Below are positions 1-53,797 of a stretch of 53,797 nucleotides of DNA, in pieces (the first letter of the stretch is position 1; every line of letters begins with the position of its first letter). The stretch is from the NCBI GenBank assembly GCA_017519405.1, contig JAFWSH010000011.1, positions 1 to 53,797 of the forward strand, in the 5' to 3' direction. This DNA is from Clostridia bacterium (GTDB lineage: Bacteria > Bacillota > Clostridia > Christensenellales > Aristaeellaceae). The translations under genes and the position numbers were made by a program. Below the pieces are notes generated by a model that saw only the letters and a program-made list of their open reading frames with translations, was not told the DNA's origin and did not search any database.

Positions 1-141
1 GAGATGGTGATGCCCGGTGACAACATCGACATGGAGATCACCCTGATCACCCCCATCGCCATGGAGCAGGGCCTGCGCTTCGCTATCCGCGAGGGCGGCC
101 GTACCGTGGGCTCCGGCGTTGTGGCCAAGGTCATCGAGTAA
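1..141 (+). CDS. tuf: Elongation factor Tu, C-terminal end (partial)
   Basis: The window opens inside an open frame whose last 46 residues read [15 protein letters not shown] and continue to [10 protein letters not shown] before a TAA at 139-141. This is the conserved C-terminal beta-barrel (domain 3) of EF-Tu, the GTPase that brings aminoacyl-tRNA to the ribosome. The 5' part lies outside the window. It is followed by rpmG after 70 bases, as in other Clostridia where tuf precedes rpmG-secE-nusG. The identification is safe; nothing can be said about the start or its promoter. Confidence 0.96.
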
Positions 142-152
142 CAAAGCTTGCT

Positions 153-180
153 CCTCCCTGCGGCGCTGTCCGCAGGGAGG
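153..180 (+). other. Stem-loop between tuf and rpmG
   Basis: An 11-base perfect stem (153-163 with 170-180, CCTCCCTGCGG) closes a 6-base loop 12 bases after the tuf stop. It is not followed by a T-run, so it is not a standard intrinsic terminator. It may be a processing or partial-termination hairpin that separates tuf from the rpmG-secE-nusG message. Its right arm contains GGGAGG, but the rpmG Shine-Dalgarno is the separate AGGAGG at 196-201. Confidence 0.45.
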
Positions 181-211
181 GGAAAGAGAAACCGCAGGAG
201 GTGTCTGAAGA

Positions 212-376
212 ATGGCAAAGAGTGCCACCCGTCAGAAGGTTTGCCTGGCCTGCACCGAGTGCAAGCAGCGCAACTACAACAACATGAAAAACAAGAAAAA
301 CACCCCGGACCGTCTTGAGCTGAAGAAGTATTGCCCCTTCTGCAGAAAGCACACGGTTCACCGCGAGACCAAGTGA
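212..376 (+). CDS. rpmG: 50S ribosomal protein L33
   Basis: This 54-residue protein has the sequence features of bacterial L33: a basic N-terminus, two CxxC pairs (LACTEC and YCPFC) able to hold a structural zinc, and the closing TVHRETK. It is a component of the large ribosomal subunit near the E site. The ATG at 212 follows AGGAGG (196-201) by 10 bases. The four cysteines indicate the zinc-binding C+ form. It sits between tuf and secE, the usual place in Gram-positive genomes, and is probably co-transcribed with secE and nusG. Confidence 0.95.
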
Positions 377-397
377 TCAGCGTGAGGATGTGAGAAT

Positions 398-865
398 ATG
401 GCAGACACGAAGAAGAACCCCGCCGAGAAGCAGGAGCAGTCCTGGTTTGCCCGGTGCATCAACTGGTTCAAGAAGCTGCCCGGCCGGATCGCCACGCCGT
501 TCCGCAACATGGTCAATGAGCTCAAGCGGGTGACCTGGCCCACCAAGCGCAAGCTGCTCATCTACAGCATCACCGTGCTGGTGTTCATGCTGTTCATGAT
601 GGTGGTTGTGGGCGCGTTCGACCTGGGCTCCTCCACGCTGGTGCGTTCCCTGCACAATGTGGGCGGCACCAAAACCACGCAGACTGCCGTTGTGGATCCT
701 GCCGATGTGGTGGAGACCACGGAGAACACTGAGGCTGCGGTGGAAGAGGCTGTCGAGGGTGCGGAGACCACAGCGGAGCAGGCAGCCGATGGCGCCGAGG
801 CCGCGGTGGAAGAGGCTGTCGAGACTGCCGCTGAGGAAGCGGCCGACCCTGCCGCGGGTGAGTGA
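398..865 (+). CDS. secE: Preprotein translocase subunit SecE with acidic C-terminal extension
   Basis: SecE clamps SecY in the membrane translocon. Residues 36-80 hold the family core: the amphipathic helix with NELKRVTWPTK, then a single membrane helix (about 53-73). Gram-positive SecE proteins are usually about 60-75 residues. This one is 155, because residues 91-155 form a low-complexity tail rich in Ala, Glu, Thr and Val with no Lys or Arg after the KTT stretch. The tail follows the membrane helix and so should lie outside the cytoplasm if the usual topology holds; that placement is inference. It lies between rpmG and nusG, the expected order. The tail contains a repeated AAVEEAVE pattern. 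Confidence 0.93.
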   Translation: MADTKKNPAEKQEQSWFARCINWFKKLPGRIATPFRNMVNELKRVTWPTKRKLLIYSITVLVFMLFMMVVVGAFDLGSSTLVRSLHNVGGTKTTQTAVVDPADVVETTENTEAAVEEAVEGAETTAEQAADGAEAAVEEAVETAAEEAADPAAGE

Positions 866-889
866 CCTGCAGCGCACAGGAGCATTGAC

Positions 890-1471
890 ATGAGTGACAA
901 CGCCAACAAAGTGACCCAGGAATCCATGGTGCCGGAGGCGCAGGCGGGCAAGCTGTGCTGGTATGTGGTGCACACCTATTCCGGCTATGAGAACAAGGTG
1001 ATGGACACGCTGCAGAAGAGCGTGGACAACAGCCCTGAGATGTCCAAGCTGATCCGCGACATCCGGATTCCCATGGAGGAAGTGGAGGAGATCCGCAACG
1101 GCCGCCGCGTGAAGGTGCAGCGCAAGGTGTTCCCCGGCTATGTGATGGTGCAGATGATCTGGACCACCGAGAGCTGGTACCTGGTGCGCAACACCCGCGG
1201 CGTCACGGGCTTTGTGGGCCCGGAGAGCAAGCCGGTGCCGCTGTCCGACGAGGAAGTGGAGCGGATGCTCAACCCTGTCAGCCCCGAGATCAAGACGGAT
1301 ATCGCCATCGGCATGGAGGTGCGGGTGCTCTCCGGCTCCCTGGAGAACCTCATTGCCACGGTGGAGGATATCGACCCCGTGATGGGCACCGTCAAGGTCA
1401 AGGTGCTGATGTTCGCTGGTCGCGAGCAGATGGTGGACTTGCCCATGGATCAGGTGCAGAAGGTGGATTGA
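890..1471 (+). CDS. nusG: Transcription termination/antitermination factor NusG
   Basis: NusG binds RNA polymerase and links it to the ribosome or Rho. The 193-residue protein starts with a short variable segment, then the NGN domain (about 24-125, beginning KLCWYVVHTYSGYENKV and containing FPGYVMV and RNTRGVTGFVG). The C-terminal KOW domain (about 138-193) follows, with EVRVLSGSLENL in place of the commoner GPF motif. The ATG at 890 follows AGGAG with good spacing. It lies 24 bases after secE and before rplK, the standard order. Confidence 0.95.
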   Translation: MSDNANKVTQESMVPEAQAGKLCWYVVHTYSGYENKVMDTLQKSVDNSPEMSKLIRDIRIPMEEVEEIRNGRRVKVQRKVFPGYVMVQMIWTTESWYLVRNTRGVTGFVGPESKPVPLSDEEVERMLNPVSPEIKTDIAIGMEVRVLSGSLENLIATVEDIDPVMGTVKVKVLMFAGREQMVDLPMDQVQKVD

Positions 1472-1594
1472 ACGATCCGCCGACAAAGGCTTTAACGCCG
1501 CTGCGGCGGCGAGGGCAGTCCTCCGCAAGGAGGACGTGGGAGGGAGCGCAGGACGCTCCCGCGAGACCACACAGGTTTAGGAGGTGCCATCAAC
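1472..1594 (+). promoter_or_regulatory. rplK-rplA leader with two hairpins
   Basis: The 123-base gap before rplK is far longer than the other gaps in this cluster. It contains two strong hairpins: TCCTCC/GGAGGA with a GCAA loop (1519-1534) and GGGAGCG/CGCTCCC (1542-1560). Leaders of L11-L1 operons often carry an L1-binding site that mimics 23S rRNA for feedback control. I cannot match the L1 site base for base, so the regulatory role is inference from position and structure. Confidence 0.4.
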
Positions 1595-2020
1595 ATGGCA
1601 AAGAAAGTTACCGCGTACATCAAACTGCAGGTTCCTGCGGGCAAGGCCAACCCGGCTCCGCCCATTGGTCCTGCGCTGGGCCAGCACGGTGTGAACATTC
1701 CGGGCTTCTGCAAGGAGTTCAATGACCGCACCAAGAACGATGTGGGTCTGATCATCCCGGTGGTCATCACGGTCTACTCCGACCGTTCCTTCACCTTCAT
1801 CACCAAGACGCCCCCCGTCCCGGTGCTGATCAAGAAGGAGCTGGGCATTGAGACCGCCAGCGCCCGTCCCAACAAGGACAAGGTGGGTCAGCTGACGAAG
1901 GAGCAGCTGACCAAGATTGCCCGGATCAAGATGCCCGATCTGAATGCCGCGAGCCTGGAGGCGGCCGAGTCCATGGTGGCCGGCACCGCGCGCAGCATGG
2001 GCGTCACTGTGGAACAGTAA
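1595..2020 (+). CDS. rplK: 50S ribosomal protein L11
   Basis: The 141-residue frame is a full-length L11, with the N-terminal domain ([30 protein letters not shown]) and the C-terminal rRNA-binding domain ending in [11 protein letters not shown]11 forms the GTPase-associated centre of the 50S subunit, where EF-Tu and EF-G act and where RelA senses stalled ribosomes. The start follows TAGGAGG about 8 bases upstream. It is followed by rplA after 58 bases. Confidence 0.97.
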
Positions 2021-2078
2021 GCATCGCGATTTTGTGGGAGGACATTGTGCCGTTAACACCACAAGGAGGAATGAACAC

Positions 2079-2768
2079 ATGAAGCATGGCAAGAAGTATC
2101 AGGAGAGCGTCAAACTGATTGACGCCACCGCCCTCTACGATCCGGATCAGGCCTGCGATCTGGTCATCAAGACCGGCAAGGCGAAGTTCGACGAGACGGT
2201 GGAAATCTCCATCCGCCTGGGCGTGGATCCCCGGCACGCTGACCAGCAGGTCCGCGGCGCGGTGGTGCTGCCCCACGGCACCGGCAAGACGGTCCGCGTG
2301 CTGGTCATCGCCAAGGGCGAGAAGGCCAAGGAAGCCGAGGCCGCCGGCGCCGACTATGTGGGCGCGGAGGACATGATCGCAAAGATCCAGCAGGAGAGCT
2401 GGTTCGACTTCGACGTCTGCGTGGCCACCCCCGACATGATGGGCCTGGTGGGCCGCATCGGCCGCATCCTGGGCCCCAAGGGCCTCATGCCGAACCCCAA
2501 GTCCGGCACCGTGACCATGGACGTCACCAAGGCGGTGCACGACATCAAAGCCGGTAAAGTGGAGTATCGTCTGGACAAGACGGCCATCATCCACTGCCCC
2601 ATCGGCAAGGTTTCCTTCGGCGTGGAGAAGCTGAACGAGAACCTGACCGCCCTGATGGAGGCCATCATCAAGGCCAAGCCCTCCGCTGCGAAGGGCACCT
2701 ACATCCGCTCCATCTATCTGAGCTCCACCATGGGCCCCGCCGTGCGCGTGAACCCGCTGAAGTTCTGA
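2079..2768 (+). CDS. rplA: 50S ribosomal protein L1
   Basis: The protein has 229 residues, the normal L1 length, and carries the family motifs [32 protein letters not shown] and [10 protein letters not shown]1 builds the mobile stalk at the ribosomal E site and usually represses its own operon. The start is the ATG at 2079, 8 bases after AAGGAGGA; an open frame extends upstream but has no ribosome site. An intrinsic terminator follows, and rplJ/rplL, the usual next genes, are absent. Confidence 0.97.
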
Positions 2769-2780
2769 TAACAGCCTGAC

Positions 2781-2823
2781 AAGAAAGCCGTCCTTTCCTC
2801 CGGGGAGGGGCGGTTTCTTCTTC
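2781..2823 (+). terminator. Intrinsic terminator after rplA
   Basis: An extended hairpin begins at AAGAAAGCCG (2781) and ends at CGGTTTCTTC (2811-2820), with an inner CCTCC/GGAGG stem, followed by TTC-rich sequence. It closes the ribosomal protein cluster. Confidence 0.7.
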
Positions 2824-2850
2824 ATTTGAGGAAACGGAGGATTCATCACC

Positions 2851-3474
2851 ATGAAGAGAAACACGATCTTCCCCATGATCGGCATCGCGGCAGGCCTGCT
2901 GGCCATCGTTTTCGCCATCGTGGCATTCACCTCGGGAGGCAGCAGCCTCAGCGGAAGCACGGGAACCTACACTTCCTACGCCTACTACGGCGGCGACGCC
3001 TATACCGGCATTCAGCAGGCTGCGGCGGACACCGCCCGGAATGTGAAGAGCCTGGCGGAGATCGTGCAGAGCGGCTTCCGGAGCGTGGGGGGCGGGAACA
3101 ATGCGGGCTTCATCCTGCTGGTGATGGGCTTTGCCCTGATTGCCTTCTCCGGGGCGAAGCTGTCGGAATACAAGGCGTCTGCCCTGTATGAGCAGGCCGT
3201 GCTGAACGCGCTGAAGACCCAGAAGACGCCTGAGCAGGCACCCACGGCGGAGCAGGCCCCTGCGGCCCCCGCCAACCGCTGGCACATGGACACCGCCTGG
3301 CCGGTGGCCGATCCCCAGGAGGTGTCGAAAAAGGCGGAGGCCATCGTGGCCGAACCGCCCCACGAGGTGGAGCCCGAAGCCGGGGCCGCAGCGCTTGCGG
3401 AGGACCCCAAGGCGGAGAATGATCCGGAGCCTGCGGCTGAGGCCGATCACGCGCCTGCCGGGGAGGAAGAATAA
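2851..3474 (+). CDS. Hypothetical two-helix membrane protein with acidic tail
   Basis: The product (207 residues) matches no family I recognise. Residues 8-27 are a hydrophobic helix or uncleaved signal. A Gly/Ser/Tyr-rich loop follows, and then a second membrane helix at about 88-108 (FILLVMGFALIAFSG). The last 90 residues are rich in Ala, Pro and Glu and contain one more ordered stretch around NRWHMDTAWPVADP. Two helices with both ends on the same side suggest a small envelope protein. The start follows ACGGAGG. It lies between the rplA terminator and rfbC, 29 bases before the latter, so the two may be co-transcribed. Confidence 0.7.
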   Translation: MKRNTIFPMIGIAAGLLAIVFAIVAFTSGGSSLSGSTGTYTSYAYYGGDAYTGIQQAAADTARNVKSLAEIVQSGFRSVGGGNNAGFILLVMGFALIAFSGAKLSEYKASALYEQAVLNALKTQKTPEQAPTAEQAPAAPANRWHMDTAWPVADPQEVSKKAEAIVAEPPHEVEPEAGAAALAEDPKAENDPEPAAEADHAPAGEEE

Positions 3475-3503
3475 CCCGAGGAGCTTTGACAGGAGGCAGC
3501 AGG

Positions 3504-4118
3504 ATGGGACAGATCACGGTGGAACGCAATGCGGGCGGCATTGAGGGCCTGTGCGTGATCACACCGCAGGTCCACGGGGACGCCAGGGGCTATTTCATGG
3601 AAACCTGGAACCGCCGGGATATGGAGGAGGCAGGCATCACCCTGGATTTTGTCCAGGACAACCAGTCCGCCTCCGTGAAGGGCGTCCTTCGCGGATTGCA
3701 CTTTCAGATCCGGCACCCCCAGGCCAAGCTGGTGCGGGTGATCCGGGGGGCGGTGTACGACGTGGTGGTGGATCTCCGACCGGGTTCGGCCACCTTCGGG
3801 CAGCACCACGGGGAGTTCCTCACCGCGGAGAACCACCGGCAGATGCTGGTGCCCCGTGGCTTTGCCCACGGGTTCCTGGTGCTGTCGGAGGAGGCGGAAT
3901 TCTGCTACAAGTGTGACGACTTCTACCACCCGGGGGACGAGGGCGGCATCGCCTGGAATGATCCGGAGCTGGGGATCGCCTGGCCGGAGCTGGCGCCGGA
4001 CGGAGCGCACCTGCTGGACGGCACAGTACTGCAGCTCAGCGACCGTGACCGCTGCTGGAAGGGGCTCCGGGAGACCATGGCAGCGCCGGAGAGGGGAGAA
4101 AACAAATGCCCTGGCTGA
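3504..4118 (+). CDS. rfbC: dTDP-4-dehydrorhamnose 3,5-epimerase (RmlC)
   Basis: RmlC epimerises C3 and C5 of dTDP-4-keto-6-deoxyglucose in dTDP-L-rhamnose synthesis. The 204-residue cupin has the hallmarks LRGLHFQ (catalytic His66), RGAVYDVVVDLR, PRGFAHGF and the Tyr of DFYHP (about residue 141). I chose the ATG at 3504 because AGGAGG ends 8 bases before it; the upstream in-frame ATG at 3486 has no such site. The other rhamnose genes (rfbA, rfbB, rfbD) are not in the window. The 3' end overlaps the next gene by 13 bases. Confidence 0.93.
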   Translation: MGQITVERNAGGIEGLCVITPQVHGDARGYFMETWNRRDMEEAGITLDFVQDNQSASVKGVLRGLHFQIRHPQAKLVRVIRGAVYDVVVDLRPGSATFGQHHGEFLTAENHRQMLVPRGFAHGFLVLSEEAEFCYKCDDFYHPGDEGGIAWNDPELGIAWPELAPDGAHLLDGTVLQLSDRDRCWKGLRETMAAPERGENKCPG

Positions 4119-5008
4119 TCGGTATCCTGATCACGGCGCTGGTGGCGGGCGCCCTGCTGCTGGGCCTGGGGTTCGCCCTGGCGGCCTACGCGGCCCGGAC
4201 CAACCGGCAGACGATCCCCCAGGCCTGGGCCTGGCAGCGGGCGCACTATGACCTGAGCTGGTATGAGGGCCTGAGCAAAACCGAGTGGCAGGTGACGTGC
4301 AGCGACGGCTACGTGCTGCATGTCCACCTGCTGGAGAACCCGATCCCCTCCGACCGCTACATCCTGATCTCCCACGGCTACACCGACTGCCACGTGGGCT
4401 CCCTGAAGTATGCGAAGACCTATCTGGACCTGGGATTCAACGTGATCACCTATGACCTCCGGGGTCACGGGGAGAACGCCCCCGCTTTCTGCACCTACTC
4501 TGTCCGGGAGGCCAGGGACCTGAACGCCCTGATCCTGGACTGCCGGGGAAGGTTCCCGGGGGCCCGGGTACTGGGGCTTCACGGGGAGTCCCTGGGGGCC
4601 GCCACCACGGTGGCCTGCCTGGGCTACCGGCCGGAGGTGGACTTCGCCGTGGCCGACTGCGGCTTCTGCGAGATCGAGCCCATCCTGGTCCAGGGACTGA
4701 AGGGCTTCCACCTGCCTGCCTGGCTGGTGCATGTGGCCTCCCTGTGCGCGAAAATCCGCTATGGCAGCTTTTACCATGAGATGCGCCCCATTGACTGTCT
4801 GCCGGAGAACCGCATCCCCCTTCTCTTTCTCCACGGGGAGAAGGACAGTTTCATTCCGCCGGAGCACAGCCACAGGATGTGGAAGGCCACATCAGGCTTC
4901 AGCGAGTTCTTCCTCATCGAGGGGGCCGGCCATGCCGCCTCTGTGCTGACAGATCCGGCGGCCTACAGGGCGTATGTGGAGGGCTTCCTGAGGAAAGTGC
5001 TGATTTGA
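4106..5008 (+). CDS. Membrane-anchored alpha/beta hydrolase
   Basis: The 300-residue protein begins with a membrane helix (about residues 4-30) followed by an alpha/beta hydrolase domain. The likely triad is Ser162 in GESLG, Asp247 in HGEKDSFIPP and His276 in GAGH. The oxyanion region is ISHGYTD and the strand-4 motif is YDLRGHGEN. This matches the family of N-terminally anchored serine hydrolases common in Firmicutes, whose substrates are mostly unknown. The start overlaps the end of rfbC by 13 bases, so translation is probably coupled. A strong terminator follows. Confidence 0.87.
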   Translation: MPWLIGILITALVAGALLLGLGFALAAYAARTNRQTIPQAWAWQRAHYDLSWYEGLSKTEWQVTCSDGYVLHVHLLENPIPSDRYILISHGYTDCHVGSLKYAKTYLDLGFNVITYDLRGHGENAPAFCTYSVREARDLNALILDCRGRFPGARVLGLHGESLGAATTVACLGYRPEVDFAVADCGFCEIEPILVQGLKGFHLPAWLVHVASLCAKIRYGSFYHEMRPIDCLPENRIPLLFLHGEKDSFIPPEHSHRMWKATSGFSEFFLIEGAGHAASVLTDPAAYRAYVEGFLRKVLI

Positions 5009-5075
5009 CGAAGTGCAGATCGGTGGGAACAGGCAGGAAAGCCGAGCTGGTGTTTCCGGGTCCTGGCATTGGCAT

Positions 5076-5126
5076 AAAAACCCGCAGAGACGAGGACAGC
5101 AGTTCCCGGCACTGCGGGTTTTTTCC
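5076..5126 (+). terminator. Intrinsic terminator after the alpha/beta hydrolase gene
   Basis: AAAACCCGCAG (5077-5087) pairs with CTGCGGGTTTT (5112-5122) and the T-run continues to 5124. It ends the transcript carrying rfbC and the hydrolase gene. Confidence 0.8.
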
Positions 5127-5172
5127 GGCTTTCGTCAGGGGCTGCGGAGAAATCCTGCGAGGCCGTCACGGA

Positions 5173-5200
5173 TTGACAGACGGCCGGGATGGGGTAGAAT
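5173..5200 (+). promoter_or_regulatory. Sigma-A promoter for the helicase gene
   Basis: TTGACA at 5173-5178 and TAGAAT at 5195-5200 are separated by 16 bases. The helicase gene starts at 5240. Confidence 0.7.
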
Positions 5201-5239
5201 AGAAGGGCCGAGACAAAGGGCAGAGGGGAGGAGAGAGGC

Positions 5240-7546
5240 ATGCGGCAAGTCCGGCTGTCGGTCCGGGAGCTGGTGGAGTTCACCTGCCGGGGAGAGGACA
5301 TTGTCAGCGGTCTCTCCGCCCTGCGGGACATGCAGGAGGGGGTTCTGGGCCACAAGGCCAGGCAGGAGCGCCTGGCGCCGCCCTGGGAGGCGGAGGTGCC
5401 CCTGACGCTGACCCTGCCGCTGGATGAAGAGGAGGAGCTGCGCCTCAGCGGGCGGATGGATGTCTTCTGCCCCGGGGAGACGCCGGTGATCGAGGAGATC
5501 AAGCTGTGGCAGGGGAAAACACCGCCCCCGGAGGCAGTCCCCGCCCACCGGGCCCAGGCGGTGATCTACGGCCACATGCTCTGCCTGCGGGACAGCCTCC
5601 CCCGGGTGGAGGTCCGGGTGGTGTATGTGGACCGCAGCGGCGGCGTGCTGGCGGCCTTCCCGGAGACCATGACGGCGGAGGCGTGCGCCGCGGTGTTTGA
5701 CAGCTTCCGGGAGCCCTGGCTCAGACGCAGGGAGAGGCTGAAAGCCCACGCAGACCGGCGGGATACGTCGCTGAGACACCTGGGTTTCCCCTTCGGCGCC
5801 TGGCGGCCGGGACAGCGGGAGCTGGCGGCCCGGGTCTACACGGCGGTGCGGCAGGGCCTGCGGCTGTTTGCCCAGATGCCCACCGGAACGGGCAAGTCCG
5901 CGGCCACGCTGTTTCCGGCGCTGAAAGCCATGGGGGAGGGCTGGACGGAGCAGATCTTCTGCCTCACGGCCCGCACCACCCAGCGCCTCAGCCCGCTGGA
6001 CACCCTGGCCCGGCTGCGGGAACAGCCCCTGTGCCTCTGGACGCTGGTGCTGGACGCGAAGGACCGGCAGTGCCCGGAGAAAACCCTGTGCCATCCCGAC
6101 TGGTGCCCCCGGGCCAAGGGGCACTTCCTCCGGGACGCGGCGGCGCTGGAGGAGATGCTGAGCCGGGAGGACTGGACGCCGGAGGTCATCCGGGAGGTGG
6201 CGGACCGGCACTGCATCTGCCCCTTCGAGTTCAGCCTCAGCCTGTGCGAGCTGGCGGATGTAGTCATCTGCGACTACAACTACGCCCTGGATCCGGTGGT
6301 GCATATCCAGCGCGTCTTTGACAAGGCCAAGCCTGTGACGCTGCTCATCGATGAGGCCCACAACCTGCCGGACCGGGTGCGGGCCATGCTCTCCGGGAGC
6401 CTCGACGGCGAGGCGCTGCGGCGGATGCGGGCGGCAGTGGGCCGGGAGGCCGGCCGGAGTCACCCCCTGTGGAAGGCCATGGGCAAGGTGGTGAAAGCAC
6501 TGGAGACGATCCCCGGGGAGGGGGAGCAGGAGGGGACGCTGCCGGCTGTGCCGGAGGCGCTGATGGCAGCGGTGAACGACCTGCTGGAGGCCTGGACAGA
6601 CAGCGGCCGCACACCCCTGCGGACGGAGGGCCTGGCGGAGTTCATGGGGGAGGTGGCGGGCTTCCGGCGGGCCTGGCGGGGCGACACCCCCGGTGCGGTG
6701 TTCTGGCAGGGGAGCAGGCACCCCCGGCTCACGGTGATGGCGCTGGATATCGCGGCCTATTTCGCGGAGGTGACCCGGGGCAAGCGCGGCACGGTCTGCT
6801 TCTCGGCAACCTTGACGCCGCTGGACCGGATGAAGACCCTCCTGGGCGGGGATCCGGAGGACGGGTGCTATACGGGCCCCTCCAGCTTTCCGCCGGAGCA
6901 CCTGTTGCTGCTGCGCAAGCGGATCGACACCCGCTACAGCCGCCGGGAGGCCGCGGCACCCGCCCTGGCGGAGGCCATTGAGACCATGGTCCGGGCGCAC
7001 CCGGGCCACTATCTGGCCTACTTCCCCAGCTATGCCTTCATGACCCGGGTGGCGGAGCTCTTAACCGTGCCCTATGTGATGCAGACCCGCTCCATGGACA
7101 TTGCCCAGCGGGCGGCCTTTCTGCAGCCGTTCCGGGCGGATGCGCCGCCCTGTCTGGGGCTGTGCGTGCTGGGCGGGGTGTTTGCCGAGGGGATTGACCT
7201 GCCGGGGGAGGCCCTGGACGGGGTAGCCGTGGCGGGGATCGGTCTGCCCCAGGTGGGCATCGAGCGGGAGACGCTGCGGGCCTGGTTTGACAAGAACGGG
7301 CTGGACGGCTTCCTCTACGCCTACCAGATGCCCGGCCTGCAGAAAGTGGCCCAGGCCGTGGGCCGGGTGATCCGGACGGAGACGGACCGGGGCGTGGCCC
7401 TGCTGCTGGATGACCGCTACGGACGGAGGGACTGCGTGGCCCTCTGCCCGTCCCACTGGCGGATGGAGGACGGCGACGCGGCGGAAATGCTGGCGGCGTT
7501 CTGGCAGCGTACGGATGCGACGACGAAGACAGAGAAGGACGGATGA
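5240..7546 (+). CDS. Nuclease-helicase fusion of the XPD/DinG type (PD-(D/E)XK plus iron-sulfur helicase)
   Basis: The protein has 768 residues. The N-terminal 180 look like a PD-(D/E)XK (RecB/Cas4-like) nuclease: GRMDVF (about 72-77), EEIKLWQGK (85-93) and QAVIYGHML (104-112, the QxxxY motif). An XPD/DinG-like superfamily 2 helicase follows, with Walker A PTGTGKS (about 214-220), motif II DEAH (about 370) in LLIDEAHNLPDR, a cysteine cluster between them (C278, C284, C288 and CICPF) that fits a 4Fe-4S site, and the C-terminal motif QAVGRVIR. It probably processes DNA during repair. No CRISPR or phage genes are near. It has its own promoter and overlaps the next gene by 4 bases. Confidence 0.87.
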   Translation: MRQVRLSVRELVEFTCRGEDIVSGLSALRDMQEGVLGHKARQERLAPPWEAEVPLTLTLPLDEEEELRLSGRMDVFCPGETPVIEEIKLWQGKTPPPEAVPAHRAQAVIYGHMLCLRDSLPRVEVRVVYVDRSGGVLAAFPETMTAEACAAVFDSFREPWLRRRERLKAHADRRDTSLRHLGFPFGAWRPGQRELAARVYTAVRQGLRLFAQMPTGTGKSAATLFPALKAMGEGWTEQIFCLTARTTQRLSPLDTLARLREQPLCLWTLVLDAKDRQCPEKTLCHPDWCPRAKGHFLRDAAALEEMLSREDWTPEVIREVADRHCICPFEFSLSLCELADVVICDYNYALDPVVHIQRVFDKAKPVTLLIDEAHNLPDRVRAMLSGSLDGEALRRMRAAVGREAGRSHPLWKAMGKVVKALETIPGEGEQEGTLPAVPEALMAAVNDLLEAWTDSGRTPLRTEGLAEFMGEVAGFRRAWRGDTPGAVFWQGSRHPRLTVMALDIAAYFAEVTRGKRGTVCFSATLTPLDRMKTLLGGDPEDGCYTGPSSFPPEHLLLLRKRIDTRYSRREAAAPALAEAIETMVRAHPGHYLAYFPSYAFMTRVAELLTVPYVMQTRSMDIAQRAAFLQPFRADAPPCLGLCVLGGVFAEGIDLPGEALDGVAVAGIGLPQVGIERETLRAWFDKNGLDGFLYAYQMPGLQKVAQAVGRVIRTETDRGVALLLDDRYGRRDCVALCPSHWRMEDGDAAEMLAAFWQRTDATTKTEKDG

Positions 7547-8187
7547 ACATGCGGGCAATCCTGTTTGACCTTGACGGCACCCTGACCAACACCCTGCAGG
7601 ATATTGCGGACGCCATGAACCGGGCGTTGACGCTGCACCACCTGCCGGTGTGGGAGACAGATGACTACCGCTACCTGGTGGGCAACGGGGCCAGGGTGCT
7701 GGCCCGGCGGGCGGTCCGAGACCGGCAGGAGCTGGCAGAGGCCGTGCTGAAGGATTACCAGGCCTGGTATCAGGACCATGCCCTGGTGACAACGCACCCC
7801 TACGCCGGGATGCCGGAGCTGCTGCGGGAACTGAGGCAGCGGGGAATCCCCCTCTGCGTGCTGTCCAACAAGCCGGATGCCGACACCCGCCATGTGGTGG
7901 CCCACTTCTTTCCGGAAATCGATTTTGCCTGCGTCCGGGGCCAAATGCCCGGGGTCCCGGTGAAGCCTGACCCTTCCGCAGCCCTGGCCATCGCGGAATC
8001 CCTGGCCATTGCCCCGGCAGACTTCCTCTATCTGGGGGACACGGCGGTGGACATGACCTGCGCCCGGGCGGCGGGGATGCACCCGGTGGGCGTGCTGTGG
8101 GGCTTCCGGGAGGAGAAGGAGCTGGTGGACAGCGGCGCGGAGCTGCTGATCCGGGAACCCATGGAGCTGCTGGAACACATCGGGTGA
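7543..8187 (+). CDS. HAD-family hydrolase, phosphoglycolate phosphatase-like
   Basis: The 214-residue protein has all four HAD motifs: FDLDGTLTNT (motif I, nucleophile Asp), LSNKPD (II), the Lys of VPVKPDPS (III) and YLGDTAVDM (IV). The helical cap after motif I gives the phosphoglycolate phosphatase / pyrophosphatase (Gph/PpaX) subclass. The exact substrate cannot be read from sequence. The ATGA overlap with the helicase stop codon indicates translational coupling. Phosphoglycolate arises during repair of 3' DNA ends, so pairing with a nuclease-helicase may be functional; that is inference. I see no terminator before the rny leader. Confidence 0.87.
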   Translation: MNMRAILFDLDGTLTNTLQDIADAMNRALTLHHLPVWETDDYRYLVGNGARVLARRAVRDRQELAEAVLKDYQAWYQDHALVTTHPYAGMPELLRELRQRGIPLCVLSNKPDADTRHVVAHFFPEIDFACVRGQMPGVPVKPDPSAALAIAESLAIAPADFLYLGDTAVDMTCARAAGMHPVGVLWGFREEKELVDSGAELLIREPMELLEHIG

Positions 8188-8243
8188 GGACGAAAATTGG
8201 CAAAACTTGTCTGTTCCCGGCCTGAATTCTTCCTGAAATGCGC

Positions 8244-8272
8244 TTGACAGATGCGCATGAAATCAGTACAAT
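8244..8272 (+). promoter_or_regulatory. Strong sigma-A promoter upstream of the rny leader
   Basis: TTGACA (8244-8249) and TACAAT (8267-8272) are separated by exactly 17 bases. The predicted start of transcription is near 8279, about 310 bases before the rny start codon. Confidence 0.85.
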
Positions 8273-8278
8273 AATTCT

Positions 8279-8531
8279 GACCGGCTGCGGCGGCATTCCG
8301 GCAAGGAAGGTCCCGCCGGGCTGTTTATATAGACATTCTGTCAGGTATCCGTCCGCCTTGGCGGATGGTTGTCAGCGGCGCCGTGGGAGTGCTTTATCAG
8401 CGGCGCCCCATGAATCCAGCAGATGGTCTTTTCCCCCTGAATGGGGGGATGCAGTTTTGATGTGCAGACAGGGGAACCTCTCTGTACCCTGCAGGGCAGC
8501 CCGTCCGCCGTGCTCAACATGCACGGCTTTT
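8279..8531 (+). ncRNA. Terminated leader or small RNA upstream of rny, class unknown
   Basis: The promoter at 8244-8272 and a terminator hairpin at 8507-8531 define a transcript of about 250 nt with no convincing reading frame. It contains several local hairpins: GTCCGCC/GGCGGAT near 8351-8365, CCCCC/GGGGG at about 8433-8447, a repeated TCAGCGGCGCC element (about 8371 and 8398) and GCAG..CTGC near 8463-8493. I could not match it to 6S RNA, SRP RNA, tmRNA, RNase P RNA, a T-box or a common riboswitch. It may be a stand-alone small RNA or an attenuator that RNase Y uses to control its own level. Confidence 0.5.
8507..8531 (+). terminator. Terminator or attenuator inside the rny leader
   Basis: GCCGTGC (8507-8513) pairs perfectly with GCACGGC (8521-8527), followed by TTTT (8528-8531). 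The hairpin lies 44 bases before the rny Shine-Dalgarno, so read-through is needed to express rny from the promoter at 8244. Confidence 0.7.
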
Positions 8532-8589
8532 GCCGGTTCCATCAATTCTGCACACTGACAGTATCTCTGAGAAAAGGAGGGAAGAGACA

Positions 8590-10173
8590 TTGCATTGGAC
8601 AATTGCCGTTCTGACGCTTGTACTGGGCCTGATCGGCGGTGGAATCGCCGGTTATCTCTATCGCAAGGAAGGCACGGAGAAGAAGATCGGCCGCACCGAG
8701 GAATACGCCAAACACCTCTATGAGGACGCCGTCCGTAAGGCGGAGGAGTACAAGAAGGAGAAGATCCTGGAAGCCAAGGAGCAGATTCTCCGGGACAAGG
8801 CGGAGCACGATCAGCAGCGGGCGGAGGCCGACCGGGAGCTGCGGGAGCGCCGCACCGAGGTGCAGCGGGCCGAGAAGCGCCTTGACCAGCGGGAGGAAAC
8901 CCTGGACAAGAAGGACAGCAACCTGACCGCCCGGGAGGAAACCCTGACCCGCCGGGACCAGGAGCTGGTCCGCCGGGAGAACAACGTCCGGGAGCAGGAG
9001 ACCGCGGTCCAGGCCATGCAGGATCGCCAGCAGACCGAGCTGGAGCGCATCGCCGCCATGACCCAGGATGAAGCCCGCCAGCAGGTGGTGGAGCAGGTGA
9101 CCCGGGATGCGTACCGCAGCGCCGCCGCCACCGTCCGGGACATCGAGGCCACCGCGAAGGAGGAGGGCGAAAAGAAAGCCCGCAACATCATCGCCCTGGC
9201 CATCCAGCGCTGCGCAGCGGACCACGTGGCGGAGACCACCGTCTCCAGCGTGACCCTGCCCAACGAGGACATGAAGGGCCGGTTGATCGGCCGCGAGGGC
9301 CGCAACATCCGGGCTCTGGAGAACCGGACCGGCGCCGAACTCATCATCGACGACACGCCGGATACCGTGATTGTGTCCGCCTTCGACCCGGTTCGCCGGG
9401 AGATCGCGAGACTCACGGTGGAACACCTGGTCACCGACGGCCGGATTCATCCGGCCCGGATCGAAGAGGTCTATGAGCGGGCCAAGAGCGAGGTGGAGCA
9501 GACCATCCGCCAGGCCGGCGACACGGCCGTCTTCGACAGCGGCATCGGTAAGCTGCATCCGGAACTGGTGAAGCTGCTGGGCCGGCTGAAGTTCCGCACT
9601 TCCTACGGCCAGAACGTGCTGAAGCACTCCTTGGAGGTCTGCTACCTGGCGGGGCTGATGGCCTCGGAGCTGGGGGCGGACGTCCAGCTGGCCAAGCGCG
9701 CCGGCCTGCTGCATGACATCGGCAAGGCGGTGGACCACGAGACCGAGGGCAGCCATGTGACCCTGGGCGCGGAGCTGGCCCGGAAGTTCGGGGAGAGCCC
9801 GGACGTGGTGCACATCATCCTGGCCCACCACAACGATGTGGAGCCCCAAACGGTGGAGGCTGTGCTGGTACAGGCGGCCGACGCCATCTCCGCCGCGCGC
9901 CCCGGCGCCCGCAGGGAGAGCCTGGAGAACTACATCAAGCGCCTGGAGAAGCTGGAGGAGATCGCCAACAGCTTTGAGGGCGTGGAGAAGTGCTACGCGT
10001 TCCAGTCCGGCCGCGAGGTGCGCATCATGGTGAAGCCCGACGACATCACCGACGAGGGCACCAAGGTCATGGCCCGGGAGATTGCCGCCCGCATCGAGCA
10101 GGAGATGCAGTACCCCGGCCAGATCCGCGTCAGCGTGATCCGGGAGACCCGCGCCACCGAGTACGCCAAGTAA
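8590..10173 (+). CDS. rny: Ribonuclease Y
   Basis: RNase Y is the membrane-bound endoribonuclease that starts mRNA decay in Firmicutes. The 527-residue protein has an N-terminal membrane helix (about 4-24) and a long charged coiled coil (about 40-200). The KH domain contains [15 protein letters not shown] (about 229) and the HD domain contains [12 protein letters not shown] (about 374). I place the start at TTG 8590, 9 bases after AGGAGG (8575-8580), which gives the usual length and puts the membrane helix at the very N-terminus. An upstream in-frame TTG at 8530 lies inside the terminator and is rejected. A terminator follows at 10191. Confidence 0.95.
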
Positions 10174-10190
10174 TCCAGTCCATCAAACAG

Positions 10191-10213
10191 GGACCGCCCA
10201 TGGCGGTCCTTTT
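10191..10213 (+). terminator. Intrinsic terminator after rny
   Basis: GGACCGCC (10191-10198) pairs with GGCGGTCC (10202-10209), followed by TTTTCC. Confidence 0.85.
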
Positions 10214-10283
10214 CCTGTGGCGCTGCCCAGGCGCGTTGCCGGCGTTGGCTCCTGCGGCTGCACCGGCGTGTGGGGATGCACAG

Positions 10284-10315
10284 AAAATGCACCCCCGGCC
10301 GAAGCCGGAGGTGCA
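10284..10315 (-). terminator. Minus-strand terminator after the gene remnant
   Basis: Read on the minus strand, TGCACC-CCGGC at 10315-10304 pairs with the complementary arm down to 10288 across a short loop, followed by TTTT (10287-10284). It lies 35 bases after the stop codon of the minus-strand remnant at 10350. Confidence 0.65.
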
Positions 10316-10349
10316 CAGAGAATCCGGGATACCTTTGCGTCTGGGGATC

Positions 10350-10500
10350 TCACTTGCTGGCCAGTTTCTCGCACCTCTCGCGGACTTCCTTGACCAGCTC
10401 CGCATCCAGCACGAACTCCACCGTGTAGCCGGTGTCCGTGGTGATGCTGTACACCCAGGTTCACGGTGAAGTCAACCGCCGTGGGGAAGACCCCGGTGTT
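10350..10500 (-). pseudogene. Remnant of a minus-strand gene with a frameshift
   Basis: On the minus strand a frame ends in YTVEFVLDAELVKEVRERCE and LASK at the TGA 10352-10350. Its upstream continuation, VFPTAVDFTVNLG, is in another frame; the two join by a one-base shift near 10458. Within the lower frame a TGA lies just upstream of the join. No start codon or ribosome site is visible further up, and the region soon runs into the promoter of the SGNH gene. The intact minus-strand terminator below it supports a once-expressed gene. I do not recognise the family. Confidence 0.45.
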
Positions 10501-10588
10501 CCGGCTTTTTTTTGCGTGAAGTATTGCTTGAGACGGCAGGGCCTGTTCCCCGACAGAAAAGCGGTATGCAGACCCCGGCGGAATGTCC

Positions 10589-10617
10589 TTGACGGACCCC
10601 CGGTTTCCTGCTATTCT
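10589..10617 (+). promoter_or_regulatory. Promoter for the SGNH hydrolase gene
   Basis: TTGACG (10589-10594) and TATTCT (10612-10617) are separated by 17 bases. Predicted transcription starts about 66 bases before the ATG at 10690. Confidence 0.6.
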
Positions 10618-10689
10618 TGCTGCATGAAAGCACGGACGGACAGCACACGGCAGACAGAAAAACAGACAGGAAAGCGGGGAAGCAAAAGC

Positions 10690-11634
10690 ATGAACAACCA
10701 GGAACTCCGGCGGATCTACTTCGGCGCCTATTTCTTCCGGGAAACCACAGACGGCTATCTCCAGGCCTTCCAGTATTCGGACGCCCAGATGGCTTATTTC
10801 CGGTCCGCGTTTGACTTCTGGTATGACCGCTGCATGGCCTCCACCGCCAAGACCCTGGAGATGACCACCGAAGCCCGGACCCTCTCCTTCGACTACCGGA
10901 TCATCTGGCAGGGATCCCAGGACTCCTTCGAGCTGGCGGTGGACCGGCAGATCACGGAGATTCGCTATGTGAGGGACCTGCCGGCGGAGGGACGGCTGGT
11001 GTGGCAGCTGCCGGCGGGGGAGAAGGAAGTCATCCTCTACCTCCCGGCAGACGCCACGGTGCTGATCCGGAGCTTTGAGAGCGATGCCCCCTGCACGCCC
11101 GCCCGGAAGGGGGAGAAGGTGCTGTGGCTGGGGGACTCCATCACCCAGGGCTTCGGCCCGCTCCGCTCCGGCCAGACCTATGTCAGCGTCGCCAACCGGC
11201 TGCTGAACTGGGACGTCATCAACCAGGGGATCGGCGGCTACGTCTACGACCGGCGCTCCCTGATGCGGATGGAGGGCTACACCCCGGACAAGCTGGTGGT
11301 GGCCCTGGGCACGAACCAGTTCGGCTGCGAAACCATGGCGGAGGTGGAGGCGTACTACGGGACCCTGGCGGAGCTCTACGGCACGGAGATCCCCATCCTG
11401 TGCATCACGCCCCTGTGGCGGGGGGATGTGCCGGACGGACTGCCCACCCTCACCCGCTTCTGCGCCAATGTGAAGGCCATCGCCGGCCGCTATCCCAATG
11501 TTTCGGTGGTGGACGGGTTCAGCCTGGTGCCGCACCTGCCGGAGTACTTCCTGGACAGGCTGCACCCCAACGCCCTGGGGGCGGAGGTCTATGGCCGGAA
11601 CCTGGTGGAGGCCATCCGCCGCCTGGGATTCTGA
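10690..11634 (+). CDS. SGNH/GDSL-family hydrolase (probable carbohydrate esterase)
   Basis: The product has 314 residues and no signal peptide. An N-terminal beta-rich part (about 1-140) precedes an SGNH catalytic domain with LGDSITQG (nucleophile Ser), the Gly of GIGGYVYD, ALGTNQ (block III Asn) and DRLHPN (block V Asp and His). This layout matches SGNH esterases that deacetylate sugars. I start at ATG 10690 because the promoter lies at 10589-10617; the open frame extends further upstream without a ribosome site, and even here the Shine-Dalgarno is weak. A bidirectional terminator separates it from the convergent araC-type gene. Confidence 0.85.
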   Translation: MNNQELRRIYFGAYFFRETTDGYLQAFQYSDAQMAYFRSAFDFWYDRCMASTAKTLEMTTEARTLSFDYRIIWQGSQDSFELAVDRQITEIRYVRDLPAEGRLVWQLPAGEKEVILYLPADATVLIRSFESDAPCTPARKGEKVLWLGDSITQGFGPLRSGQTYVSVANRLLNWDVINQGIGGYVYDRRSLMRMEGYTPDKLVVALGTNQFGCETMAEVEAYYGTLAELYGTEIPILCITPLWRGDVPDGLPTLTRFCANVKAIAGRYPNVSVVDGFSLVPHLPEYFLDRLHPNALGAEVYGRNLVEAIRRLGF

Positions 11635-11652
11635 ATAGGCATAAGGTACAGA

Positions 11653-11690
11653 AAAAGCAGGCTGTCCCGATGGGCGAGAAGCCTGCTTTT
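11653..11690. terminator. Bidirectional terminator between convergent genes
   Basis: AAAAGCAGGCT (11653-11663) pairs perfectly with AGCCTGCTTTT (11680-11690). The A-run on one side and T-run on the other serve both the SGNH gene (plus strand) and the AraC gene (minus strand). Confidence 0.85.
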
Positions 11691-11722
11691 CGGTGGCGAA
11701 AGGGCCCGGCGGCGGGCGGGTG

Positions 11723-12592
11723 TCAGCCCTGCGGCGGCATGAACAGCGCCCGGTATTCCCCCGGCGCTATGTGCTTCTCCTCCCGGAAAACCCGGTTGAA
11801 GCTGGAGATGCTCTGGAAGCCGGAACGCATGGCGATCTCCGTGAGGGTCAGCTCCCGGCTGGCCAGCAGCTCTGTGGCCCGCTCCAGGCGGATCATGTTC
11901 AGCCACTTGCTGTAGTTCATGCCGGTGACATTCCGGAAAATCCGGGAGAAATAGTCCTTGCTGATGCCGGCCATCCGGGCCATGGCCCCCTGGGAGAGGT
12001 CGTCCGCCGTGAGGTTGCTCTTGATGTAGTCTGTCACCTTGATGATCCGGCGGGTTACCGTGTCGGCATAGCTGTAGGCGTCCCCGCGGCGGATCTCCGG
12101 GGCGAACTCCTCCCGGTGCTCATCCAGGGTCAGCATGAACTCCATCAGCAGCATGCAGCAGCGCAGCTCCCGGTCCGGGCCTGCGGCAAGGAAAATCTCC
12201 TTCATCCTGTCCGCGATGCCCCGCAGCCCGGAGACCAGCTGCGGATGCGTGTGGATGCACAGCACGTGGAGGTTCCGGTAGAAGTGCATGATCCGCTGCA
12301 GGTCGAACAGGGAGTTCATGAAGGCGTTGCTGAACTGGATCACCAGGGACTCCTCCCGGTCGGCGTCGATGATGGCGTGGACCTCCATGGGCCACACCAG
12401 CAGGAAGTCCCCCTCCGCCAGCTCGTAGGTGTGCTGGTTCACCATGAACACGTTGGTTTTCCCGGGCCCCACCAGGACAATCTCGCCGTAGGGATGCCAG
12501 TGTGCCTGGTAGCTGCGGTCCTTGTCCCCGGTGGACAGGTTGAAGGCGCTGACCCGGTCAAACCCGAAATTCTCGTATTGGCTGAAATCCAT
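11723..12592 (-). CDS. AraC-family transcriptional regulator
   Basis: The protein has 289 residues. An N-terminal cupin sensor (about 20-160, with HWHPYGEIVLV and the EGDFLLVWPMEVHAI turn) is followed by two C-terminal helix-turn-helix motifs (about 195-283): LSQGAMARMAGISKDYFSRI and LTLTEIAMRSGFQSISSFNR. The sensor suggests a sugar or related small ligand. It starts 31 bases after the iron alcohol dehydrogenase gene on the same strand and is probably co-transcribed with it. GGGGAGAG lies 6 bases before the ATG. Targets are unknown; the adjacent dehydrogenase, exporter and GH9 genes are candidates. Confidence 0.9.
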   Translation of the reverse strand: MDFSQYENFGFDRVSAFNLSTGDKDRSYQAHWHPYGEIVLVGPGKTNVFMVNQHTYELAEGDFLLVWPMEVHAIIDADREESLVIQFSNAFMNSLFDLQRIMHFYRNLHVLCIHTHPQLVSGLRGIADRMKEIFLAAGPDRELRCCMLLMEFMLTLDEHREEFAPEIRRGDAYSYADTVTRRIIKVTDYIKSNLTADDLSQGAMARMAGISKDYFSRIFRNVTGMNYSKWLNMIRLERATELLASRELTLTEIAMRSGFQSISSFNRVFREEKHIAPGEYRALFMPPQG

Positions 12593-12622
12593 GCTGTCTC
12601 TCCCCGACGGCCGGGTGCTCCG

Positions 12623-13801
12623 TCACATGCTGGCCCGGTAGATGGCCAGCATGTCCTCCTCATACAGCCGCTTGGCGGAGCCCATGGAGCCCCCGACGCC
12701 CACAGCGCACTTGTGGGCCATGACGGCCAGGTCCTCCTCCGTGGGGCTGACCCCCAGCTCCCGGAGGCTGGTGGGCATGTGGATCCGCCGGAAGAAGTCC
12801 TCCAGGGCCGCGATGCCCTTCAGGGCGATCTCCTCGTCGGTGCCCTCGGGCGCCACGTCCATCACCCGGACGGCAAACTGCCTGAAGCGGGGCAGGCAGT
12901 CCCGGAAGACGTACCGGGCCCAGCTCCCCCAGATGGCGGCGAGGCCGGCGCCGTGGGCCACGTCATACAGGCCTCCCAGCTCGTGCTCCAGCTTGTGGGT
13001 CATCCAGTCGCCGCCGCTGCTGCCGCAGCCGGTGAGCCCGTTGTGGGAGAGGCTCCCCGCCCACATCACCTCCGCCCGGGCATCCAGGTTCATGGGGTCG
13101 GCGGCCAGGATCTCCGCGTTGCGCATCACCGTGCGCAGGAGTCCCTCCGCCAAGGCGTCGGTGATCTCCATGTTCCCGCCGTTGGTGAAGTAGCGCTCCA
13201 GGGTGTGCATCATGATGTCGGTGCAGCCACAGGCGGTCTGATAGTCCGGCAGGGTCAGGGTCAGGGCCGGGTTCAGGATGGCGAACCTCGGCCGGCACAG
13301 GTCGCTGTTGCAGCCGCGCTTCACCAGCCCCTCCTCCCGGGTGATCACGGAGGAGTCGCTCATCTCGCTGCCGGTGGCGGCGATGGTCAGAATCACGCCC
13401 AGGGGCAGGCAGGCGGCGGGCTTGCGCTTGTAGTCATAGAAGTCCCACACATCCCCCTCGTTGGCCACGCCATAGCCGATGGCCTTGGCGGAGTCGATGG
13501 CGCTGCCGCCGCCCACCGCCAGCAGAAAGTCCACGCCCTCCCGCTTGCAGAGCGAAATCCCCTCATAGACCAGGCTGAGCCGGGGGTTGGGCACCGCGCC
13601 CCCCAGGCAGACAAAGGGGATGCCCGCCTCCGTCAGCGTGTCCGTCACCCGCTGCAGGAGGCCGGAGCGGACTACGCTGCCCCCGCCGTAGTGGATCAGG
13701 ACCTTCTTGCCGCCAAACTCGCGGATCAGTGCTGCCGCCTGCAGCTCCGTGTCTTTGCCGAAGACCACCTTGGTGGGGGTGTAATACCGGAATCCGAACA
13801 T
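12623..13801 (-). CDS. Iron-containing alcohol dehydrogenase (butanol dehydrogenase type)
   Basis: The 392-residue protein is a full-length group III alcohol dehydrogenase. It opens with FRYYTPTKVVFGK, has the nucleotide-binding turn VGGGSAIDSAKAI and ATGSEMS. The metal-binding region contains CTDIMMHTLERYF and two further histidine motifs, THKLEHELGG and DVAHGAGLA. Such enzymes reduce aldehydes with NAD(P)H. The start follows AGGAGGAG. It is the first gene of a two-gene unit with the AraC regulator, behind a promoter with a 19-base spacer typical of MerR-type control. Its physiological substrate cannot be told from sequence. Confidence 0.92.
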   Translation of the reverse strand: MFGFRYYTPTKVVFGKDTELQAAALIREFGGKKVLIHYGGGSVVRSGLLQRVTDTLTEAGIPFVCLGGAVPNPRLSLVYEGISLCKREGVDFLLAVGGGSAIDSAKAIGYGVANEGDVWDFYDYKRKPAACLPLGVILTIAATGSEMSDSSVITREEGLVKRGCNSDLCRPRFAILNPALTLTLPDYQTACGCTDIMMHTLERYFTNGGNMEITDALAEGLLRTVMRNAEILAADPMNLDARAEVMWAGSLSHNGLTGCGSSGGDWMTHKLEHELGGLYDVAHGAGLAAIWGSWARYVFRDCLPRFRQFAVRVMDVAPEGTDEEIALKGIAALEDFFRRIHMPTSLRELGVSPTEEDLAVMAHKCAVGVGGSMGSAKRLYEEDMLAIYRASM

Positions 13802-13854
13802 GCCGCTCTCCTCCTGTCGCTCTCATGGACGCTGCCAATCAACCAAACCAACAT

Positions 13855-13885
13855 ATTTTACCGCTTAGAGTCAGCTTCAAGTCAA
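13855..13885 (-). promoter_or_regulatory. MerR-type promoter of the alcohol dehydrogenase gene
   Basis: On the minus strand TTGACT (13885-13880) and TAAAAT (13860-13855) are separated by 19 bases instead of 17. The long spacer carries an imperfect palindrome, CTTGAAGCTGACTCTAAG (13881-13864 on the minus strand). Overlong spacers with a central dyad are the hallmark of promoters twisted open by MerR-family activators, and AdhR-like members control alcohol dehydrogenases in Firmicutes. No merR gene is in the window. Confidence 0.65.
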
Positions 13886-14074
13886 GGCCTCCCGGCGCTT
13901 TTTCCGTTTTTCGGCATTGCACAAAAAACGGGATGCCTGCCGTCAAAATATGGAGAGCAAAAACCGGGGTTTTCCGGTAAATTAAGAAAGGATAACCATC
14001 GCAAGGAGACGAACCGTTTCCAGGCGAATACAGAACCGCGCAGGCCGGGATGGCCCGCGCAAAGGAGTCCGGTC

Positions 14075-15817
14075 ATGTTCAAGCAAATCCGATGGCTGTG
14101 GGAAAACATGGATCCGCCCCGCCGCGTCTGGCATGTGGCGGCCATGGTGATCTGCGTGATCTCCTGCGTGCTGCTGCTGGTGAACCCCGCCCTGAGCAAG
14201 CGGCTGATTGACGATGTCATCATGGCGCAAAATCCGGCGCCTCTGCTGCCGATCCTGGGGACCATGCTGCTGGTGAAGCTGAGCCGCGAGGGCATGCGCT
14301 ACCTGATGGTGATCATCCTGGAGAAGAACAGCCAGAACCTGGTCTACAACCTGCGCCGCAGCCTGTTCACGCGGCTGCAGTACAGCGATATGCGCTTCTA
14401 CGACGACCACCGCACTGGTGACCTGATGACCCGCATGAGTGCCGACCTGGACTGGTGCCGGCATTTTCTGGCCTACATCGATTACCGCATTGTGGACGCC
14501 ATCTGCACCTTCCTCTTCGCCACGGTGTATCTGGCCTTTGTCAACTGGAAGCTGACCCTGCTGCTGATCGCCATCGCCCCGGTGCTGATGTTCATCAGCC
14601 GCTTCCTCTCCCGGCATATCCGGCCCCGGTTCGCCTTCATGCGGGAGAAGCTCAGCGAGATGAACACCGCGGCCCAGGAGAACATCGCCGGCAACCGGGT
14701 GGTGAAGGCCTTCTCCCGGGAGGCCTATGAGGAGGAGCGCTTCGGAAAGCGGAACGAGGCCTTCATGGAGAGCCACCTGCGCATCAACAAGCTGTGGCTG
14801 TCCTTCTTTCCCATCATCGAGCTGCTGGTCAGTGCCATCCAGCTGGTGATGGTGTTTGTGGGCGGCCTGCTCATCATCCGCGGGGAGCTGACCCCGGGGG
14901 AGCTGGCCATCTTCACCGGGCTGAGCTGGGCGATTTCCAACCCCATGCGGGAGCTGGGCAACCTGATCAACAACCTGCAGCGCTTCTCCACCTCCGCCGC
15001 CAAGGTGATGGAGCTGGCCTGCACCAGGCCCGAGATAGTGGACGCCCCGGACGCCGTGGAGCACGGCCGCATGGAGGGGGGCATCGAGTTCCGCCATGTC
15101 TCCTTCCAGATCGACAACAAGCCCATCCTGGAGGATGTGAGCTTTGCCGTGGGTCCCGGCCAGACGGTGGCTGTCATGGGCCCCACCGGCAGCGGCAAGA
15201 CCACCCTGATTCAGCTCCTGACCCGCTTCTACGATCCCACCGGCGGCCAGGTGCTGGTGGACGGCTGTGATGTGAAGCGCTGGAAGCTCCAGCAGCTTCG
15301 TGGCGGCATCGGCACGGCCACCCAGGACGTGTTCCTCTTCTCCGACACGGTGGAGGGCAACATCGCCTTCGGCAACCAGTCCATGAGCCTGGAGGAGGTA
15401 AAGGCCTGCGCCCGCATGGCGGATGCCGCCGAGTTCGCGGAGCGGCTGCCGGAGGGCTATGACACCATCATCGGCGAGCGGGGCGTGGGCCTGAGCGGCG
15501 GCCAGCGCCAGCGCATTGCCCTGGCCCGGGCCCTGGCGGTGAAGCCCAGCATCCTGGTGATGGACGACACCACCTCCGCTGTGGACAGCGAGACGGAGCT
15601 CTACATCCAGGACCAGCTCCGCCACCTGCCCTTCGACTGCACCAAATTCATCATTGCCCAGCGCATCTCCTCCATGCGGGACGCGGACCTGATCCTGGTG
15701 CTCCGGGACGGACGGATTGCCGAGCAGGGCACCCACCGGGAGCTGCTGGAGAAGCGTGGCTACTACTGGCAGACCTACTGCCTGCAATACGGCATCTCCG
15801 GAGAGGAGGCGGTGTGA
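14075..15817 (+). CDS. Heterodimeric ABC exporter subunit A (degenerate ATP site)
   Basis: This 580-residue half transporter has six membrane helices (about 20-320) and one nucleotide-binding domain. Walker A is GPTGSGKT (about 370) and the signature is the canonical LSGGQ (about 473). Walker B ends MDDTTS, so the catalytic Glu is Asp, and the H-loop reads IIAQRIS, with Gln for His (about 528). Those changes mark the non-hydrolysing site of heterodimeric exporters such as TM287/288. The ATG at 14075 follows AAAGGAG by 7 bases; the frame is open far upstream but over antisense genes, and that extension is rejected. Its partner follows immediately. Confidence 0.92.
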   Translation: MFKQIRWLWENMDPPRRVWHVAAMVICVISCVLLLVNPALSKRLIDDVIMAQNPAPLLPILGTMLLVKLSREGMRYLMVIILEKNSQNLVYNLRRSLFTRLQYSDMRFYDDHRTGDLMTRMSADLDWCRHFLAYIDYRIVDAICTFLFATVYLAFVNWKLTLLLIAIAPVLMFISRFLSRHIRPRFAFMREKLSEMNTAAQENIAGNRVVKAFSREAYEEERFGKRNEAFMESHLRINKLWLSFFPIIELLVSAIQLVMVFVGGLLIIRGELTPGELAIFTGLSWAISNPMRELGNLINNLQRFSTSAAKVMELACTRPEIVDAPDAVEHGRMEGGIEFRHVSFQIDNKPILEDVSFAVGPGQTVAVMGPTGSGKTTLIQLLTRFYDPTGGQVLVDGCDVKRWKLQQLRGGIGTATQDVFLFSDTVEGNIAFGNQSMSLEEVKACARMADAAEFAERLPEGYDTIIGERGVGLSGGQRQRIALARALAVKPSILVMDDTTSAVDSETELYIQDQLRHLPFDCTKFIIAQRISSMRDADLILVLRDGRIAEQGTHRELLEKRGYYWQTYCLQYGISGEEAV

Positions 15818-15818
15818 C

Positions 15819-17618
15819 ATGGCGAGAAACAAGTTTGACGTGGACGAGCGCCTGGAGTCCCCCTTCCGGTGGAAGCACCTCAAGCGGGCGGGGAAATACA
15901 TCGCCCGGCACAAGTACAAGATGATCCTGGCCCTGCTCCTGAGCGCCATGGCCAGTGCCGCCAGCCTCTACGTGCCCAAGATCACCCAGTGGGTGCTGGA
16001 CGAGGCGGTGCCCGCGGGGGATTCCGGCATGATTGGCCGGATGGCTGTGCTCTTTGTGGGGGTCATCTCCCTGAGCATCGTGTTCAACACCATCCGCTCC
16101 AGGATCATGGCCCATGTGAGCCAGCGGATCATCTTCGACATCCGGGCGGATCTCTTCGCCCACCTGCAGCGCCTGCCCTTCAGCTACTACGACAGCCGGC
16201 CCGCCGGCAAGATCCTGGTCCGGGTCATCAACTATGTGAACTCCGTGTCGGACATCCTCTCCAACGGCATCATCAACATGATCCTGGAGATCGTGAACCT
16301 GGTGTTCATTGTGGTGTTCATGTTCACCACCGACGCGAAGCTGGCCACGGTGATCATCGCCGGGCTGCCCTTCTTCATCGGTGTCATTCTCCTGATCAAG
16401 CCCCGGCAGCGGAAGGCCTGGCAGAACCAGAGCAACAAGAACAGCAACTACAACGCCTACCTGGCGGAGTCCATCGACGGTGTGCGCCTCAGCCAGCTCT
16501 TCGACCGGCAGGAGGTCAACATCTCCATCATGGAACGCCTGGCCTCCGCCTGCCGCACTGCCTGGATGCGGGCGGTGAAAGTCAGCAACCTGGTGTGGCT
16601 CTCCAGCGAGACCATGACCCAGCTGGTGCTGACCTTCCTCTACATCGCCGGCGTCTACTGGATGGGGGGCGGCGTCATGGTCTCCTTCGGCGTGATCATG
16701 GCCATGGGCCAGTATGTCAGCCGCTTCTGGCAGCCCATCACCAACCTGGCCAACATCTACAACTCCTTTGTGAACAACATCGCCTACCTGGAGCGGATCT
16801 TCGAGACCATGGACGAGCCGGTGACGGTGGAGGACGCGCCGGATGCGGAGGAGATGCCGCCCATCAGCGGCGAGGTGGATTTCCGGGATGTGACCTTCGC
16901 CTACGAGGAGGGCACGGAGGTGCTGGCCCACATGGACCTGCACGTGAACGCCGGGGAGAGCATCGCCCTGGTGGGGCCCACCGGCGCCGGCAAGAGCACC
17001 ATCATCAATCTGCTGTGCCGCTTCTACAACCTCAACGGCGGCCGCATCCTCCTGCACGACCGGGAGGGGAAGGCCCACGACATCAGCCGGGTCACCCTGC
17101 ACTCCCTGCGCTCCCAGCTGGGCATCATGCTCCAGGACAGCTTCATCTTCAGCGGCACGCTGATGGACAACATCCGCTACGGGCGCCTGGACGCCACCGA
17201 CAGCGAGGTCTGCGAGGCGGCTCGCCGGGTGCGGGCGGACGAGTTCATCCGCAAAATGCCCCAGGGCTATGCCACCGAGATCAAGGAGCGGGGCAACAAC
17301 CTGAGCCAGGGCGAGCGCCAGCTGGTGGCATTCGCCCGGACGCTGCTCTCCGACCCGGCCATTCTGATCCTGGACGAGGCCACCTCCTCCATCGACACCC
17401 AGACGGAGCGCCTGCTGCAGGAGGGCATCCGGGAGATGCTCAAGGGCCGCACCAGCATCATCGTGGCCCACCGGCTCAGCACCATCAAGAACTGTGACCG
17501 CATTCTCTACATCGGCAACAAGGGCATCGCCGAGATGGGCACCCACGAGGAGCTGATGGCAAAGCACGGGCTGTATTACCAGCTCTACACCGCTCAGGTG
17601 CGGGAAGAGGTTGCCTGA
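15819..17618 (+). CDS. Heterodimeric ABC exporter subunit B (catalytic ATP site)
   Basis: The 599-residue partner has six membrane helices (about 30-330) and a nucleotide-binding domain with Walker A GPTGAGKS (about 386), Walker B ILDEATSSID (Glu present) and H-loop AHRLS (His present). Its signature is LSQGE rather than LSGGQ. In the dimer this signature faces the degenerate Walker site of subunit A, while the canonical signature of A faces this intact site: one active and one inactive ATP site. It starts one base after the subunit A stop, with GGAGAGGAGG just before. Substrate is unknown; drug, lipid or peptide export are all possible. Confidence 0.92.
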   Translation: MARNKFDVDERLESPFRWKHLKRAGKYIARHKYKMILALLLSAMASAASLYVPKITQWVLDEAVPAGDSGMIGRMAVLFVGVISLSIVFNTIRSRIMAHVSQRIIFDIRADLFAHLQRLPFSYYDSRPAGKILVRVINYVNSVSDILSNGIINMILEIVNLVFIVVFMFTTDAKLATVIIAGLPFFIGVILLIKPRQRKAWQNQSNKNSNYNAYLAESIDGVRLSQLFDRQEVNISIMERLASACRTAWMRAVKVSNLVWLSSETMTQLVLTFLYIAGVYWMGGGVMVSFGVIMAMGQYVSRFWQPITNLANIYNSFVNNIAYLERIFETMDEPVTVEDAPDAEEMPPISGEVDFRDVTFAYEEGTEVLAHMDLHVNAGESIALVGPTGAGKSTIINLLCRFYNLNGGRILLHDREGKAHDISRVTLHSLRSQLGIMLQDSFIFSGTLMDNIRYGRLDATDSEVCEAARRVRADEFIRKMPQGYATEIKERGNNLSQGERQLVAFARTLLSDPAILILDEATSSIDTQTERLLQEGIREMLKGRTSIIVAHRLSTIKNCDRILYIGNKGIAEMGTHEELMAKHGLYYQLYTAQVREEVA

Positions 17619-17653
17619 GGGCAGCATCCCGCCGGGAAAAGGAGGGATTGACC

Positions 17654-19266
17654 ATGGAGACGCCGCGCGCTTCCATCCGGATCAACCAGACCGGCTACAG
17701 CGCCGGGCTGCCGGTGCATGCGGTGGTCACAGCCGGGGGCCCCTGTGCCTGGAGGACGGGGACGGCCGGGTGCTGCGGACACTCACGCCGGAGCCTCCGA
17801 CGGTGGATCCGGCCTCCGGGGACCGGGCGGCGCTGGTGAACCTGGGACAGCTGGCCCCGGGGGAGTACGCCCTGCGCTGCGCCGGGGAGAGCCGCCGCCT
17901 GACGGTCTCGGCCCGGCCCTGGCGGGCGGTGACCGACGCCCTCATCAAGGGCCTGTACTACCAGCGCTGCGGCTGTGCGCTGAAGGAAGCCCACGCCGGC
18001 GCATACCGCCACCCCGCCTGCCACACGGCGCCGGCTGTGGACTGGCTGGACCGGGCAGCGTCCCGCCGGGTCATTGGCGGCTGGCAAGACGCCGGGGACT
18101 ACGGCAAGTATGTGGGCCCGGGGGCCGTGACAGTGGCCCACCTGCTCTACGCCTGGAAGCTGTTCCCCGAGGGCTGCGGGGATGCGCTGAACATCCCGGA
18201 GACCGGCAGCGGGATCCCCGACATCCTCAGCGAGGCGCTGTGGGAGCTGAGGTGGATGCTGCAGATGCAGCGGGACGACGGGGCCTTCCACCACAAGCTC
18301 ACCAAGGCGCGTTTCGCCCCCTTCATCATGCCCCAGGACGACCTGGAGACGGAGTATCTGATGCCGGTGAGCCACTGCGCCACGGCGGCGGCGGCCGCCT
18401 GCCTGGCCCTGGCCAGCCGTGTGTATCAGCCCTGTGACCCCGCCTTCGCGGCGGAGGCGCTGGCGGCTGCCCGCCGCGGCTGGGAGTGGCTGCAGGCCCA
18501 CCCGGACTTTGAGCCTTTCCGGAATCCGGAGGGAGTCCGCACCGGCTGGTACGGGGAGCAGACGGACCTGGACGACCGGTTCTGGGCTGCCTGCGAGCTC
18601 TACGCCGCCACCCGGGAGCCGGCTTTCCGCGCCGAGGCGGAGCGCCTCTATGCCCGGGGACAGCACCTGACCAGCTTCGGCTGGGCGGATGTGGGGGGCC
18701 TGGGCGCCCTGTGCTGTCTCTTCGACCTGGGGGAGGAGGCCGGCAGCGTGCTGTATACGCAGCTGAGGGAGGACTTCCTCCGGCAGAGTGGGCATGCCCT
18801 GGCGCTGAGTCGGGCCTCCGGCTACGGCACGGCCCTGCCGGCGGACGGCTATGTCTGGGGCAGCATCCTGCCCATCCTCTCCGGGGCCATGGCCATGATT
18901 CTCCACCACCGCCTCACCGGGCGCCGGGAGATGCTGGAGGCGGCCCTGCTGCAGTGGCATTACGCCCTGGGCCTCAACGCCCTGGACCTGTGCTTTGTGA
19001 CGGGCTTCGGCCAGCGGTCGGTGCAGCACCCCCACCACCGGCCCTCCGGGGCGGACGGCGTCGAGGCGCCGGTGCCCGGCCTGATCTCCGGCGGCCCCAA
19101 CCAGCGCTTTCCCTACCCCACGACCCGGGAGCGCCTGGCCCCGGACACCCCGCCGGCCAAGTGCTTCCTGGACGAGACCCCCTCGGCGGATACCAACGAG
19201 ATCGCCATCTACTGGAACTCCCCCGCCATCTTTGTGGGGGCCTGCTTCAACAGCATTCCGGAATAA
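17654..19266 (+). CDS. Glycoside hydrolase family 9 protein, frameshifted near the N-terminus
   Basis: The frame from ATG 17654 (behind AGGAGG) begins METPRASIRINQTGYSAGLP, the start of the Ig-like domain found before GH9 catalytic domains. It loses register at a GGGGGCCCC run (17735-17743); the other frame resumes with LCLEDGDGRVLRTL and stays open to 19266. The catalytic domain is intact: GGWQDAGDYGKY (catalytic Asp), HPHHRPSGAD and DETPSADTNEIAIYWN (catalytic Glu). No signal peptide is visible, which suggests intracellular action on imported oligosaccharides. A GTG at 17770 could start a short form. The break may be a sequencing error, a real mutation or slippage. It follows the exporter by 35 bases. 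Confidence 0.82.
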
Positions 19267-19284
19267 ATAAGGAGGAGACACACC

Positions 19285-20001
19285 ATGCCGCAAACCGTAC
19301 TGATCACCGGCACGGGCCGTCCCTACGCCCTGGGCTTCAACCTGGTCAAGCGCTATCTGGAGCACGGCGACCGGGTGCTGGCCAGCATCCGCCGCCCCTC
19401 GGAGGCCCTGGAGGCCCTCCGGGCCCAATACCCGGATACCCTCCACGTGCTCACCATGGACATTGCCTCCACCGCCTCCGTCAACGCGGCGGCGGAGGAA
19501 GCTGCGCAGCTCACCCCCGCCATCGACCTGATCATCAACAACGCCACCACCGCCTCCGCCGACACCATGAAGGAGCTCCCCGACTTTGACCTGGACCTGA
19601 TCGCCCCGGCGGTCAATGTGGGGGCGGTGGGCCCCATCCGGGTGCTGAAGGCCTTCCTGCCGCTGCTCCGGGCCAGCCGGATGGGGGCGCTGGTGGTGAA
19701 CATCTCCTCCGAGGCGGGCAGCATCGGCCGCTGCTACCGCACCTTCTACCTGGACTACGGCACGGAGAAGGCCGCGCTGAACATGCTCACCATGACCATG
19801 CGGAACTACTTCAAAAACGATCCGAACCTGAACATCCTCTGCCTGCATCCGGGCTGGATCCGCACCAACCCCGGCAACAACGGGGCGCCGCTGGATCCCT
19901 ATGAGCACGCCGAGACGCTGCGCCTGCTGTTCGAGGAGAAGCGGCACGACAAGGAGGGCCCCGCCTTCATCACCTACACGGGGGAGGCCTACCCCTGGTA
20001 A
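19285..20001 (+). CDS. Short-chain dehydrogenase/reductase
   Basis: The 238-residue protein has a Rossmann start TVLITGTGRPYALGFNL, whose glycine motif is altered from TGxxxGIG, an NNA motif (IINNATTAS), the catalytic Ser region VNISSEAGS and the active pair YGTEK (YxxxK). These place it in the classical SDR family. Substrate cannot be predicted; close relatives are often annotated as carbonyl reductases. It starts 18 bases after the GH9 gene behind AAGGAGGAG and is likely co-transcribed with it. Confidence 0.87.
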   Translation: MPQTVLITGTGRPYALGFNLVKRYLEHGDRVLASIRRPSEALEALRAQYPDTLHVLTMDIASTASVNAAAEEAAQLTPAIDLIINNATTASADTMKELPDFDLDLIAPAVNVGAVGPIRVLKAFLPLLRASRMGALVVNISSEAGSIGRCYRTFYLDYGTEKAALNMLTMTMRNYFKNDPNLNILCLHPGWIRTNPGNNGAPLDPYEHAETLRLLFEEKRHDKEGPAFITYTGEAYPW

Positions 20002-20049
20002 ATATCCCCTCCACAGCACCCTGCCGATGGGTTTTCCTCCGGACAGGCA

Positions 20050-20078
20050 TTGATGGATCCGGGAATTTGCGGTAAGAT
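20050..20078 (+). promoter_or_regulatory. Promoter for the esterase gene
   Basis: TTGATG (20050-20055) and TAAGAT (20073-20078) are separated by 17 bases, upstream of the esterase start at 20134. Confidence 0.6.
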
Positions 20079-20133
20079 GCAGACCGGACCGCCCGGGGCG
20101 GGACATCATGACAAGGGGAGGCAATCCACAGGC

Positions 20134-20901
20134 ATGCTGCTGAAACAGGACTTCTGGTTCCATCACCTGAACGCCAACCGGCCGCTGCATATCCGGGTGC
20201 CGGATGTGCCGGGCAGGTTTCCGGTGATGTACTTCTTCGACGGACACAATCTCTTCCGGGACGAGGACGCCACCTACGGCAAGTCCTGGGGGCTGGACGC
20301 CTTCTGCGCCGGCTGGGACAAGCAGATGATCATTGTGGGCATGGAGTGCGCCCACGAGGGGAACCTCCGCCTGTCGGAGTATCTGCCCTACGGCAGCGGA
20401 TACGGATGGCTCCGGGGGATCCAGCCCCTGGGGGAGCAGACCATGCAGGCGCTGATCTGCGAGCTCAAGCCCTACATCGACGCCACCTTTCCCACCATCC
20501 CCTTCCGGGAGTGCACCGGCATCGGCGGCTCCAGCATGGGCGGGCTCATGGCGGCCTATGCCCTGGTGCGCTATAACCGCTACATCTCCAAGGCCGCCTG
20601 CATTTCCCCGTCCCTGGGGTCGGTGTCCGGCAAGTTGTGGCACGAGATGAATGAGACGGCCCTCAGCCCGGACACCCGGGCCTTCTTCTCCTGGGGCACC
20701 ATGGAGGGCTATGGCGGCGTGGAGAACCCGTGGGAGGAGGACCGCCGCAGCTGGCTCTACAGGACAAACCGCACCACAGCCAACAAGATCATCGCCCGGG
20801 GCGGCGCGGCGGAGCTCTACTGCCAGATCGGCGGCAGACACTGCGAGGCCGACTGGGAGAAGCAGGTGCCGCTCTTCATGCCCTTTCTCTGGCAGGCCTG
20901 A
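20134..20901 (+). CDS. Putative serine esterase (alpha/beta hydrolase, esterase D-like)
   Basis: The product has 255 residues. The fold markers are VMYFFDGHNLFRDE near the N-terminus and the nucleophile elbow GIGGSSMGGLMAAY; a C-terminal GGRHCEADWEKQ supplies the likely catalytic His. This matches the putative esterase family that includes feruloyl and acetyl-xylan esterases, and enterochelin esterase. No signal peptide is seen. The start at 20134 has GGGGAGG 12 bases upstream, a little far; earlier in-frame starts are close to the promoter and less likely. It may remove acyl groups from sugars taken up alongside the GH9 substrate (inference). Confidence 0.83.
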   Translation: MLLKQDFWFHHLNANRPLHIRVPDVPGRFPVMYFFDGHNLFRDEDATYGKSWGLDAFCAGWDKQMIIVGMECAHEGNLRLSEYLPYGSGYGWLRGIQPLGEQTMQALICELKPYIDATFPTIPFRECTGIGGSSMGGLMAAYALVRYNRYISKAACISPSLGSVSGKLWHEMNETALSPDTRAFFSWGTMEGYGGVENPWEEDRRSWLYRTNRTTANKIIARGGAAELYCQIGGRHCEADWEKQVPLFMPFLWQA

Positions 20902-20923
20902 GAGACTGCACCCGAACAAGAGG

Positions 20924-20966
20924 AAGCCCCCGTTTCACAGCAGGGCCGCTGTGAGCGGGGGCTTTC
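20924..20966 (+). terminator. Intrinsic terminator after the esterase gene
   Basis: AAGCCCCCG (20924-20932) pairs with CGGGGGCTTT (20956-20965), with an inner CACAGC/GCTGTG stem. A short T-run ends it. Confidence 0.8.
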
Positions 20967-21022
20967 GTCTGTGAAGGCCATCGCCGGCACACGAAAAATG
21001 GACGACGCCCGGAAAAGAACCG

Positions 21023-21051
21023 TTGACGCCAAATGGATAATGCGTTACAAT
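21023..21051 (+). promoter_or_regulatory. Promoter for the LexA-like repressor gene
   Basis: TTGACG (21023-21028) and TACAAT (21046-21051) are separated by 17 bases. An imperfect ACGC..GCGT dyad lies inside the spacer and could be an operator. Confidence 0.75.
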
Positions 21052-21100
21052 GGGACACGAAGACAGGACAGCGCAGGAAAACCAAGGGGAGGCAAGGACC

Positions 21101-21922
21101 ATGGCAGAAAAAAAGACCCCCCGGGGCAGGCGGGCGGTGCTGGGCGGATCCAACCGCATCGGGCTCACCATCCGGCGGTATCGCCAGGCGGCCGGCATGG
21201 AGCAGAAGCAGCTCTCCGCCCTGCTGGGCTACACCGCCAACGCCGTGACCAACTGGGAGGCCGGACGGTCCCGCCCCGATATCTGTGTGATTCCGCAGCT
21301 CTGCGGGATTCTGGATATGCCGGTGTATGACCTGCTGGGCATGACCGGCGAGGACGCGTCCACCAGGGAGGAAAAAGACCTGCTGAACCGGTTCCGGGGC
21401 CTGACGGACGGGAACCGCGCCCTGGTCCGGCAGATGATGGACCTGCTGCGGGAGCAGCAGGATACCACGCGCCTGACCGTCCTGCGCGGCTCCTACAGCC
21501 CCGTGCCGGTGGCGGAGGAGGCCGCGGCGGCCGGTGTGGGCGCGCCCATGGACGGGGAGTCCGGCTACAGCGAGGTCTATGTGCACAAGAACGCCCTCCG
21601 GGAGAAGTGCGATTTCATTGTCCGGGTCAACGGCGAGAGCATGGAGCCCCTGTTTGCCGATGGCAGCATGGTCTATGTGCAGCGGACCCAGGAGTTGTCC
21701 TACGGGGACATCGGCCTGTTCGTGGTGAACGGCGAGAGCTACATCAAGCAGTACCGGGCGGAGGGCCTCCTGTCCCTGAACCCGGCCTTCCCGCTGATCC
21801 CCATCAGCGACGGCAGCAGCGTACTGGTGGTGGGACGGGTGATCGGCGCCGTCCGGGAGGAGGATATCCCCTCCCAGGCAGAGCAGCGCATGATCCGCAA
21901 GGCCTGGGACATGGCGGATTGA
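21101..21922 (+). CDS. LexA/CI-like self-cleaving repressor (HTH_XRE plus peptidase S24)
   Basis: The 273-residue protein has an XRE-type helix-turn-helix (about 20-75: IGLTIRRYRQ, KQLSALLGYTANAVTNWE) and a C-terminal S24 domain (about 155-262). The serine is Ser180 in NGESMEP and the lysine is Lys216 in GESYIKQY. An Ala-Gly pair at 144-145 lies in AAAAGVGAP. The distances cleavage site to Ser (36) and Ser to Lys (36) are almost those of LexA (35 and 37), so RecA-stimulated self-cleavage is plausible. The start follows AAGGGGAGG. It has its own promoter and stands alone, not inside a phage region. It converges with the next gene. Confidence 0.9.
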   Translation: MAEKKTPRGRRAVLGGSNRIGLTIRRYRQAAGMEQKQLSALLGYTANAVTNWEAGRSRPDICVIPQLCGILDMPVYDLLGMTGEDASTREEKDLLNRFRGLTDGNRALVRQMMDLLREQQDTTRLTVLRGSYSPVPVAEEAAAAGVGAPMDGESGYSEVYVHKNALREKCDFIVRVNGESMEPLFADGSMVYVQRTQELSYGDIGLFVVNGESYIKQYRAEGLLSLNPAFPLIPISDGSSVLVVGRVIGAVREEDIPSQAEQRMIRKAWDMAD

Positions 21923-21947
21923 GACCGTTCCGGGGGGGCACAGGCCG

Positions 21948-22586
21948 TCACCGGCCGGCGCCGGGCTCCGGCTGCTGAAGCTGCAGCACATACCGGCCAC
22001 GGCCATCCTTCCGGTATCCCATCTTTTCCATGTAGGGCACGTGCCGGGGTGCGCTGTCCCGGAAGACGATGGTGCGGAATCCGTCCTGGGCCAGCTCGGC
22101 ATGGAGAAAACGGCCCACGGAGGTGTCCCGGTAGGCGGGGGTGGTGTAGTCCAGCAGCAGGTCCAGCACACCGTCCCCGGTGTGCGCTGCCATGAAAAGG
22201 CCGGCAAGCGTCCCGTCACAGCACACCAGGCAGACCACATCCGCCTGCCGCGCCTCCGGGCTGAACGCCGGGAACCACTGGAGAATGTCCGCCATATGGA
22301 CCTCCAGCTGGTAAGCAAAGAAGCTGTCCCGGACGTCTGTCCGGATCATGTCATAGTGGGGCCTGATCCGCAGGAGCCGAACCAGGTGGAAGACATTGAT
22401 GCCCACCAGAAACAGGTTCATGGCTGCCGTAGGATAGGAGCGGATGATCAGGGCGTAGACGGTGAAAATCAGACTGCCGATCAGGTTGATGACCCGCAGC
22501 CGGACCACCGAGGTCATCAGCATGGAGACCACCACCAGGGCGGAGCCCAGATAACCGATCAGCTCCACCAGCGTCTGTGTGTCCAT
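21948..22586 (-). CDS. YgjV-like membrane protein with C-terminal GNAT-like domain
   Basis: From ATG 22586 the protein has 212 residues. Three membrane helices (about 5-80: ELIGYLGSALVVVSML, LIGSLIFTVYALII, MNLFLVGINVFHLV) resemble the YgjV inner-membrane family. Residues 100-205 look like an acetyltransferase fold, ending YMEKMGYRKDGRGRYVLQ. The ATG follows AAGGAGG. An in-frame GTG at 22664 with AAGGAG only 5 bases upstream would add 26 residues with a CRHC motif, so both starts are possible. It has its own strong promoter. The acetyltransferase call is moderate because the acetyl-CoA loop is not clear. Confidence 0.7.
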   Translation of the reverse strand: MDTQTLVELIGYLGSALVVVSMLMTSVVRLRVINLIGSLIFTVYALIIRSYPTAAMNLFLVGINVFHLVRLLRIRPHYDMIRTDVRDSFFAYQLEVHMADILQWFPAFSPEARQADVVCLVCCDGTLAGLFMAAHTGDGVLDLLLDYTTPAYRDTSVGRFLHAELAQDGFRTIVFRDSAPRHVPYMEKMGYRKDGRGRYVLQLQQPEPGAGR

Positions 22587-22723
22587 GATCGTGTTTCCTC
22601 CTTCAGACGATTTGAGGGGACGGAGAGAACAGTGGCGACAGGGAGATTTCGTGGCCGCGGGCACGGGGTCTCCTTTTTTGTTATGCAGGCTTAAGGGTCT
22701 GGACTGCTCAGTTTTGCAATACG

Positions 22724-22752
22724 AGTATATCGGCTCTGCATGAGCGTGTCAA
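22724..22752 (-). promoter_or_regulatory. Sigma-A promoter for the YgjV-like gene
   Basis: On the minus strand TTGACA (22752-22747) and TATACT (22729-22724) are separated by 17 bases. The leader to the ATG at 22586 is about 130 bases long. Confidence 0.85.
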
Positions 22753-22827
22753 GAAAAGACGGGAAGGGGTACGGCCCCCGGTGCATTCCCGGCCTGTCCG
22801 CGAATAACTGCCGACCGGCAGCATCAC

Positions 22828-22863
22828 AAAAGCCGCCGGAAGGCAGCGCTTCCAACGGCTTTT
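22828..22863 (-). terminator. Terminator after the large surface protein gene
   Basis: AAAAGCCG (22828-22835) pairs with CGGCTTTT (22856-22863) around an inner CGGAAG/CTTCC stem. It lies 35 bases after the stop of the minus-strand surface protein and works in that direction; the symmetrical ends would also allow plus-strand use. Confidence 0.8.
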
Positions 22864-22897
22864 GCGTGGCGCACAGCCCCGCGGGGGACTGTGCCGT

Positions 22898-25800
22898 TCA
22901 GGGTGTGATATGGGGGAGGGCGGCGATGGCCGTGGTCTCGGGGGCCTGCAGGCCGGCGGTGGCTTCAGGGGGAAGGGCGCCGCTCCCGCCATACAGGAAG
23001 TACTGCGGTGTGGCGATGAGCGCGTTCCCTTCCTGGGTCAGCGTGACCCGGACGATGTACTGCAGGTCCGAGTAGATGATGTCCGTGGCGCTTCCCTTCT
23101 CCTCATACACGACATAGAAGAAGACGGCATTCCCGTCGGTATCCCGGTACGGTGCGCTCAGTGCCCCCTCCGTGTCATAGTCCAGGCTGAAGTTGAAGGT
23201 CACTTCCTTGTTTTCCTTGCCCGCCGGATTGTTGATGACCTGCAGGGCGGATCCGCGCTCCCCGCTGATATCGATGGGCTGGAGCACGAAGGCGAACTCG
23301 TTGGCCTTCATGTCACGGCCTCGGAGGGTCTTTTTGACGGGGATGGGCAGCTCTGCCTCCAGGGGCGTGTTGACCACGTTATAGCGGAAGGTGATGGATG
23401 CCTGGGCATGCGTGACATAGCCGCTGTCCGGAATGGTCTCGGTGGTGCCCTCGCTTTCGTCCGTCACCAGGAGCTTCACGCCCTGGTTCCAGTTGAAGGG
23501 GTAGGTCTTGCCGGACAGCGCGTTCCCTTCCAGGTCGGTGTATCGCCCGTTCTCCGCCTGCATGGTCACGGTCCGGACGGTGGTGTCTGCGGCGTAGTAC
23601 CGCGGGGGCGTGGTCTCGATGAGGTAATAGGTTTCCTCCAGCACCATCTCAAAGTCCTTGGTGCTGTCACTGCTGTCCTTCAGGCGGGCGAGGCCGTCGG
23701 CGCCGGAGGTGGCCGTGGCCACCTCAACATATTTCCTGGTGCTGTCCAGACCCTCGACGGCAGTGCCGCCATCGTCCTCCTGATACAGCCTGAAAGCGGC
23801 GCCGGAGAGGGGCGTGCCGTCCGGATCCGTCTTGACGGCCTCCAGGGGGACCGTGTACACGTTGATCACATGCTCGTTGGTGGAGGCCTCACGGCCGGTG
23901 GCGTGGCCCTGATACATCGTGCCGAAGGTGCCGGTGTGGAAGTCCTCCGTGCTCTGGCCGCCCTGGCCGATGGGGGTGACGGTATAATCCGGCTCATAGG
24001 CGACGCGGAGCACGTACTTCTCCACCTCGTTCCCCGTGACCGTGGTCGCGTGGGGGGATTCGTTGACCAGATCGGACTCCTCGCCCTCGACGACCGTTTT
24101 CTCCAGGGTGAGCTTGATGCGGCTGTTGTCCGTCAGGCCGAACTCGTGGTAGGGCAGGGTGATGCCGTCCCCCATCATGTCCTCGAGGAAGGCGTCCCAG
24201 TTGAGCTCGCTGCCCGTGAAGTAGCGCGCCGTCTTGTCCGGATCTTGGCGGATCAGGCGCTCGATGAGGTCGGGGAGGGAGAAGGTGGCGGCTGTGCCGG
24301 TGGCCGCGCCCCAGCGCTCGTCGATGCTGTTCGGGCTGGACGTGAAGTGCAGGCTCGCATCCTCGTTCACCACCTGCTCCACGACGAGGCCGTCGTAGAG
24401 GGCACGCAGCTGCTGCTTCGGATCCACCTCCTCGCCGAGGCAGACCGTCCATTCGGTCTCGCTGCTGAAGAAGGTCAGCTCGTTGACGTTCACCCGGGGG
24501 GTGGGGAGCTCCGCGGTGAGGTTCAGGGTGTCGCGCACGAGGGTGGTGTCGAAGGGGATGTCCTCTCCGCCCACCCGGTAGTTTTTCGCGACGATGGTCG
24601 CCTCATCGTTGTTGGTGTTCATGCCGTTGCCGCCCAGCAGCTCCTCCTGGGCTTTCACATAGACGGTCCCGTGCCAGCCGGCTACCGCGTCGATGGCCTG
24701 GTTTGACCACAGCACGGTCCGGCCGTCGTCCTGCACCACGCCGGCTGCCCGGCTGGGGTCGGTGGTCCGGTTGCCGTCGATGTCGATCATGTCCCGGGGC
24801 GCCAGGGGCCGGCCGGTGGCCTTGTCCACCAGGTAGAAGCCCTCGCCCACCGTGTCCGACACATCGCCCATCACCACGGCGTCCTCCATCAGGACCTTGG
24901 TGATCTGGCGGAAGATGTTGTGCAGGTCGCTGCCGCTCTCCGCCATGTAGAACATCTTGTTGCCCTTGCTGTCCGTGTCCGCCAGGTCGTAGAGCAGGCG
25001 CTTGCCGGAGGTGACGTTCTCCATGCTCAGGCCGACGGTGATGATCTTCACATGCGAGTTGTTCTTCAGGTTCCGCGCGGCGGTGCGGACCCAGCCCTCG
25101 ATATCGGCGTTCGTCGTGCCCTTCGGCTCGCCGGTCCGCACGCCCTGGGGCGCGCCGTCCGTGACCAGGATGACATAGCGGTCCGTGGAAACCAGGTTTC
25201 CGCTGCCGTCGAGGGTGTAATCCGCCGTCCAGGAGAAGTTCTGCGCGTCGGCGAAGGCCTGGTCCGGGCGCGTGCCGCCGCCGCTGGCATAATGCAGATT
25301 GACCGTCAGGCCGGAGGATGCCGGGATGAAGTCCTGTCTCTGATTGCCCAGCTCCTTGTTGAACGTGTTGTAGGCGATCCGCACGCCGGGGCTGGCGTCG
25401 CCCGCCACGGCCAGCAGCCCGGAGATGACGTTCAGGTCGGAGGAGCTGCCGCTCAGGGCCTGGTTCAGGTAGACGAACCGGTTTCTGTTGTTGTCGCCGG
25501 CGTTGTAGATCGTGTAGACCGTGTTGTCCGTGTCATTGAACCCGAAGGGGTGATTGCCGGTGTTCGCGCCCTTTGTCCAGTTGGTCTCAAAGTTGGTGCC
25601 GATCACAAAGGATTTATCGCTTTCCGTCGTTCTGGAGGCGTCCTGCGCTTTCCAGTTTCCGTCCTGGTAATAGATCTTGAATACCGTCGCTGTGCCGGAG
25701 GCGTCCGCGATCAGGTAGTAGGGGTTGTTCCAGCCCCTGCTCCGGTCCAGCCAGCCCCGGTTATCCCAGCCCCAGCCGCTGTTGTTGATCTGGTAAATGG

Positions 25801-28126
25801 GCATCGGATTGGCTCTGTTGGTGTCCGCCTCCACCAGGGCGGAGGGGAAGTACATGGAGTTGGACACGTCCAGGCAGAAGGCCATGTCCAGGTTGCCGGC
25901 GAAGGTCTCGAAGTTGGCCCGGGAGGTGATGTCCACCCGGTAGATCCGGTTCTGGTAGTCATAGACCTCGGCGGTCTTCTGCGTGGCGCTGCTGTCCAGC
26001 GGGATGTTGCGGTTCTGCAGTCCGTTGAGCCAGCCGGTCATATCCGCGATGGAAGAGGGGACTTTTTCGTGCTCCGGGACCTCGTAGGCCGGATTCTGGC
26101 TGAAGTAGGCTACCAGGTTGCTGCCGTTGTAGGGGATGGTCAGCGTGTTGGCCGGGATGGTGGCGGGATACTGATCCCGGTCCAGGGGCTGGCCGTCCAG
26201 CTCCCAGTGGTCAAACAGCCATTTGTTTCTGCCGCCGGTGTCCGGGTGGTACACCGGGGTGGCCGTGATGGTTCCGGCGTTCTTCTTGTCCGCCGTGGAG
26301 GTCGCGTCGCAATAGTGCGCGACGACGATGCCGCCCTCGACGATCTCCTGCTGCGTGCCGCCGTCGACGGTCACCGTACCGCGGACCTCGTCCTCGGAGC
26401 GGACGAGGTAGTCGTAGGCGGGCAGGCTGGCCATCTCGTAGATGCGGACCGTGACGCCCTCGCCGTCCACGCCGGCAAAGGCGCCGCCGGCAAAGCCCAG
26501 GTGGATATAGCGGGGGTCGGCCTCGGTGCCGACGTTGTGGTAGCCCTCCAGGATGAAGCCGCTGCCGCTCTGGATCACGGCGACGTTGTTGTTCCCCTGC
26601 TGCACGAGGGGCTGGCCGGCGAAGTTCAGGGTGAGGGTCCGTGCCTTGTTGTCGATGGGACGGATCAGGTAGTAGTTCTTGTCCAGGTGGTGCTCCACAT
26701 CCTGCTCCTTGAAGATGTGGCCGAAGCTCCAGGCGTAGGTGCTGTTCAGGTGCTCGAAATCGTGGGCCGGATCCGGGTCCCCGTCAAAGTTCGGGTGATA
26801 GGCGCTGTCCACGGTTCCGTCATTCTTGAGCAGATAATACGTATTGCCCACCTGATAGCAGATCAGATAGCTCTTGTTGGGGTTCAGCGTGCCCTCCTCC
26901 GCATCGGGGATGGCCTGGGCGTCCGTCACCTTCACCGTCATGACGTCGCCGCCCTTCATGGTGATGGTGAGCGTCTCCTCGCTCAGGAAGGGCTTCAGGC
27001 TGATGAGCAGCCACTCCCCGGCGGCCACGGGGGTGTCGTTGATGGCGGCGATCTGCGCTTCGGTGAGCTCTGCGCTGTACTCGCAGTGAAGGCCGTTGGC
27101 GGCCTTCACCTGGCCGACGGTGCCGGCCTCCCCGGCCTGCCCGACCCAGACCAGGCTGGGATCGGAGAAGGCCACGCTGTCGATGCCGGTCAGGAAACGG
27201 TCCATCTCCTGCCCGTCCTCCGAGCGGATGCCCAGGGCCTCCATCAGCTGCCGGAGGGGGATAAAGCCGCCGCCCGGGAGGCTGAATTCAAACACCTGAC
27301 CGTTCAGGTCGTACACAAAATCCACCGTATAGACCAGGGCAAAGCCGGAGAAGGACGTCGTGGAGAAATGCAGCCCGGTGATCTGGCCGTTCTCCGTCTC
27401 CACCTCCACCGGAAGCTCCTCCACCTCCGCCCCGCTGACCACGTGGTACAGCCGGGCGTCCCGGACGACGGTGCGGCCGGTCAGACCGTTCAGCGCAGGC
27501 GCCGCGGGCAATTCGATGCGGGTGTTGACGGACACCTCCGCGCCGGTGTGGACCTCCGCGCCTTCAGGGGACCTCAGGCCGATCTCCAGCCAGACGACAG
27601 ACGTGTCGCTCCCGGCAGGGACGGCCGCCCGCTGCTGCTCCGACGGCTCAAAGGTGCCCACAAACAGCCCGGTTCCGGCGGGGACTTCGCCGGAGGCGGT
27701 GAAACTGCCGCTGTCCCCGGTGACCTCCGTGCCGGCGGGAATGGCCGGCGTCTCGCCGGGGTTGTGAAGGAGAAAGACATGGGTCCCGAAATTGGTGGTG
27801 ACGGTCAGCCGCACGGTGTCAAAGGAGGCGACCGCCGTCAGATACAGGTCGTCGCTCAGCGTCACGGCATCACTATCCGTCACCGCGCTGATCACGATCC
27901 CGTAGATGCCGTGGAGACCCAGCAGATACGGCAGGAGGACAGCGTCCCCCGTGCCGGAAAAGCTGTACTCCCCGGTCACTTCTCCCACAGGCGGATGCCA
28001 CCAGTCGCTGTGGTAGGGCTGCCGTTCGGCGAAATCATCCTCCGCCCCCAGGGAACTGGGCAGCAAAACCATCATGACGGTCAGGAGCACCGCAATGATT
28101 CGTCTCAGCCCTGCGCTCCGCTTCAT
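22898..28126 (-). CDS. Large secreted protein with VWA, SpaA-like and Spy0128-like domains
   Basis: The product has 1742 residues counted from the ATG at 28126, which gives a proper signal peptide (MKRSAGLRRIIAVLLTVMM, cleavage near LGAED) and is preceded by GAGGTGA; the open frame runs to a GTG at 28219 without a ribosome site. Residues 30-730 are beta-rich with no family I can name. A von Willebrand A domain follows, with MIDAS DVSNSM (about 753) and VTDGAP (about 990). A SpaA/Cna_B-like domain starts near 1425 (EAVKTDPDGTPLSGAAFRLY) and a Spy0128/FctA-like domain near 1594 (PVKKTLRG). Such modules carry isopeptide bonds in pilins. There is no LPxTG signal or C-terminal membrane helix: it ends in AALPHITP. 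It is probably an adhesin. Confidence 0.85.
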   Translation of the reverse strand: MKRSAGLRRIIAVLLTVMMVLLPSSLGAEDDFAERQPYHSDWWHPPVGEVTGEYSFSGTGDAVLLPYLLGLHGIYGIVISAVTDSDAVTLSDDLYLTAVASFDTVRLTVTTNFGTHVFLLHNPGETPAIPAGTEVTGDSGSFTASGEVPAGTGLFVGTFEPSEQQRAAVPAGSDTSVVWLEIGLRSPEGAEVHTGAEVSVNTRIELPAAPALNGLTGRTVVRDARLYHVVSGAEVEELPVEVETENGQITGLHFSTTSFSGFALVYTVDFVYDLNGQVFEFSLPGGGFIPLRQLMEALGIRSEDGQEMDRFLTGIDSVAFSDPSLVWVGQAGEAGTVGQVKAANGLHCEYSAELTEAQIAAINDTPVAAGEWLLISLKPFLSEETLTITMKGGDVMTVKVTDAQAIPDAEEGTLNPNKSYLICYQVGNTYYLLKNDGTVDSAYHPNFDGDPDPAHDFEHLNSTYAWSFGHIFKEQDVEHHLDKNYYLIRPIDNKARTLTLNFAGQPLVQQGNNNVAVIQSGSGFILEGYHNVGTEADPRYIHLGFAGGAFAGVDGEGVTVRIYEMASLPAYDYLVRSEDEVRGTVTVDGGTQQEIVEGGIVVAHYCDATSTADKKNAGTITATPVYHPDTGGRNKWLFDHWELDGQPLDRDQYPATIPANTLTIPYNGSNLVAYFSQNPAYEVPEHEKVPSSIADMTGWLNGLQNRNIPLDSSATQKTAEVYDYQNRIYRVDITSRANFETFAGNLDMAFCLDVSNSMYFPSALVEADTNRANPMPIYQINNSGWGWDNRGWLDRSRGWNNPYYLIADASGTATVFKIYYQDGNWKAQDASRTTESDKSFVIGTNFETNWTKGANTGNHPFGFNDTDNTVYTIYNAGDNNRNRFVYLNQALSGSSSDLNVISGLLAVAGDASPGVRIAYNTFNKELGNQRQDFIPASSGLTVNLHYASGGGTRPDQAFADAQNFSWTADYTLDGSGNLVSTDRYVILVTDGAPQGVRTGEPKGTTNADIEGWVRTAARNLKNNSHVKIITVGLSMENVTSGKRLLYDLADTDSKGNKMFYMAESGSDLHNIFRQITKVLMEDAVVMGDVSDTVGEGFYLVDKATGRPLAPRDMIDIDGNRTTDPSRAAGVVQDDGRTVLWSNQAIDAVAGWHGTVYVKAQEELLGGNGMNTNNDEATIVAKNYRVGGEDIPFDTTLVRDTLNLTAELPTPRVNVNELTFFSSETEWTVCLGEEVDPKQQLRALYDGLVVEQVVNEDASLHFTSSPNSIDERWGAATGTAATFSLPDLIERLIRQDPDKTARYFTGSELNWDAFLEDMMGDGITLPYHEFGLTDNSRIKLTLEKTVVEGEESDLVNESPHATTVTGNEVEKYVLRVAYEPDYTVTPIGQGGQSTEDFHTGTFGTMYQGHATGREASTNEHVINVYTVPLEAVKTDPDGTPLSGAAFRLYQEDDGGTAVEGLDSTRKYVEVATATSGADGLARLKDSSDSTKDFEMVLEETYYLIETTPPRYYAADTTVRTVTMQAENGRYTDLEGNALSGKTYPFNWNQGVKLLVTDESEGTTETIPDSGYVTHAQASITFRYNVVNTPLEAELPIPVKKTLRGRDMKANEFAFVLQPIDISGERGSALQVINNPAGKENKEVTFNFSLDYDTEGALSAPYRDTDGNAVFFYVVYEEKGSATDIIYSDLQYIVRVTLTQEGNALIATPQYFLYGGSGALPPEATAGLQAPETTAIAALPHITP

Positions 28127-28256
28127 GAGATCGGTCACCTCGCTCGTTGCTTCTGAGTCGGGCCTTCCGGGCTCCGTCTGTTTCGATCCGGGCCCGGAAA
28201 GCGTATTGCGCCGTATCACGCCCGCCGGCCGGATGCCGCCGGGCAGGGGAGGGGCA

Positions 28257-29930
28257 TTATGCCGCCGGTGTCCTGTACACCGTCACGCGCCAGCTGTAAT
28301 CCTTGTTCTCCTCCGAGTAGGTATACACCAGCGTGGGGCTGTGTTCCCCCTCCACGGTGAAGATCGTCCGGCCGCCGTCGGGGGAGTACTCCCAGACAAT
28401 CACCGCGTCCGGGTCCTCCACGGAGAACGCGGCGGTGAGGGTCACGGTGGTGCCATAGCACAGCTCGCCCTCAAAGGAGGCGGACATCACAACATCGAAG
28501 GGGTCGTCCGCGGGGGCTGCGGTGTCCTCGGGAGCGGGGGCTTCCTCCACAGGCTCCTCGGTGGGCTCGGCCGGAGTTTCCGCCACGGGCTCCTCGGTGG
28601 GCTCGGCCGGAGCTTCCTCGACAGGTTCCTCGGTGGGCTCGGCCGGAGCTTCCTCCACGGGTTCCTCAGTGGGCTCGGCCGGAGTTTCCGCCACGGGCTC
28701 CTCGATGGGCTCGGCCGGAGTTTCCGCCACGGGCTCCTCCGTGGGCTCGGCGGGAGTTTCCGCCACGGGCTCCTCGATGGGCTCGGCCGGAGTTTCCTCC
28801 ACAGGCTCCTCGGTGGACTCGGCGGGAGCTTCCTCCACAGGCTCCTCAGTGGGCTCGGCCGGAGTTTCCTCCACGGGCTCCTCGGTGGATTCGGCCGGAG
28901 CTTCCGCCACGGGCTCCTCAGTGGGCTCGGCCGGAGCTTCCTCTACAGGCTCCTCGGTGGATTCGGCCGGGGCTTCCTCCACGGGCTCCTCCGTGGGCTC
29001 GGCCGGAGCTTCCTCCACGGGCTCCTCGGTGGGCTCGGCCGGGGCTTCCTGCACGGGCTCCTCCGTGGGCTCGGCCGGGGCTTCCTCCACGGGCTCCTCC
29101 GTGGGCTCGGCCGCAGGCAGCCTGACCACAATCACCACGTCGTAGATGGTCAGGTCAGTGATGCTGAAACTGACCACATTCCCGCTGACGACGGCGTTGA
29201 TCTGCTTTGCCCGGTCCGCCGGTTTCTCCGCCTCAGCCCGGTAGGCGTAGACGGAGACGGTGATCCCGGCCCCGGGGTATTGGCTCTCCATCTCGGCAAT
29301 CCGCGGATCCTTGACCCGGATCTGGGCGGCTCCGGCGATTTCGGCGCCCGAAAAACGGATCATCCTGTGAAGGACGATGTCGCCTTCCTGCGCTTTGCAG
29401 ACAGCCTGCACCGCCTGCAGGAAGGCTTCCGCGTTGGCCTCGGCAATCATCAGACAGATGCCCGGCGCCACCACGCCGGCCGGGGCTGTCACGGTGATGA
29501 GGGTGCTTCCCATCTGCTCACGCTGCTCGAAGGGGGCGGCGGGCACCTCCGCAGGGACGGGCTCCTCCGCAGGCTCCTCCACGGGCGCTTCCGCAGGCTC
29601 CTCCACGGGCGCTTCCGCAGGGGCAGGCTCCTCCGCGGGCTCCTCCGCAGGCTCCTCCACGGGCGTTTCCGCAAGGGCAGGCTCCTCCGCGGGCTCCTCA
29701 GCAGGCTCCTCCGCCGGCGCTTCCACGGACACAGGCACTTCCGCCGGTGCTTCCGCAAGGGCAGGCTCCTCCGCGGGCGCTTCCACGGGCACAGACGCTT
29801 CCGCAGGCGCTTCCACGGGGGCAGGCTGCTCTGTCCCGCCCTCCTCCGCAAAGACAGCGATGTGCGCCGCGAAAAACAGCATCACAAATGCCAGCATCAA
29901 GGCGCTCGTTTTTTTCAGATATGCTCTCAT
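28257..29930 (-). CDS. Secreted protein with sixteen 12-residue Glu/Pro repeats
   Basis: The 557-residue product has a signal peptide (about 1-28, MRAYLKKTSALMLAFVMLFF with an AVFAEE cleavage region). An Ala/Pro/Glu low-complexity stretch (30-130) precedes a globular segment (about 135-270). Then come sixteen tandem 12-mers of consensus EPTEEPVEEAPA (about 275-466), and a C-terminal beta domain (about 485-557: GTTVTLTAAFSVEDPDA, IVWEYSPDGG) resembling a bacterial Ig-like fold. No cell-wall signal or membrane anchor is seen. The rod-like acidic repeats suggest a spacer in a surface protein. It starts behind a GGGGGG-rich site and lies 130 bases upstream of the large VWA protein, so the two are probably one transcript. 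Confidence 0.82.
   Translation of the reverse strand: MRAYLKKTSALMLAFVMLFFAAHIAVFAEEGGTEQPAPVEAPAEASVPVEAPAEEPALAEAPAEVPVSVEAPAEEPAEEPAEEPALAETPVEEPAEEPAEEPAPAEAPVEEPAEAPVEEPAEEPVPAEVPAAPFEQREQMGSTLITVTAPAGVVAPGICLMIAEANAEAFLQAVQAVCKAQEGDIVLHRMIRFSGAEIAGAAQIRVKDPRIAEMESQYPGAGITVSVYAYRAEAEKPADRAKQINAVVSGNVVSFSITDLTIYDVVIVVRLPAAEPTEEPVEEAPAEPTEEPVQEAPAEPTEEPVEEAPAEPTEEPVEEAPAESTEEPVEEAPAEPTEEPVAEAPAESTEEPVEETPAEPTEEPVEEAPAESTEEPVEETPAEPIEEPVAETPAEPTEEPVAETPAEPIEEPVAETPAEPTEEPVEEAPAEPTEEPVEEAPAEPTEEPVAETPAEPTEEPVEEAPAPEDTAAPADDPFDVVMSASFEGELCYGTTVTLTAAFSVEDPDAVIVWEYSPDGGRTIFTVEGEHSPTLVYTYSEENKDYSWRVTVYRTPAA
28533..29108 (-). repeat. 36-nt tandem repeat, 16 copies
   Basis: Sixteen uninterrupted 36-base units encode EPTEEPVEEAPA with changes at residue 2 (P/S), 3 (T/I), 8 (E/Q/A) and 10 (A/T). 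The variants are patterned: the TPA form clusters in units 9-12, which points to block duplication. Because the unit is a multiple of three, copy number change alters length without breaking the frame. Confidence 0.95.
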
Positions 29931-30056
29931 ATTTCATCCCCCCGATGGTTCCGAAAGGAAAACGATTCCGCAGGTGTTCTAAACGTTCCATGGCCTTCAG
30001 TCCCGGCTCAGCCCTCCCAATGGGCACCGGCCGCTCCGTACATGTTCGCGCAGCTT

Positions 30057-30086
30057 ATTTTCTCATAACTATCGGTACTTTATCAA
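30057..30086 (-). promoter_or_regulatory. Possible promoter for the two secreted protein genes
   Basis: On the minus strand TTGATA (30086-30081) and GAAAAT (30062-30057) are 18 bases apart. The -10 match is only fair. It would leave a leader of about 120 bases before the ATG at 29930, and it lies about 40 bases from the divergent promoter of the HTH-receiver gene. Confidence 0.35.
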
Positions 30087-30127
30087 GAGGGTGTTCCAGA
30101 TTGGCACGTATTTTTTCGCTGCCGCTC

Positions 30128-30156
30128 TTGAAAACTTGCCCGGGCTCCGATATGAT
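30128..30156 (+). promoter_or_regulatory. Promoter for the HTH-receiver and kinase genes
   Basis: TTGAAA (30128-30133) and TATGAT (30151-30156) are separated by 17 bases. The predicted transcription start near 30163 excludes the in-frame GTG at 30159 and supports the GTG at 30198. Confidence 0.8.
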
Positions 30157-30197
30157 ATGTGGCAGTGTACAAAAACCGGCGGAAGGAGGGGATACCC

Positions 30198-30824
30198 GTG
30201 CCGGAGAGCTTCGCGGAGAAGCTTCGGCGGCTTCGGGCCGAAAAAGGCATCACCCAGCAGCAGCTGGCCTCCATGATGTATATCGACCGCTCCAGCATCG
30301 CCCGGTGGGAAAACGGACTTCGGGTGCCGGATCTGGTGCTGCTGCAGCGGCTGGCCCACTGCCTGGGCGTCGAGGTTTCGCTCCTGGTCCCGGGCGAGGA
30401 CCTGTCCCGGGATACGCTGACGGTCATCATTGTGGATGACGAGCCGCCCATCCTGGCCGGTGGCCTGGAGACGCTGTGCCGGGCGATGCCGGGCGCGGAG
30501 ATCACCGGCTTCACCAAACCCAGGGAGGCGCTGGAGTTTGCGCTGAACAACCGCATCGACCTGGCTTTCCTGGACATTGAGATGGGAAAGACCAGCGGTT
30601 TTGAGCTGTGCGAAAAGCTGCTGGCCATAAACCCGGCCACCAGCGTTGTCTATCTGACCGCCTTCCCGAACTATGCGCTGAAGGCATGGGAGACCGGCGC
30701 CAAGGGCTTCATGGTCAAGCCGCTGGACGTGCAGGATGTGATCCGGCAGCTGGAACGGCTGAAGATCAGCCTGCCCGCGCAAAACAGCCAGGGAAAAGCC
30801 GAACGGCCGGAGGCGGGACGATGA
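30198..30824 (+). CDS. Response regulator with N-terminal XRE helix-turn-helix and C-terminal receiver domain
   Basis: The 208-residue protein starts at GTG 30198, 8 bases after AAGGAGG. Residues 4-60 are an XRE/Cro-type helix-turn-helix (KLRRLRAEKGITQQQLAS, DRSSIARWENG). Residues 73-195 are a CheY-like receiver with the acidic pair Asp80-Asp81, phosphoacceptor Asp126 in LDIEM, Thr154 and Lys174. Most response regulators have the receiver first and use winged-helix, LuxR or LytTR output domains, so this reversed order with an XRE output is unusual. The stop overlaps the kinase start by 4 bases, so the two form a two-component pair. The divergent secreted protein genes are possible targets. 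Confidence 0.9.
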   Translation: MPESFAEKLRRLRAEKGITQQQLASMMYIDRSSIARWENGLRVPDLVLLQRLAHCLGVEVSLLVPGEDLSRDTLTVIIVDDEPPILAGGLETLCRAMPGAEITGFTKPREALEFALNNRIDLAFLDIEMGKTSGFELCEKLLAINPATSVVYLTAFPNYALKAWETGAKGFMVKPLDVQDVIRQLERLKISLPAQNSQGKAERPEAGR

Positions 30825-32083
30825 TGGACTGGATGTCGCTGGCGAACCTGTGCATGGGGGCGGCCGGTCTGGCGCTCACCTCCCTGGGCCTGATCCTGGC
30901 CATCGTCTGCCGCCCGGTTGCGCACTGGACCCGCAGCTATTTCATCGCCACCTTTGCGCTGATGATTGTCTGCACAGCCGCCATCACGGCCGACTATGCT
31001 GCCCTCCTCTTTCATTGCGGCGGCCTGATCAAGCCGATGATCTTTGTGGAATCCCTGTCCGCCTCGCTGCTGATGCCCCTGCTGACGATCTACCTGCTGG
31101 GGCTGTGCAGGGAAAAATGGCGGGAGAGCCCGCTGTTCTTCGCCGTGGCCGGGCTTTGGACGGTGTTCTTCGGGCTGCTGGTGTATACGCAGTTCAGCAC
31201 CGCCATCTACTCCTTGGACGCGGAGGGCGTGTACAGCCGCGGCCCGCTGTATCCCCTGCTGCTGGTCTCCCCGGCGCTCATCATGCTGCTGAATCTCCTG
31301 GGGCTTCTCCGCAGAAGGGAAAAGCTGACTGCCCGGCAGCGCAGGGCCCTGTTTGTCTACATCCTCGCGCCGCTGGCGGCCATCGTGCTGCAGATGCTTT
31401 TTTACGGCCTGCTGCTGGTGGCCTTCGGCGCCATTATCGGCGCGTATGTGATGTTTGTATCCATCCTGTCGGAGCAGACGGCCATTGCGGTTCGCAGGAC
31501 CCGGGAGAGCGCTGAGAAGGAGTTCGGCCTGAAAGTGCTGCAGATGCGGCCGCACTTCATCTACAACGCCATGACCAGCATCTACTACCTGGTGGACACC
31601 GACCCGGAGGCGGCGAAATCCGCGATCCGGGATTTCTCCAGGTATCTGCACCAGAACTTCAGCGCCGTGGTCCGCACGGAAAACGTTCCGTTTGAGGAGG
31701 AACTGGCCCACACGCAGGCGTATCTGGCCATCGAGAAGACGCGCTTTGGGGACCGGCTGGACGTGGCCTGCGACCTGGCGGACACGGTCTTCTCCCTGCC
31801 GCCGCTGACGCTGGAGCCCATTGTGGAGAATGCCGTCAAGCACGGCATGGACCCGGACCTTGAGACGATGCACATTCTGATCCGCACCCGGGCGGTGGAG
31901 AACGGTCATGAGGTCACGGTGATCAACGACGGCGCCGCGCTGGAGCTGGCGGAGTCCGACGGCGAGGGCGTGGGCCTGAAGAACGTCAGCGACCGCCTGG
32001 CCCGGATGTGCGGCGGAAGCCTCAGCATCACCCCCCGGGACGGGGGCGGCGCGGTGGTGACCATGTGGATCCCCAAGGGATGA
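30821..32083 (+). CDS. LytS/YpdA-like membrane sensor histidine kinase
   Basis: The 420-residue protein has about seven N-terminal membrane helices (1-225) with no large extracellular loop. A His_kinase domain follows with RPHFIYN (phospho-acceptor His245) and a HATPase_c domain with EPIVENAVKHG (N box) and GVGLKNVSDRL (G box). That is the LytS/YehU class, which normally pairs with LytTR-type regulators; here the partner is the HTH-receiver protein immediately upstream, overlapping at ATGA. The 7TM sensor suggests a small membrane-soluble or membrane-embedded signal. An intrinsic terminator follows. Confidence 0.9.
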   Translation: MMDWMSLANLCMGAAGLALTSLGLILAIVCRPVAHWTRSYFIATFALMIVCTAAITADYAALLFHCGGLIKPMIFVESLSASLLMPLLTIYLLGLCREKWRESPLFFAVAGLWTVFFGLLVYTQFSTAIYSLDAEGVYSRGPLYPLLLVSPALIMLLNLLGLLRRREKLTARQRRALFVYILAPLAAIVLQMLFYGLLLVAFGAIIGAYVMFVSILSEQTAIAVRRTRESAEKEFGLKVLQMRPHFIYNAMTSIYYLVDTDPEAAKSAIRDFSRYLHQNFSAVVRTENVPFEEELAHTQAYLAIEKTRFGDRLDVACDLADTVFSLPPLTLEPIVENAVKHGMDPDLETMHILIRTRAVENGHEVTVINDGAALELAESDGEGVGLKNVSDRLARMCGGSLSITPRDGGGAVVTMWIPKG

Positions 32084-32117
32084 GGCTGCCGATCCCGATG
32101 GACGAAGAACCCCCTGC

Positions 32118-32142
32118 AGCCTGGCACAGCGCCGGGCTTTTT
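32118..32142 (+). terminator. Intrinsic terminator after the kinase gene
   Basis: AGCCTGGC (32118-32125) pairs with GCCGGGCT (32131-32138), with one wobble pair, followed by TTTT. Confidence 0.7.
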
Positions 32143-32200
32143 GTGTGCCGATCCCGTCAATCTTTCCCTGCCCTGCAGGAAGAGGCGACTGCACGTCGAA

Positions 32201-32219
32201 ACTCAAGTATGACTTGAGT
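32201..32219. promoter_or_regulatory. Perfect palindrome, probable operator of the HTH-HD gene
   Basis: ACTCAAGT (32201-32208) and ACTTGAGT (32212-32219) form a perfect 8-base inverted repeat around ATG. It lies about 30 bases upstream of the -35 element and 82 bases before the HTH-HD start codon. Size and symmetry fit an XRE dimer. The HTH-HD protein itself is the natural candidate to bind it (inference). Confidence 0.55.
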
Positions 32220-32248
32220 CGCCCCGCCAAACTTCCATCCTCTCTCCA

Positions 32249-32277
32249 TGGGCAGGGCACGTGAAACATGCTATCAT
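32249..32277 (+). promoter_or_regulatory. Probable promoter of the HTH-HD / transporter operon
   Basis: TGGGCA (32249-32254) and TATCAT (32272-32277) are separated by 17 bases. The weak -35 would suit a regulated promoter. Confidence 0.45.
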
Positions 32278-32300
32278 CAGGCTGTACGGAGGTGGCTGAA

Positions 32301-33158
32301 ATGAGCGTTGGAAGCAACATCGCTGCGCTGCGCCGGCGAAACAGCATGACCCAGGAGCAGCTGGCGGAGAAACTGGCGGTGAGCTTCCAGGCGGTGAGCG
32401 CCTGGGAGCGGGATGAGCATCTGCCGGAATTGAGGAAGCTGGTGGCCCTGGCCCGGATTCTGGACACATCCCTGGATGCGCTGGTGGACGAAACAGAGCA
32501 TCCCTGGGAACTCAGGGACCCGAACTTTGACCCGGAGCACCAGTATACCTGGCTGAAGGCCCAGGCCCAGGGCCTCGGTCTGACGCAGACCCTGGCCGCG
32601 CTGCCGCTGATGCGGGAGAAGCACGCGGGCCAGTTCCGTAAGGGCAAGGTGGCGCACGTGCCATACTGCGTCCACCCCCTGACCCTTGCCTGCCACGCCT
32701 TTGCCATGGGGATTGGCGAGGATGACGTGCTGGCTGCCCTGCTCCTGCACGATGTGGTGGAGGACACCTGGACCCGGCCGGAGGAGCTTCCGGTGAGCGA
32801 GCGCGTGCGGGAGGCCGTGCGGTTGGTGTCCTATAACACCTACTATCCGCCGGAGGCTGGCTGTCTGTCAGCCCGGGAGGAGAAGGAGATCAAGCGGCGG
32901 ATCAAGCCGGACTACTATGCCCACATCCGGGAGAACCCCCTGGCTGCCCTGATCAAGTGCGTCGACCGGTGCAACAACCTCTCATGCATGGCCGATGGCT
33001 TTACACGGGAGAAACAGGCGGCTTACGTGGTGGAGACGGAGCGATACATCCTGCCCCTGCTGGACGTGATCAAGGCTGTGCCGGCATGGAACAGGGCAGC
33101 GTGGCTGCTGCGTTACCAGATCACGTCGCTGCTGGAGACATTCAAGAGAGTGCTGTGA
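32301..33158 (+). CDS. HTH_XRE protein fused to a SpoT-like HD (alarmone hydrolase-type) domain
   Basis: The product has 285 residues. Residues 5-60 are an XRE helix-turn-helix (IAALRRRNSMTQEQLAEKL, FQAVSAWERD). Residues 105-255 match the hydrolase domain of RelA/SpoT and small alarmone hydrolases: His125 in VHPLTLA, the pair His150-Asp151 in LLLHDVVEDT with Glu154-Asp155, and Asp222 in IKCVDRCNN. The metal-binding HxxHD-type set is complete, so (p)ppGpp or nucleotide hydrolysis is possible; no synthetase, TGS or ACT domain is present. GGAGGTGG precedes the ATG at 32301. It is 14 bases from the amino-acid transporter gene, so they form an operon. A ligand-binding rather than catalytic HD is the alternative. 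Confidence 0.85.
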   Translation: MSVGSNIAALRRRNSMTQEQLAEKLAVSFQAVSAWERDEHLPELRKLVALARILDTSLDALVDETEHPWELRDPNFDPEHQYTWLKAQAQGLGLTQTLAALPLMREKHAGQFRKGKVAHVPYCVHPLTLACHAFAMGIGEDDVLAALLLHDVVEDTWTRPEELPVSERVREAVRLVSYNTYYPPEAGCLSAREEKEIKRRIKPDYYAHIRENPLAALIKCVDRCNNLSCMADGFTREKQAAYVVETERYILPLLDVIKAVPAWNRAAWLLRYQITSLLETFKRVL

Positions 33159-33172
33159 GGAAGGGAATCGCT

Positions 33173-35983
33173 ATGAAGGTAAGAAAAGCAGGACAGAGCG
33201 GGCCCGGGAAGGAGCAGGGCAGCCCGAACGGGAACCCGGTGTTCCGGTGCGAGGTGCTGCTGGTGCTCATCCTCATCGCCGCCATCCTGGCATCGCAGCT
33301 GATCGGCACCGCCACCGTCACCGACGGGACGCAGGCCGTGGACGAAGACGGGCTTCCGACAACATCCACGACCCTGGAGGACCTGGAGGCGCCCGGGACA
33401 AGGTTCGGGGTGCTGCTCATGCCGGAGTGGGAGGATGCGGTCAGAGGACGCTTCCCCCAGGGGGAGCTGCGGCACTACCAATCCTCGGCGAATCTCTTTA
33501 CCGCCCTGGACGCCGGGGAGGTGGACGCGGCCCTGGGGTTCTTTGACGAGCGGGAGACGCTGGCGGGCACCTGGCCGAATCTTGCCTTCATCACGGAGCC
33601 CTTCGCCGCTGTGGATTTCGGCTTCGGCACCCAGAAATCCGAGAAGGGGAAGGTGCTGTGCGGGGAGCTGAACCAATACCTGCGGTCCCTTCGGGCATCC
33701 GGTGGGTATGACGCCCTCCGGGAGAAGTGGGAGAGCCCGGAGCGGGACGGGGACGTGATGGATGCCTACACCTTCACCGGCGAGCGTGGGACGCTGCGGG
33801 TGGTCACGGGCGGCCTGTGGACGCCCATGACCTTCTATCAGGGGGAGACGCTGACGGGCGAGTTTCTGGAGATCATCAACGGCTTCTGTGCCGCATACGG
33901 CTATCTGCCCGAGTACGAGACGGTGTCCTTCTCGGCTGAGTTGTCCGGGCTTGCCGCCGGCACCTACGACATCTGCGCCGATTCCATCGTCCCCACCGCG
34001 GAAAGACTGGAGAACATCTGTGTCACGGACCCCCTGATGAAGGATGAGTACTTCCTGCTGGTGCGGCGGGATGCGGCGGTAAAGGAGGTACCGAAGGCCT
34101 CCCTGTTCCTGGACGGTATCCGCAGCAGCATTCAGCGGACCTTCATCACGGAGGGCCGCTACAGGATCCTGCTCTCCGGGCTGGGCATCACCATCCTCCT
34201 CTCGGTGATTGCGGGGGTATTCGGGACCTTCCTGGGTGCGGTCATCTGTTTCCTGCGCACCCGGAGGAATCCCTGGCCTGTCGCCTTCGCCCGCATCTAT
34301 ATCCAGGTTTTCCGGTCGCTGCCCGTGGTTGTGCTGCTGCTGATCCTCAACTATATTGTGCTGCGCAGCAGCGGGCTCAGCGCCTTCTGGATCTGCGGGA
34401 TCACCTTCTCCATCGAGTTTTCCGCCTACTGCGCCGAGATCTTCCGGGGCGGCATCAGCGCTGTTCCCGCCGAACAGATGCGGGCAGCCACCGCCCTGGG
34501 CTTCGGGCGGGCCCAGGCCTTCCGGACCATCGTCTGGCCCCAGGCGCTGGTCCACTTCCTGCCGGCCTACAGCGGGCAGTTTATCGCCACGGTCAAGATG
34601 ACAGCCGTTGCCGGGTACATCTCTGTGACGGACCTGACCAAGGCGTCGGACATCATCCGCTCCAGGACGTATGAGGCTTTCTTCCCGCTGTTCTTCACCT
34701 CCCTGGTCTATTTCCTGCTGTGTGCGCTGCTGGTGGCGCTGCTGCGCGGGCTGGAGAGAAGGCTCCACCCGGAGCAGCGGTCGGTGAACAGGGCAATCCT
34801 GGAGACCGTGCAGGCCTGTCAGTCGGAGCCGTCGGCGGATCAGAGCCCCCGGGAAAAGAGCGGGAAGGAAGAGAAGGGAACCCCGCTGCTCCGGATCGAA
34901 CACCTGCGGAAAAGCTTCGGGGATGTGACCCCGGTGAAGGACGTGAGCTGCGAGATCCGCAGCGGAGACGTGGTTTCGATCATCGGCCCCTCCGGCACCG
35001 GGAAAAGCACGCTGCTGTACCTGATCAACCACCTGGAATCCTCCGACGGCGGCACCATGGTGTTTGAGGGCCGGGATACAAACGCGAAGGGCTACGATGT
35101 GAACCGCATGCGGAGAGAGATCGGCATGGTGTTCCAGTCCTTCAACCTGTTTCCCCATCTGACGGTCATCGAAAACCTGATGCTCGCCCAGACCAGGCTG
35201 CTCAAGCGCAGCGGCGAGGAAGCCTGCCGGCGGGGCATGCAGCTGCTCCAGCTGGTGGGGCTGGCGGACAAGGCCCTCAGCCTTCCCTCCCAGCTCTCCG
35301 GCGGACAGCAGCAGCGGATTGCCATCGTCCGGGCCGTTGCCATGGATCCGAAGATCCTCCTCTTTGACGAGCCCACCTCCGCCCTGGACCCCACCATGGT
35401 GGGGGAAGTGCTGACGGCCATCCGCAGGCTCGCCGAGGAGGGGATGACGATGCTGATCGTCACCCATGAGATGCGCTTTGCCAGGGATGTCTCCAGTCGC
35501 GTGTTTTTCATGGACGAGGGCATCATCTGTGAGGAGGGCACGCCGGAACAGGTTTTTGACGCGCCACGGAAGGACAAAACCCGGCAGTTCATCAACCGGC
35601 TGCGGGTCTTTGAGGCATCCCTGCACAAAAACAGCCCGGACTGCAGCGGGCTGATCAGCGGCCTGGAGCAGTTTGGCTTCCGCTACATGATCAGCCGGCG
35701 GCTCATGAACCGGATGCTGATCCTGGTGGAGGAGCTGTGCATGAACACCATCCTGCCGCTGCTGGCGGCGGATGGGGAGATCAGGCTGGTGTTTGAATAC
35801 GCGGACGCCGGCGGCGGCAGCCTCCAGCTGAAAACGGCCTATTCCGGGCCGGATCAAAACCCGCTGGAGGCGGCAGACGCCCTCTCCGGCACGCTGATCC
35901 GCCACGCCTGCCGGAATCTGGACTGGCAGTGTGAAGACGGGACCTGCCTGATCCGGGGAACGCTCCGGGCGGAGGACATGTAG
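33173..35983 (+). CDS. One-polypeptide polar amino-acid ABC transporter with C-terminal GHKL-like domain
   Basis: The single protein (936 residues) combines what are usually three or four proteins. An anchor helix (27-45) is followed by SBP_bac_3-like segments in swapped order. Residues 66-190 resemble the second lobe (TLEDLEAPGTRFGVL, AGEVDAALGF, GYDALREKWE) and 206-300 the first lobe (GTLRVVTGGLWTPMTFYQGE, TYDICADSIVPTAER). Residues 325-530 are a GlnP/HisM-like permease. Residues 572-815 are the ATPase (Walker A GPSGTGKS 605-612, LSGGQ 708-712, FDEP 731-734, His765). Residues 822-936 look like a degenerate GHKL ATPase (LVEELCMNTILP, then LIRHAC). The start at 33173 was chosen for its AGGAAGGG site. 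Polar amino acids are the likely substrate. Confidence 0.85.
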   Translation: MKVRKAGQSGPGKEQGSPNGNPVFRCEVLLVLILIAAILASQLIGTATVTDGTQAVDEDGLPTTSTTLEDLEAPGTRFGVLLMPEWEDAVRGRFPQGELRHYQSSANLFTALDAGEVDAALGFFDERETLAGTWPNLAFITEPFAAVDFGFGTQKSEKGKVLCGELNQYLRSLRASGGYDALREKWESPERDGDVMDAYTFTGERGTLRVVTGGLWTPMTFYQGETLTGEFLEIINGFCAAYGYLPEYETVSFSAELSGLAAGTYDICADSIVPTAERLENICVTDPLMKDEYFLLVRRDAAVKEVPKASLFLDGIRSSIQRTFITEGRYRILLSGLGITILLSVIAGVFGTFLGAVICFLRTRRNPWPVAFARIYIQVFRSLPVVVLLLILNYIVLRSSGLSAFWICGITFSIEFSAYCAEIFRGGISAVPAEQMRAATALGFGRAQAFRTIVWPQALVHFLPAYSGQFIATVKMTAVAGYISVTDLTKASDIIRSRTYEAFFPLFFTSLVYFLLCALLVALLRGLERRLHPEQRSVNRAILETVQACQSEPSADQSPREKSGKEEKGTPLLRIEHLRKSFGDVTPVKDVSCEIRSGDVVSIIGPSGTGKSTLLYLINHLESSDGGTMVFEGRDTNAKGYDVNRMRREIGMVFQSFNLFPHLTVIENLMLAQTRLLKRSGEEACRRGMQLLQLVGLADKALSLPSQLSGGQQQRIAIVRAVAMDPKILLFDEPTSALDPTMVGEVLTAIRRLAEEGMTMLIVTHEMRFARDVSSRVFFMDEGIICEEGTPEQVFDAPRKDKTRQFINRLRVFEASLHKNSPDCSGLISGLEQFGFRYMISRRLMNRMLILVEELCMNTILPLLAADGEIRLVFEYADAGGGSLQLKTAYSGPDQNPLEAADALSGTLIRHACRNLDWQCEDGTCLIRGTLRAEDM

Positions 35984-36061
35984 CATCGGCTGAACGGGGA
36001 GCCGGGCGGCATCTGTCCCGGAGGGCGCTTGTGACTGATAAGTAAATTCACATTTGAGATA

Positions 36062-36105
36062 TGGGCGTTTTTCGACAATCAACAGATGACGCCCAGGGTT
36101 TTTTC
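36062..36105 (+). terminator. Intrinsic terminator after the transporter gene
   Basis: TGGGCGT (36062-36068) pairs with ACGCCCA (36089-36095), followed by a GG and six Ts (36099-36104). Confidence 0.65.
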
Positions 36106-36301
36106 CTGTACGAAATCGCCAGGGGCATGCGCTGAGCATAATCCCCCGGAAGAGCGTGTGGTTTTCCCGGTGCGCGGCTGTTGAGAGGGAGGTGCCGGAC
36201 CACGGAAGAACACAGAGAAACTCCTCCGGGCCTTCGACATCGTTATGGATCAAATGACAGTGACACGCACTTTCATATCGTGGGAGCGGCCCAAATACTG
36301 G
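36106..36301. other. Intergenic stretch with no recognised feature
   Basis: Between the transporter terminator and the promoter of the polymer locus there are about 195 bases with no supported gene or clear structure. A 47-codon open frame from 36245 to 36388 crosses the promoter and has no ribosome site. Confidence 0.5.
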
Positions 36302-36330
36302 TTGCAAATCTCCCCTGAATATGATAGGAT
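36302..36330 (+). promoter_or_regulatory. Main promoter of the polysaccharide / glycerol-phosphate polymer locus
   Basis: TTGCAA (36302-36307) and TAGGAT (36325-36330) are separated by 17 bases. The first gene begins at 36431, leaving a leader of about 95 bases. Confidence 0.75.
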
Positions 36331-36430
36331 AACAGTGGGGCTTTGGGACCCCTGTTTGTTGAGTTATGGATTTTGCAAGTACGTGTGATGCCGCAAGTCC
36401 GGCATGGCATGGAGAAAGGCGGAAGCGCCA

Positions 36431-37798
36431 ATGAGGGACTGGAAGCACGACCTGGGCCTCAGAGCCATGAAGATCCTGAATGTTGCCCTGGTCACCGGCT
36501 GTTTCGCGGCGGTGTGGTATCTGTATTACGCCCGGACCATGGCGGTTCAGTACTACGCAAGGGGCGATTATGCCGTGATTGCGGTTTTCGCAATTGCCTA
36601 CATTCTGCTGGCCCGGACCTACGATGCCTTTCAGATCAGCTATTACCCGCTCTACGAGATGGTCTACAGCCAGGGCTTGGCGGTCTTTATCGCGGACGGC
36701 TTCATGGTGCTGCTCATGTGGCTGCTCTCAAAGCATTTTCCATGGCTGTGGCCCGGCATCATCACCCTGGCAGCCCAACTGGTGCTGATTACGCTGTGGT
36801 CGTGGGCAGCCCGCCACTGGTATTTCCGTGTGTTTATGCCCCAGAAAAGCGTCGTGGTATATGATGTGCGGGAGGGCATGGAAAAGCTCATCGATGAGTA
36901 TGGCTTTAACAGGAAATACAAGGTGACAGCCAACATCGATGTACAGACCTGCCTGAGTGACCTGAGCCGGCTGGATGGCTGCAAGACCGTGTTCCTCAGC
37001 GGCATCCACAGCCACGAGCGGAATGTGATCCTGAAGTACTGCGTGGACAAGGGCATCCGGGTGATGGTGATCCCCCGCATCGGCGATGTGGTGATGAGCG
37101 GCGCCAAGCGGATGCACATGTTCTACCTGCCCATGCTGAAAGTGGAGCGGCAGAGCGGCACGCCTGAGTACCTGATTATAAAGCGCATTCTTGACATTGT
37201 CCTCAGTGCGCTGGCCCTGGTGATTGTCAGCCCCTTCATGCTGATCACCGCCATCGCCATCAAGGCCACGGACCACGGCCCGGTGTTCTACCGCCAGACC
37301 CGGCTCACCAAGGACGGCAAGGAGTTCAAGATCCTGAAGTTCCGCTCCATGCGGGTGGACGCGGAGAAGGACGGCGTGGCCCGGCTCTCCACCGGCGACA
37401 ATGACGACCGCATCACCCCGGTGGGGAAGATCATCCGGGCGATCCGCATGGACGAGATCCCCCAGCTGTGGAACATCCTGGTGGGGGAGATGTCCATCGT
37501 GGGCCCCCGGCCGGAGCGCCCGGAGATCGCCGCCCAGTATGAGCAGGAGCTGCCGGAGTTCCGCCTCCGCCTCCAGGTGAAGGCCGGCCTCACCGGCTAT
37601 GCCCAGGTCTACGGCAAGTACAACACCACCCCCTATGACAAGCTGATGATGGACCTGATGTACATCGCCCACCCCACCATCCCCCAGGATTTGGCCATCA
37701 TGTTCGCCACGGTGAAGATCCTCTTCATGAAGGAGAGCACCGAGGGGATTGAGAAGGGGCAGACCACGGCCGGCGGGACAGGAGACGGGAAGAAATGA
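36431..37798 (+). CDS. Polyprenyl-phosphate sugar-phosphate transferase (initiating glycosylphosphotransferase)
   Basis: The 455-residue protein has four N-terminal membrane helices (about 18-135), a central Rossmann-like part (145-235) and a fifth hydrophobic helix (about 255-275) leading into the bacterial sugar transferase domain: FKILKFRSMR, RMDEIPQLWNIL, MSIVGPRPERPE, KAGLTGYAQV. It transfers a sugar phosphate from a UDP-sugar to undecaprenyl phosphate, the first committed step of a capsule or exopolysaccharide unit. The ATG at 36431 follows AAGGCGG. It is the first gene after the locus promoter and overlaps the start of gpsA-tagD by 4 bases. Confidence 0.93.
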   Translation: MRDWKHDLGLRAMKILNVALVTGCFAAVWYLYYARTMAVQYYARGDYAVIAVFAIAYILLARTYDAFQISYYPLYEMVYSQGLAVFIADGFMVLLMWLLSKHFPWLWPGIITLAAQLVLITLWSWAARHWYFRVFMPQKSVVVYDVREGMEKLIDEYGFNRKYKVTANIDVQTCLSDLSRLDGCKTVFLSGIHSHERNVILKYCVDKGIRVMVIPRIGDVVMSGAKRMHMFYLPMLKVERQSGTPEYLIIKRILDIVLSALALVIVSPFMLITAIAIKATDHGPVFYRQTRLTKDGKEFKILKFRSMRVDAEKDGVARLSTGDNDDRITPVGKIIRAIRMDEIPQLWNILVGEMSIVGPRPERPEIAAQYEQELPEFRLRLQVKAGLTGYAQVYGKYNTTPYDKLMMDLMYIAHPTIPQDLAIMFATVKILFMKESTEGIEKGQTTAGGTGDGKK

Positions 37799-39255
37799 GC
37801 AGTGTGGGCATTCTGGGCACCGGCACCTGGGGCATCGCCCTGGGCCGGCTGCTGGTCCAAAACGGCCACGGGGTCACCATGTGGTCCGCCCTGCCGGAGG
37901 AGCTGGAGGCACTGCGGCAGAACCGGAGCCAGAAGAACCTGCCCGGCGTGACCATCCCGGAGAGCATCCGCTTCACGGCGTCTCTGGAGGAGGCCTGCGC
38001 CGGCCGGGATCTGATCGTCTTCGCCGTGCCCTCGATCTATGTGCGGGAAACCGCCCGGCGGGCCCGGCCCTTCATTTCCGCGGGCCAGCTGGTGGCGGAC
38101 GCGGCCAAGGGCATTGAGGCCCAGACCCTGATGACCCTCTCGGAGGTGCTCCGGCAGGAGCTGACGCCGGGGGTGCGCCTGGCGGTGCTCTCCGGCCCCA
38201 CCCACGCCGAGGAGGTGGCCCGGGACCGGCTCACCGCCATTGTGGCCGCCGCCGACAACGAGGAGGACGCCAAGGCGGTCCAGGCCATCTTCATGAGCCC
38301 CACCTTCCGGGTCTACACCAACACGGACATGCGGGGCGCGGAGCTGTGCGGTGCACTGAAGAACATCATCGCCCTGGCGGCGGGCATCAGCGACGGCCTG
38401 GGCCAGGGGGACAACGCCCGGGCAGCGCTGATCACCCGGGGCCTGGCGGAGATGGAGCGCCTGGGCCAGGCCATGGGCATGCTGGAGAGCACCTTCTCCG
38501 GGCTCACCGGCATGGGGGACCTGATCGTGACCTGCACCAGCCGCCACAGCCGGAACCACCGAGCCGGCGACCTCATAGGCCAGGGGATTCCCCCCCGGGA
38601 GGCCATCCGCCAGGTGGGCATGGTGGTGGAGGGCGTCAACGCCCTGCCCGCCGCCGTGAAGCTGGGACAGCAGTACGGGGTGGAGCTGCCCATCATCAGC
38701 GCGGTGGACGCGGTGGTGAACGGACGCACGGGCCCCGCCGAGGCGGTCCGGGCCCTCATGCTCCGGGAGGGCCGGAGCGAGATGCCCCGGGACGCTGGGG
38801 AGGTCGCCTATGAACAGGCCATTGTGGAGAATGCCACCAGACAGAGAACAGGAGATGCAGAGATGAAACGCGTCATCACCTACGGAACCTTCGACCTGCT
38901 GCACTACGGCCACATCAACCTCCTCCGCCGGGCCAAGGCCCTGGGGGACTACCTGGTGGTGGTGCTCTCCACCGACGAGTTCAACTGGCGGGAGAAGGGC
39001 AAGCGCTGCTACTTCACCTATGAGCAGCGCAAGGCGCTCCTGGAGTCCATCCGCTATGTGGACCTGGTGATTCCGGAGGAGAACTGGGAGCAGAAGCGCA
39101 CGGACGTCCACGAGTACCACATCGACACCTTCGTCATGGGGGACGACTGGGCCGGCAAGTTCGACTTCCTCCGGGAGGAGGGCGTCGAGGTGGTGTACCT
39201 GCCCCGGACGCCGGAGATCTCCACGACGCAGATCAAGAAGGATCTGGGGAAGTAA
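37795..39255 (+). CDS. gpsA-tagD: GpsA-TagD fusion: glycerol-3-phosphate dehydrogenase plus glycerol-3-phosphate cytidylyltransferase
   Basis: Residues 1-335 are an NAD(P)-dependent glycerol-3-phosphate dehydrogenase: GILGTGTWGIAL, the catalytic Lys region ADAAKGIE, SGPTHAEEVA and GALKNIIALAAGI. Residues 357-486 are a complete glycerol-3-phosphate cytidylyltransferase: TYGTFDLLHYGHINLL (HxGH) and RTPEISTTQIKKDL. A 20-residue linker joins them. The protein would turn dihydroxyacetone phosphate into glycerol 3-phosphate and then into CDP-glycerol, the donor for the three TagB/TagF-like enzymes downstream. Met357 has AGGAG upstream (at about 38850), so a separate TagD could also be made. It overlaps the preceding gene by 4 bases. 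Confidence 0.93.
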   Translation: MSSVGILGTGTWGIALGRLLVQNGHGVTMWSALPEELEALRQNRSQKNLPGVTIPESIRFTASLEEACAGRDLIVFAVPSIYVRETARRARPFISAGQLVADAAKGIEAQTLMTLSEVLRQELTPGVRLAVLSGPTHAEEVARDRLTAIVAAADNEEDAKAVQAIFMSPTFRVYTNTDMRGAELCGALKNIIALAAGISDGLGQGDNARAALITRGLAEMERLGQAMGMLESTFSGLTGMGDLIVTCTSRHSRNHRAGDLIGQGIPPREAIRQVGMVVEGVNALPAAVKLGQQYGVELPIISAVDAVVNGRTGPAEAVRALMLREGRSEMPRDAGEVAYEQAIVENATRQRTGDAEMKRVITYGTFDLLHYGHINLLRRAKALGDYLVVVLSTDEFNWREKGKRCYFTYEQRKALLESIRYVDLVIPEENWEQKRTDVHEYHIDTFVMGDDWAGKFDFLREEGVEVVYLPRTPEISTTQIKKDLGK

Positions 39256-39357
39256 GAGCGCTGTGCCCGGGGCAGCCGGTGGGCGGCGGGATCATCCGGG
39301 ATCCCTCGGAGTGCGCTGTGAGGATTCGGGATCAATTCGGAAAGGACGGCGGATTGC

Positions 39358-40182
39358 GTGGAGGACTATTCGGTGCTGATGTCCGTCTACAGCAGGGAAC
39401 AGGCTTCCTTTTTGCGGATGAGCATGGAGAGCATGTTTACCCAGACCGTCCCGCCGAAGGAGTTTGTGCTGGTGTGCGACGGCCCGCTGACCCCCGAGCT
39501 GGACGGGGTGATCGCGGAGCAGGAGGCCCTGCACCCCGGGGTACTGCGGGTGGTCCGGCTGGAGCAGAACGGGGGCCTGGGCGCCGCGCTGAACCGGGGC
39601 CTGCAGGTGTGCACGTGCAGTCTGGTGGCCCGCATGGATTCCGACGACATATCGCGGCCGGACCGCTGTGAGCGCCAGCTGGAGGTGTTCCGGGAAAAGC
39701 CTGACCTGTCCATCTGCGGGGGCCTGATCGAGGAGTTTGTCTCCGATCCGTCGGTGGTGGAGAGTGTCCGCGCGGTGCCGGAGACGGAGGAGGAAATCCG
39801 GGAATTCGTGAAGAAGCGGAACCCCTTCAACCACATGACCGTGATGTACCGCAAGGCGGACATTGACGCCGCCGGCGGCTATCAGAGCTTTCACCTGCTG
39901 GAGGATTACTACCTCTGGATACGCCTGCTGAATCGGGGCGGCAAGGGATACAACATCCAGCAGCCGCTGGTCTGGGCGCGGACGGGCGTGGGCATGTTTG
40001 CGCGGCGGGGCGGCTGGAAATACGTCAAGTCCCAGGCGGCCCTATTCCGCTACATGCGGGATATCGGCATGATCTCCCGCGCGTCCTGCGCCAGGAGCAT
40101 TGCGGTGCGCTGCGCGGCCGGCCTTGTGCCCGGGTGGCTCAGACAGGCGCTTTTTATGCGGTTCAACAGGAAGAGGGGCTGA
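39358..40182 (+). CDS. Glycosyltransferase family 2 (AmsE-like)
   Basis: This GT-A fold enzyme has 274 residues. It starts YSVLMSVYSREQASFLRMS, has ESMFTQTVPPKEFVLVCDGP, the metal-binding ARMDSDDI (DxD) and the acceptor region NHMTVMYRK. These features fit the AmsE-like GT2 group in exopolysaccharide clusters, often galactosyl or glucosyl transferases. The start is GTG 39358 with AAAGGA about 11 bases upstream; no in-frame ATG lies near the N-terminus. It adds a sugar to the lipid-linked intermediate at the cytoplasmic face. Confidence 0.9.
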   Translation: MEDYSVLMSVYSREQASFLRMSMESMFTQTVPPKEFVLVCDGPLTPELDGVIAEQEALHPGVLRVVRLEQNGGLGAALNRGLQVCTCSLVARMDSDDISRPDRCERQLEVFREKPDLSICGGLIEEFVSDPSVVESVRAVPETEEEIREFVKKRNPFNHMTVMYRKADIDAAGGYQSFHLLEDYYLWIRLLNRGGKGYNIQQPLVWARTGVGMFARRGGWKYVKSQAALFRYMRDIGMISRASCARSIAVRCAAGLVPGWLRQALFMRFNRKRG

Positions 40183-40229
40183 CATAAGCGGATCTGTCCG
40201 CAACAGACCCGGGGAAGAAGGTGAAAGCG

Positions 40230-41276
40230 ATGAAGAGGGAAGGGCGACCCGGCGGCCGGCTTGAATGGATTGACGCGCTCCGTGCGCTTGCCGTGGCACT
40301 GGTGGTGTGGGGGCACATTCAAACCAAAGGGAACACGCTGTATTTCGTCCTGACCAGCCCGGTCAAGATTCCCCTTTTCTTTGCGATCACCGGATATGTG
40401 TTCAACACCCGGGACCTTCAATGGGGGTCCTTTCTGAAAAAGGTCTTCTTTCGGCTGGTGATTCCCTGGATTCTCTTCACAATGATCTGGTTCAAGGCAG
40501 GCCGGCTGCTTGTTACGGGCCGCCCGGAGGCCTTCCTGCCGACGATCTGTGACTTTTTCATGGGGAAGACCTACTGGTACATGCCCTGCTGCATCCTGGC
40601 CGAGTGCATCTACTTCGCGATCCGCAAGCACATCCCCGGCAGGGGAGCACAGATCGCCGCAAGCCTGGCGCTCACCGCCGCCGGACTGGTGACCGGCTGC
40701 CTGAAGCTGGTGCCTTGGGCGGTGGTGAATGTGGCCCTTACGGCCCAGGCCTTCATTCTGATCGGACGCATATACAGGGAGCGGAGAGACGCCCTGAGGG
40801 AGGGGACGGGCCGATGGATCCTCCCGGCCGGTCTGGCGGTCTATGCTGCCGGTATTGCGCTGAGCCTGCTGCTCTTCCCGGGGGAGACGATGGATGTGCA
40901 CCTTTCCAGGTACTACAACCTCCCGCTCTGTGCCGCTCTGATTGTATCCGGCCTGCTCATCCTCTTCTTTGCCGCGGAGTCCGTCGGGCACTTTCCCCGG
41001 TGGATCTGCTGCATCGGAGAGAATACGCTGCTGATCTATCTGCTGCACAGGCATGTGCTGACGGCGCTCCACTATGGACTGAAGCTGCTGCACGTGACGC
41101 TCCCGGAGAACCTTGCGGGCTATGGAATTGAGTTTGTTTTCGCGATGGCAGCGTCGACTGTCTGCGCGTGGCTGATCGGCCGGTGGTGCCCCGCTCTGCT
41201 GGGCAGGGGAACGGCCGGAAAGCCCGGCGGCACGCCCGGGCGCGGCATCCCCGGCGGGAAGGGCGGCAAAGCGTAA
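40230..41276 (+). CDS. Membrane acyltransferase (acyltransferase 3 family)
   Basis: The product has 348 residues and about ten membrane helices. It opens with the family hallmark RLEWIDALRALAVALVVWGH and has IPLFFAITGYVF and TYWYMPCCILAE, as in fucose 4-O-acetylase-type enzymes. It probably adds acetyl groups to the sugar polymer. I prefer ATG 40230 (GAAGGTG 6 bases upstream) over GTG 40221, which sits inside that site. The last 25 residues are a Gly/Pro/Lys-rich tail. The stop overlaps the next start by one base (TAATG). Confidence 0.87.
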   Translation: MKREGRPGGRLEWIDALRALAVALVVWGHIQTKGNTLYFVLTSPVKIPLFFAITGYVFNTRDLQWGSFLKKVFFRLVIPWILFTMIWFKAGRLLVTGRPEAFLPTICDFFMGKTYWYMPCCILAECIYFAIRKHIPGRGAQIAASLALTAAGLVTGCLKLVPWAVVNVALTAQAFILIGRIYRERRDALREGTGRWILPAGLAVYAAGIALSLLLFPGETMDVHLSRYYNLPLCAALIVSGLLILFFAAESVGHFPRWICCIGENTLLIYLLHRHVLTALHYGLKLLHVTLPENLAGYGIEFVFAMAASTVCAWLIGRWCPALLGRGTAGKPGGTPGRGIPGGKGGKA

Positions 41277-42502
41277 TGATCAGTGCAAAGTTATTCTTCC
41301 GAAAGCTGAAGGATGTGAAGTGGCGCGACCTCGCGTCGGTCTTTCCGATGGCAGCGGCGCTGCTGGCGGTCCCGTTCAAGAGAAAAAAATACGCGGACAC
41401 CTGGCTGATCGGCGAGGCTGACGACGAGGCCCGGGACAACGGCTACCACTTCTTCAGGTACATGCGGTCGGAGCATCCGGAGCAGCCCTGCATCTACTTT
41501 ATCTCAAAGGACGCCCATGACTGGCCGAAGGTTGCGCCCCTGGGACCGACGGTGAAGACGGGCAGCGTCAGGCACTGGCTGCTGTACTTCACCTGCCGCT
41601 GGACAATCTCCTCCCAGAAGGGCGGTAAGCCCAACGCGGCCTTGTGCAACTTCCTGGAGCTGAATCAGCTGATCAAGCCGCGGTTCGTCTTCCTGCAGCA
41701 CGGCGTCACCAAGGACAAAAACGACTGGCTGATGGCGGACAGGTGCCGCTTCACCTACCTGATCACGGCCACCACCAGCGAGCAGGCGTTCGTGTCAAAG
41801 GCCTTCGGCTACCCCGACGGCGTGGTCCATTTGACGGGTTTTCCGCGCTTTGACAACCTGCACGACAACCGGACGATCCCCAACCGGGTGATCATCATGC
41901 CCACCTGGCGGACCTGGCTGCGCAACAAATCCTCCAAGGGAGTCACGGGGGAGAGCGACATCGAGCACTCCCGCTTCATGATGTGCTGGTTGGAGCTGCT
42001 CAACAGCCCGGAGCTGGAGCGGATTGCCCGGGCGTATCACCTGGAGATCCTCTTCTATCCCCACAGGGGGCTTCAGCCGCACCTAGCCAGCTTTCGTGTC
42101 ACCAACCCCATGGTGCGGGTGGTGGCCAGCGAGGAGGTGGATATCCAGGACGTGCTGAAGAGCGCCGTGTTGATGATCACGGACTGGTCCAGCGTGTACT
42201 TCGACATGTTCTACATGAAAAAGCCGGTGATCTTCTATCAGTTTGACGAGCAGGAATTCCGCAGCTATCACTACGAGCAGGGATGGTTTGACTATCATCA
42301 CAACCCGTTTTCGACGTCCCTCGCCGAGCCGGCGCAGGTGCTGCGGACCCTGGAGGAGGCAGCCGCCGGCGGGTTTGCGGTCAGCGACAGCTTCCTGGCG
42401 GCTCATGCCAAGGAATTCCAGCCCTTTGACAACCGGAATTCACAGCGAGTCTATGAGCTGCTGAGCGGGAAAACAGAAGCGGAGAGGGGTGACGGCCGGT
42501 GA
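41276..42502 (+). CDS. CDP-glycerol:glycerophosphotransferase family protein 1 (TagB/TagF-like)
   Basis: The protein has 408 residues and shows the GT-B-like TagB/TagF catalytic half: FVFLQHGVTKDKND (catalytic His), VHLTGFPRFD, FYPHRGLQPHL in place of the usual KxHP, and ITDWSSVYFDMFYMKKPVIFY. These enzymes transfer glycerol phosphate, or sometimes ribitol phosphate, from the CDP donor. It lacks the long N-terminal extension of poly-glycerol-phosphate polymerases, so it may add one or few units. It overlaps the acyltransferase stop by one base and the next gene by 4 bases, so translation is coupled. Confidence 0.9.
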   Translation: MISAKLFFRKLKDVKWRDLASVFPMAAALLAVPFKRKKYADTWLIGEADDEARDNGYHFFRYMRSEHPEQPCIYFISKDAHDWPKVAPLGPTVKTGSVRHWLLYFTCRWTISSQKGGKPNAALCNFLELNQLIKPRFVFLQHGVTKDKNDWLMADRCRFTYLITATTSEQAFVSKAFGYPDGVVHLTGFPRFDNLHDNRTIPNRVIIMPTWRTWLRNKSSKGVTGESDIEHSRFMMCWLELLNSPELERIARAYHLEILFYPHRGLQPHLASFRVTNPMVRVVASEEVDIQDVLKSAVLMITDWSSVYFDMFYMKKPVIFYQFDEQEFRSYHYEQGWFDYHHNPFSTSLAEPAQVLRTLEEAAAGGFAVSDSFLAAHAKEFQPFDNRNSQRVYELLSGKTEAERGDGR

Positions 42503-43713
42503 TCACCATCATCACCATGGGCATTGCGCTGATCTCGAATGCCCTGGCGTTTATCCTCTGCGCGATTTGCTTTGTCCGGCTGCCCAAGCAATGGCGCAAG
42601 TATTTTCCGGCGTTTGTTTTCGTCCTCTTTATGATCGGGTATTGCATTGAATCGAGCCGTGTCACCGACATGACGCGCTATTTTCTGCAGATCAGTCAGT
42701 GCAGGGGGATGAGCCTGCAGGAGGCCGTTGTCTACCAGAACGACAACCTGTATGTGAAGGATTTTTTCTTCTGGCTCTCGGCACAGCTGGAGATGCCCCA
42801 CCTGATGACCGGCATGCCGGTGGCCCTGGTGATGGGCGTGATGATCTACATCGCGTGTGACTATATCGAAGATAACGACCAGCACAAGTATCTCTGGCTT
42901 GTCGTCTTCCTGATGTTGGCCAGGACATCCCTGTCGGCACTGGCCAACAACATCCGGAACATATCTGCCTTTGCCATTGCGGTGCTGGCCGTTTACCGGG
43001 AGATCAAACAGAAGAAGAGAAACCTGCTGACCCTGATTCTGTACATTCTTCCGGTTTTTATTCATGCCACGGGCATCATTCTTGTCGCAGTACGGCTGCT
43101 GATTCCGTTGGTCAGAAGGTACCGGGCTGTAACACTGGTCCTGGTTTTCCTGCTGCCGGGCATTATCGAGTTTGCCTATGCCAATGTGGCCAGCCTGCCC
43201 CTGTCCGGCTCCTTGGGCACCATTATCAGACGGATGGTTTATTCTGCACATAACTATCTTGCCGGAGAAAGCGCATATGCCCAGGCCCAGGTGGCCAGCA
43301 CAAACGCACAGATCAAGCGCGTCATCGCCTTCACCCGCCTGTTCTTCACCACCGGGGTTCTCTACATGGAGATGAAGGAGGAGGGGAAACCCTCAGCCTT
43401 CAAGATCTACACCTTCATCCTGGCGGTGCTGGCTCTGTCGTGCGTGGCCTTCAACACGCCGGCGTACTGGCGGTTCTCCACAGCCCTGGGCATTGCCAAC
43501 ATGCCCATGTATGTCAACATTTTGTCCGGAAAGACAAAGCTGAAGAATTGGCCTTCCCTGCTGAAACTGGGCCTGGCGGCCTACTCCCTGATAACCATTG
43601 TGCTGAGGATTGACACTGTCATGGACGACGTCAATATCCGCTACTTTGTGGAGGAGTTCCTGCTGACCAACGCGTTTACCATGGGCTACCATGCCGCTGT
43701 GGTGACGCTGTAG
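42499..43713 (+). CDS. EpsG/Wzy-like polysaccharide polymerase
   Basis: The 404-residue protein has about ten to eleven membrane helices and no strong motif, as expected for O-antigen-polymerase-like proteins. The short acidic and aromatic loop after the second helix (IESSRVTDMTRYFLQISQCR) resembles the EpsG family. It starts at GTG 42499, overlapping the previous stop (GTGA). Its place between glycosyltransferase-type genes and before a flippase gene supports a polymerase role at the outer face of the membrane. The call rests on topology and context. Confidence 0.75.
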   Translation: MITIITMGIALISNALAFILCAICFVRLPKQWRKYFPAFVFVLFMIGYCIESSRVTDMTRYFLQISQCRGMSLQEAVVYQNDNLYVKDFFFWLSAQLEMPHLMTGMPVALVMGVMIYIACDYIEDNDQHKYLWLVVFLMLARTSLSALANNIRNISAFAIAVLAVYREIKQKKRNLLTLILYILPVFIHATGIILVAVRLLIPLVRRYRAVTLVLVFLLPGIIEFAYANVASLPLSGSLGTIIRRMVYSAHNYLAGESAYAQAQVASTNAQIKRVIAFTRLFFTTGVLYMEMKEEGKPSAFKIYTFILAVLALSCVAFNTPAYWRFSTALGIANMPMYVNILSGKTKLKNWPSLLKLGLAAYSLITIVLRIDTVMDDVNIRYFVEEFLLTNAFTMGYHAAVVTL

Positions 43714-43814
43714 GTCCACAGGGCGCTCGGTGGAGAATTTCCGGGCAGCGCCCGGGCCGTCTGCCGGAGAAACAGGAAAGGAGCGTATGGCCTCCCCTTC
43801 CGGAGGGATCATAC

Positions 43815-44978
43815 ATGGATGCAATGCTGAGAACCCTGATCGACCAACTGCTGAAGCTGTGGATGCTGCTGTGCCGCGCTTTCCCGGTAAAGCCGGACAA
43901 GATTGTCTTCAAGAGCGACCGGGGCGGCAACTGCAGCGACAGCCCCTATGCCCTGTTTGAGGCGTTCAGCAGCCTGGCGCCGGGCATGGACCTGGTCTGG
44001 GTGCTGAAGGATCCGTCTGCCGCGCCGGCGGGCAGCCGCGGTGTGCGCGCGGGGTCCCTGTCCGAGGTCTTTGAGCTGGCGACCGCCAAGCTGTGGATCG
44101 ACAACAAGCGGAAGGGGAACTGGTGCATCAAGCGGAAGGGCCAGCTCTATGTCCAGACCTGGCATGGCGCGATTGCATTGAAGAAGATCGAGCGGGACAT
44201 CGAGGACCAGCTTCCGGCTTACTATGTCCGCAGCTGCAAGCGGGACTCGGCCATGGCGGACTGGTTTCTCTCCGGCGCCAGGTGGACCAGTGAGCTGTAC
44301 AGAAGCGCGTTCTACTATAGCGGGGAGATCCTGGAATACGGCGTGCCCCGGGCGGACATCCTGCACAGGGATCCGGCGGAGTATCACAGGAAGATCTGTG
44401 AGCACTACCATCTCCCGGAGGAGACAAGGATCGTGCTCTATGCGCCCACGTTCCGGGACGGCCAGCCCTTCTCACTGCTGGGCTTTGAGCCGGAGCGGGT
44501 ACTGGACTGCCTGTCCCGGCGCTCCCCCGGCCGGTGGGCGATGCTGATCCGGCTGCACCCGAATATCACGCAGCAGGCGGAGGGACTCCGCTATACGGAC
44601 CGGGTCCTCAACGGCAGCGCCTATCCGTGGATCAACGAGCAGATCATGGCCTCGGAGATGCTGATCACCGACTATTCCAGCTGCATGTTCGACGCCATGG
44701 AGGCCGGCCGGCGGGTGCTGCTCTACTGCCCGGATCTGGAGCAGTACAGCGGCGGGCGCGGGACCTATTTCACGATGGCGGATCTGCCCTTCCCCTGCAG
44801 CCTGTCGATGGACGCGCTTTGCGCAGAGATTGAGGGGCCGGATGCGGAGGCCTGGGAATCCCGGGTCAGTCAATTCCGGGAGAAACTCGGCTGCTTTCAG
44901 CAGCCTGACAGCAGCGTGAAGATTTGCCGGTATTTGATCCGACGGCTGAAGGGAGCGGAGCAGCATGGCGGTGATTGA
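43815..44978 (+). CDS. CDP-glycerol:glycerophosphotransferase family protein 2 (TagB/TagF-like)
   Basis: The 387-residue protein has a short amphipathic N-terminus (LIDQLLKLWMLLCRAF) that may bind the membrane. The TagB/TagF motifs follow: VQTWHGAIALKK (catalytic His), YAPTFRDG, LIRLHPN and LITDYSSCMFDAMEAGRRVL. It is the second of three such enzymes in the locus. The ATG at 43815 follows GGAGGGATC after a 101-base gap that shows no separate promoter. The 3' end overlaps the next gene by 14 bases. Confidence 0.92.
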   Translation: MDAMLRTLIDQLLKLWMLLCRAFPVKPDKIVFKSDRGGNCSDSPYALFEAFSSLAPGMDLVWVLKDPSAAPAGSRGVRAGSLSEVFELATAKLWIDNKRKGNWCIKRKGQLYVQTWHGAIALKKIERDIEDQLPAYYVRSCKRDSAMADWFLSGARWTSELYRSAFYYSGEILEYGVPRADILHRDPAEYHRKICEHYHLPEETRIVLYAPTFRDGQPFSLLGFEPERVLDCLSRRSPGRWAMLIRLHPNITQQAEGLRYTDRVLNGSAYPWINEQIMASEMLITDYSSCMFDAMEAGRRVLLYCPDLEQYSGGRGTYFTMADLPFPCSLSMDALCAEIEGPDAEAWESRVSQFREKLGCFQQPDSSVKICRYLIRRLKGAEQHGGD

Positions 44979-46026
44979 TGTCATCATTCCTGTCTACAAC
45001 ACGGCAAGGGAAGTGCTGGGCAGAAGCCTTGGGAGCGTTCGGAGGCAGAGCTTTGTCGACTGGCGTGCGATTGTGGTGGACGATGGATCGCGTAGCGAGA
45101 CGGCGGAGTATCTTGACAGCACTGCATCGGAGGATCCCCGTTTCCTGGTGATCCATCAGAAAAACGCGGGCGCTTCCGCGGCCAGAAACAGGGGACTGGA
45201 CGAATCAACCTCCCCCTATGTATCGTTTGTGGACTCGGATGACGAGCTGTCGGTGGATTTCTTTCAGGATGCAATCCGCGAGTTGGAGGCCCATGGGGCC
45301 GATCTCTATGTGGCGGGGATCCAGCTTGCCCAGGATCACACGATTGTCAGGACGCGGCAGGCCAGGGAAGGCGTTCATGTGCTTTCCGGGGAGGAGGATA
45401 TGAGGCCTGTCCTGGACTATGCAATCTCCTCCCTCCCGAGAAGGGCAGACAGCGTGCTCGGCAGCGCCTGGATGGCGCGCCTCTGTCCAAAGGTCTTCCG
45501 GCGTGAAATTGCCTGCAGATTTCGGCTGAACACTGGTGTGCGCATCTCTGAGGACAGCCTCTTTGCCTTTGAGACATATACGGAGTGCCAGACCATCGTG
45601 GTGGACAGCAAAATCGGCTATACCGTCAACCTGGTTCCCAACTCCCTCAGCAGAGACAAGGATCCGAAGAGAACGTTCGACGATCAGCAGGATCTGCTGG
45701 CAGCTTTCTCCGCCGACCGCGACCGCTGGACAGGGCTGGGATTTGCCGATGCATACAGGATTCGCCTGCTGATGATCTTCCTGACAATGCACAAGGCCAT
45801 CGCGCAGATGACGCCTTCGCCGGGAGAACGGTACAGGCGCTACCGGACACTGCTGCAGACGGACGCCTTCCGGGAGGACCTGCCCCGAATTGACTTGTCG
45901 GCTTATGTCAAGGCAGCACCCGGGAGAGTCACCCGGCACAAGAGAGTGATGTCCGCGATTCTGAAGCTTCCTGGCTTTCTCCGGACCGCCGGGGTTTGGC
46001 TGGATTCCCTGTTCTACGGGAAATGA
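44965..46026 (+). CDS. Glycosyltransferase family 2
   Basis: The 353-residue protein has a standard GT-A start (VIDVIIPVYNTAREVL, IVVDDGS, NAGASAARNRGL, and SFVDSDDEL as the DxD region). A C-terminal part (about 220-353) has no motif I recognise and ends in a hydrophobic helix-like LPGFLRTAGVWLDSLF. It probably transfers a hexose or aminosugar in building the repeat unit. It begins inside the 3' end of the preceding TagB-like gene, so the two are translationally coupled. Confidence 0.9.
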   Translation: MAVIDVIIPVYNTAREVLGRSLGSVRRQSFVDWRAIVVDDGSRSETAEYLDSTASEDPRFLVIHQKNAGASAARNRGLDESTSPYVSFVDSDDELSVDFFQDAIRELEAHGADLYVAGIQLAQDHTIVRTRQAREGVHVLSGEEDMRPVLDYAISSLPRRADSVLGSAWMARLCPKVFRREIACRFRLNTGVRISEDSLFAFETYTECQTIVVDSKIGYTVNLVPNSLSRDKDPKRTFDDQQDLLAAFSADRDRWTGLGFADAYRIRLLMIFLTMHKAIAQMTPSPGERYRRYRTLLQTDAFREDLPRIDLSAYVKAAPGRVTRHKRVMSAILKLPGFLRTAGVWLDSLFYGK

Positions 46027-46038
46027 GGAGTGATATGC

Positions 46039-47061
46039 GTGAACTGGTTTCTTCTCGCCCTCGTTCTCTGCACCATCCGGGCAGTCCCAAGGCAAGAAAA
46101 CAGTGACTATATGTCCAAGGAATCAACCGTCAGGGTAAAGGGCATTTTTACCCTGCTGGTTTTGCTTTACCATTTCAGCTCCTACATCACGCCCGGTGCG
46201 GACGACGCCATGTTCCTGTCCCTGAAGAAAAACATCGGCCAGTCCCTGGTGGCGATGTTCATGTTCTATTCCGGATATGGCATCATGGAACAAATCAAAA
46301 GGAGAGGGCAGGAGTATGTCAAGACGCTGCCAAGCCGCTTCCTGAAGGTGCTGCTGCAATTCGTCTCCGTGGTCATTGTCTATATGATCTACAAGGCACT
46401 GATCGGGAAGACCTATTCCGTAACACACTATCTTCTGGCCTTGGTCGGATGGTCCAGCGTGGGCAACTCAAACTGGTATATCTTTGTCACGCTCTGTCTA
46501 TATGTGATCACTTTTCTGGTGTTTGTCATCCCCGGCGACCGGTTCAAGAACGCTGCGAGGGCTGCGGCCGTTGTGCTGCTCTGCTTTGTGCTCATAGCCG
46601 CGCTGAAGGTCCTCGGGAAGGACACCTATTTCTACAACACGCTCCTCGTCTATCCGCTGGGCATGCTGTTCTCGATGTACCGCAAAAGGATAGAGCCGAT
46701 TCTGCGCTGGCACATGGCCCTGCCATTGGCTGCGGTTCTGTATGGCATCGTCTCCTTCCTGCCCATGTATTTTCCTGTGTATGAGGCGCGCGTATTCCTC
46801 TTCACGGCGATTGTACTGCTGATCAGCATGCGCGTTGAACTCACCAGCGCCGTGCTTGCTTTTGCCGGCAGCCATGTGTTCAGCATCTACATCATACACA
46901 GACTGCCGATGGACATCATGGACAGACTGGGCATGGCCCAGACCCGCCCATACCTGAGCCTTTTCACCGTGATCGCGGTCACCTGTGTCTTGGCTGTATG
47001 CTTTGACGAAACCGTGGTGGTCATGATTGACAGATTGCTCAAGCGGCAGAAAGAGGCATAG
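46039..47061 (+). CDS. Membrane acyltransferase family protein (second copy in the locus)
   Basis: The product has 340 residues and about ten membrane helices. It contains RVKGIFTLLVLLYHFSSY and ALVGWSSVGNSNWYIFVTL, both typical of acyltransferase-3 proteins. I choose GTG 46039, 8 bases after the AGGAG at 46026-46030, over the GTG at 46030, which overlaps that site. The last helices end in EAVVVMID-like hydrophobic sequence (DETVVVMIDRLL). A second O-acyltransferase suggests modification of two positions or of two components, such as a sugar and glycerol phosphate. Confidence 0.82.
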   Translation: MNWFLLALVLCTIRAVPRQENSDYMSKESTVRVKGIFTLLVLLYHFSSYITPGADDAMFLSLKKNIGQSLVAMFMFYSGYGIMEQIKRRGQEYVKTLPSRFLKVLLQFVSVVIVYMIYKALIGKTYSVTHYLLALVGWSSVGNSNWYIFVTLCLYVITFLVFVIPGDRFKNAARAAAVVLLCFVLIAALKVLGKDTYFYNTLLVYPLGMLFSMYRKRIEPILRWHMALPLAAVLYGIVSFLPMYFPVYEARVFLFTAIVLLISMRVELTSAVLAFAGSHVFSIYIIHRLPMDIMDRLGMAQTRPYLSLFTVIAVTCVLAVCFDETVVVMIDRLLKRQKEA

Positions 47062-47100
47062 GCGGCACCGGACGATTCATATGAAGTGGGGATGGCAGTA

Positions 47101-48240
47101 ATGAAAAAGCTGAAGAAAAACGTGATGGGCATCATTGGCCGGCTGGCCTCGCCGCTGGTCAAGCGCAGCTGCATCCTCTTTGAGAGTGCGCCGGCTTTTA
47201 CGGACAACGCCATGGCGGTCTATGACGAGTTCGTCAGGCGGGGCTTTGATCGGGACAAGCTGATCTGGGTGCTGGACGACGGCTTTGCCGGCACGGCTCC
47301 GGCGGGAGTCAAGTATGTGTACAGGACAGAACGCCTGAAGTTCCTGATGCTTCTGCTGAAGGCCCAATGCGTGGTTTGCAGCAACCGGATTGTATCCTCT
47401 CCAAACCCGAAGACGGTGAATGCCTATCTCGGCCACGGGACGACCATCAAGAAGTTTACGACGTACTACCATCTTCCGGACACATTCACGGATGTGCTGG
47501 CGGCCTCTGAGTTCAGCGCACAGCTGCACAGCCGGGTGTATCAGATCGACCGCAGCAAGATCTTCATCTGCGGATATCCGAGGAACGATGTGTTGACTTC
47601 GTTCCGAACGGACCTGCATCCTTTTTTTGCCCAGCCCTACCGCAAGGTCATCGTCTGGTATCCCACGTTCCGGCAGCATAAAAACGGATCGCACTATACC
47701 GACTGTGAGCATCCGATTCCCCTGATCTGGGACGAGAGAAGCGCCAGAGAAATCAATCGGTGCGCACAGGAGAATCAGGTGCTGATCGCCGTCAAGCCCC
47801 ACCCGGCCCAGGATGTGTCGGTGATCCACGAGATGAAGCTGAGCAACATTCTCTTTATCGATGATGCGTTTATCGACGGCACCGGACTGAATTCCTACCA
47901 GTTTATCGCCAGCTGCGACGCGCTGCTGACAGACTATTCGTCCGTGTACTACGACTATACCCTGGTGGATAAGCCGATCGGGCTGGTGTGGGATGATTTC
48001 CGGACATATGCCGAGCATCCCGGCTTCGCCGTGGACATGGACACGGTGATGCGGGGCGGGGAAAAGATCTATGATGTGCCGGACATGGTCCGCTTTATCG
48101 CCGATGTGGCGAGGGGTGTGGATAACCTGCGGGACGAGCGCAGGGAGGTCTGCCAGCTGGCGAACGCCTTCCAGGATGGCAGAAATGCCGAGAGAACCGT
48201 GGACTACCTGATGGCGAGAATCCAGCAGATGGCGACCTGA
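47101..48240 (+). CDS. CDP-glycerol:glycerophosphotransferase family protein 3 (TagB/TagF-like)
   Basis: The 379-residue protein carries the full motif set: NAYLGHGTTIKKF (catalytic His), CGYPRND, WYPTFRQHKNG, VKPHPAQDVS and LLTDYSSVYYDYTLVDKPIGL. Of the three copies it matches the TagB/TagF consensus best. In-frame starts exist at GTG 47086, ATG 47092 and ATG 47101; I prefer 47101, with GGGGATGG just upstream. The Arg/Lys-rich N-terminus could sit on the membrane. The gene is followed by an imperfect hairpin (48254-48276) and a new promoter, so it may close the first transcript of the locus. Confidence 0.92.
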   Translation: MKKLKKNVMGIIGRLASPLVKRSCILFESAPAFTDNAMAVYDEFVRRGFDRDKLIWVLDDGFAGTAPAGVKYVYRTERLKFLMLLLKAQCVVCSNRIVSSPNPKTVNAYLGHGTTIKKFTTYYHLPDTFTDVLAASEFSAQLHSRVYQIDRSKIFICGYPRNDVLTSFRTDLHPFFAQPYRKVIVWYPTFRQHKNGSHYTDCEHPIPLIWDERSAREINRCAQENQVLIAVKPHPAQDVSVIHEMKLSNILFIDDAFIDGTGLNSYQFIASCDALLTDYSSVYYDYTLVDKPIGLVWDDFRTYAEHPGFAVDMDTVMRGGEKIYDVPDMVRFIADVARGVDNLRDERREVCQLANAFQDGRNAERTVDYLMARIQQMAT

Positions 48241-48290
48241 CCGCCGGCTCTTCCGGGCACTATGGTCAGATGCCCGGGGCCGCATTTGAC

Positions 48291-48319
48291 TTGATGGTAA
48301 AGAGTAACTGTGATATAGT
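48291..48319 (+). promoter_or_regulatory. Internal promoter upstream of the licD-like gene
   Basis: TTGATG (48291-48296) and TATAGT (48314-48319) are separated by 17 bases. It would let the LicD, nucleotidyltransferase, flippase and GNAT genes be expressed apart from the upstream part of the locus. Confidence 0.6.
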
Positions 48320-48396
48320 ATCCGCGGGCATCCTGCCTGCAGAACGATTGACAGCAGATAGCAGCGAACAGGAAATCAACACCGGAAGGAGATGCC

Positions 48397-49362
48397 TTGC
48401 TGTTGGTACCGCTCCAAATCAGTATTCCTGAAGCATTTTTCCGGGAGGAAACCAGAAACGATTTCACCATCTCAGAGAAGATGAAGAAGGTCTGGGCTGT
48501 TGAAATGGACCTTATGGCCGAGTTCGACCGGGTGTGCAAAAAATACGGGTTGAGATGGTATGCGGACTCCGGCACTTTGATCGGCGCGGTTCGCCATCAC
48601 GGCTTCATTCCATGGGATGATGACATCGACATCGTGATGCTGCGGGAGGACTATGACCGGCTGGTCAGTGTCGCAGAATCGGAGTTCCAGTCTCCTTATT
48701 TCTTCCAGTGTGCTTACACGGATCCAGGGTTTTATCGCGGCTATGCAAGGCTGAGGAATTCCCGGACCACCGCCATCGGCGCGTCAGATCTGCGCAACGG
48801 GTCAAACAAGGGCATCTTTATTGATGTTTTCTGTGTCGATTATCTTCCCGACGATCCTTCGGAGCGGAGCAGATGGATCGGGAAGATCAAGAGACTGTAT
48901 TCTCTGCTGTATATTCATTACGAAAAGGATCATATCAAGGAGACAAAGAAGCGGGGATTTCTCTACAGGGCTGCCCGGAACTGCGTGCGGTCTGCCCTGT
49001 CGGTCTATGGGTTTGATCGGCTGTTCCGGAAATACGATGCGCTTTGCAAGGCATATGCGGGTACGAAGGGAAAGAATGTCAGCTATGTTGCGTATTCCCG
49101 CGGCAAGGCAAAGCACATTTGGAAAGCGGAAAGCTTTGAGTCGGTGGAGATGATGCCGTTCGAGTTTACGCAGATTCCGGTTCCGACCGGATTCGACGAC
49201 AGACTCCGGACGGAATATGGCGATTATATGGTGATCCGGCACAGTGCGACAACACATGGCGGCCTCATTCTGGAGCCGGAGATCCCCTATGAAGAGTACC
49301 TGCAGCAGCATACACGGCAGGAAATCGAAGAAACATTCCGGACGATGATGCAAGGAGAATAA
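48397..49362 (+). CDS. licD: LicD-family phosphotransferase
   Basis: The 321-residue protein has the LicD signature: RWYADSGTLIGAVRHHGFIP followed by WDDDIDIVM (metal-binding Asp74-76 and Asp78), then NGSNKGIFIDVFCVD. LicD enzymes transfer phosphocholine, or a related phospho-alcohol, from a CDP donor to a glycan or teichoic acid sugar. The start is TTG 48397 with AAGGAG 5 bases upstream. It is 4 bases from the nucleotidyltransferase gene, its expected partner. No choline kinase (licA) or choline transporter (licB) is present, so the donor could differ from CDP-choline. Confidence 0.9.
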   Translation: MLLVPLQISIPEAFFREETRNDFTISEKMKKVWAVEMDLMAEFDRVCKKYGLRWYADSGTLIGAVRHHGFIPWDDDIDIVMLREDYDRLVSVAESEFQSPYFFQCAYTDPGFYRGYARLRNSRTTAIGASDLRNGSNKGIFIDVFCVDYLPDDPSERSRWIGKIKRLYSLLYIHYEKDHIKETKKRGFLYRAARNCVRSALSVYGFDRLFRKYDALCKAYAGTKGKNVSYVAYSRGKAKHIWKAESFESVEMMPFEFTQIPVPTGFDDRLRTEYGDYMVIRHSATTHGGLILEPEIPYEEYLQQHTRQEIEETFRTMMQGE

Positions 49363-49366
49363 AGAC

Positions 49367-50101
49367 ATGAAGGCACTGATTCTGGCGGCGGGTTTCGGCA
49401 AGCGGCTGCAGCCCATCACCCTGTCCATTCCGAAGTCCATGGTGGAGGTCAACCATACGCCTCTGCTGGTCAATGCGCTGAACAATCTCGTGGATTTGGG
49501 CATCACGGAAATCGGCATTGTGGTCGGACATATGGCGGATTATATCCGGGATCACATCGGCCCGAGCTGGCGGGGTGCAAGCATCACATATTTTGAGAAT
49601 TCCCGCTATCTTGAGACAAACAATATCGTAAGTTTGTATCAGGCAGCCGATTTCTGCGACGATGACATGCTGATGCTGGAGTGCGACATCTTCTATCACA
49701 AGGAGATGCTCGAGGCACTGATGGCGGGCAAGGGCGAGTGCAGCATTCTTGTGAGCCCGTTCAATCCTGACACCATGGACGGAACGGTGATCCGCGTAGA
49801 CGGGAACCGGGCGGTGGAGCTCATCCTGGGCAAGTGGCAGGGAGAAGGCTTCGACTACAGCAGCACACGCAAAACGGTCAACATGTACCGGTTTACCAAA
49901 GCGTTTGCTGACCGGTATCTCCCGCTGATCAGGTGGTATGTGGAGCATATGGGTGAGCAGAGCTATTACGAGAAGGTGCTGGGAAGCCTGATGTATTTGC
50001 GTGAGTGTGATATGCGGGTGGTCGAGGTGCCGGAGAATATGTGGTGCGAGATTGATGACGCGGCCGACCTGGCCCGGGCGCAGCGGATGTTCCCCGGCTG
50101 A
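49367..50101 (+). CDS. LicC-like nucleotidyltransferase (probable CTP:phosphocholine cytidylyltransferase type)
   Basis: The 244-residue protein has the nucleotidyltransferase fold: LILAAGFGKRLQPIT (nucleotide-binding loop), PKSMVEV, an ETNNIVSLY motif (residues 83-91) and a metal-site Asp in ECDIFY. The ETNN-SLY motif is shared by LicC and by aminoethylphosphonate cytidylyltransferases, and sets it apart from UDP-hexose pyrophosphorylases. It would activate phosphocholine or a similar small phosphoalcohol for the LicD-like enzyme just upstream. AAGGAG precedes the ATG. No PEP mutase gene, needed for phosphonates, is in the window. Confidence 0.85.
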   Translation: MKALILAAGFGKRLQPITLSIPKSMVEVNHTPLLVNALNNLVDLGITEIGIVVGHMADYIRDHIGPSWRGASITYFENSRYLETNNIVSLYQAADFCDDDMLMLECDIFYHKEMLEALMAGKGECSILVSPFNPDTMDGTVIRVDGNRAVELILGKWQGEGFDYSSTRKTVNMYRFTKAFADRYLPLIRWYVEHMGEQSYYEKVLGSLMYLRECDMRVVEVPENMWCEIDDAADLARAQRMFPG

Positions 50102-50145
50102 GAGAGCAGGAAGGCGGGACATCCGGTTGGGAAAGAGGGGTTGAT

Positions 50146-51732
50146 TTGACACAGAGGCATCAAAGACTCGGGAAGCCGGCTTCCAGGACAAAAAACTCCA
50201 TATTCAACTTCATCACAGGAATGGGTGGTGAGCTGGTCGGGATTATCCTTCAGTTTGTTGTCCGCACTGTCTTTATCCACACGCTCGGAAAGCAATATTT
50301 GGGAATCGGCAGCGTGTTTTCCAATATCCTGTCGATGCTTTCCCTGGCAGAACTGGGTGTTGGAAGCGCCATCCTGTACAAGCTGTACCAGCCAATCGCG
50401 GAAGAGGACCAGCAGCGGATCACTGTCCTGATGCATTTCTACCGGAGAGTCTACCGGTGGATCGGGCTTGTAATCGGATGCATCGGGCTGCTGATGATTC
50501 CCGTCTTGCCTTATCTGGTGAAGGACTATGGCAAGCTGGCGGCGCTGCAGATCAACCCTGTGTTCATCTTCCTGCTCTACCTGTTCCGCACCATCAGTTC
50601 CTACCTTTTCTTTGCGTATAAGCGGGCGATTATCAAGGCGAACCAACAAGAGTATATTGTGAACCTGGTAAAGCTGGGCGGGACGATTATCTCCAGCATT
50701 GTTCAGATTATCCTGCTCAGTACTGCCCGTGATTTTACGCTGTATGTGGGTGTGCTGATCCTGACAACCATCGGGGAGAATATTGCCATCGCGATCATTG
50801 CCAATATCCGGTATCCGTTCATCAATGAAAAGGATTCGGAGAGGCTTAGCAAAGAAGAGATCAAGGGCGTGGTGAAGGACTGCTACGCGCTGATGATCTA
50901 CAAAATGAACGGGGTGGTGCTGAAGGCGACGGACAATCTGGTGCTCTCCTCTTTTCTGGGGTTGGATTATGTGGCACTCTATTCGAATTATTACATTTTC
51001 TATACCCATATGGGAACCATCATGAACCGTGTGTACGGTTCGGTGGTTCATAGCCTGGGGAATCTGCATGTGACCAACAAAGGCCACAAGGAATATGATG
51101 TGTTTATTCTCATGAACTTCATCACCGCCGTGATCGGCGCGACGGCGTGCATCGGCCTGTTCTGTGTGGCGGATGAATTGATCGATGTATGGGTGGGTTC
51201 CGGCTGGGTGCTCCAGCAGCCCTTCTCAGCGTTGATGGGGCTGGAGATTTACACCTTGGCTGTCCGGCATGAACTGTCCCGTTTCCGCAACAGCATGGGG
51301 CTGTTTCAGCAGGCAAAGTACCGCCCCGTTGCGGGGATGGTGATCAACCTTGTTGTCTCCGTCATCCTGGTCCGGTATTGGGGAATCTGTGGCGTGCTGG
51401 TGGGCACGATTGCTGCGGACTGGTTGACGATTGTCTGGTACGATCCCATCATCATTCACAAATACGGATTCAAAAAGCCTGAGTACATCCGGGGCTACTT
51501 TGTCAGGTACGCTGCTTACACGCTGCTTCTGGTGCTCAGCGGTGCGATCTGTTACCTGATTTGTACACACGTGCTCTCCGGCTTGGGGTGGCTTTCCGTG
51601 GTTGCCCATACTGTTTTCTGCGCGTTGCTGGTGCCGTTGATCTATATCCTGGCGGTGTGGAATAAACCCACTGGCAAGTTTGCCAGGGCCATGCTGATGA
51701 AGATCCTTCGCAAAAAGCGCCAAACCGCATGA
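50146..51732 (+). CDS. Wzx-like polysaccharide flippase
   Basis: The 528-residue protein has about fourteen membrane helices with the MATE/polysaccharide-transport pattern: SIFNFITGMGGELVGIILQF at the start, then VFSNILSMLSLAELGVGSAI, and a central amphipathic KATDNLVLSSFLGLDYVALY. It should flip the lipid-linked repeat unit across the membrane. The start is TTG 50146 with AGAGGGG 5 bases upstream; no ATG lies in the right place. The C-terminus is basic (KILRKKRQTA). Base composition is clearly less GC-rich than the first half of the window. Confidence 0.9.
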   Translation: MTQRHQRLGKPASRTKNSIFNFITGMGGELVGIILQFVVRTVFIHTLGKQYLGIGSVFSNILSMLSLAELGVGSAILYKLYQPIAEEDQQRITVLMHFYRRVYRWIGLVIGCIGLLMIPVLPYLVKDYGKLAALQINPVFIFLLYLFRTISSYLFFAYKRAIIKANQQEYIVNLVKLGGTIISSIVQIILLSTARDFTLYVGVLILTTIGENIAIAIIANIRYPFINEKDSERLSKEEIKGVVKDCYALMIYKMNGVVLKATDNLVLSSFLGLDYVALYSNYYIFYTHMGTIMNRVYGSVVHSLGNLHVTNKGHKEYDVFILMNFITAVIGATACIGLFCVADELIDVWVGSGWVLQQPFSALMGLEIYTLAVRHELSRFRNSMGLFQQAKYRPVAGMVINLVVSVILVRYWGICGVLVGTIAADWLTIVWYDPIIIHKYGFKKPEYIRGYFVRYAAYTLLLVLSGAICYLICTHVLSGLGWLSVVAHTVFCALLVPLIYILAVWNKPTGKFARAMLMKILRKKRQTA

Positions 51733-51759
51733 ACACTAATTCGGATGGAGGACGGATGA

Positions 51760-52356
51760 ATGCCCGATATCGTCATTATGGAGAAACCCGAGTCAGTCTC
51801 CTATGAAGAGATTCACGAAGTGCTCTACCGGGCCCACGAGAGCAACCGGCAGAAGGGCTTTGTGGTGCGTACCGCACTCATGACGGGGGAGCAGCTGGAG
51901 AAGCATATCGGACCCAACGGCAAATGCTTTGTCGCCATGGACGGGGACAAGGTTGTTGGGACAGTTTCCTACAGAATCAAAAAGTGCTCCCTCTGGTGCG
52001 TGAAGGGCCCAGCTGTGGATCGGATTCTTGTAGGTGTGTTACCGGAGTATAAAGGAATGCATATCGCCACAAAGCTTTTCACAGCAGTTTATGACGCTGC
52101 GATAGCCGGCAAGTACAAGTGGATTATATCGGGAACCCAGGATCAAAACACACTAATGCAGGAAATCTGTCTGAAAGATGGCTTTATGAAAGTTGATTTC
52201 TCCTCCGTGAAGCCGGACCACTATGCGGTGATAATGGTAAAATGGCTGGGGAAATGTCCGTATACAAGCACGATGATCAGCATCATGTACATGGCAAAAA
52301 AAGCATATGTCAAGTTACGCTATAAGCCTGGCCATGTAAAGCGTTTTGGAATCTGA
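51760..52356 (+). CDS. GNAT-family acetyltransferase
   Basis: The 198-residue protein has the GNAT core: FVAMDGDKVVGTVSYR, then the acetyl-CoA-binding turn VDRILVGVLPEYKGMHIATKLF (here GMHIATK in the place of RGxGxG/A), and a DGFMKVDF C-terminal strand. A hydrophobic stretch (STMISIMYMAKKAY) and a basic tail end it. It may acetylate an aminosugar or another polymer precursor. It is the last gene of the locus, 27 bases after the flippase, behind GATGGAGGA. I see no terminator after it. Confidence 0.8.
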   Translation: MPDIVIMEKPESVSYEEIHEVLYRAHESNRQKGFVVRTALMTGEQLEKHIGPNGKCFVAMDGDKVVGTVSYRIKKCSLWCVKGPAVDRILVGVLPEYKGMHIATKLFTAVYDAAIAGKYKWIISGTQDQNTLMQEICLKDGFMKVDFSSVKPDHYAVIMVKWLGKCPYTSTMISIMYMAKKAYVKLRYKPGHVKRFGI

Positions 52357-52459
52357 TTAGTACCCGAGAATGATGGATCATGAAAGTGACAGGAAGCTTT
52401 ATAATGACCCCCATGTCAAGACCACCATGTGACAAATCATCGTGAACATCCAGAATCCC

Positions 52460-52488
52460 TTGCTTTTTTCCCAGTTTTCAAATAAAAT
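52460..52488 (+). promoter_or_regulatory. Promoter for the LRR protein gene
   Basis: TTGCTT (52460-52465) and TAAAAT (52483-52488) are separated by 17 bases, within a more AT-rich stretch. The gene starts at 52567. Confidence 0.6.
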
Positions 52489-52566
52489 AACATCCGGGGG
52501 AGTATACATTCCTCTTTTGCTGGTATCAGAAGAATCCCATTGATCATCAGAAAGGAGGCAGCCGCA

Positions 52567-53313
52567 ATGCGTCGAAGCCGGGCATGCAAACCGCTGACGT
52601 GGCTTTTTGTGCTGGCTGTGCTCCTTCTTTTGCGCTGCACCCCGGCGTCGGCCGCCATCGACCCCAGCGCCTTTGAGGGCTGCGAATCCCTGTCGTCCGT
52701 TGCGATTCCTGCGGGAATTACGGAGATTGCGGAGGATGCCTTCGAGGACAGTCCGGAGCTGCAGCTGCGGGGAACCGAGGGGTCGGCGGCCCAGGCCTAC
52801 GCGCTGGCGCATCAGCTGCCCTTCGAGGTCCTCCAGGGCAAGGACGTGTTTTTCCTTCCTGATTCCCTGCAGATGATCGGCGACGAGGCCTTCGCCGGGA
52901 CCGCCGCCCAGGCGGTGCTGCTGCCGGAGTCGGTGACAGCCCTGGGGGACCGGGTCTTCGCGGAGAACGCCCGGCTGCAGTTTGTCAGCATTCCCGAGTC
53001 GGTGGTGATCGCCGGCGCGGAGCTTTTCGCGGGATCGGACCAGGTGGTGATTCTGGGCGCAGCGGAGGGCCCGGCCCGGGACATCGCCGCGGCCAACCGC
53101 CGTCCCTTCCGGGCCATGGACGCCGTGCCCCGGGAGACCCAGCGGCGGACGGCCCTTCAGCGCAGCCCCGGGGGGGACGAGCCCCAGGGGCACGCCCTGG
53201 TGCCCATGCCCGTCCACCATGAGAAACCGACAGGCCGACGCGCCTGTGAGAGCAAACCGGCCCGGCGGCAAGACCGGGCGGACATGCATTTTCTGGATGA
53301 GTATTTTCCGTAG
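52567..53313 (+). CDS. Secreted BspA-like leucine-rich repeat protein
   Basis: The 248-residue product has a signal peptide (about 1-30: an RRSRACK basic start, LTWLFVLAVLLLLRC core and ASA cleavage site; the Cys makes a lipoprotein start just possible). Two to three LRR_5/BspA-type repeats follow, of the form DPSAFEGCESLSSVAIPAGI, GDEAFAGT and GDRVFAENARLQFVSIPESV. Such repeats occur in surface adhesins of gut and oral bacteria. The tail (about 200-248) is basic and His/Arg-rich and ends DMHFLDEYFP. The ATG at 52567 follows AAAGGAGG. It precedes another secreted protein gene by 50 bases. Confidence 0.82.
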   Translation: MRRSRACKPLTWLFVLAVLLLLRCTPASAAIDPSAFEGCESLSSVAIPAGITEIAEDAFEDSPELQLRGTEGSAAQAYALAHQLPFEVLQGKDVFFLPDSLQMIGDEAFAGTAAQAVLLPESVTALGDRVFAENARLQFVSIPESVVIAGAELFAGSDQVVILGAAEGPARDIAAANRRPFRAMDAVPRETQRRTALQRSPGGDEPQGHALVPMPVHHEKPTGRRACESKPARRQDRADMHFLDEYFP

Positions 53314-53316
53314 AGC

Positions 53317-53353
53317 TTCCTCCGCGAGCCTGAATCCATCAAGCGAGGAGGAA
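53317..53353 (+). promoter_or_regulatory. Hairpin covering the ribosome site of the EVTEP-repeat gene
   Basis: TTCCTCC (53317-53323) can pair with GGAGGAA (53347-53353), which contains the Shine-Dalgarno of the gene starting at 53364. The loop is 23 bases. Such pairing could lower translation unless opened by a ribosome finishing the upstream LRR gene, whose stop codon is only 4 bases before the stem. Confidence 0.35.
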
Positions 53354-53363
53354 ACAATCAACC

Positions 53364-53797
53364 ATGAAAAAGATGAGACTGATCAGCTTCCTGCTGGCGC
53401 TGGTCCTGATGGTGACCTTCGTGGCCCCCGTCGGGATGATCGCGGAGGAGGAAGCGGTACAGCCCGAGACCACCCCTGTGGTGGAGACGGTGGAGGCCCC
53501 CGCTGAGGAGCCTGCTCCCGCCTCTGTTGAGGCGCCCGCCGTGCCAGAGGTGACGGAGCCCGAAGTGACGGAGCCCGAAGTGACGGAGCCCGAGGTGACG
53601 GAGCCCGAAGTGACGGAGCCCGAGGTGACGGAGCCCGAGGTGACGGAGCCCGAAGTGACGGAGCCCGAAGTGACGGAGCCCGAAGTGACGGAGCCCGAAG
53701 TGACGGAGCCCGAGGTGACGGAGCCCGAGGTGACGGAGCCCGAGGTGACGGAGCCCGAGGTGACGGAGCCCGAGGTGACGGAGCCCGAGGTGACGGA
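53364..53797 (+). CDS. Secreted protein with EVTEP pentapeptide repeats (partial, runs off the window)
   Basis: The open frame begins with a signal peptide ([20 protein letters not shown], cleavage near IAEEE). An acidic Pro/Glu/Val segment follows (residues 30-61), then a tandem EVTEP array from residue 62 that continues past the window edge after 16 full units. No domain beyond the repeat can be seen. The style matches the repeat protein at 28.3-29.9 kb: signal peptide, acidic Pro-rich start and a tandem Glu/Pro spacer. A surface or secreted role is likely; function cannot be given from this part. Confidence 0.85.
53547..53797 (+). repeat. 15-nt tandem repeat, 16 full copies plus 11 bases to the window edge
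   Basis: The unit GAGGTGACGGAGCCC encodes EVTEP. The only change across all copies is a silent G/A at the third base of the first codon (units 2, 3, 5 and 8-11 carry A). This near identity points to very recent expansion. The array reaches the window edge, so its length is unknown. Confidence 0.97.

Follow-up and report, generated by a model that had tools for sequence, protein, structure and literature searches.

A single-chain importer of the GlnPQ-like kind with a circularly permuted binding domain and a predicted pseudo-GHKL tail on its ATPase

A gene at positions 33173-35983 of the window, the whole stretch of 53,797 nucleotides that was analysed, almost certainly encodes an importer on one chain, composed of an anchor helix, a circularly permuted binding domain, a permease, an ATPase and a pseudo-GHKL tail. 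The frame contains 936 open codons, from the ATG at 33173 to the stop at 35981-35983, and Pfam detected SBP_bac_3 (two stretches), BPD_transp_1 (residues 351-531) and ABC_tran (588-736). The composition given in the preliminary description, a 936-residue frame with an anchor helix, two SBP_bac_3-like segments, a permease, an ATPase and a C-terminal domain, was thereby confirmed. It had also supposed that similar chains may exist, and a search for homologues with the same domain order returned full-length orthologues (L047-L052; lobe 1 61-80%, tail 38-65% identical). Since these come from six other assemblies, the chain is no assembly accident. As in polar-amino-acid importers (PAAT, GlnPQ-like), a BPD_transp_1 permease is combined with a GlnQ-type ATPase, whose nearest group is ArtP/GlnQ and whose match spans the whole ATPase length, and the importer is a variant of this known kind. 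No lipobox was seen in the anchor region of the window chain; lipobox-like N-termini occur in some relatives. The parts of the gene are the following.

33173..35983, plus strand: whole gene, 936 codons and stop
33157..33165, plus strand: Shine-Dalgarno-like gaggaaggg, 7 nt 5' of the ATG, read directly
33254..33307, plus strand: N-terminal anchor helix, residues about 28-45, read directly from the sequence
33371..33736, plus strand: part 1 of the permuted unit, lobe 2 and the lobe-1 helices that are C-terminal in normal binding proteins, residues 67-188 (profile against solved binding proteins; predicted model)
33737..33784, plus strand: linker between the former C- and N-termini, residues 189-204, about 16 residues (predicted model)
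33785..34075, plus strand: part 2 of the permuted unit, N-terminal part of lobe 1, residues 205-301, R278 included (profile against solved binding proteins)
34223..34765, plus strand: permease BPD_transp_1, residues 351-531 (Pfam, E 2.5e-18)
34886..35596, plus strand: GlnQ-type ATPase, residues 572-808 (ABC_tran 1.1e-34; ArtP 2olj E 3.2e-81)
35597..35980, plus strand: predicted pseudo-GHKL (RsbW/SpoIIAB-like) tail, residues 809-936, 128 aa (profile, fold; ATP lid, G1 Asp, G2 glycines absent)

The lobe order of the binding domain had been described as reversed relative to normal SBP_bac_3 proteins, and this was borne out by comparison with solved structures. When each half was compared separately with the SBP_bac_3 profile, residues 67-208 gave a weak match to profile positions 45-129 (E 0.0018, 18.5 bits with a cut-off of 26.4), while residues 209-316 matched positions 3-95 clearly (7.9e-12). 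Half-unit profiles of 18 rows each, A6 for the first half and A7 for the second, were then searched against all PDB sequences. In GlnH (1ggg, 226 aa) A6 matched residues 99-222 and A7 residues 4-103; in GlnPQ (6h30) A7 was placed at 3-100 and 235-332, and A6 at 100-222 and 334-455. A6 matched 476 distinct PDB sequences, the best 60 of 476 all at their C-terminal part, and A7 matched 489, the best 60 of 489 all at their N-terminal part. The binding domain of the window belongs to type II (SBP_bac_3) and is circularly permuted, running from lobe 2 through the C-terminal lobe-1 helices and the linker to the N-terminal part of lobe 1, the reverse of the lobe order of SBP_bac_3 in PAAT importers. 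The AlphaFold2 model of the unit, based on 77 aligned units, was one compact domain (pLDDT 93.7, pTM 0.86), and its fold search against the PDB returned type II binding folds; the global scores were poor, as expected, because order-keeping aligners met a permuted chain. The ligand residues of GlnH are an Arg for the carboxylate and an Asp for the amino group. In the window R278 is kept and the amino-group position is occupied by Phe123, where 51 of the 77 rows have Asp.

In normal binding proteins both ends lie on lobe 1. In the window chain lobe 2 carries the anchor helix at its start and lobe 1 carries the permease at its end, so the reversed lobe order puts the two tethers on different lobes.

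GlnPQ-type importers are SBD1-SBD2-permease fusions (PMC8025302, in part), and the window importer resembles them in that one or more SBP_bac_3 domains per chain are fused N-terminally to the permease and the ATPase is of the GlnQ type. Unlike the unit of the window, the binding domains of GlnPQ stand in normal order, as the positions of A6 and A7 in 6h30 indicate. The ATPase of GlnPQ is a separate protein and is not known to carry a GHKL tail. A natural circular permutation is described for TpMglB-2 (Tp0684), a tethered 'Type Ic' ABC binding protein with Gram-positive homologues (PMC4990184, available in part), which differs in its type I/cluster B sugar-binding fold and its cut point; permease fusion or arrays were not seen in those parts of the paper. 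Since the window unit is of SBP_bac_3, type II, its permutation is analogous to that of 'Type Ic' proteins, in a different family. Permuted binding proteins are known for type I (TpMglB-2, PMC4990184, in part). In the open-licence PMC literature covered here, no account of a permuted type II binding protein or of a GHKL-tailed transporter was found.

The relatives were taken as the best 80 of 587 loci confirmed for the binding protein-permease part, a set biased towards the window. Within these 80 the permease frame also carried binding lobes in 79 loci, and in 76 the order was one to five permuted units followed by the permease: 31 frames read 2-1, 28 contained this unit twice, 12 three times, 3 four times and 2 five times. 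Three were irregular; those of L053 and L084 start at a contig end, and L055 reads 2-2-1. L115 has a separate 272-residue 2-1 frame, apart from the permease. The five-unit frames (L081:2577-7157 and L118:631-5280, plus strand) have 1527 and 1550 codons, i.e. ten lobes per half-transporter. A tailed ATPase frame was present in 67 of the best 80 loci (of 587), and in 19 of the 80 ATPase and tail share one chain with the permease, like those of the window. Among the 13 loci without a tailed ATPase, contig ends truncate some frames (L055, L109), and L077 is adjoined by a plain tailless ATPase of 242 aa. The genome of the window itself has a second set on contig 6, where a gene for two permuted units and permease is followed by a tailed ATPase gene.

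Record titles among the relatives include Lachnospiraceae, Treponema, Fibrobacter, Verrucomicrobia, Lentisphaeria and others, mostly MAGs whose names may be wrong. Permuted units were also seen in L086, L095, L108, L113, L116 and L122, titled Gammaproteobacteria, Janthinobacterium lividum, proteobacterium, Bacteroidales and Chlorobiaceae, which reflects horizontal transfer, binning errors or misnamed MAGs.

The association of the tail with the permuted units was measured in a set of 14 genomes, picked by the tail profile, in which 18 tailed loci were compared with the 20 best-scoring loci of tailless GlnQ-type ATPases. A permuted binding protein-permease frame lay beside the ATPase in 17/18 tailed and 1/20 tailless loci (p 1.6e-8), and a normal-order binding protein in 0/18 and 16/20, respectively. 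The tail and the permuted, permease-fused binding units belong together. An earlier set of 38 genomes gave 36/39 tailed versus 2/40 tailless loci with the permuted frame, and 12/39 versus 2/40 with partner-switching genes; it is biased, as the genomes were chosen for known loci, some of them known for partner-switching genes, and the tailed group includes those loci.

Permutation as such is wider than the tail, since stand-alone permuted binding proteins occur near tailless ATPases, e.g. in L246 and L248. Over all sets, 14 frames of 262-304 aa hold a 2-1 unit without a permease, though in L090 this frame overlaps an adjacent one and could be part of an array that was split. SBP_bac_3 frames of permuted order that lack a permease were noted at L246:4405 (plus strand), L248:7519 (minus), L247:8435 (plus) and in L167-L170, L172, L294 and L295. 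A single origin of the permutation is not favoured by a quick tree of 82 binding proteins, built on a short alignment and with long branches; in it the lobe order has to switch 9 times, and 3 or more of these switches fall on starred branches. The tree suggests that the permutation may have arisen or been reversed more than once. The idea of a permuted OpuAC in L. lactis was dropped; PMC2861598 is without 'permut', 'swap' or 'dislocation'.

The C-terminal tail had been described as residues 822-936 resembling a degenerate HATPase_c domain. The GHKL relation stood by profile and by fold; the start was found at about 809 and not at 822. In profile comparison the tail reached a probability of 98.1 with RsbW, while the controls reached at most 2.6, and the predicted model, a high-confidence fold of the GHKL type of RsbW and SpoIIAB, had UsfX, SpoIIAB and RsbW as its best PDB matches. 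In direct searches residues 813-936 had no Pfam match at E 10, the cut-off of HATPase_c_2 (PF13581) was reached neither by the window tail nor by either tail of its own genome, and the tail profile had no match among PDB sequences (best E 0.054, a nickel regulator). The suspected N box was recognised, its glutamates being kept in 67 of 70 tail rows and its Asn in the window tail, and the G1 glycine was kept in 59/70. The rest of the ATP site that RsbW-type kinases possess (N-box E and N, G1 D-x-G, lid, G2 glycines) is mostly lost over these rows: the lid and the G2 glycines are missing, the G1 aspartate is absent in 70/70, and an aromatic residue replaces the former base-binding Asp in 65/70. 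Among the folded domains the tail evolves fastest (65% identity to L047, compared with 84% for the ATPase). By its model it is a pseudo-GHKL domain of the RsbW/SpoIIAB type, conserved but with its ATP-binding parts lost. In L300 (plus strand, one-contig genome) a tail forms its own 143-residue frame (6944-7372) directly after a 258-residue tailless ATPase frame (6228-7001), which is either a separate gene or a frameshift.

The tail shares its fold, profile and N-box glutamates with the anti-sigma factors RsbW, SpoIIAB and UsfX, from which it differs by the lost ATP-site elements and by its place on the ATPase subunit of a transporter. We know of no sigma factor that is the partner of a tail of this type. 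Clustering of the neighbours of the named loci revealed proteins that join STAS to an APH-like kinase (STAS+APH), phosphatases of the SpoIIE type, RsbW proteins, and transporters of the SDF or MATE family that bear an RsbW-like domain. L102 and L123 have the order MATE with RsbW-like domain, SpoIIE, RsbW, permuted binding protein-permease, tailed ATPase, with extra frames between some of them. In L049 and L050, both with an orthologue of the window gene, a SpoIIE gene lies directly 3' and a STAS+APH gene upstream on the other strand (Pfam on L049); these are the only orthologue loci where partner-switching genes were seen, and they may count as one case. The transporters and kinases concerned are listed below.

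L090:3247-4869, L091:2443-4035, L109:266-1873, plus strand: SDF (sodium:dicarboxylate) symporters with N-terminal degenerate RsbW-like domain, near permuted importers
L125:7430-9118, L103:7608-9200, L062:7114-8937, plus strand: SDF symporters with N-terminal degenerate RsbW-like domain, near permuted importers
L299:380-2020, minus strand: SDF symporter with N-terminal degenerate RsbW-like domain, near a tailed ATPase
L102:3-1070, L123:3-1271, L143:130-1839, L147:751-1842, L301:3875-5680, plus strand: MATE transporters with C-terminal RsbW-like domain
L049:2843-4036 (minus strand), L067:2116-3327, L066:2853-4070, L119:2059-3282: STAS fused to an APH-like kinase, beside importers (L066 and L119 by similarity)
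L303:1824-3083, minus strand: STAS and APH-like kinase in the genome of the window, away from the importer

Two MATE proteins, those of L123 and L147, exceeded the HATPase_c_2 cut-off of 27.4 bits; the L125 SDF protein (25.4 bits) and the L301 MATE protein (19.1) fell short of it. The domains on the remaining SDF and MATE proteins were assigned by the profiles of this analysis or by similarity to these proteins. In L301, STAS, MATE with RsbW-like domain, SpoIIE and RsbW-like frames stand in one stretch. In the 14 tail-picked genomes STAS was near 1/18 and SpoIIE near 3/18 tailed loci. With profiles grown from seeds in the named loci, which may miss distant members in either set, a STAS, SpoIIE or RsbW gene was near 4/17 tailed and 0/20 tailless loci (p 0.036), and 13 of the 17 tailed loci had none within about 6 kb. 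With L282 included the value was 5/18; that locus was dropped, since what had been taken for an RsbW gene there is a tail truncated at the end of its contig. The linkage of tailed importers to partner-switching genes is suggestive, not strong. The profile search found no STAS, SpoIIE or RsbW match in the 53.8-kb window; elsewhere in the same genome there are a STAS-only protein on contig 28 (match 25190-25474), an RsbW on contig 22, a STAS+APH protein on contig 11 and several SpoIIE proteins, all on contigs other than that of the window.

The preliminary reading, in which the tail may regulate the ATPase, was supported, and the following mechanism is proposed. The chain would be a type I ABC importer of the polar-amino-acid kind, with all functions on one chain, acting as a homodimer. 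Its tail would serve as a non-catalytic docking domain for a partner in the cytoplasm, most probably a protein with a STAS domain from a partner-switching circuit (STAS, RsbW kinase, SpoIIE phosphatase). The docked partner could stabilise, inhibit or release the ATPase dimer, and transport would be set by the phosphorylation state of the STAS protein. We hold this mechanism as a whole, a STAS partner docking on the tail and gating ATPase and transport, only tentatively, at a little under even confidence. Binding of STAS by the tail is drawn by analogy, since canonical RsbW binds STAS as a kinase and the tail is without an ATP site.

Partner-switching folds are also known outside sigma factor control. 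In MlaFB the STAS protein MlaB sits on the ABC ATPase MlaF and is needed for its stability (PMC7367683, in part); as in the window, a partner-switching fold is attached to an ABC ATPase, but there the STAS half is added in a lipid transporter, while in the window the RsbW-like half is fused to the ATPase. In SiaABCD of Pseudomonas aeruginosa partner switching controls an output other than sigma factors (PMC8457831, PMC7647112, in part), which differs in being a diguanylate cyclase, with no transporter.

The tail might instead be a structural dimerisation module, the pair of tails holding two ATPase domains together with no signalling partner. This would agree with the known RsbW homodimer (PMC7340262, in part), with the self-dimerisation of MlaF by its C-terminal tail (PMC7367683, in part) and with the tail match directly 3' of the ATPase match in the frames of relatives. 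It accounts neither for the RsbW-like domains on transporters that lack an ATPase, those of the MATE and SDF families, nor for the nearby STAS, SpoIIE and RsbW genes, and we regard it as possible but rather unlikely.

Trans-inhibition is exerted by C-terminal domains of MetN, ModC and OpuA, and regulatory domains after importer ATPases are common. The emptied GHKL pocket could similarly bind the imported substrate or another metabolite, the conserved aromatic residue at the former base-binding Asp being part of a reshaped pocket. However, the lid which closes such a pocket is deleted, similar domains serve transporters of other families, and to our knowledge no GHKL domain is a small-molecule sensor for trans-inhibition; this role of the tail is improbable.

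On the outer side, the lobes could pair in trans, with the other chain of the dimer or with the next array unit, where the middle 1-2 of a 2-1-2-1 array stands in normal order, and no permuted domain would fold. Against this stand the single 2-1 unit in 31 of the 79 permease frames (best 80 of 587 loci), the 14 permease-free 2-1 frames, the one possible split array included, and the compact prediction of the unit, which make trans pairing very improbable. That the tail is a functionless, decaying relic of an anti-sigma factor fusion is highly improbable, since its fast evolution and lost ATP motifs are outweighed by its presence in 67 of the best 80 loci (of 587), with the same replacements in most rows, and by its high-confidence predicted fold.

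Two features travel together in this importer family: binding-domain lobes that are reordered and joined in arrays, and a tail of anti-sigma type on the ATPase. Partner switching is known chiefly as a means of gene control; if STAS proteins do dock on the tail, as the preferred mechanism assumes, it would also control nutrient uptake directly. Whether the position of hinge and tether matters when substrate is delivered to the permease can be tested on the permuted units. In a wider and doubtful extension, pseudo-RsbW might be a general transport control module in anaerobes, found with ABC importers bearing permuted arrays, MATE and SDF proteins; the STAS/RsbW/SpoIIE circuit would switch the transporters themselves, the transporter taking the classical place of the sigma factor, and the redesign would include, as its outer half, the doubly tethered permuted arrays of one to five units.

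In the window itself a gene for an HTH_3 protein with a sub-threshold HD_4 match (32268-33158, plus strand) ends 14 nt 5' of the importer gene on the same strand, and the two perhaps form one operon. In frame lists judged on the first 40 residues no relative of it was seen beside L048-L052; L047 is cut by its contig. Further upstream, at 30159-32083 (plus strand), there is a response regulator with an N-terminal HTH_3, the next frame being a His_kinase/HATPase_c sensor. The region 22898-29930 (minus strand) holds a 557-residue frame rich in Glu/Pro/Ala repeats, with no Pfam match at E 0.001, and a 1773-residue frame with SpaA and FctA domains.
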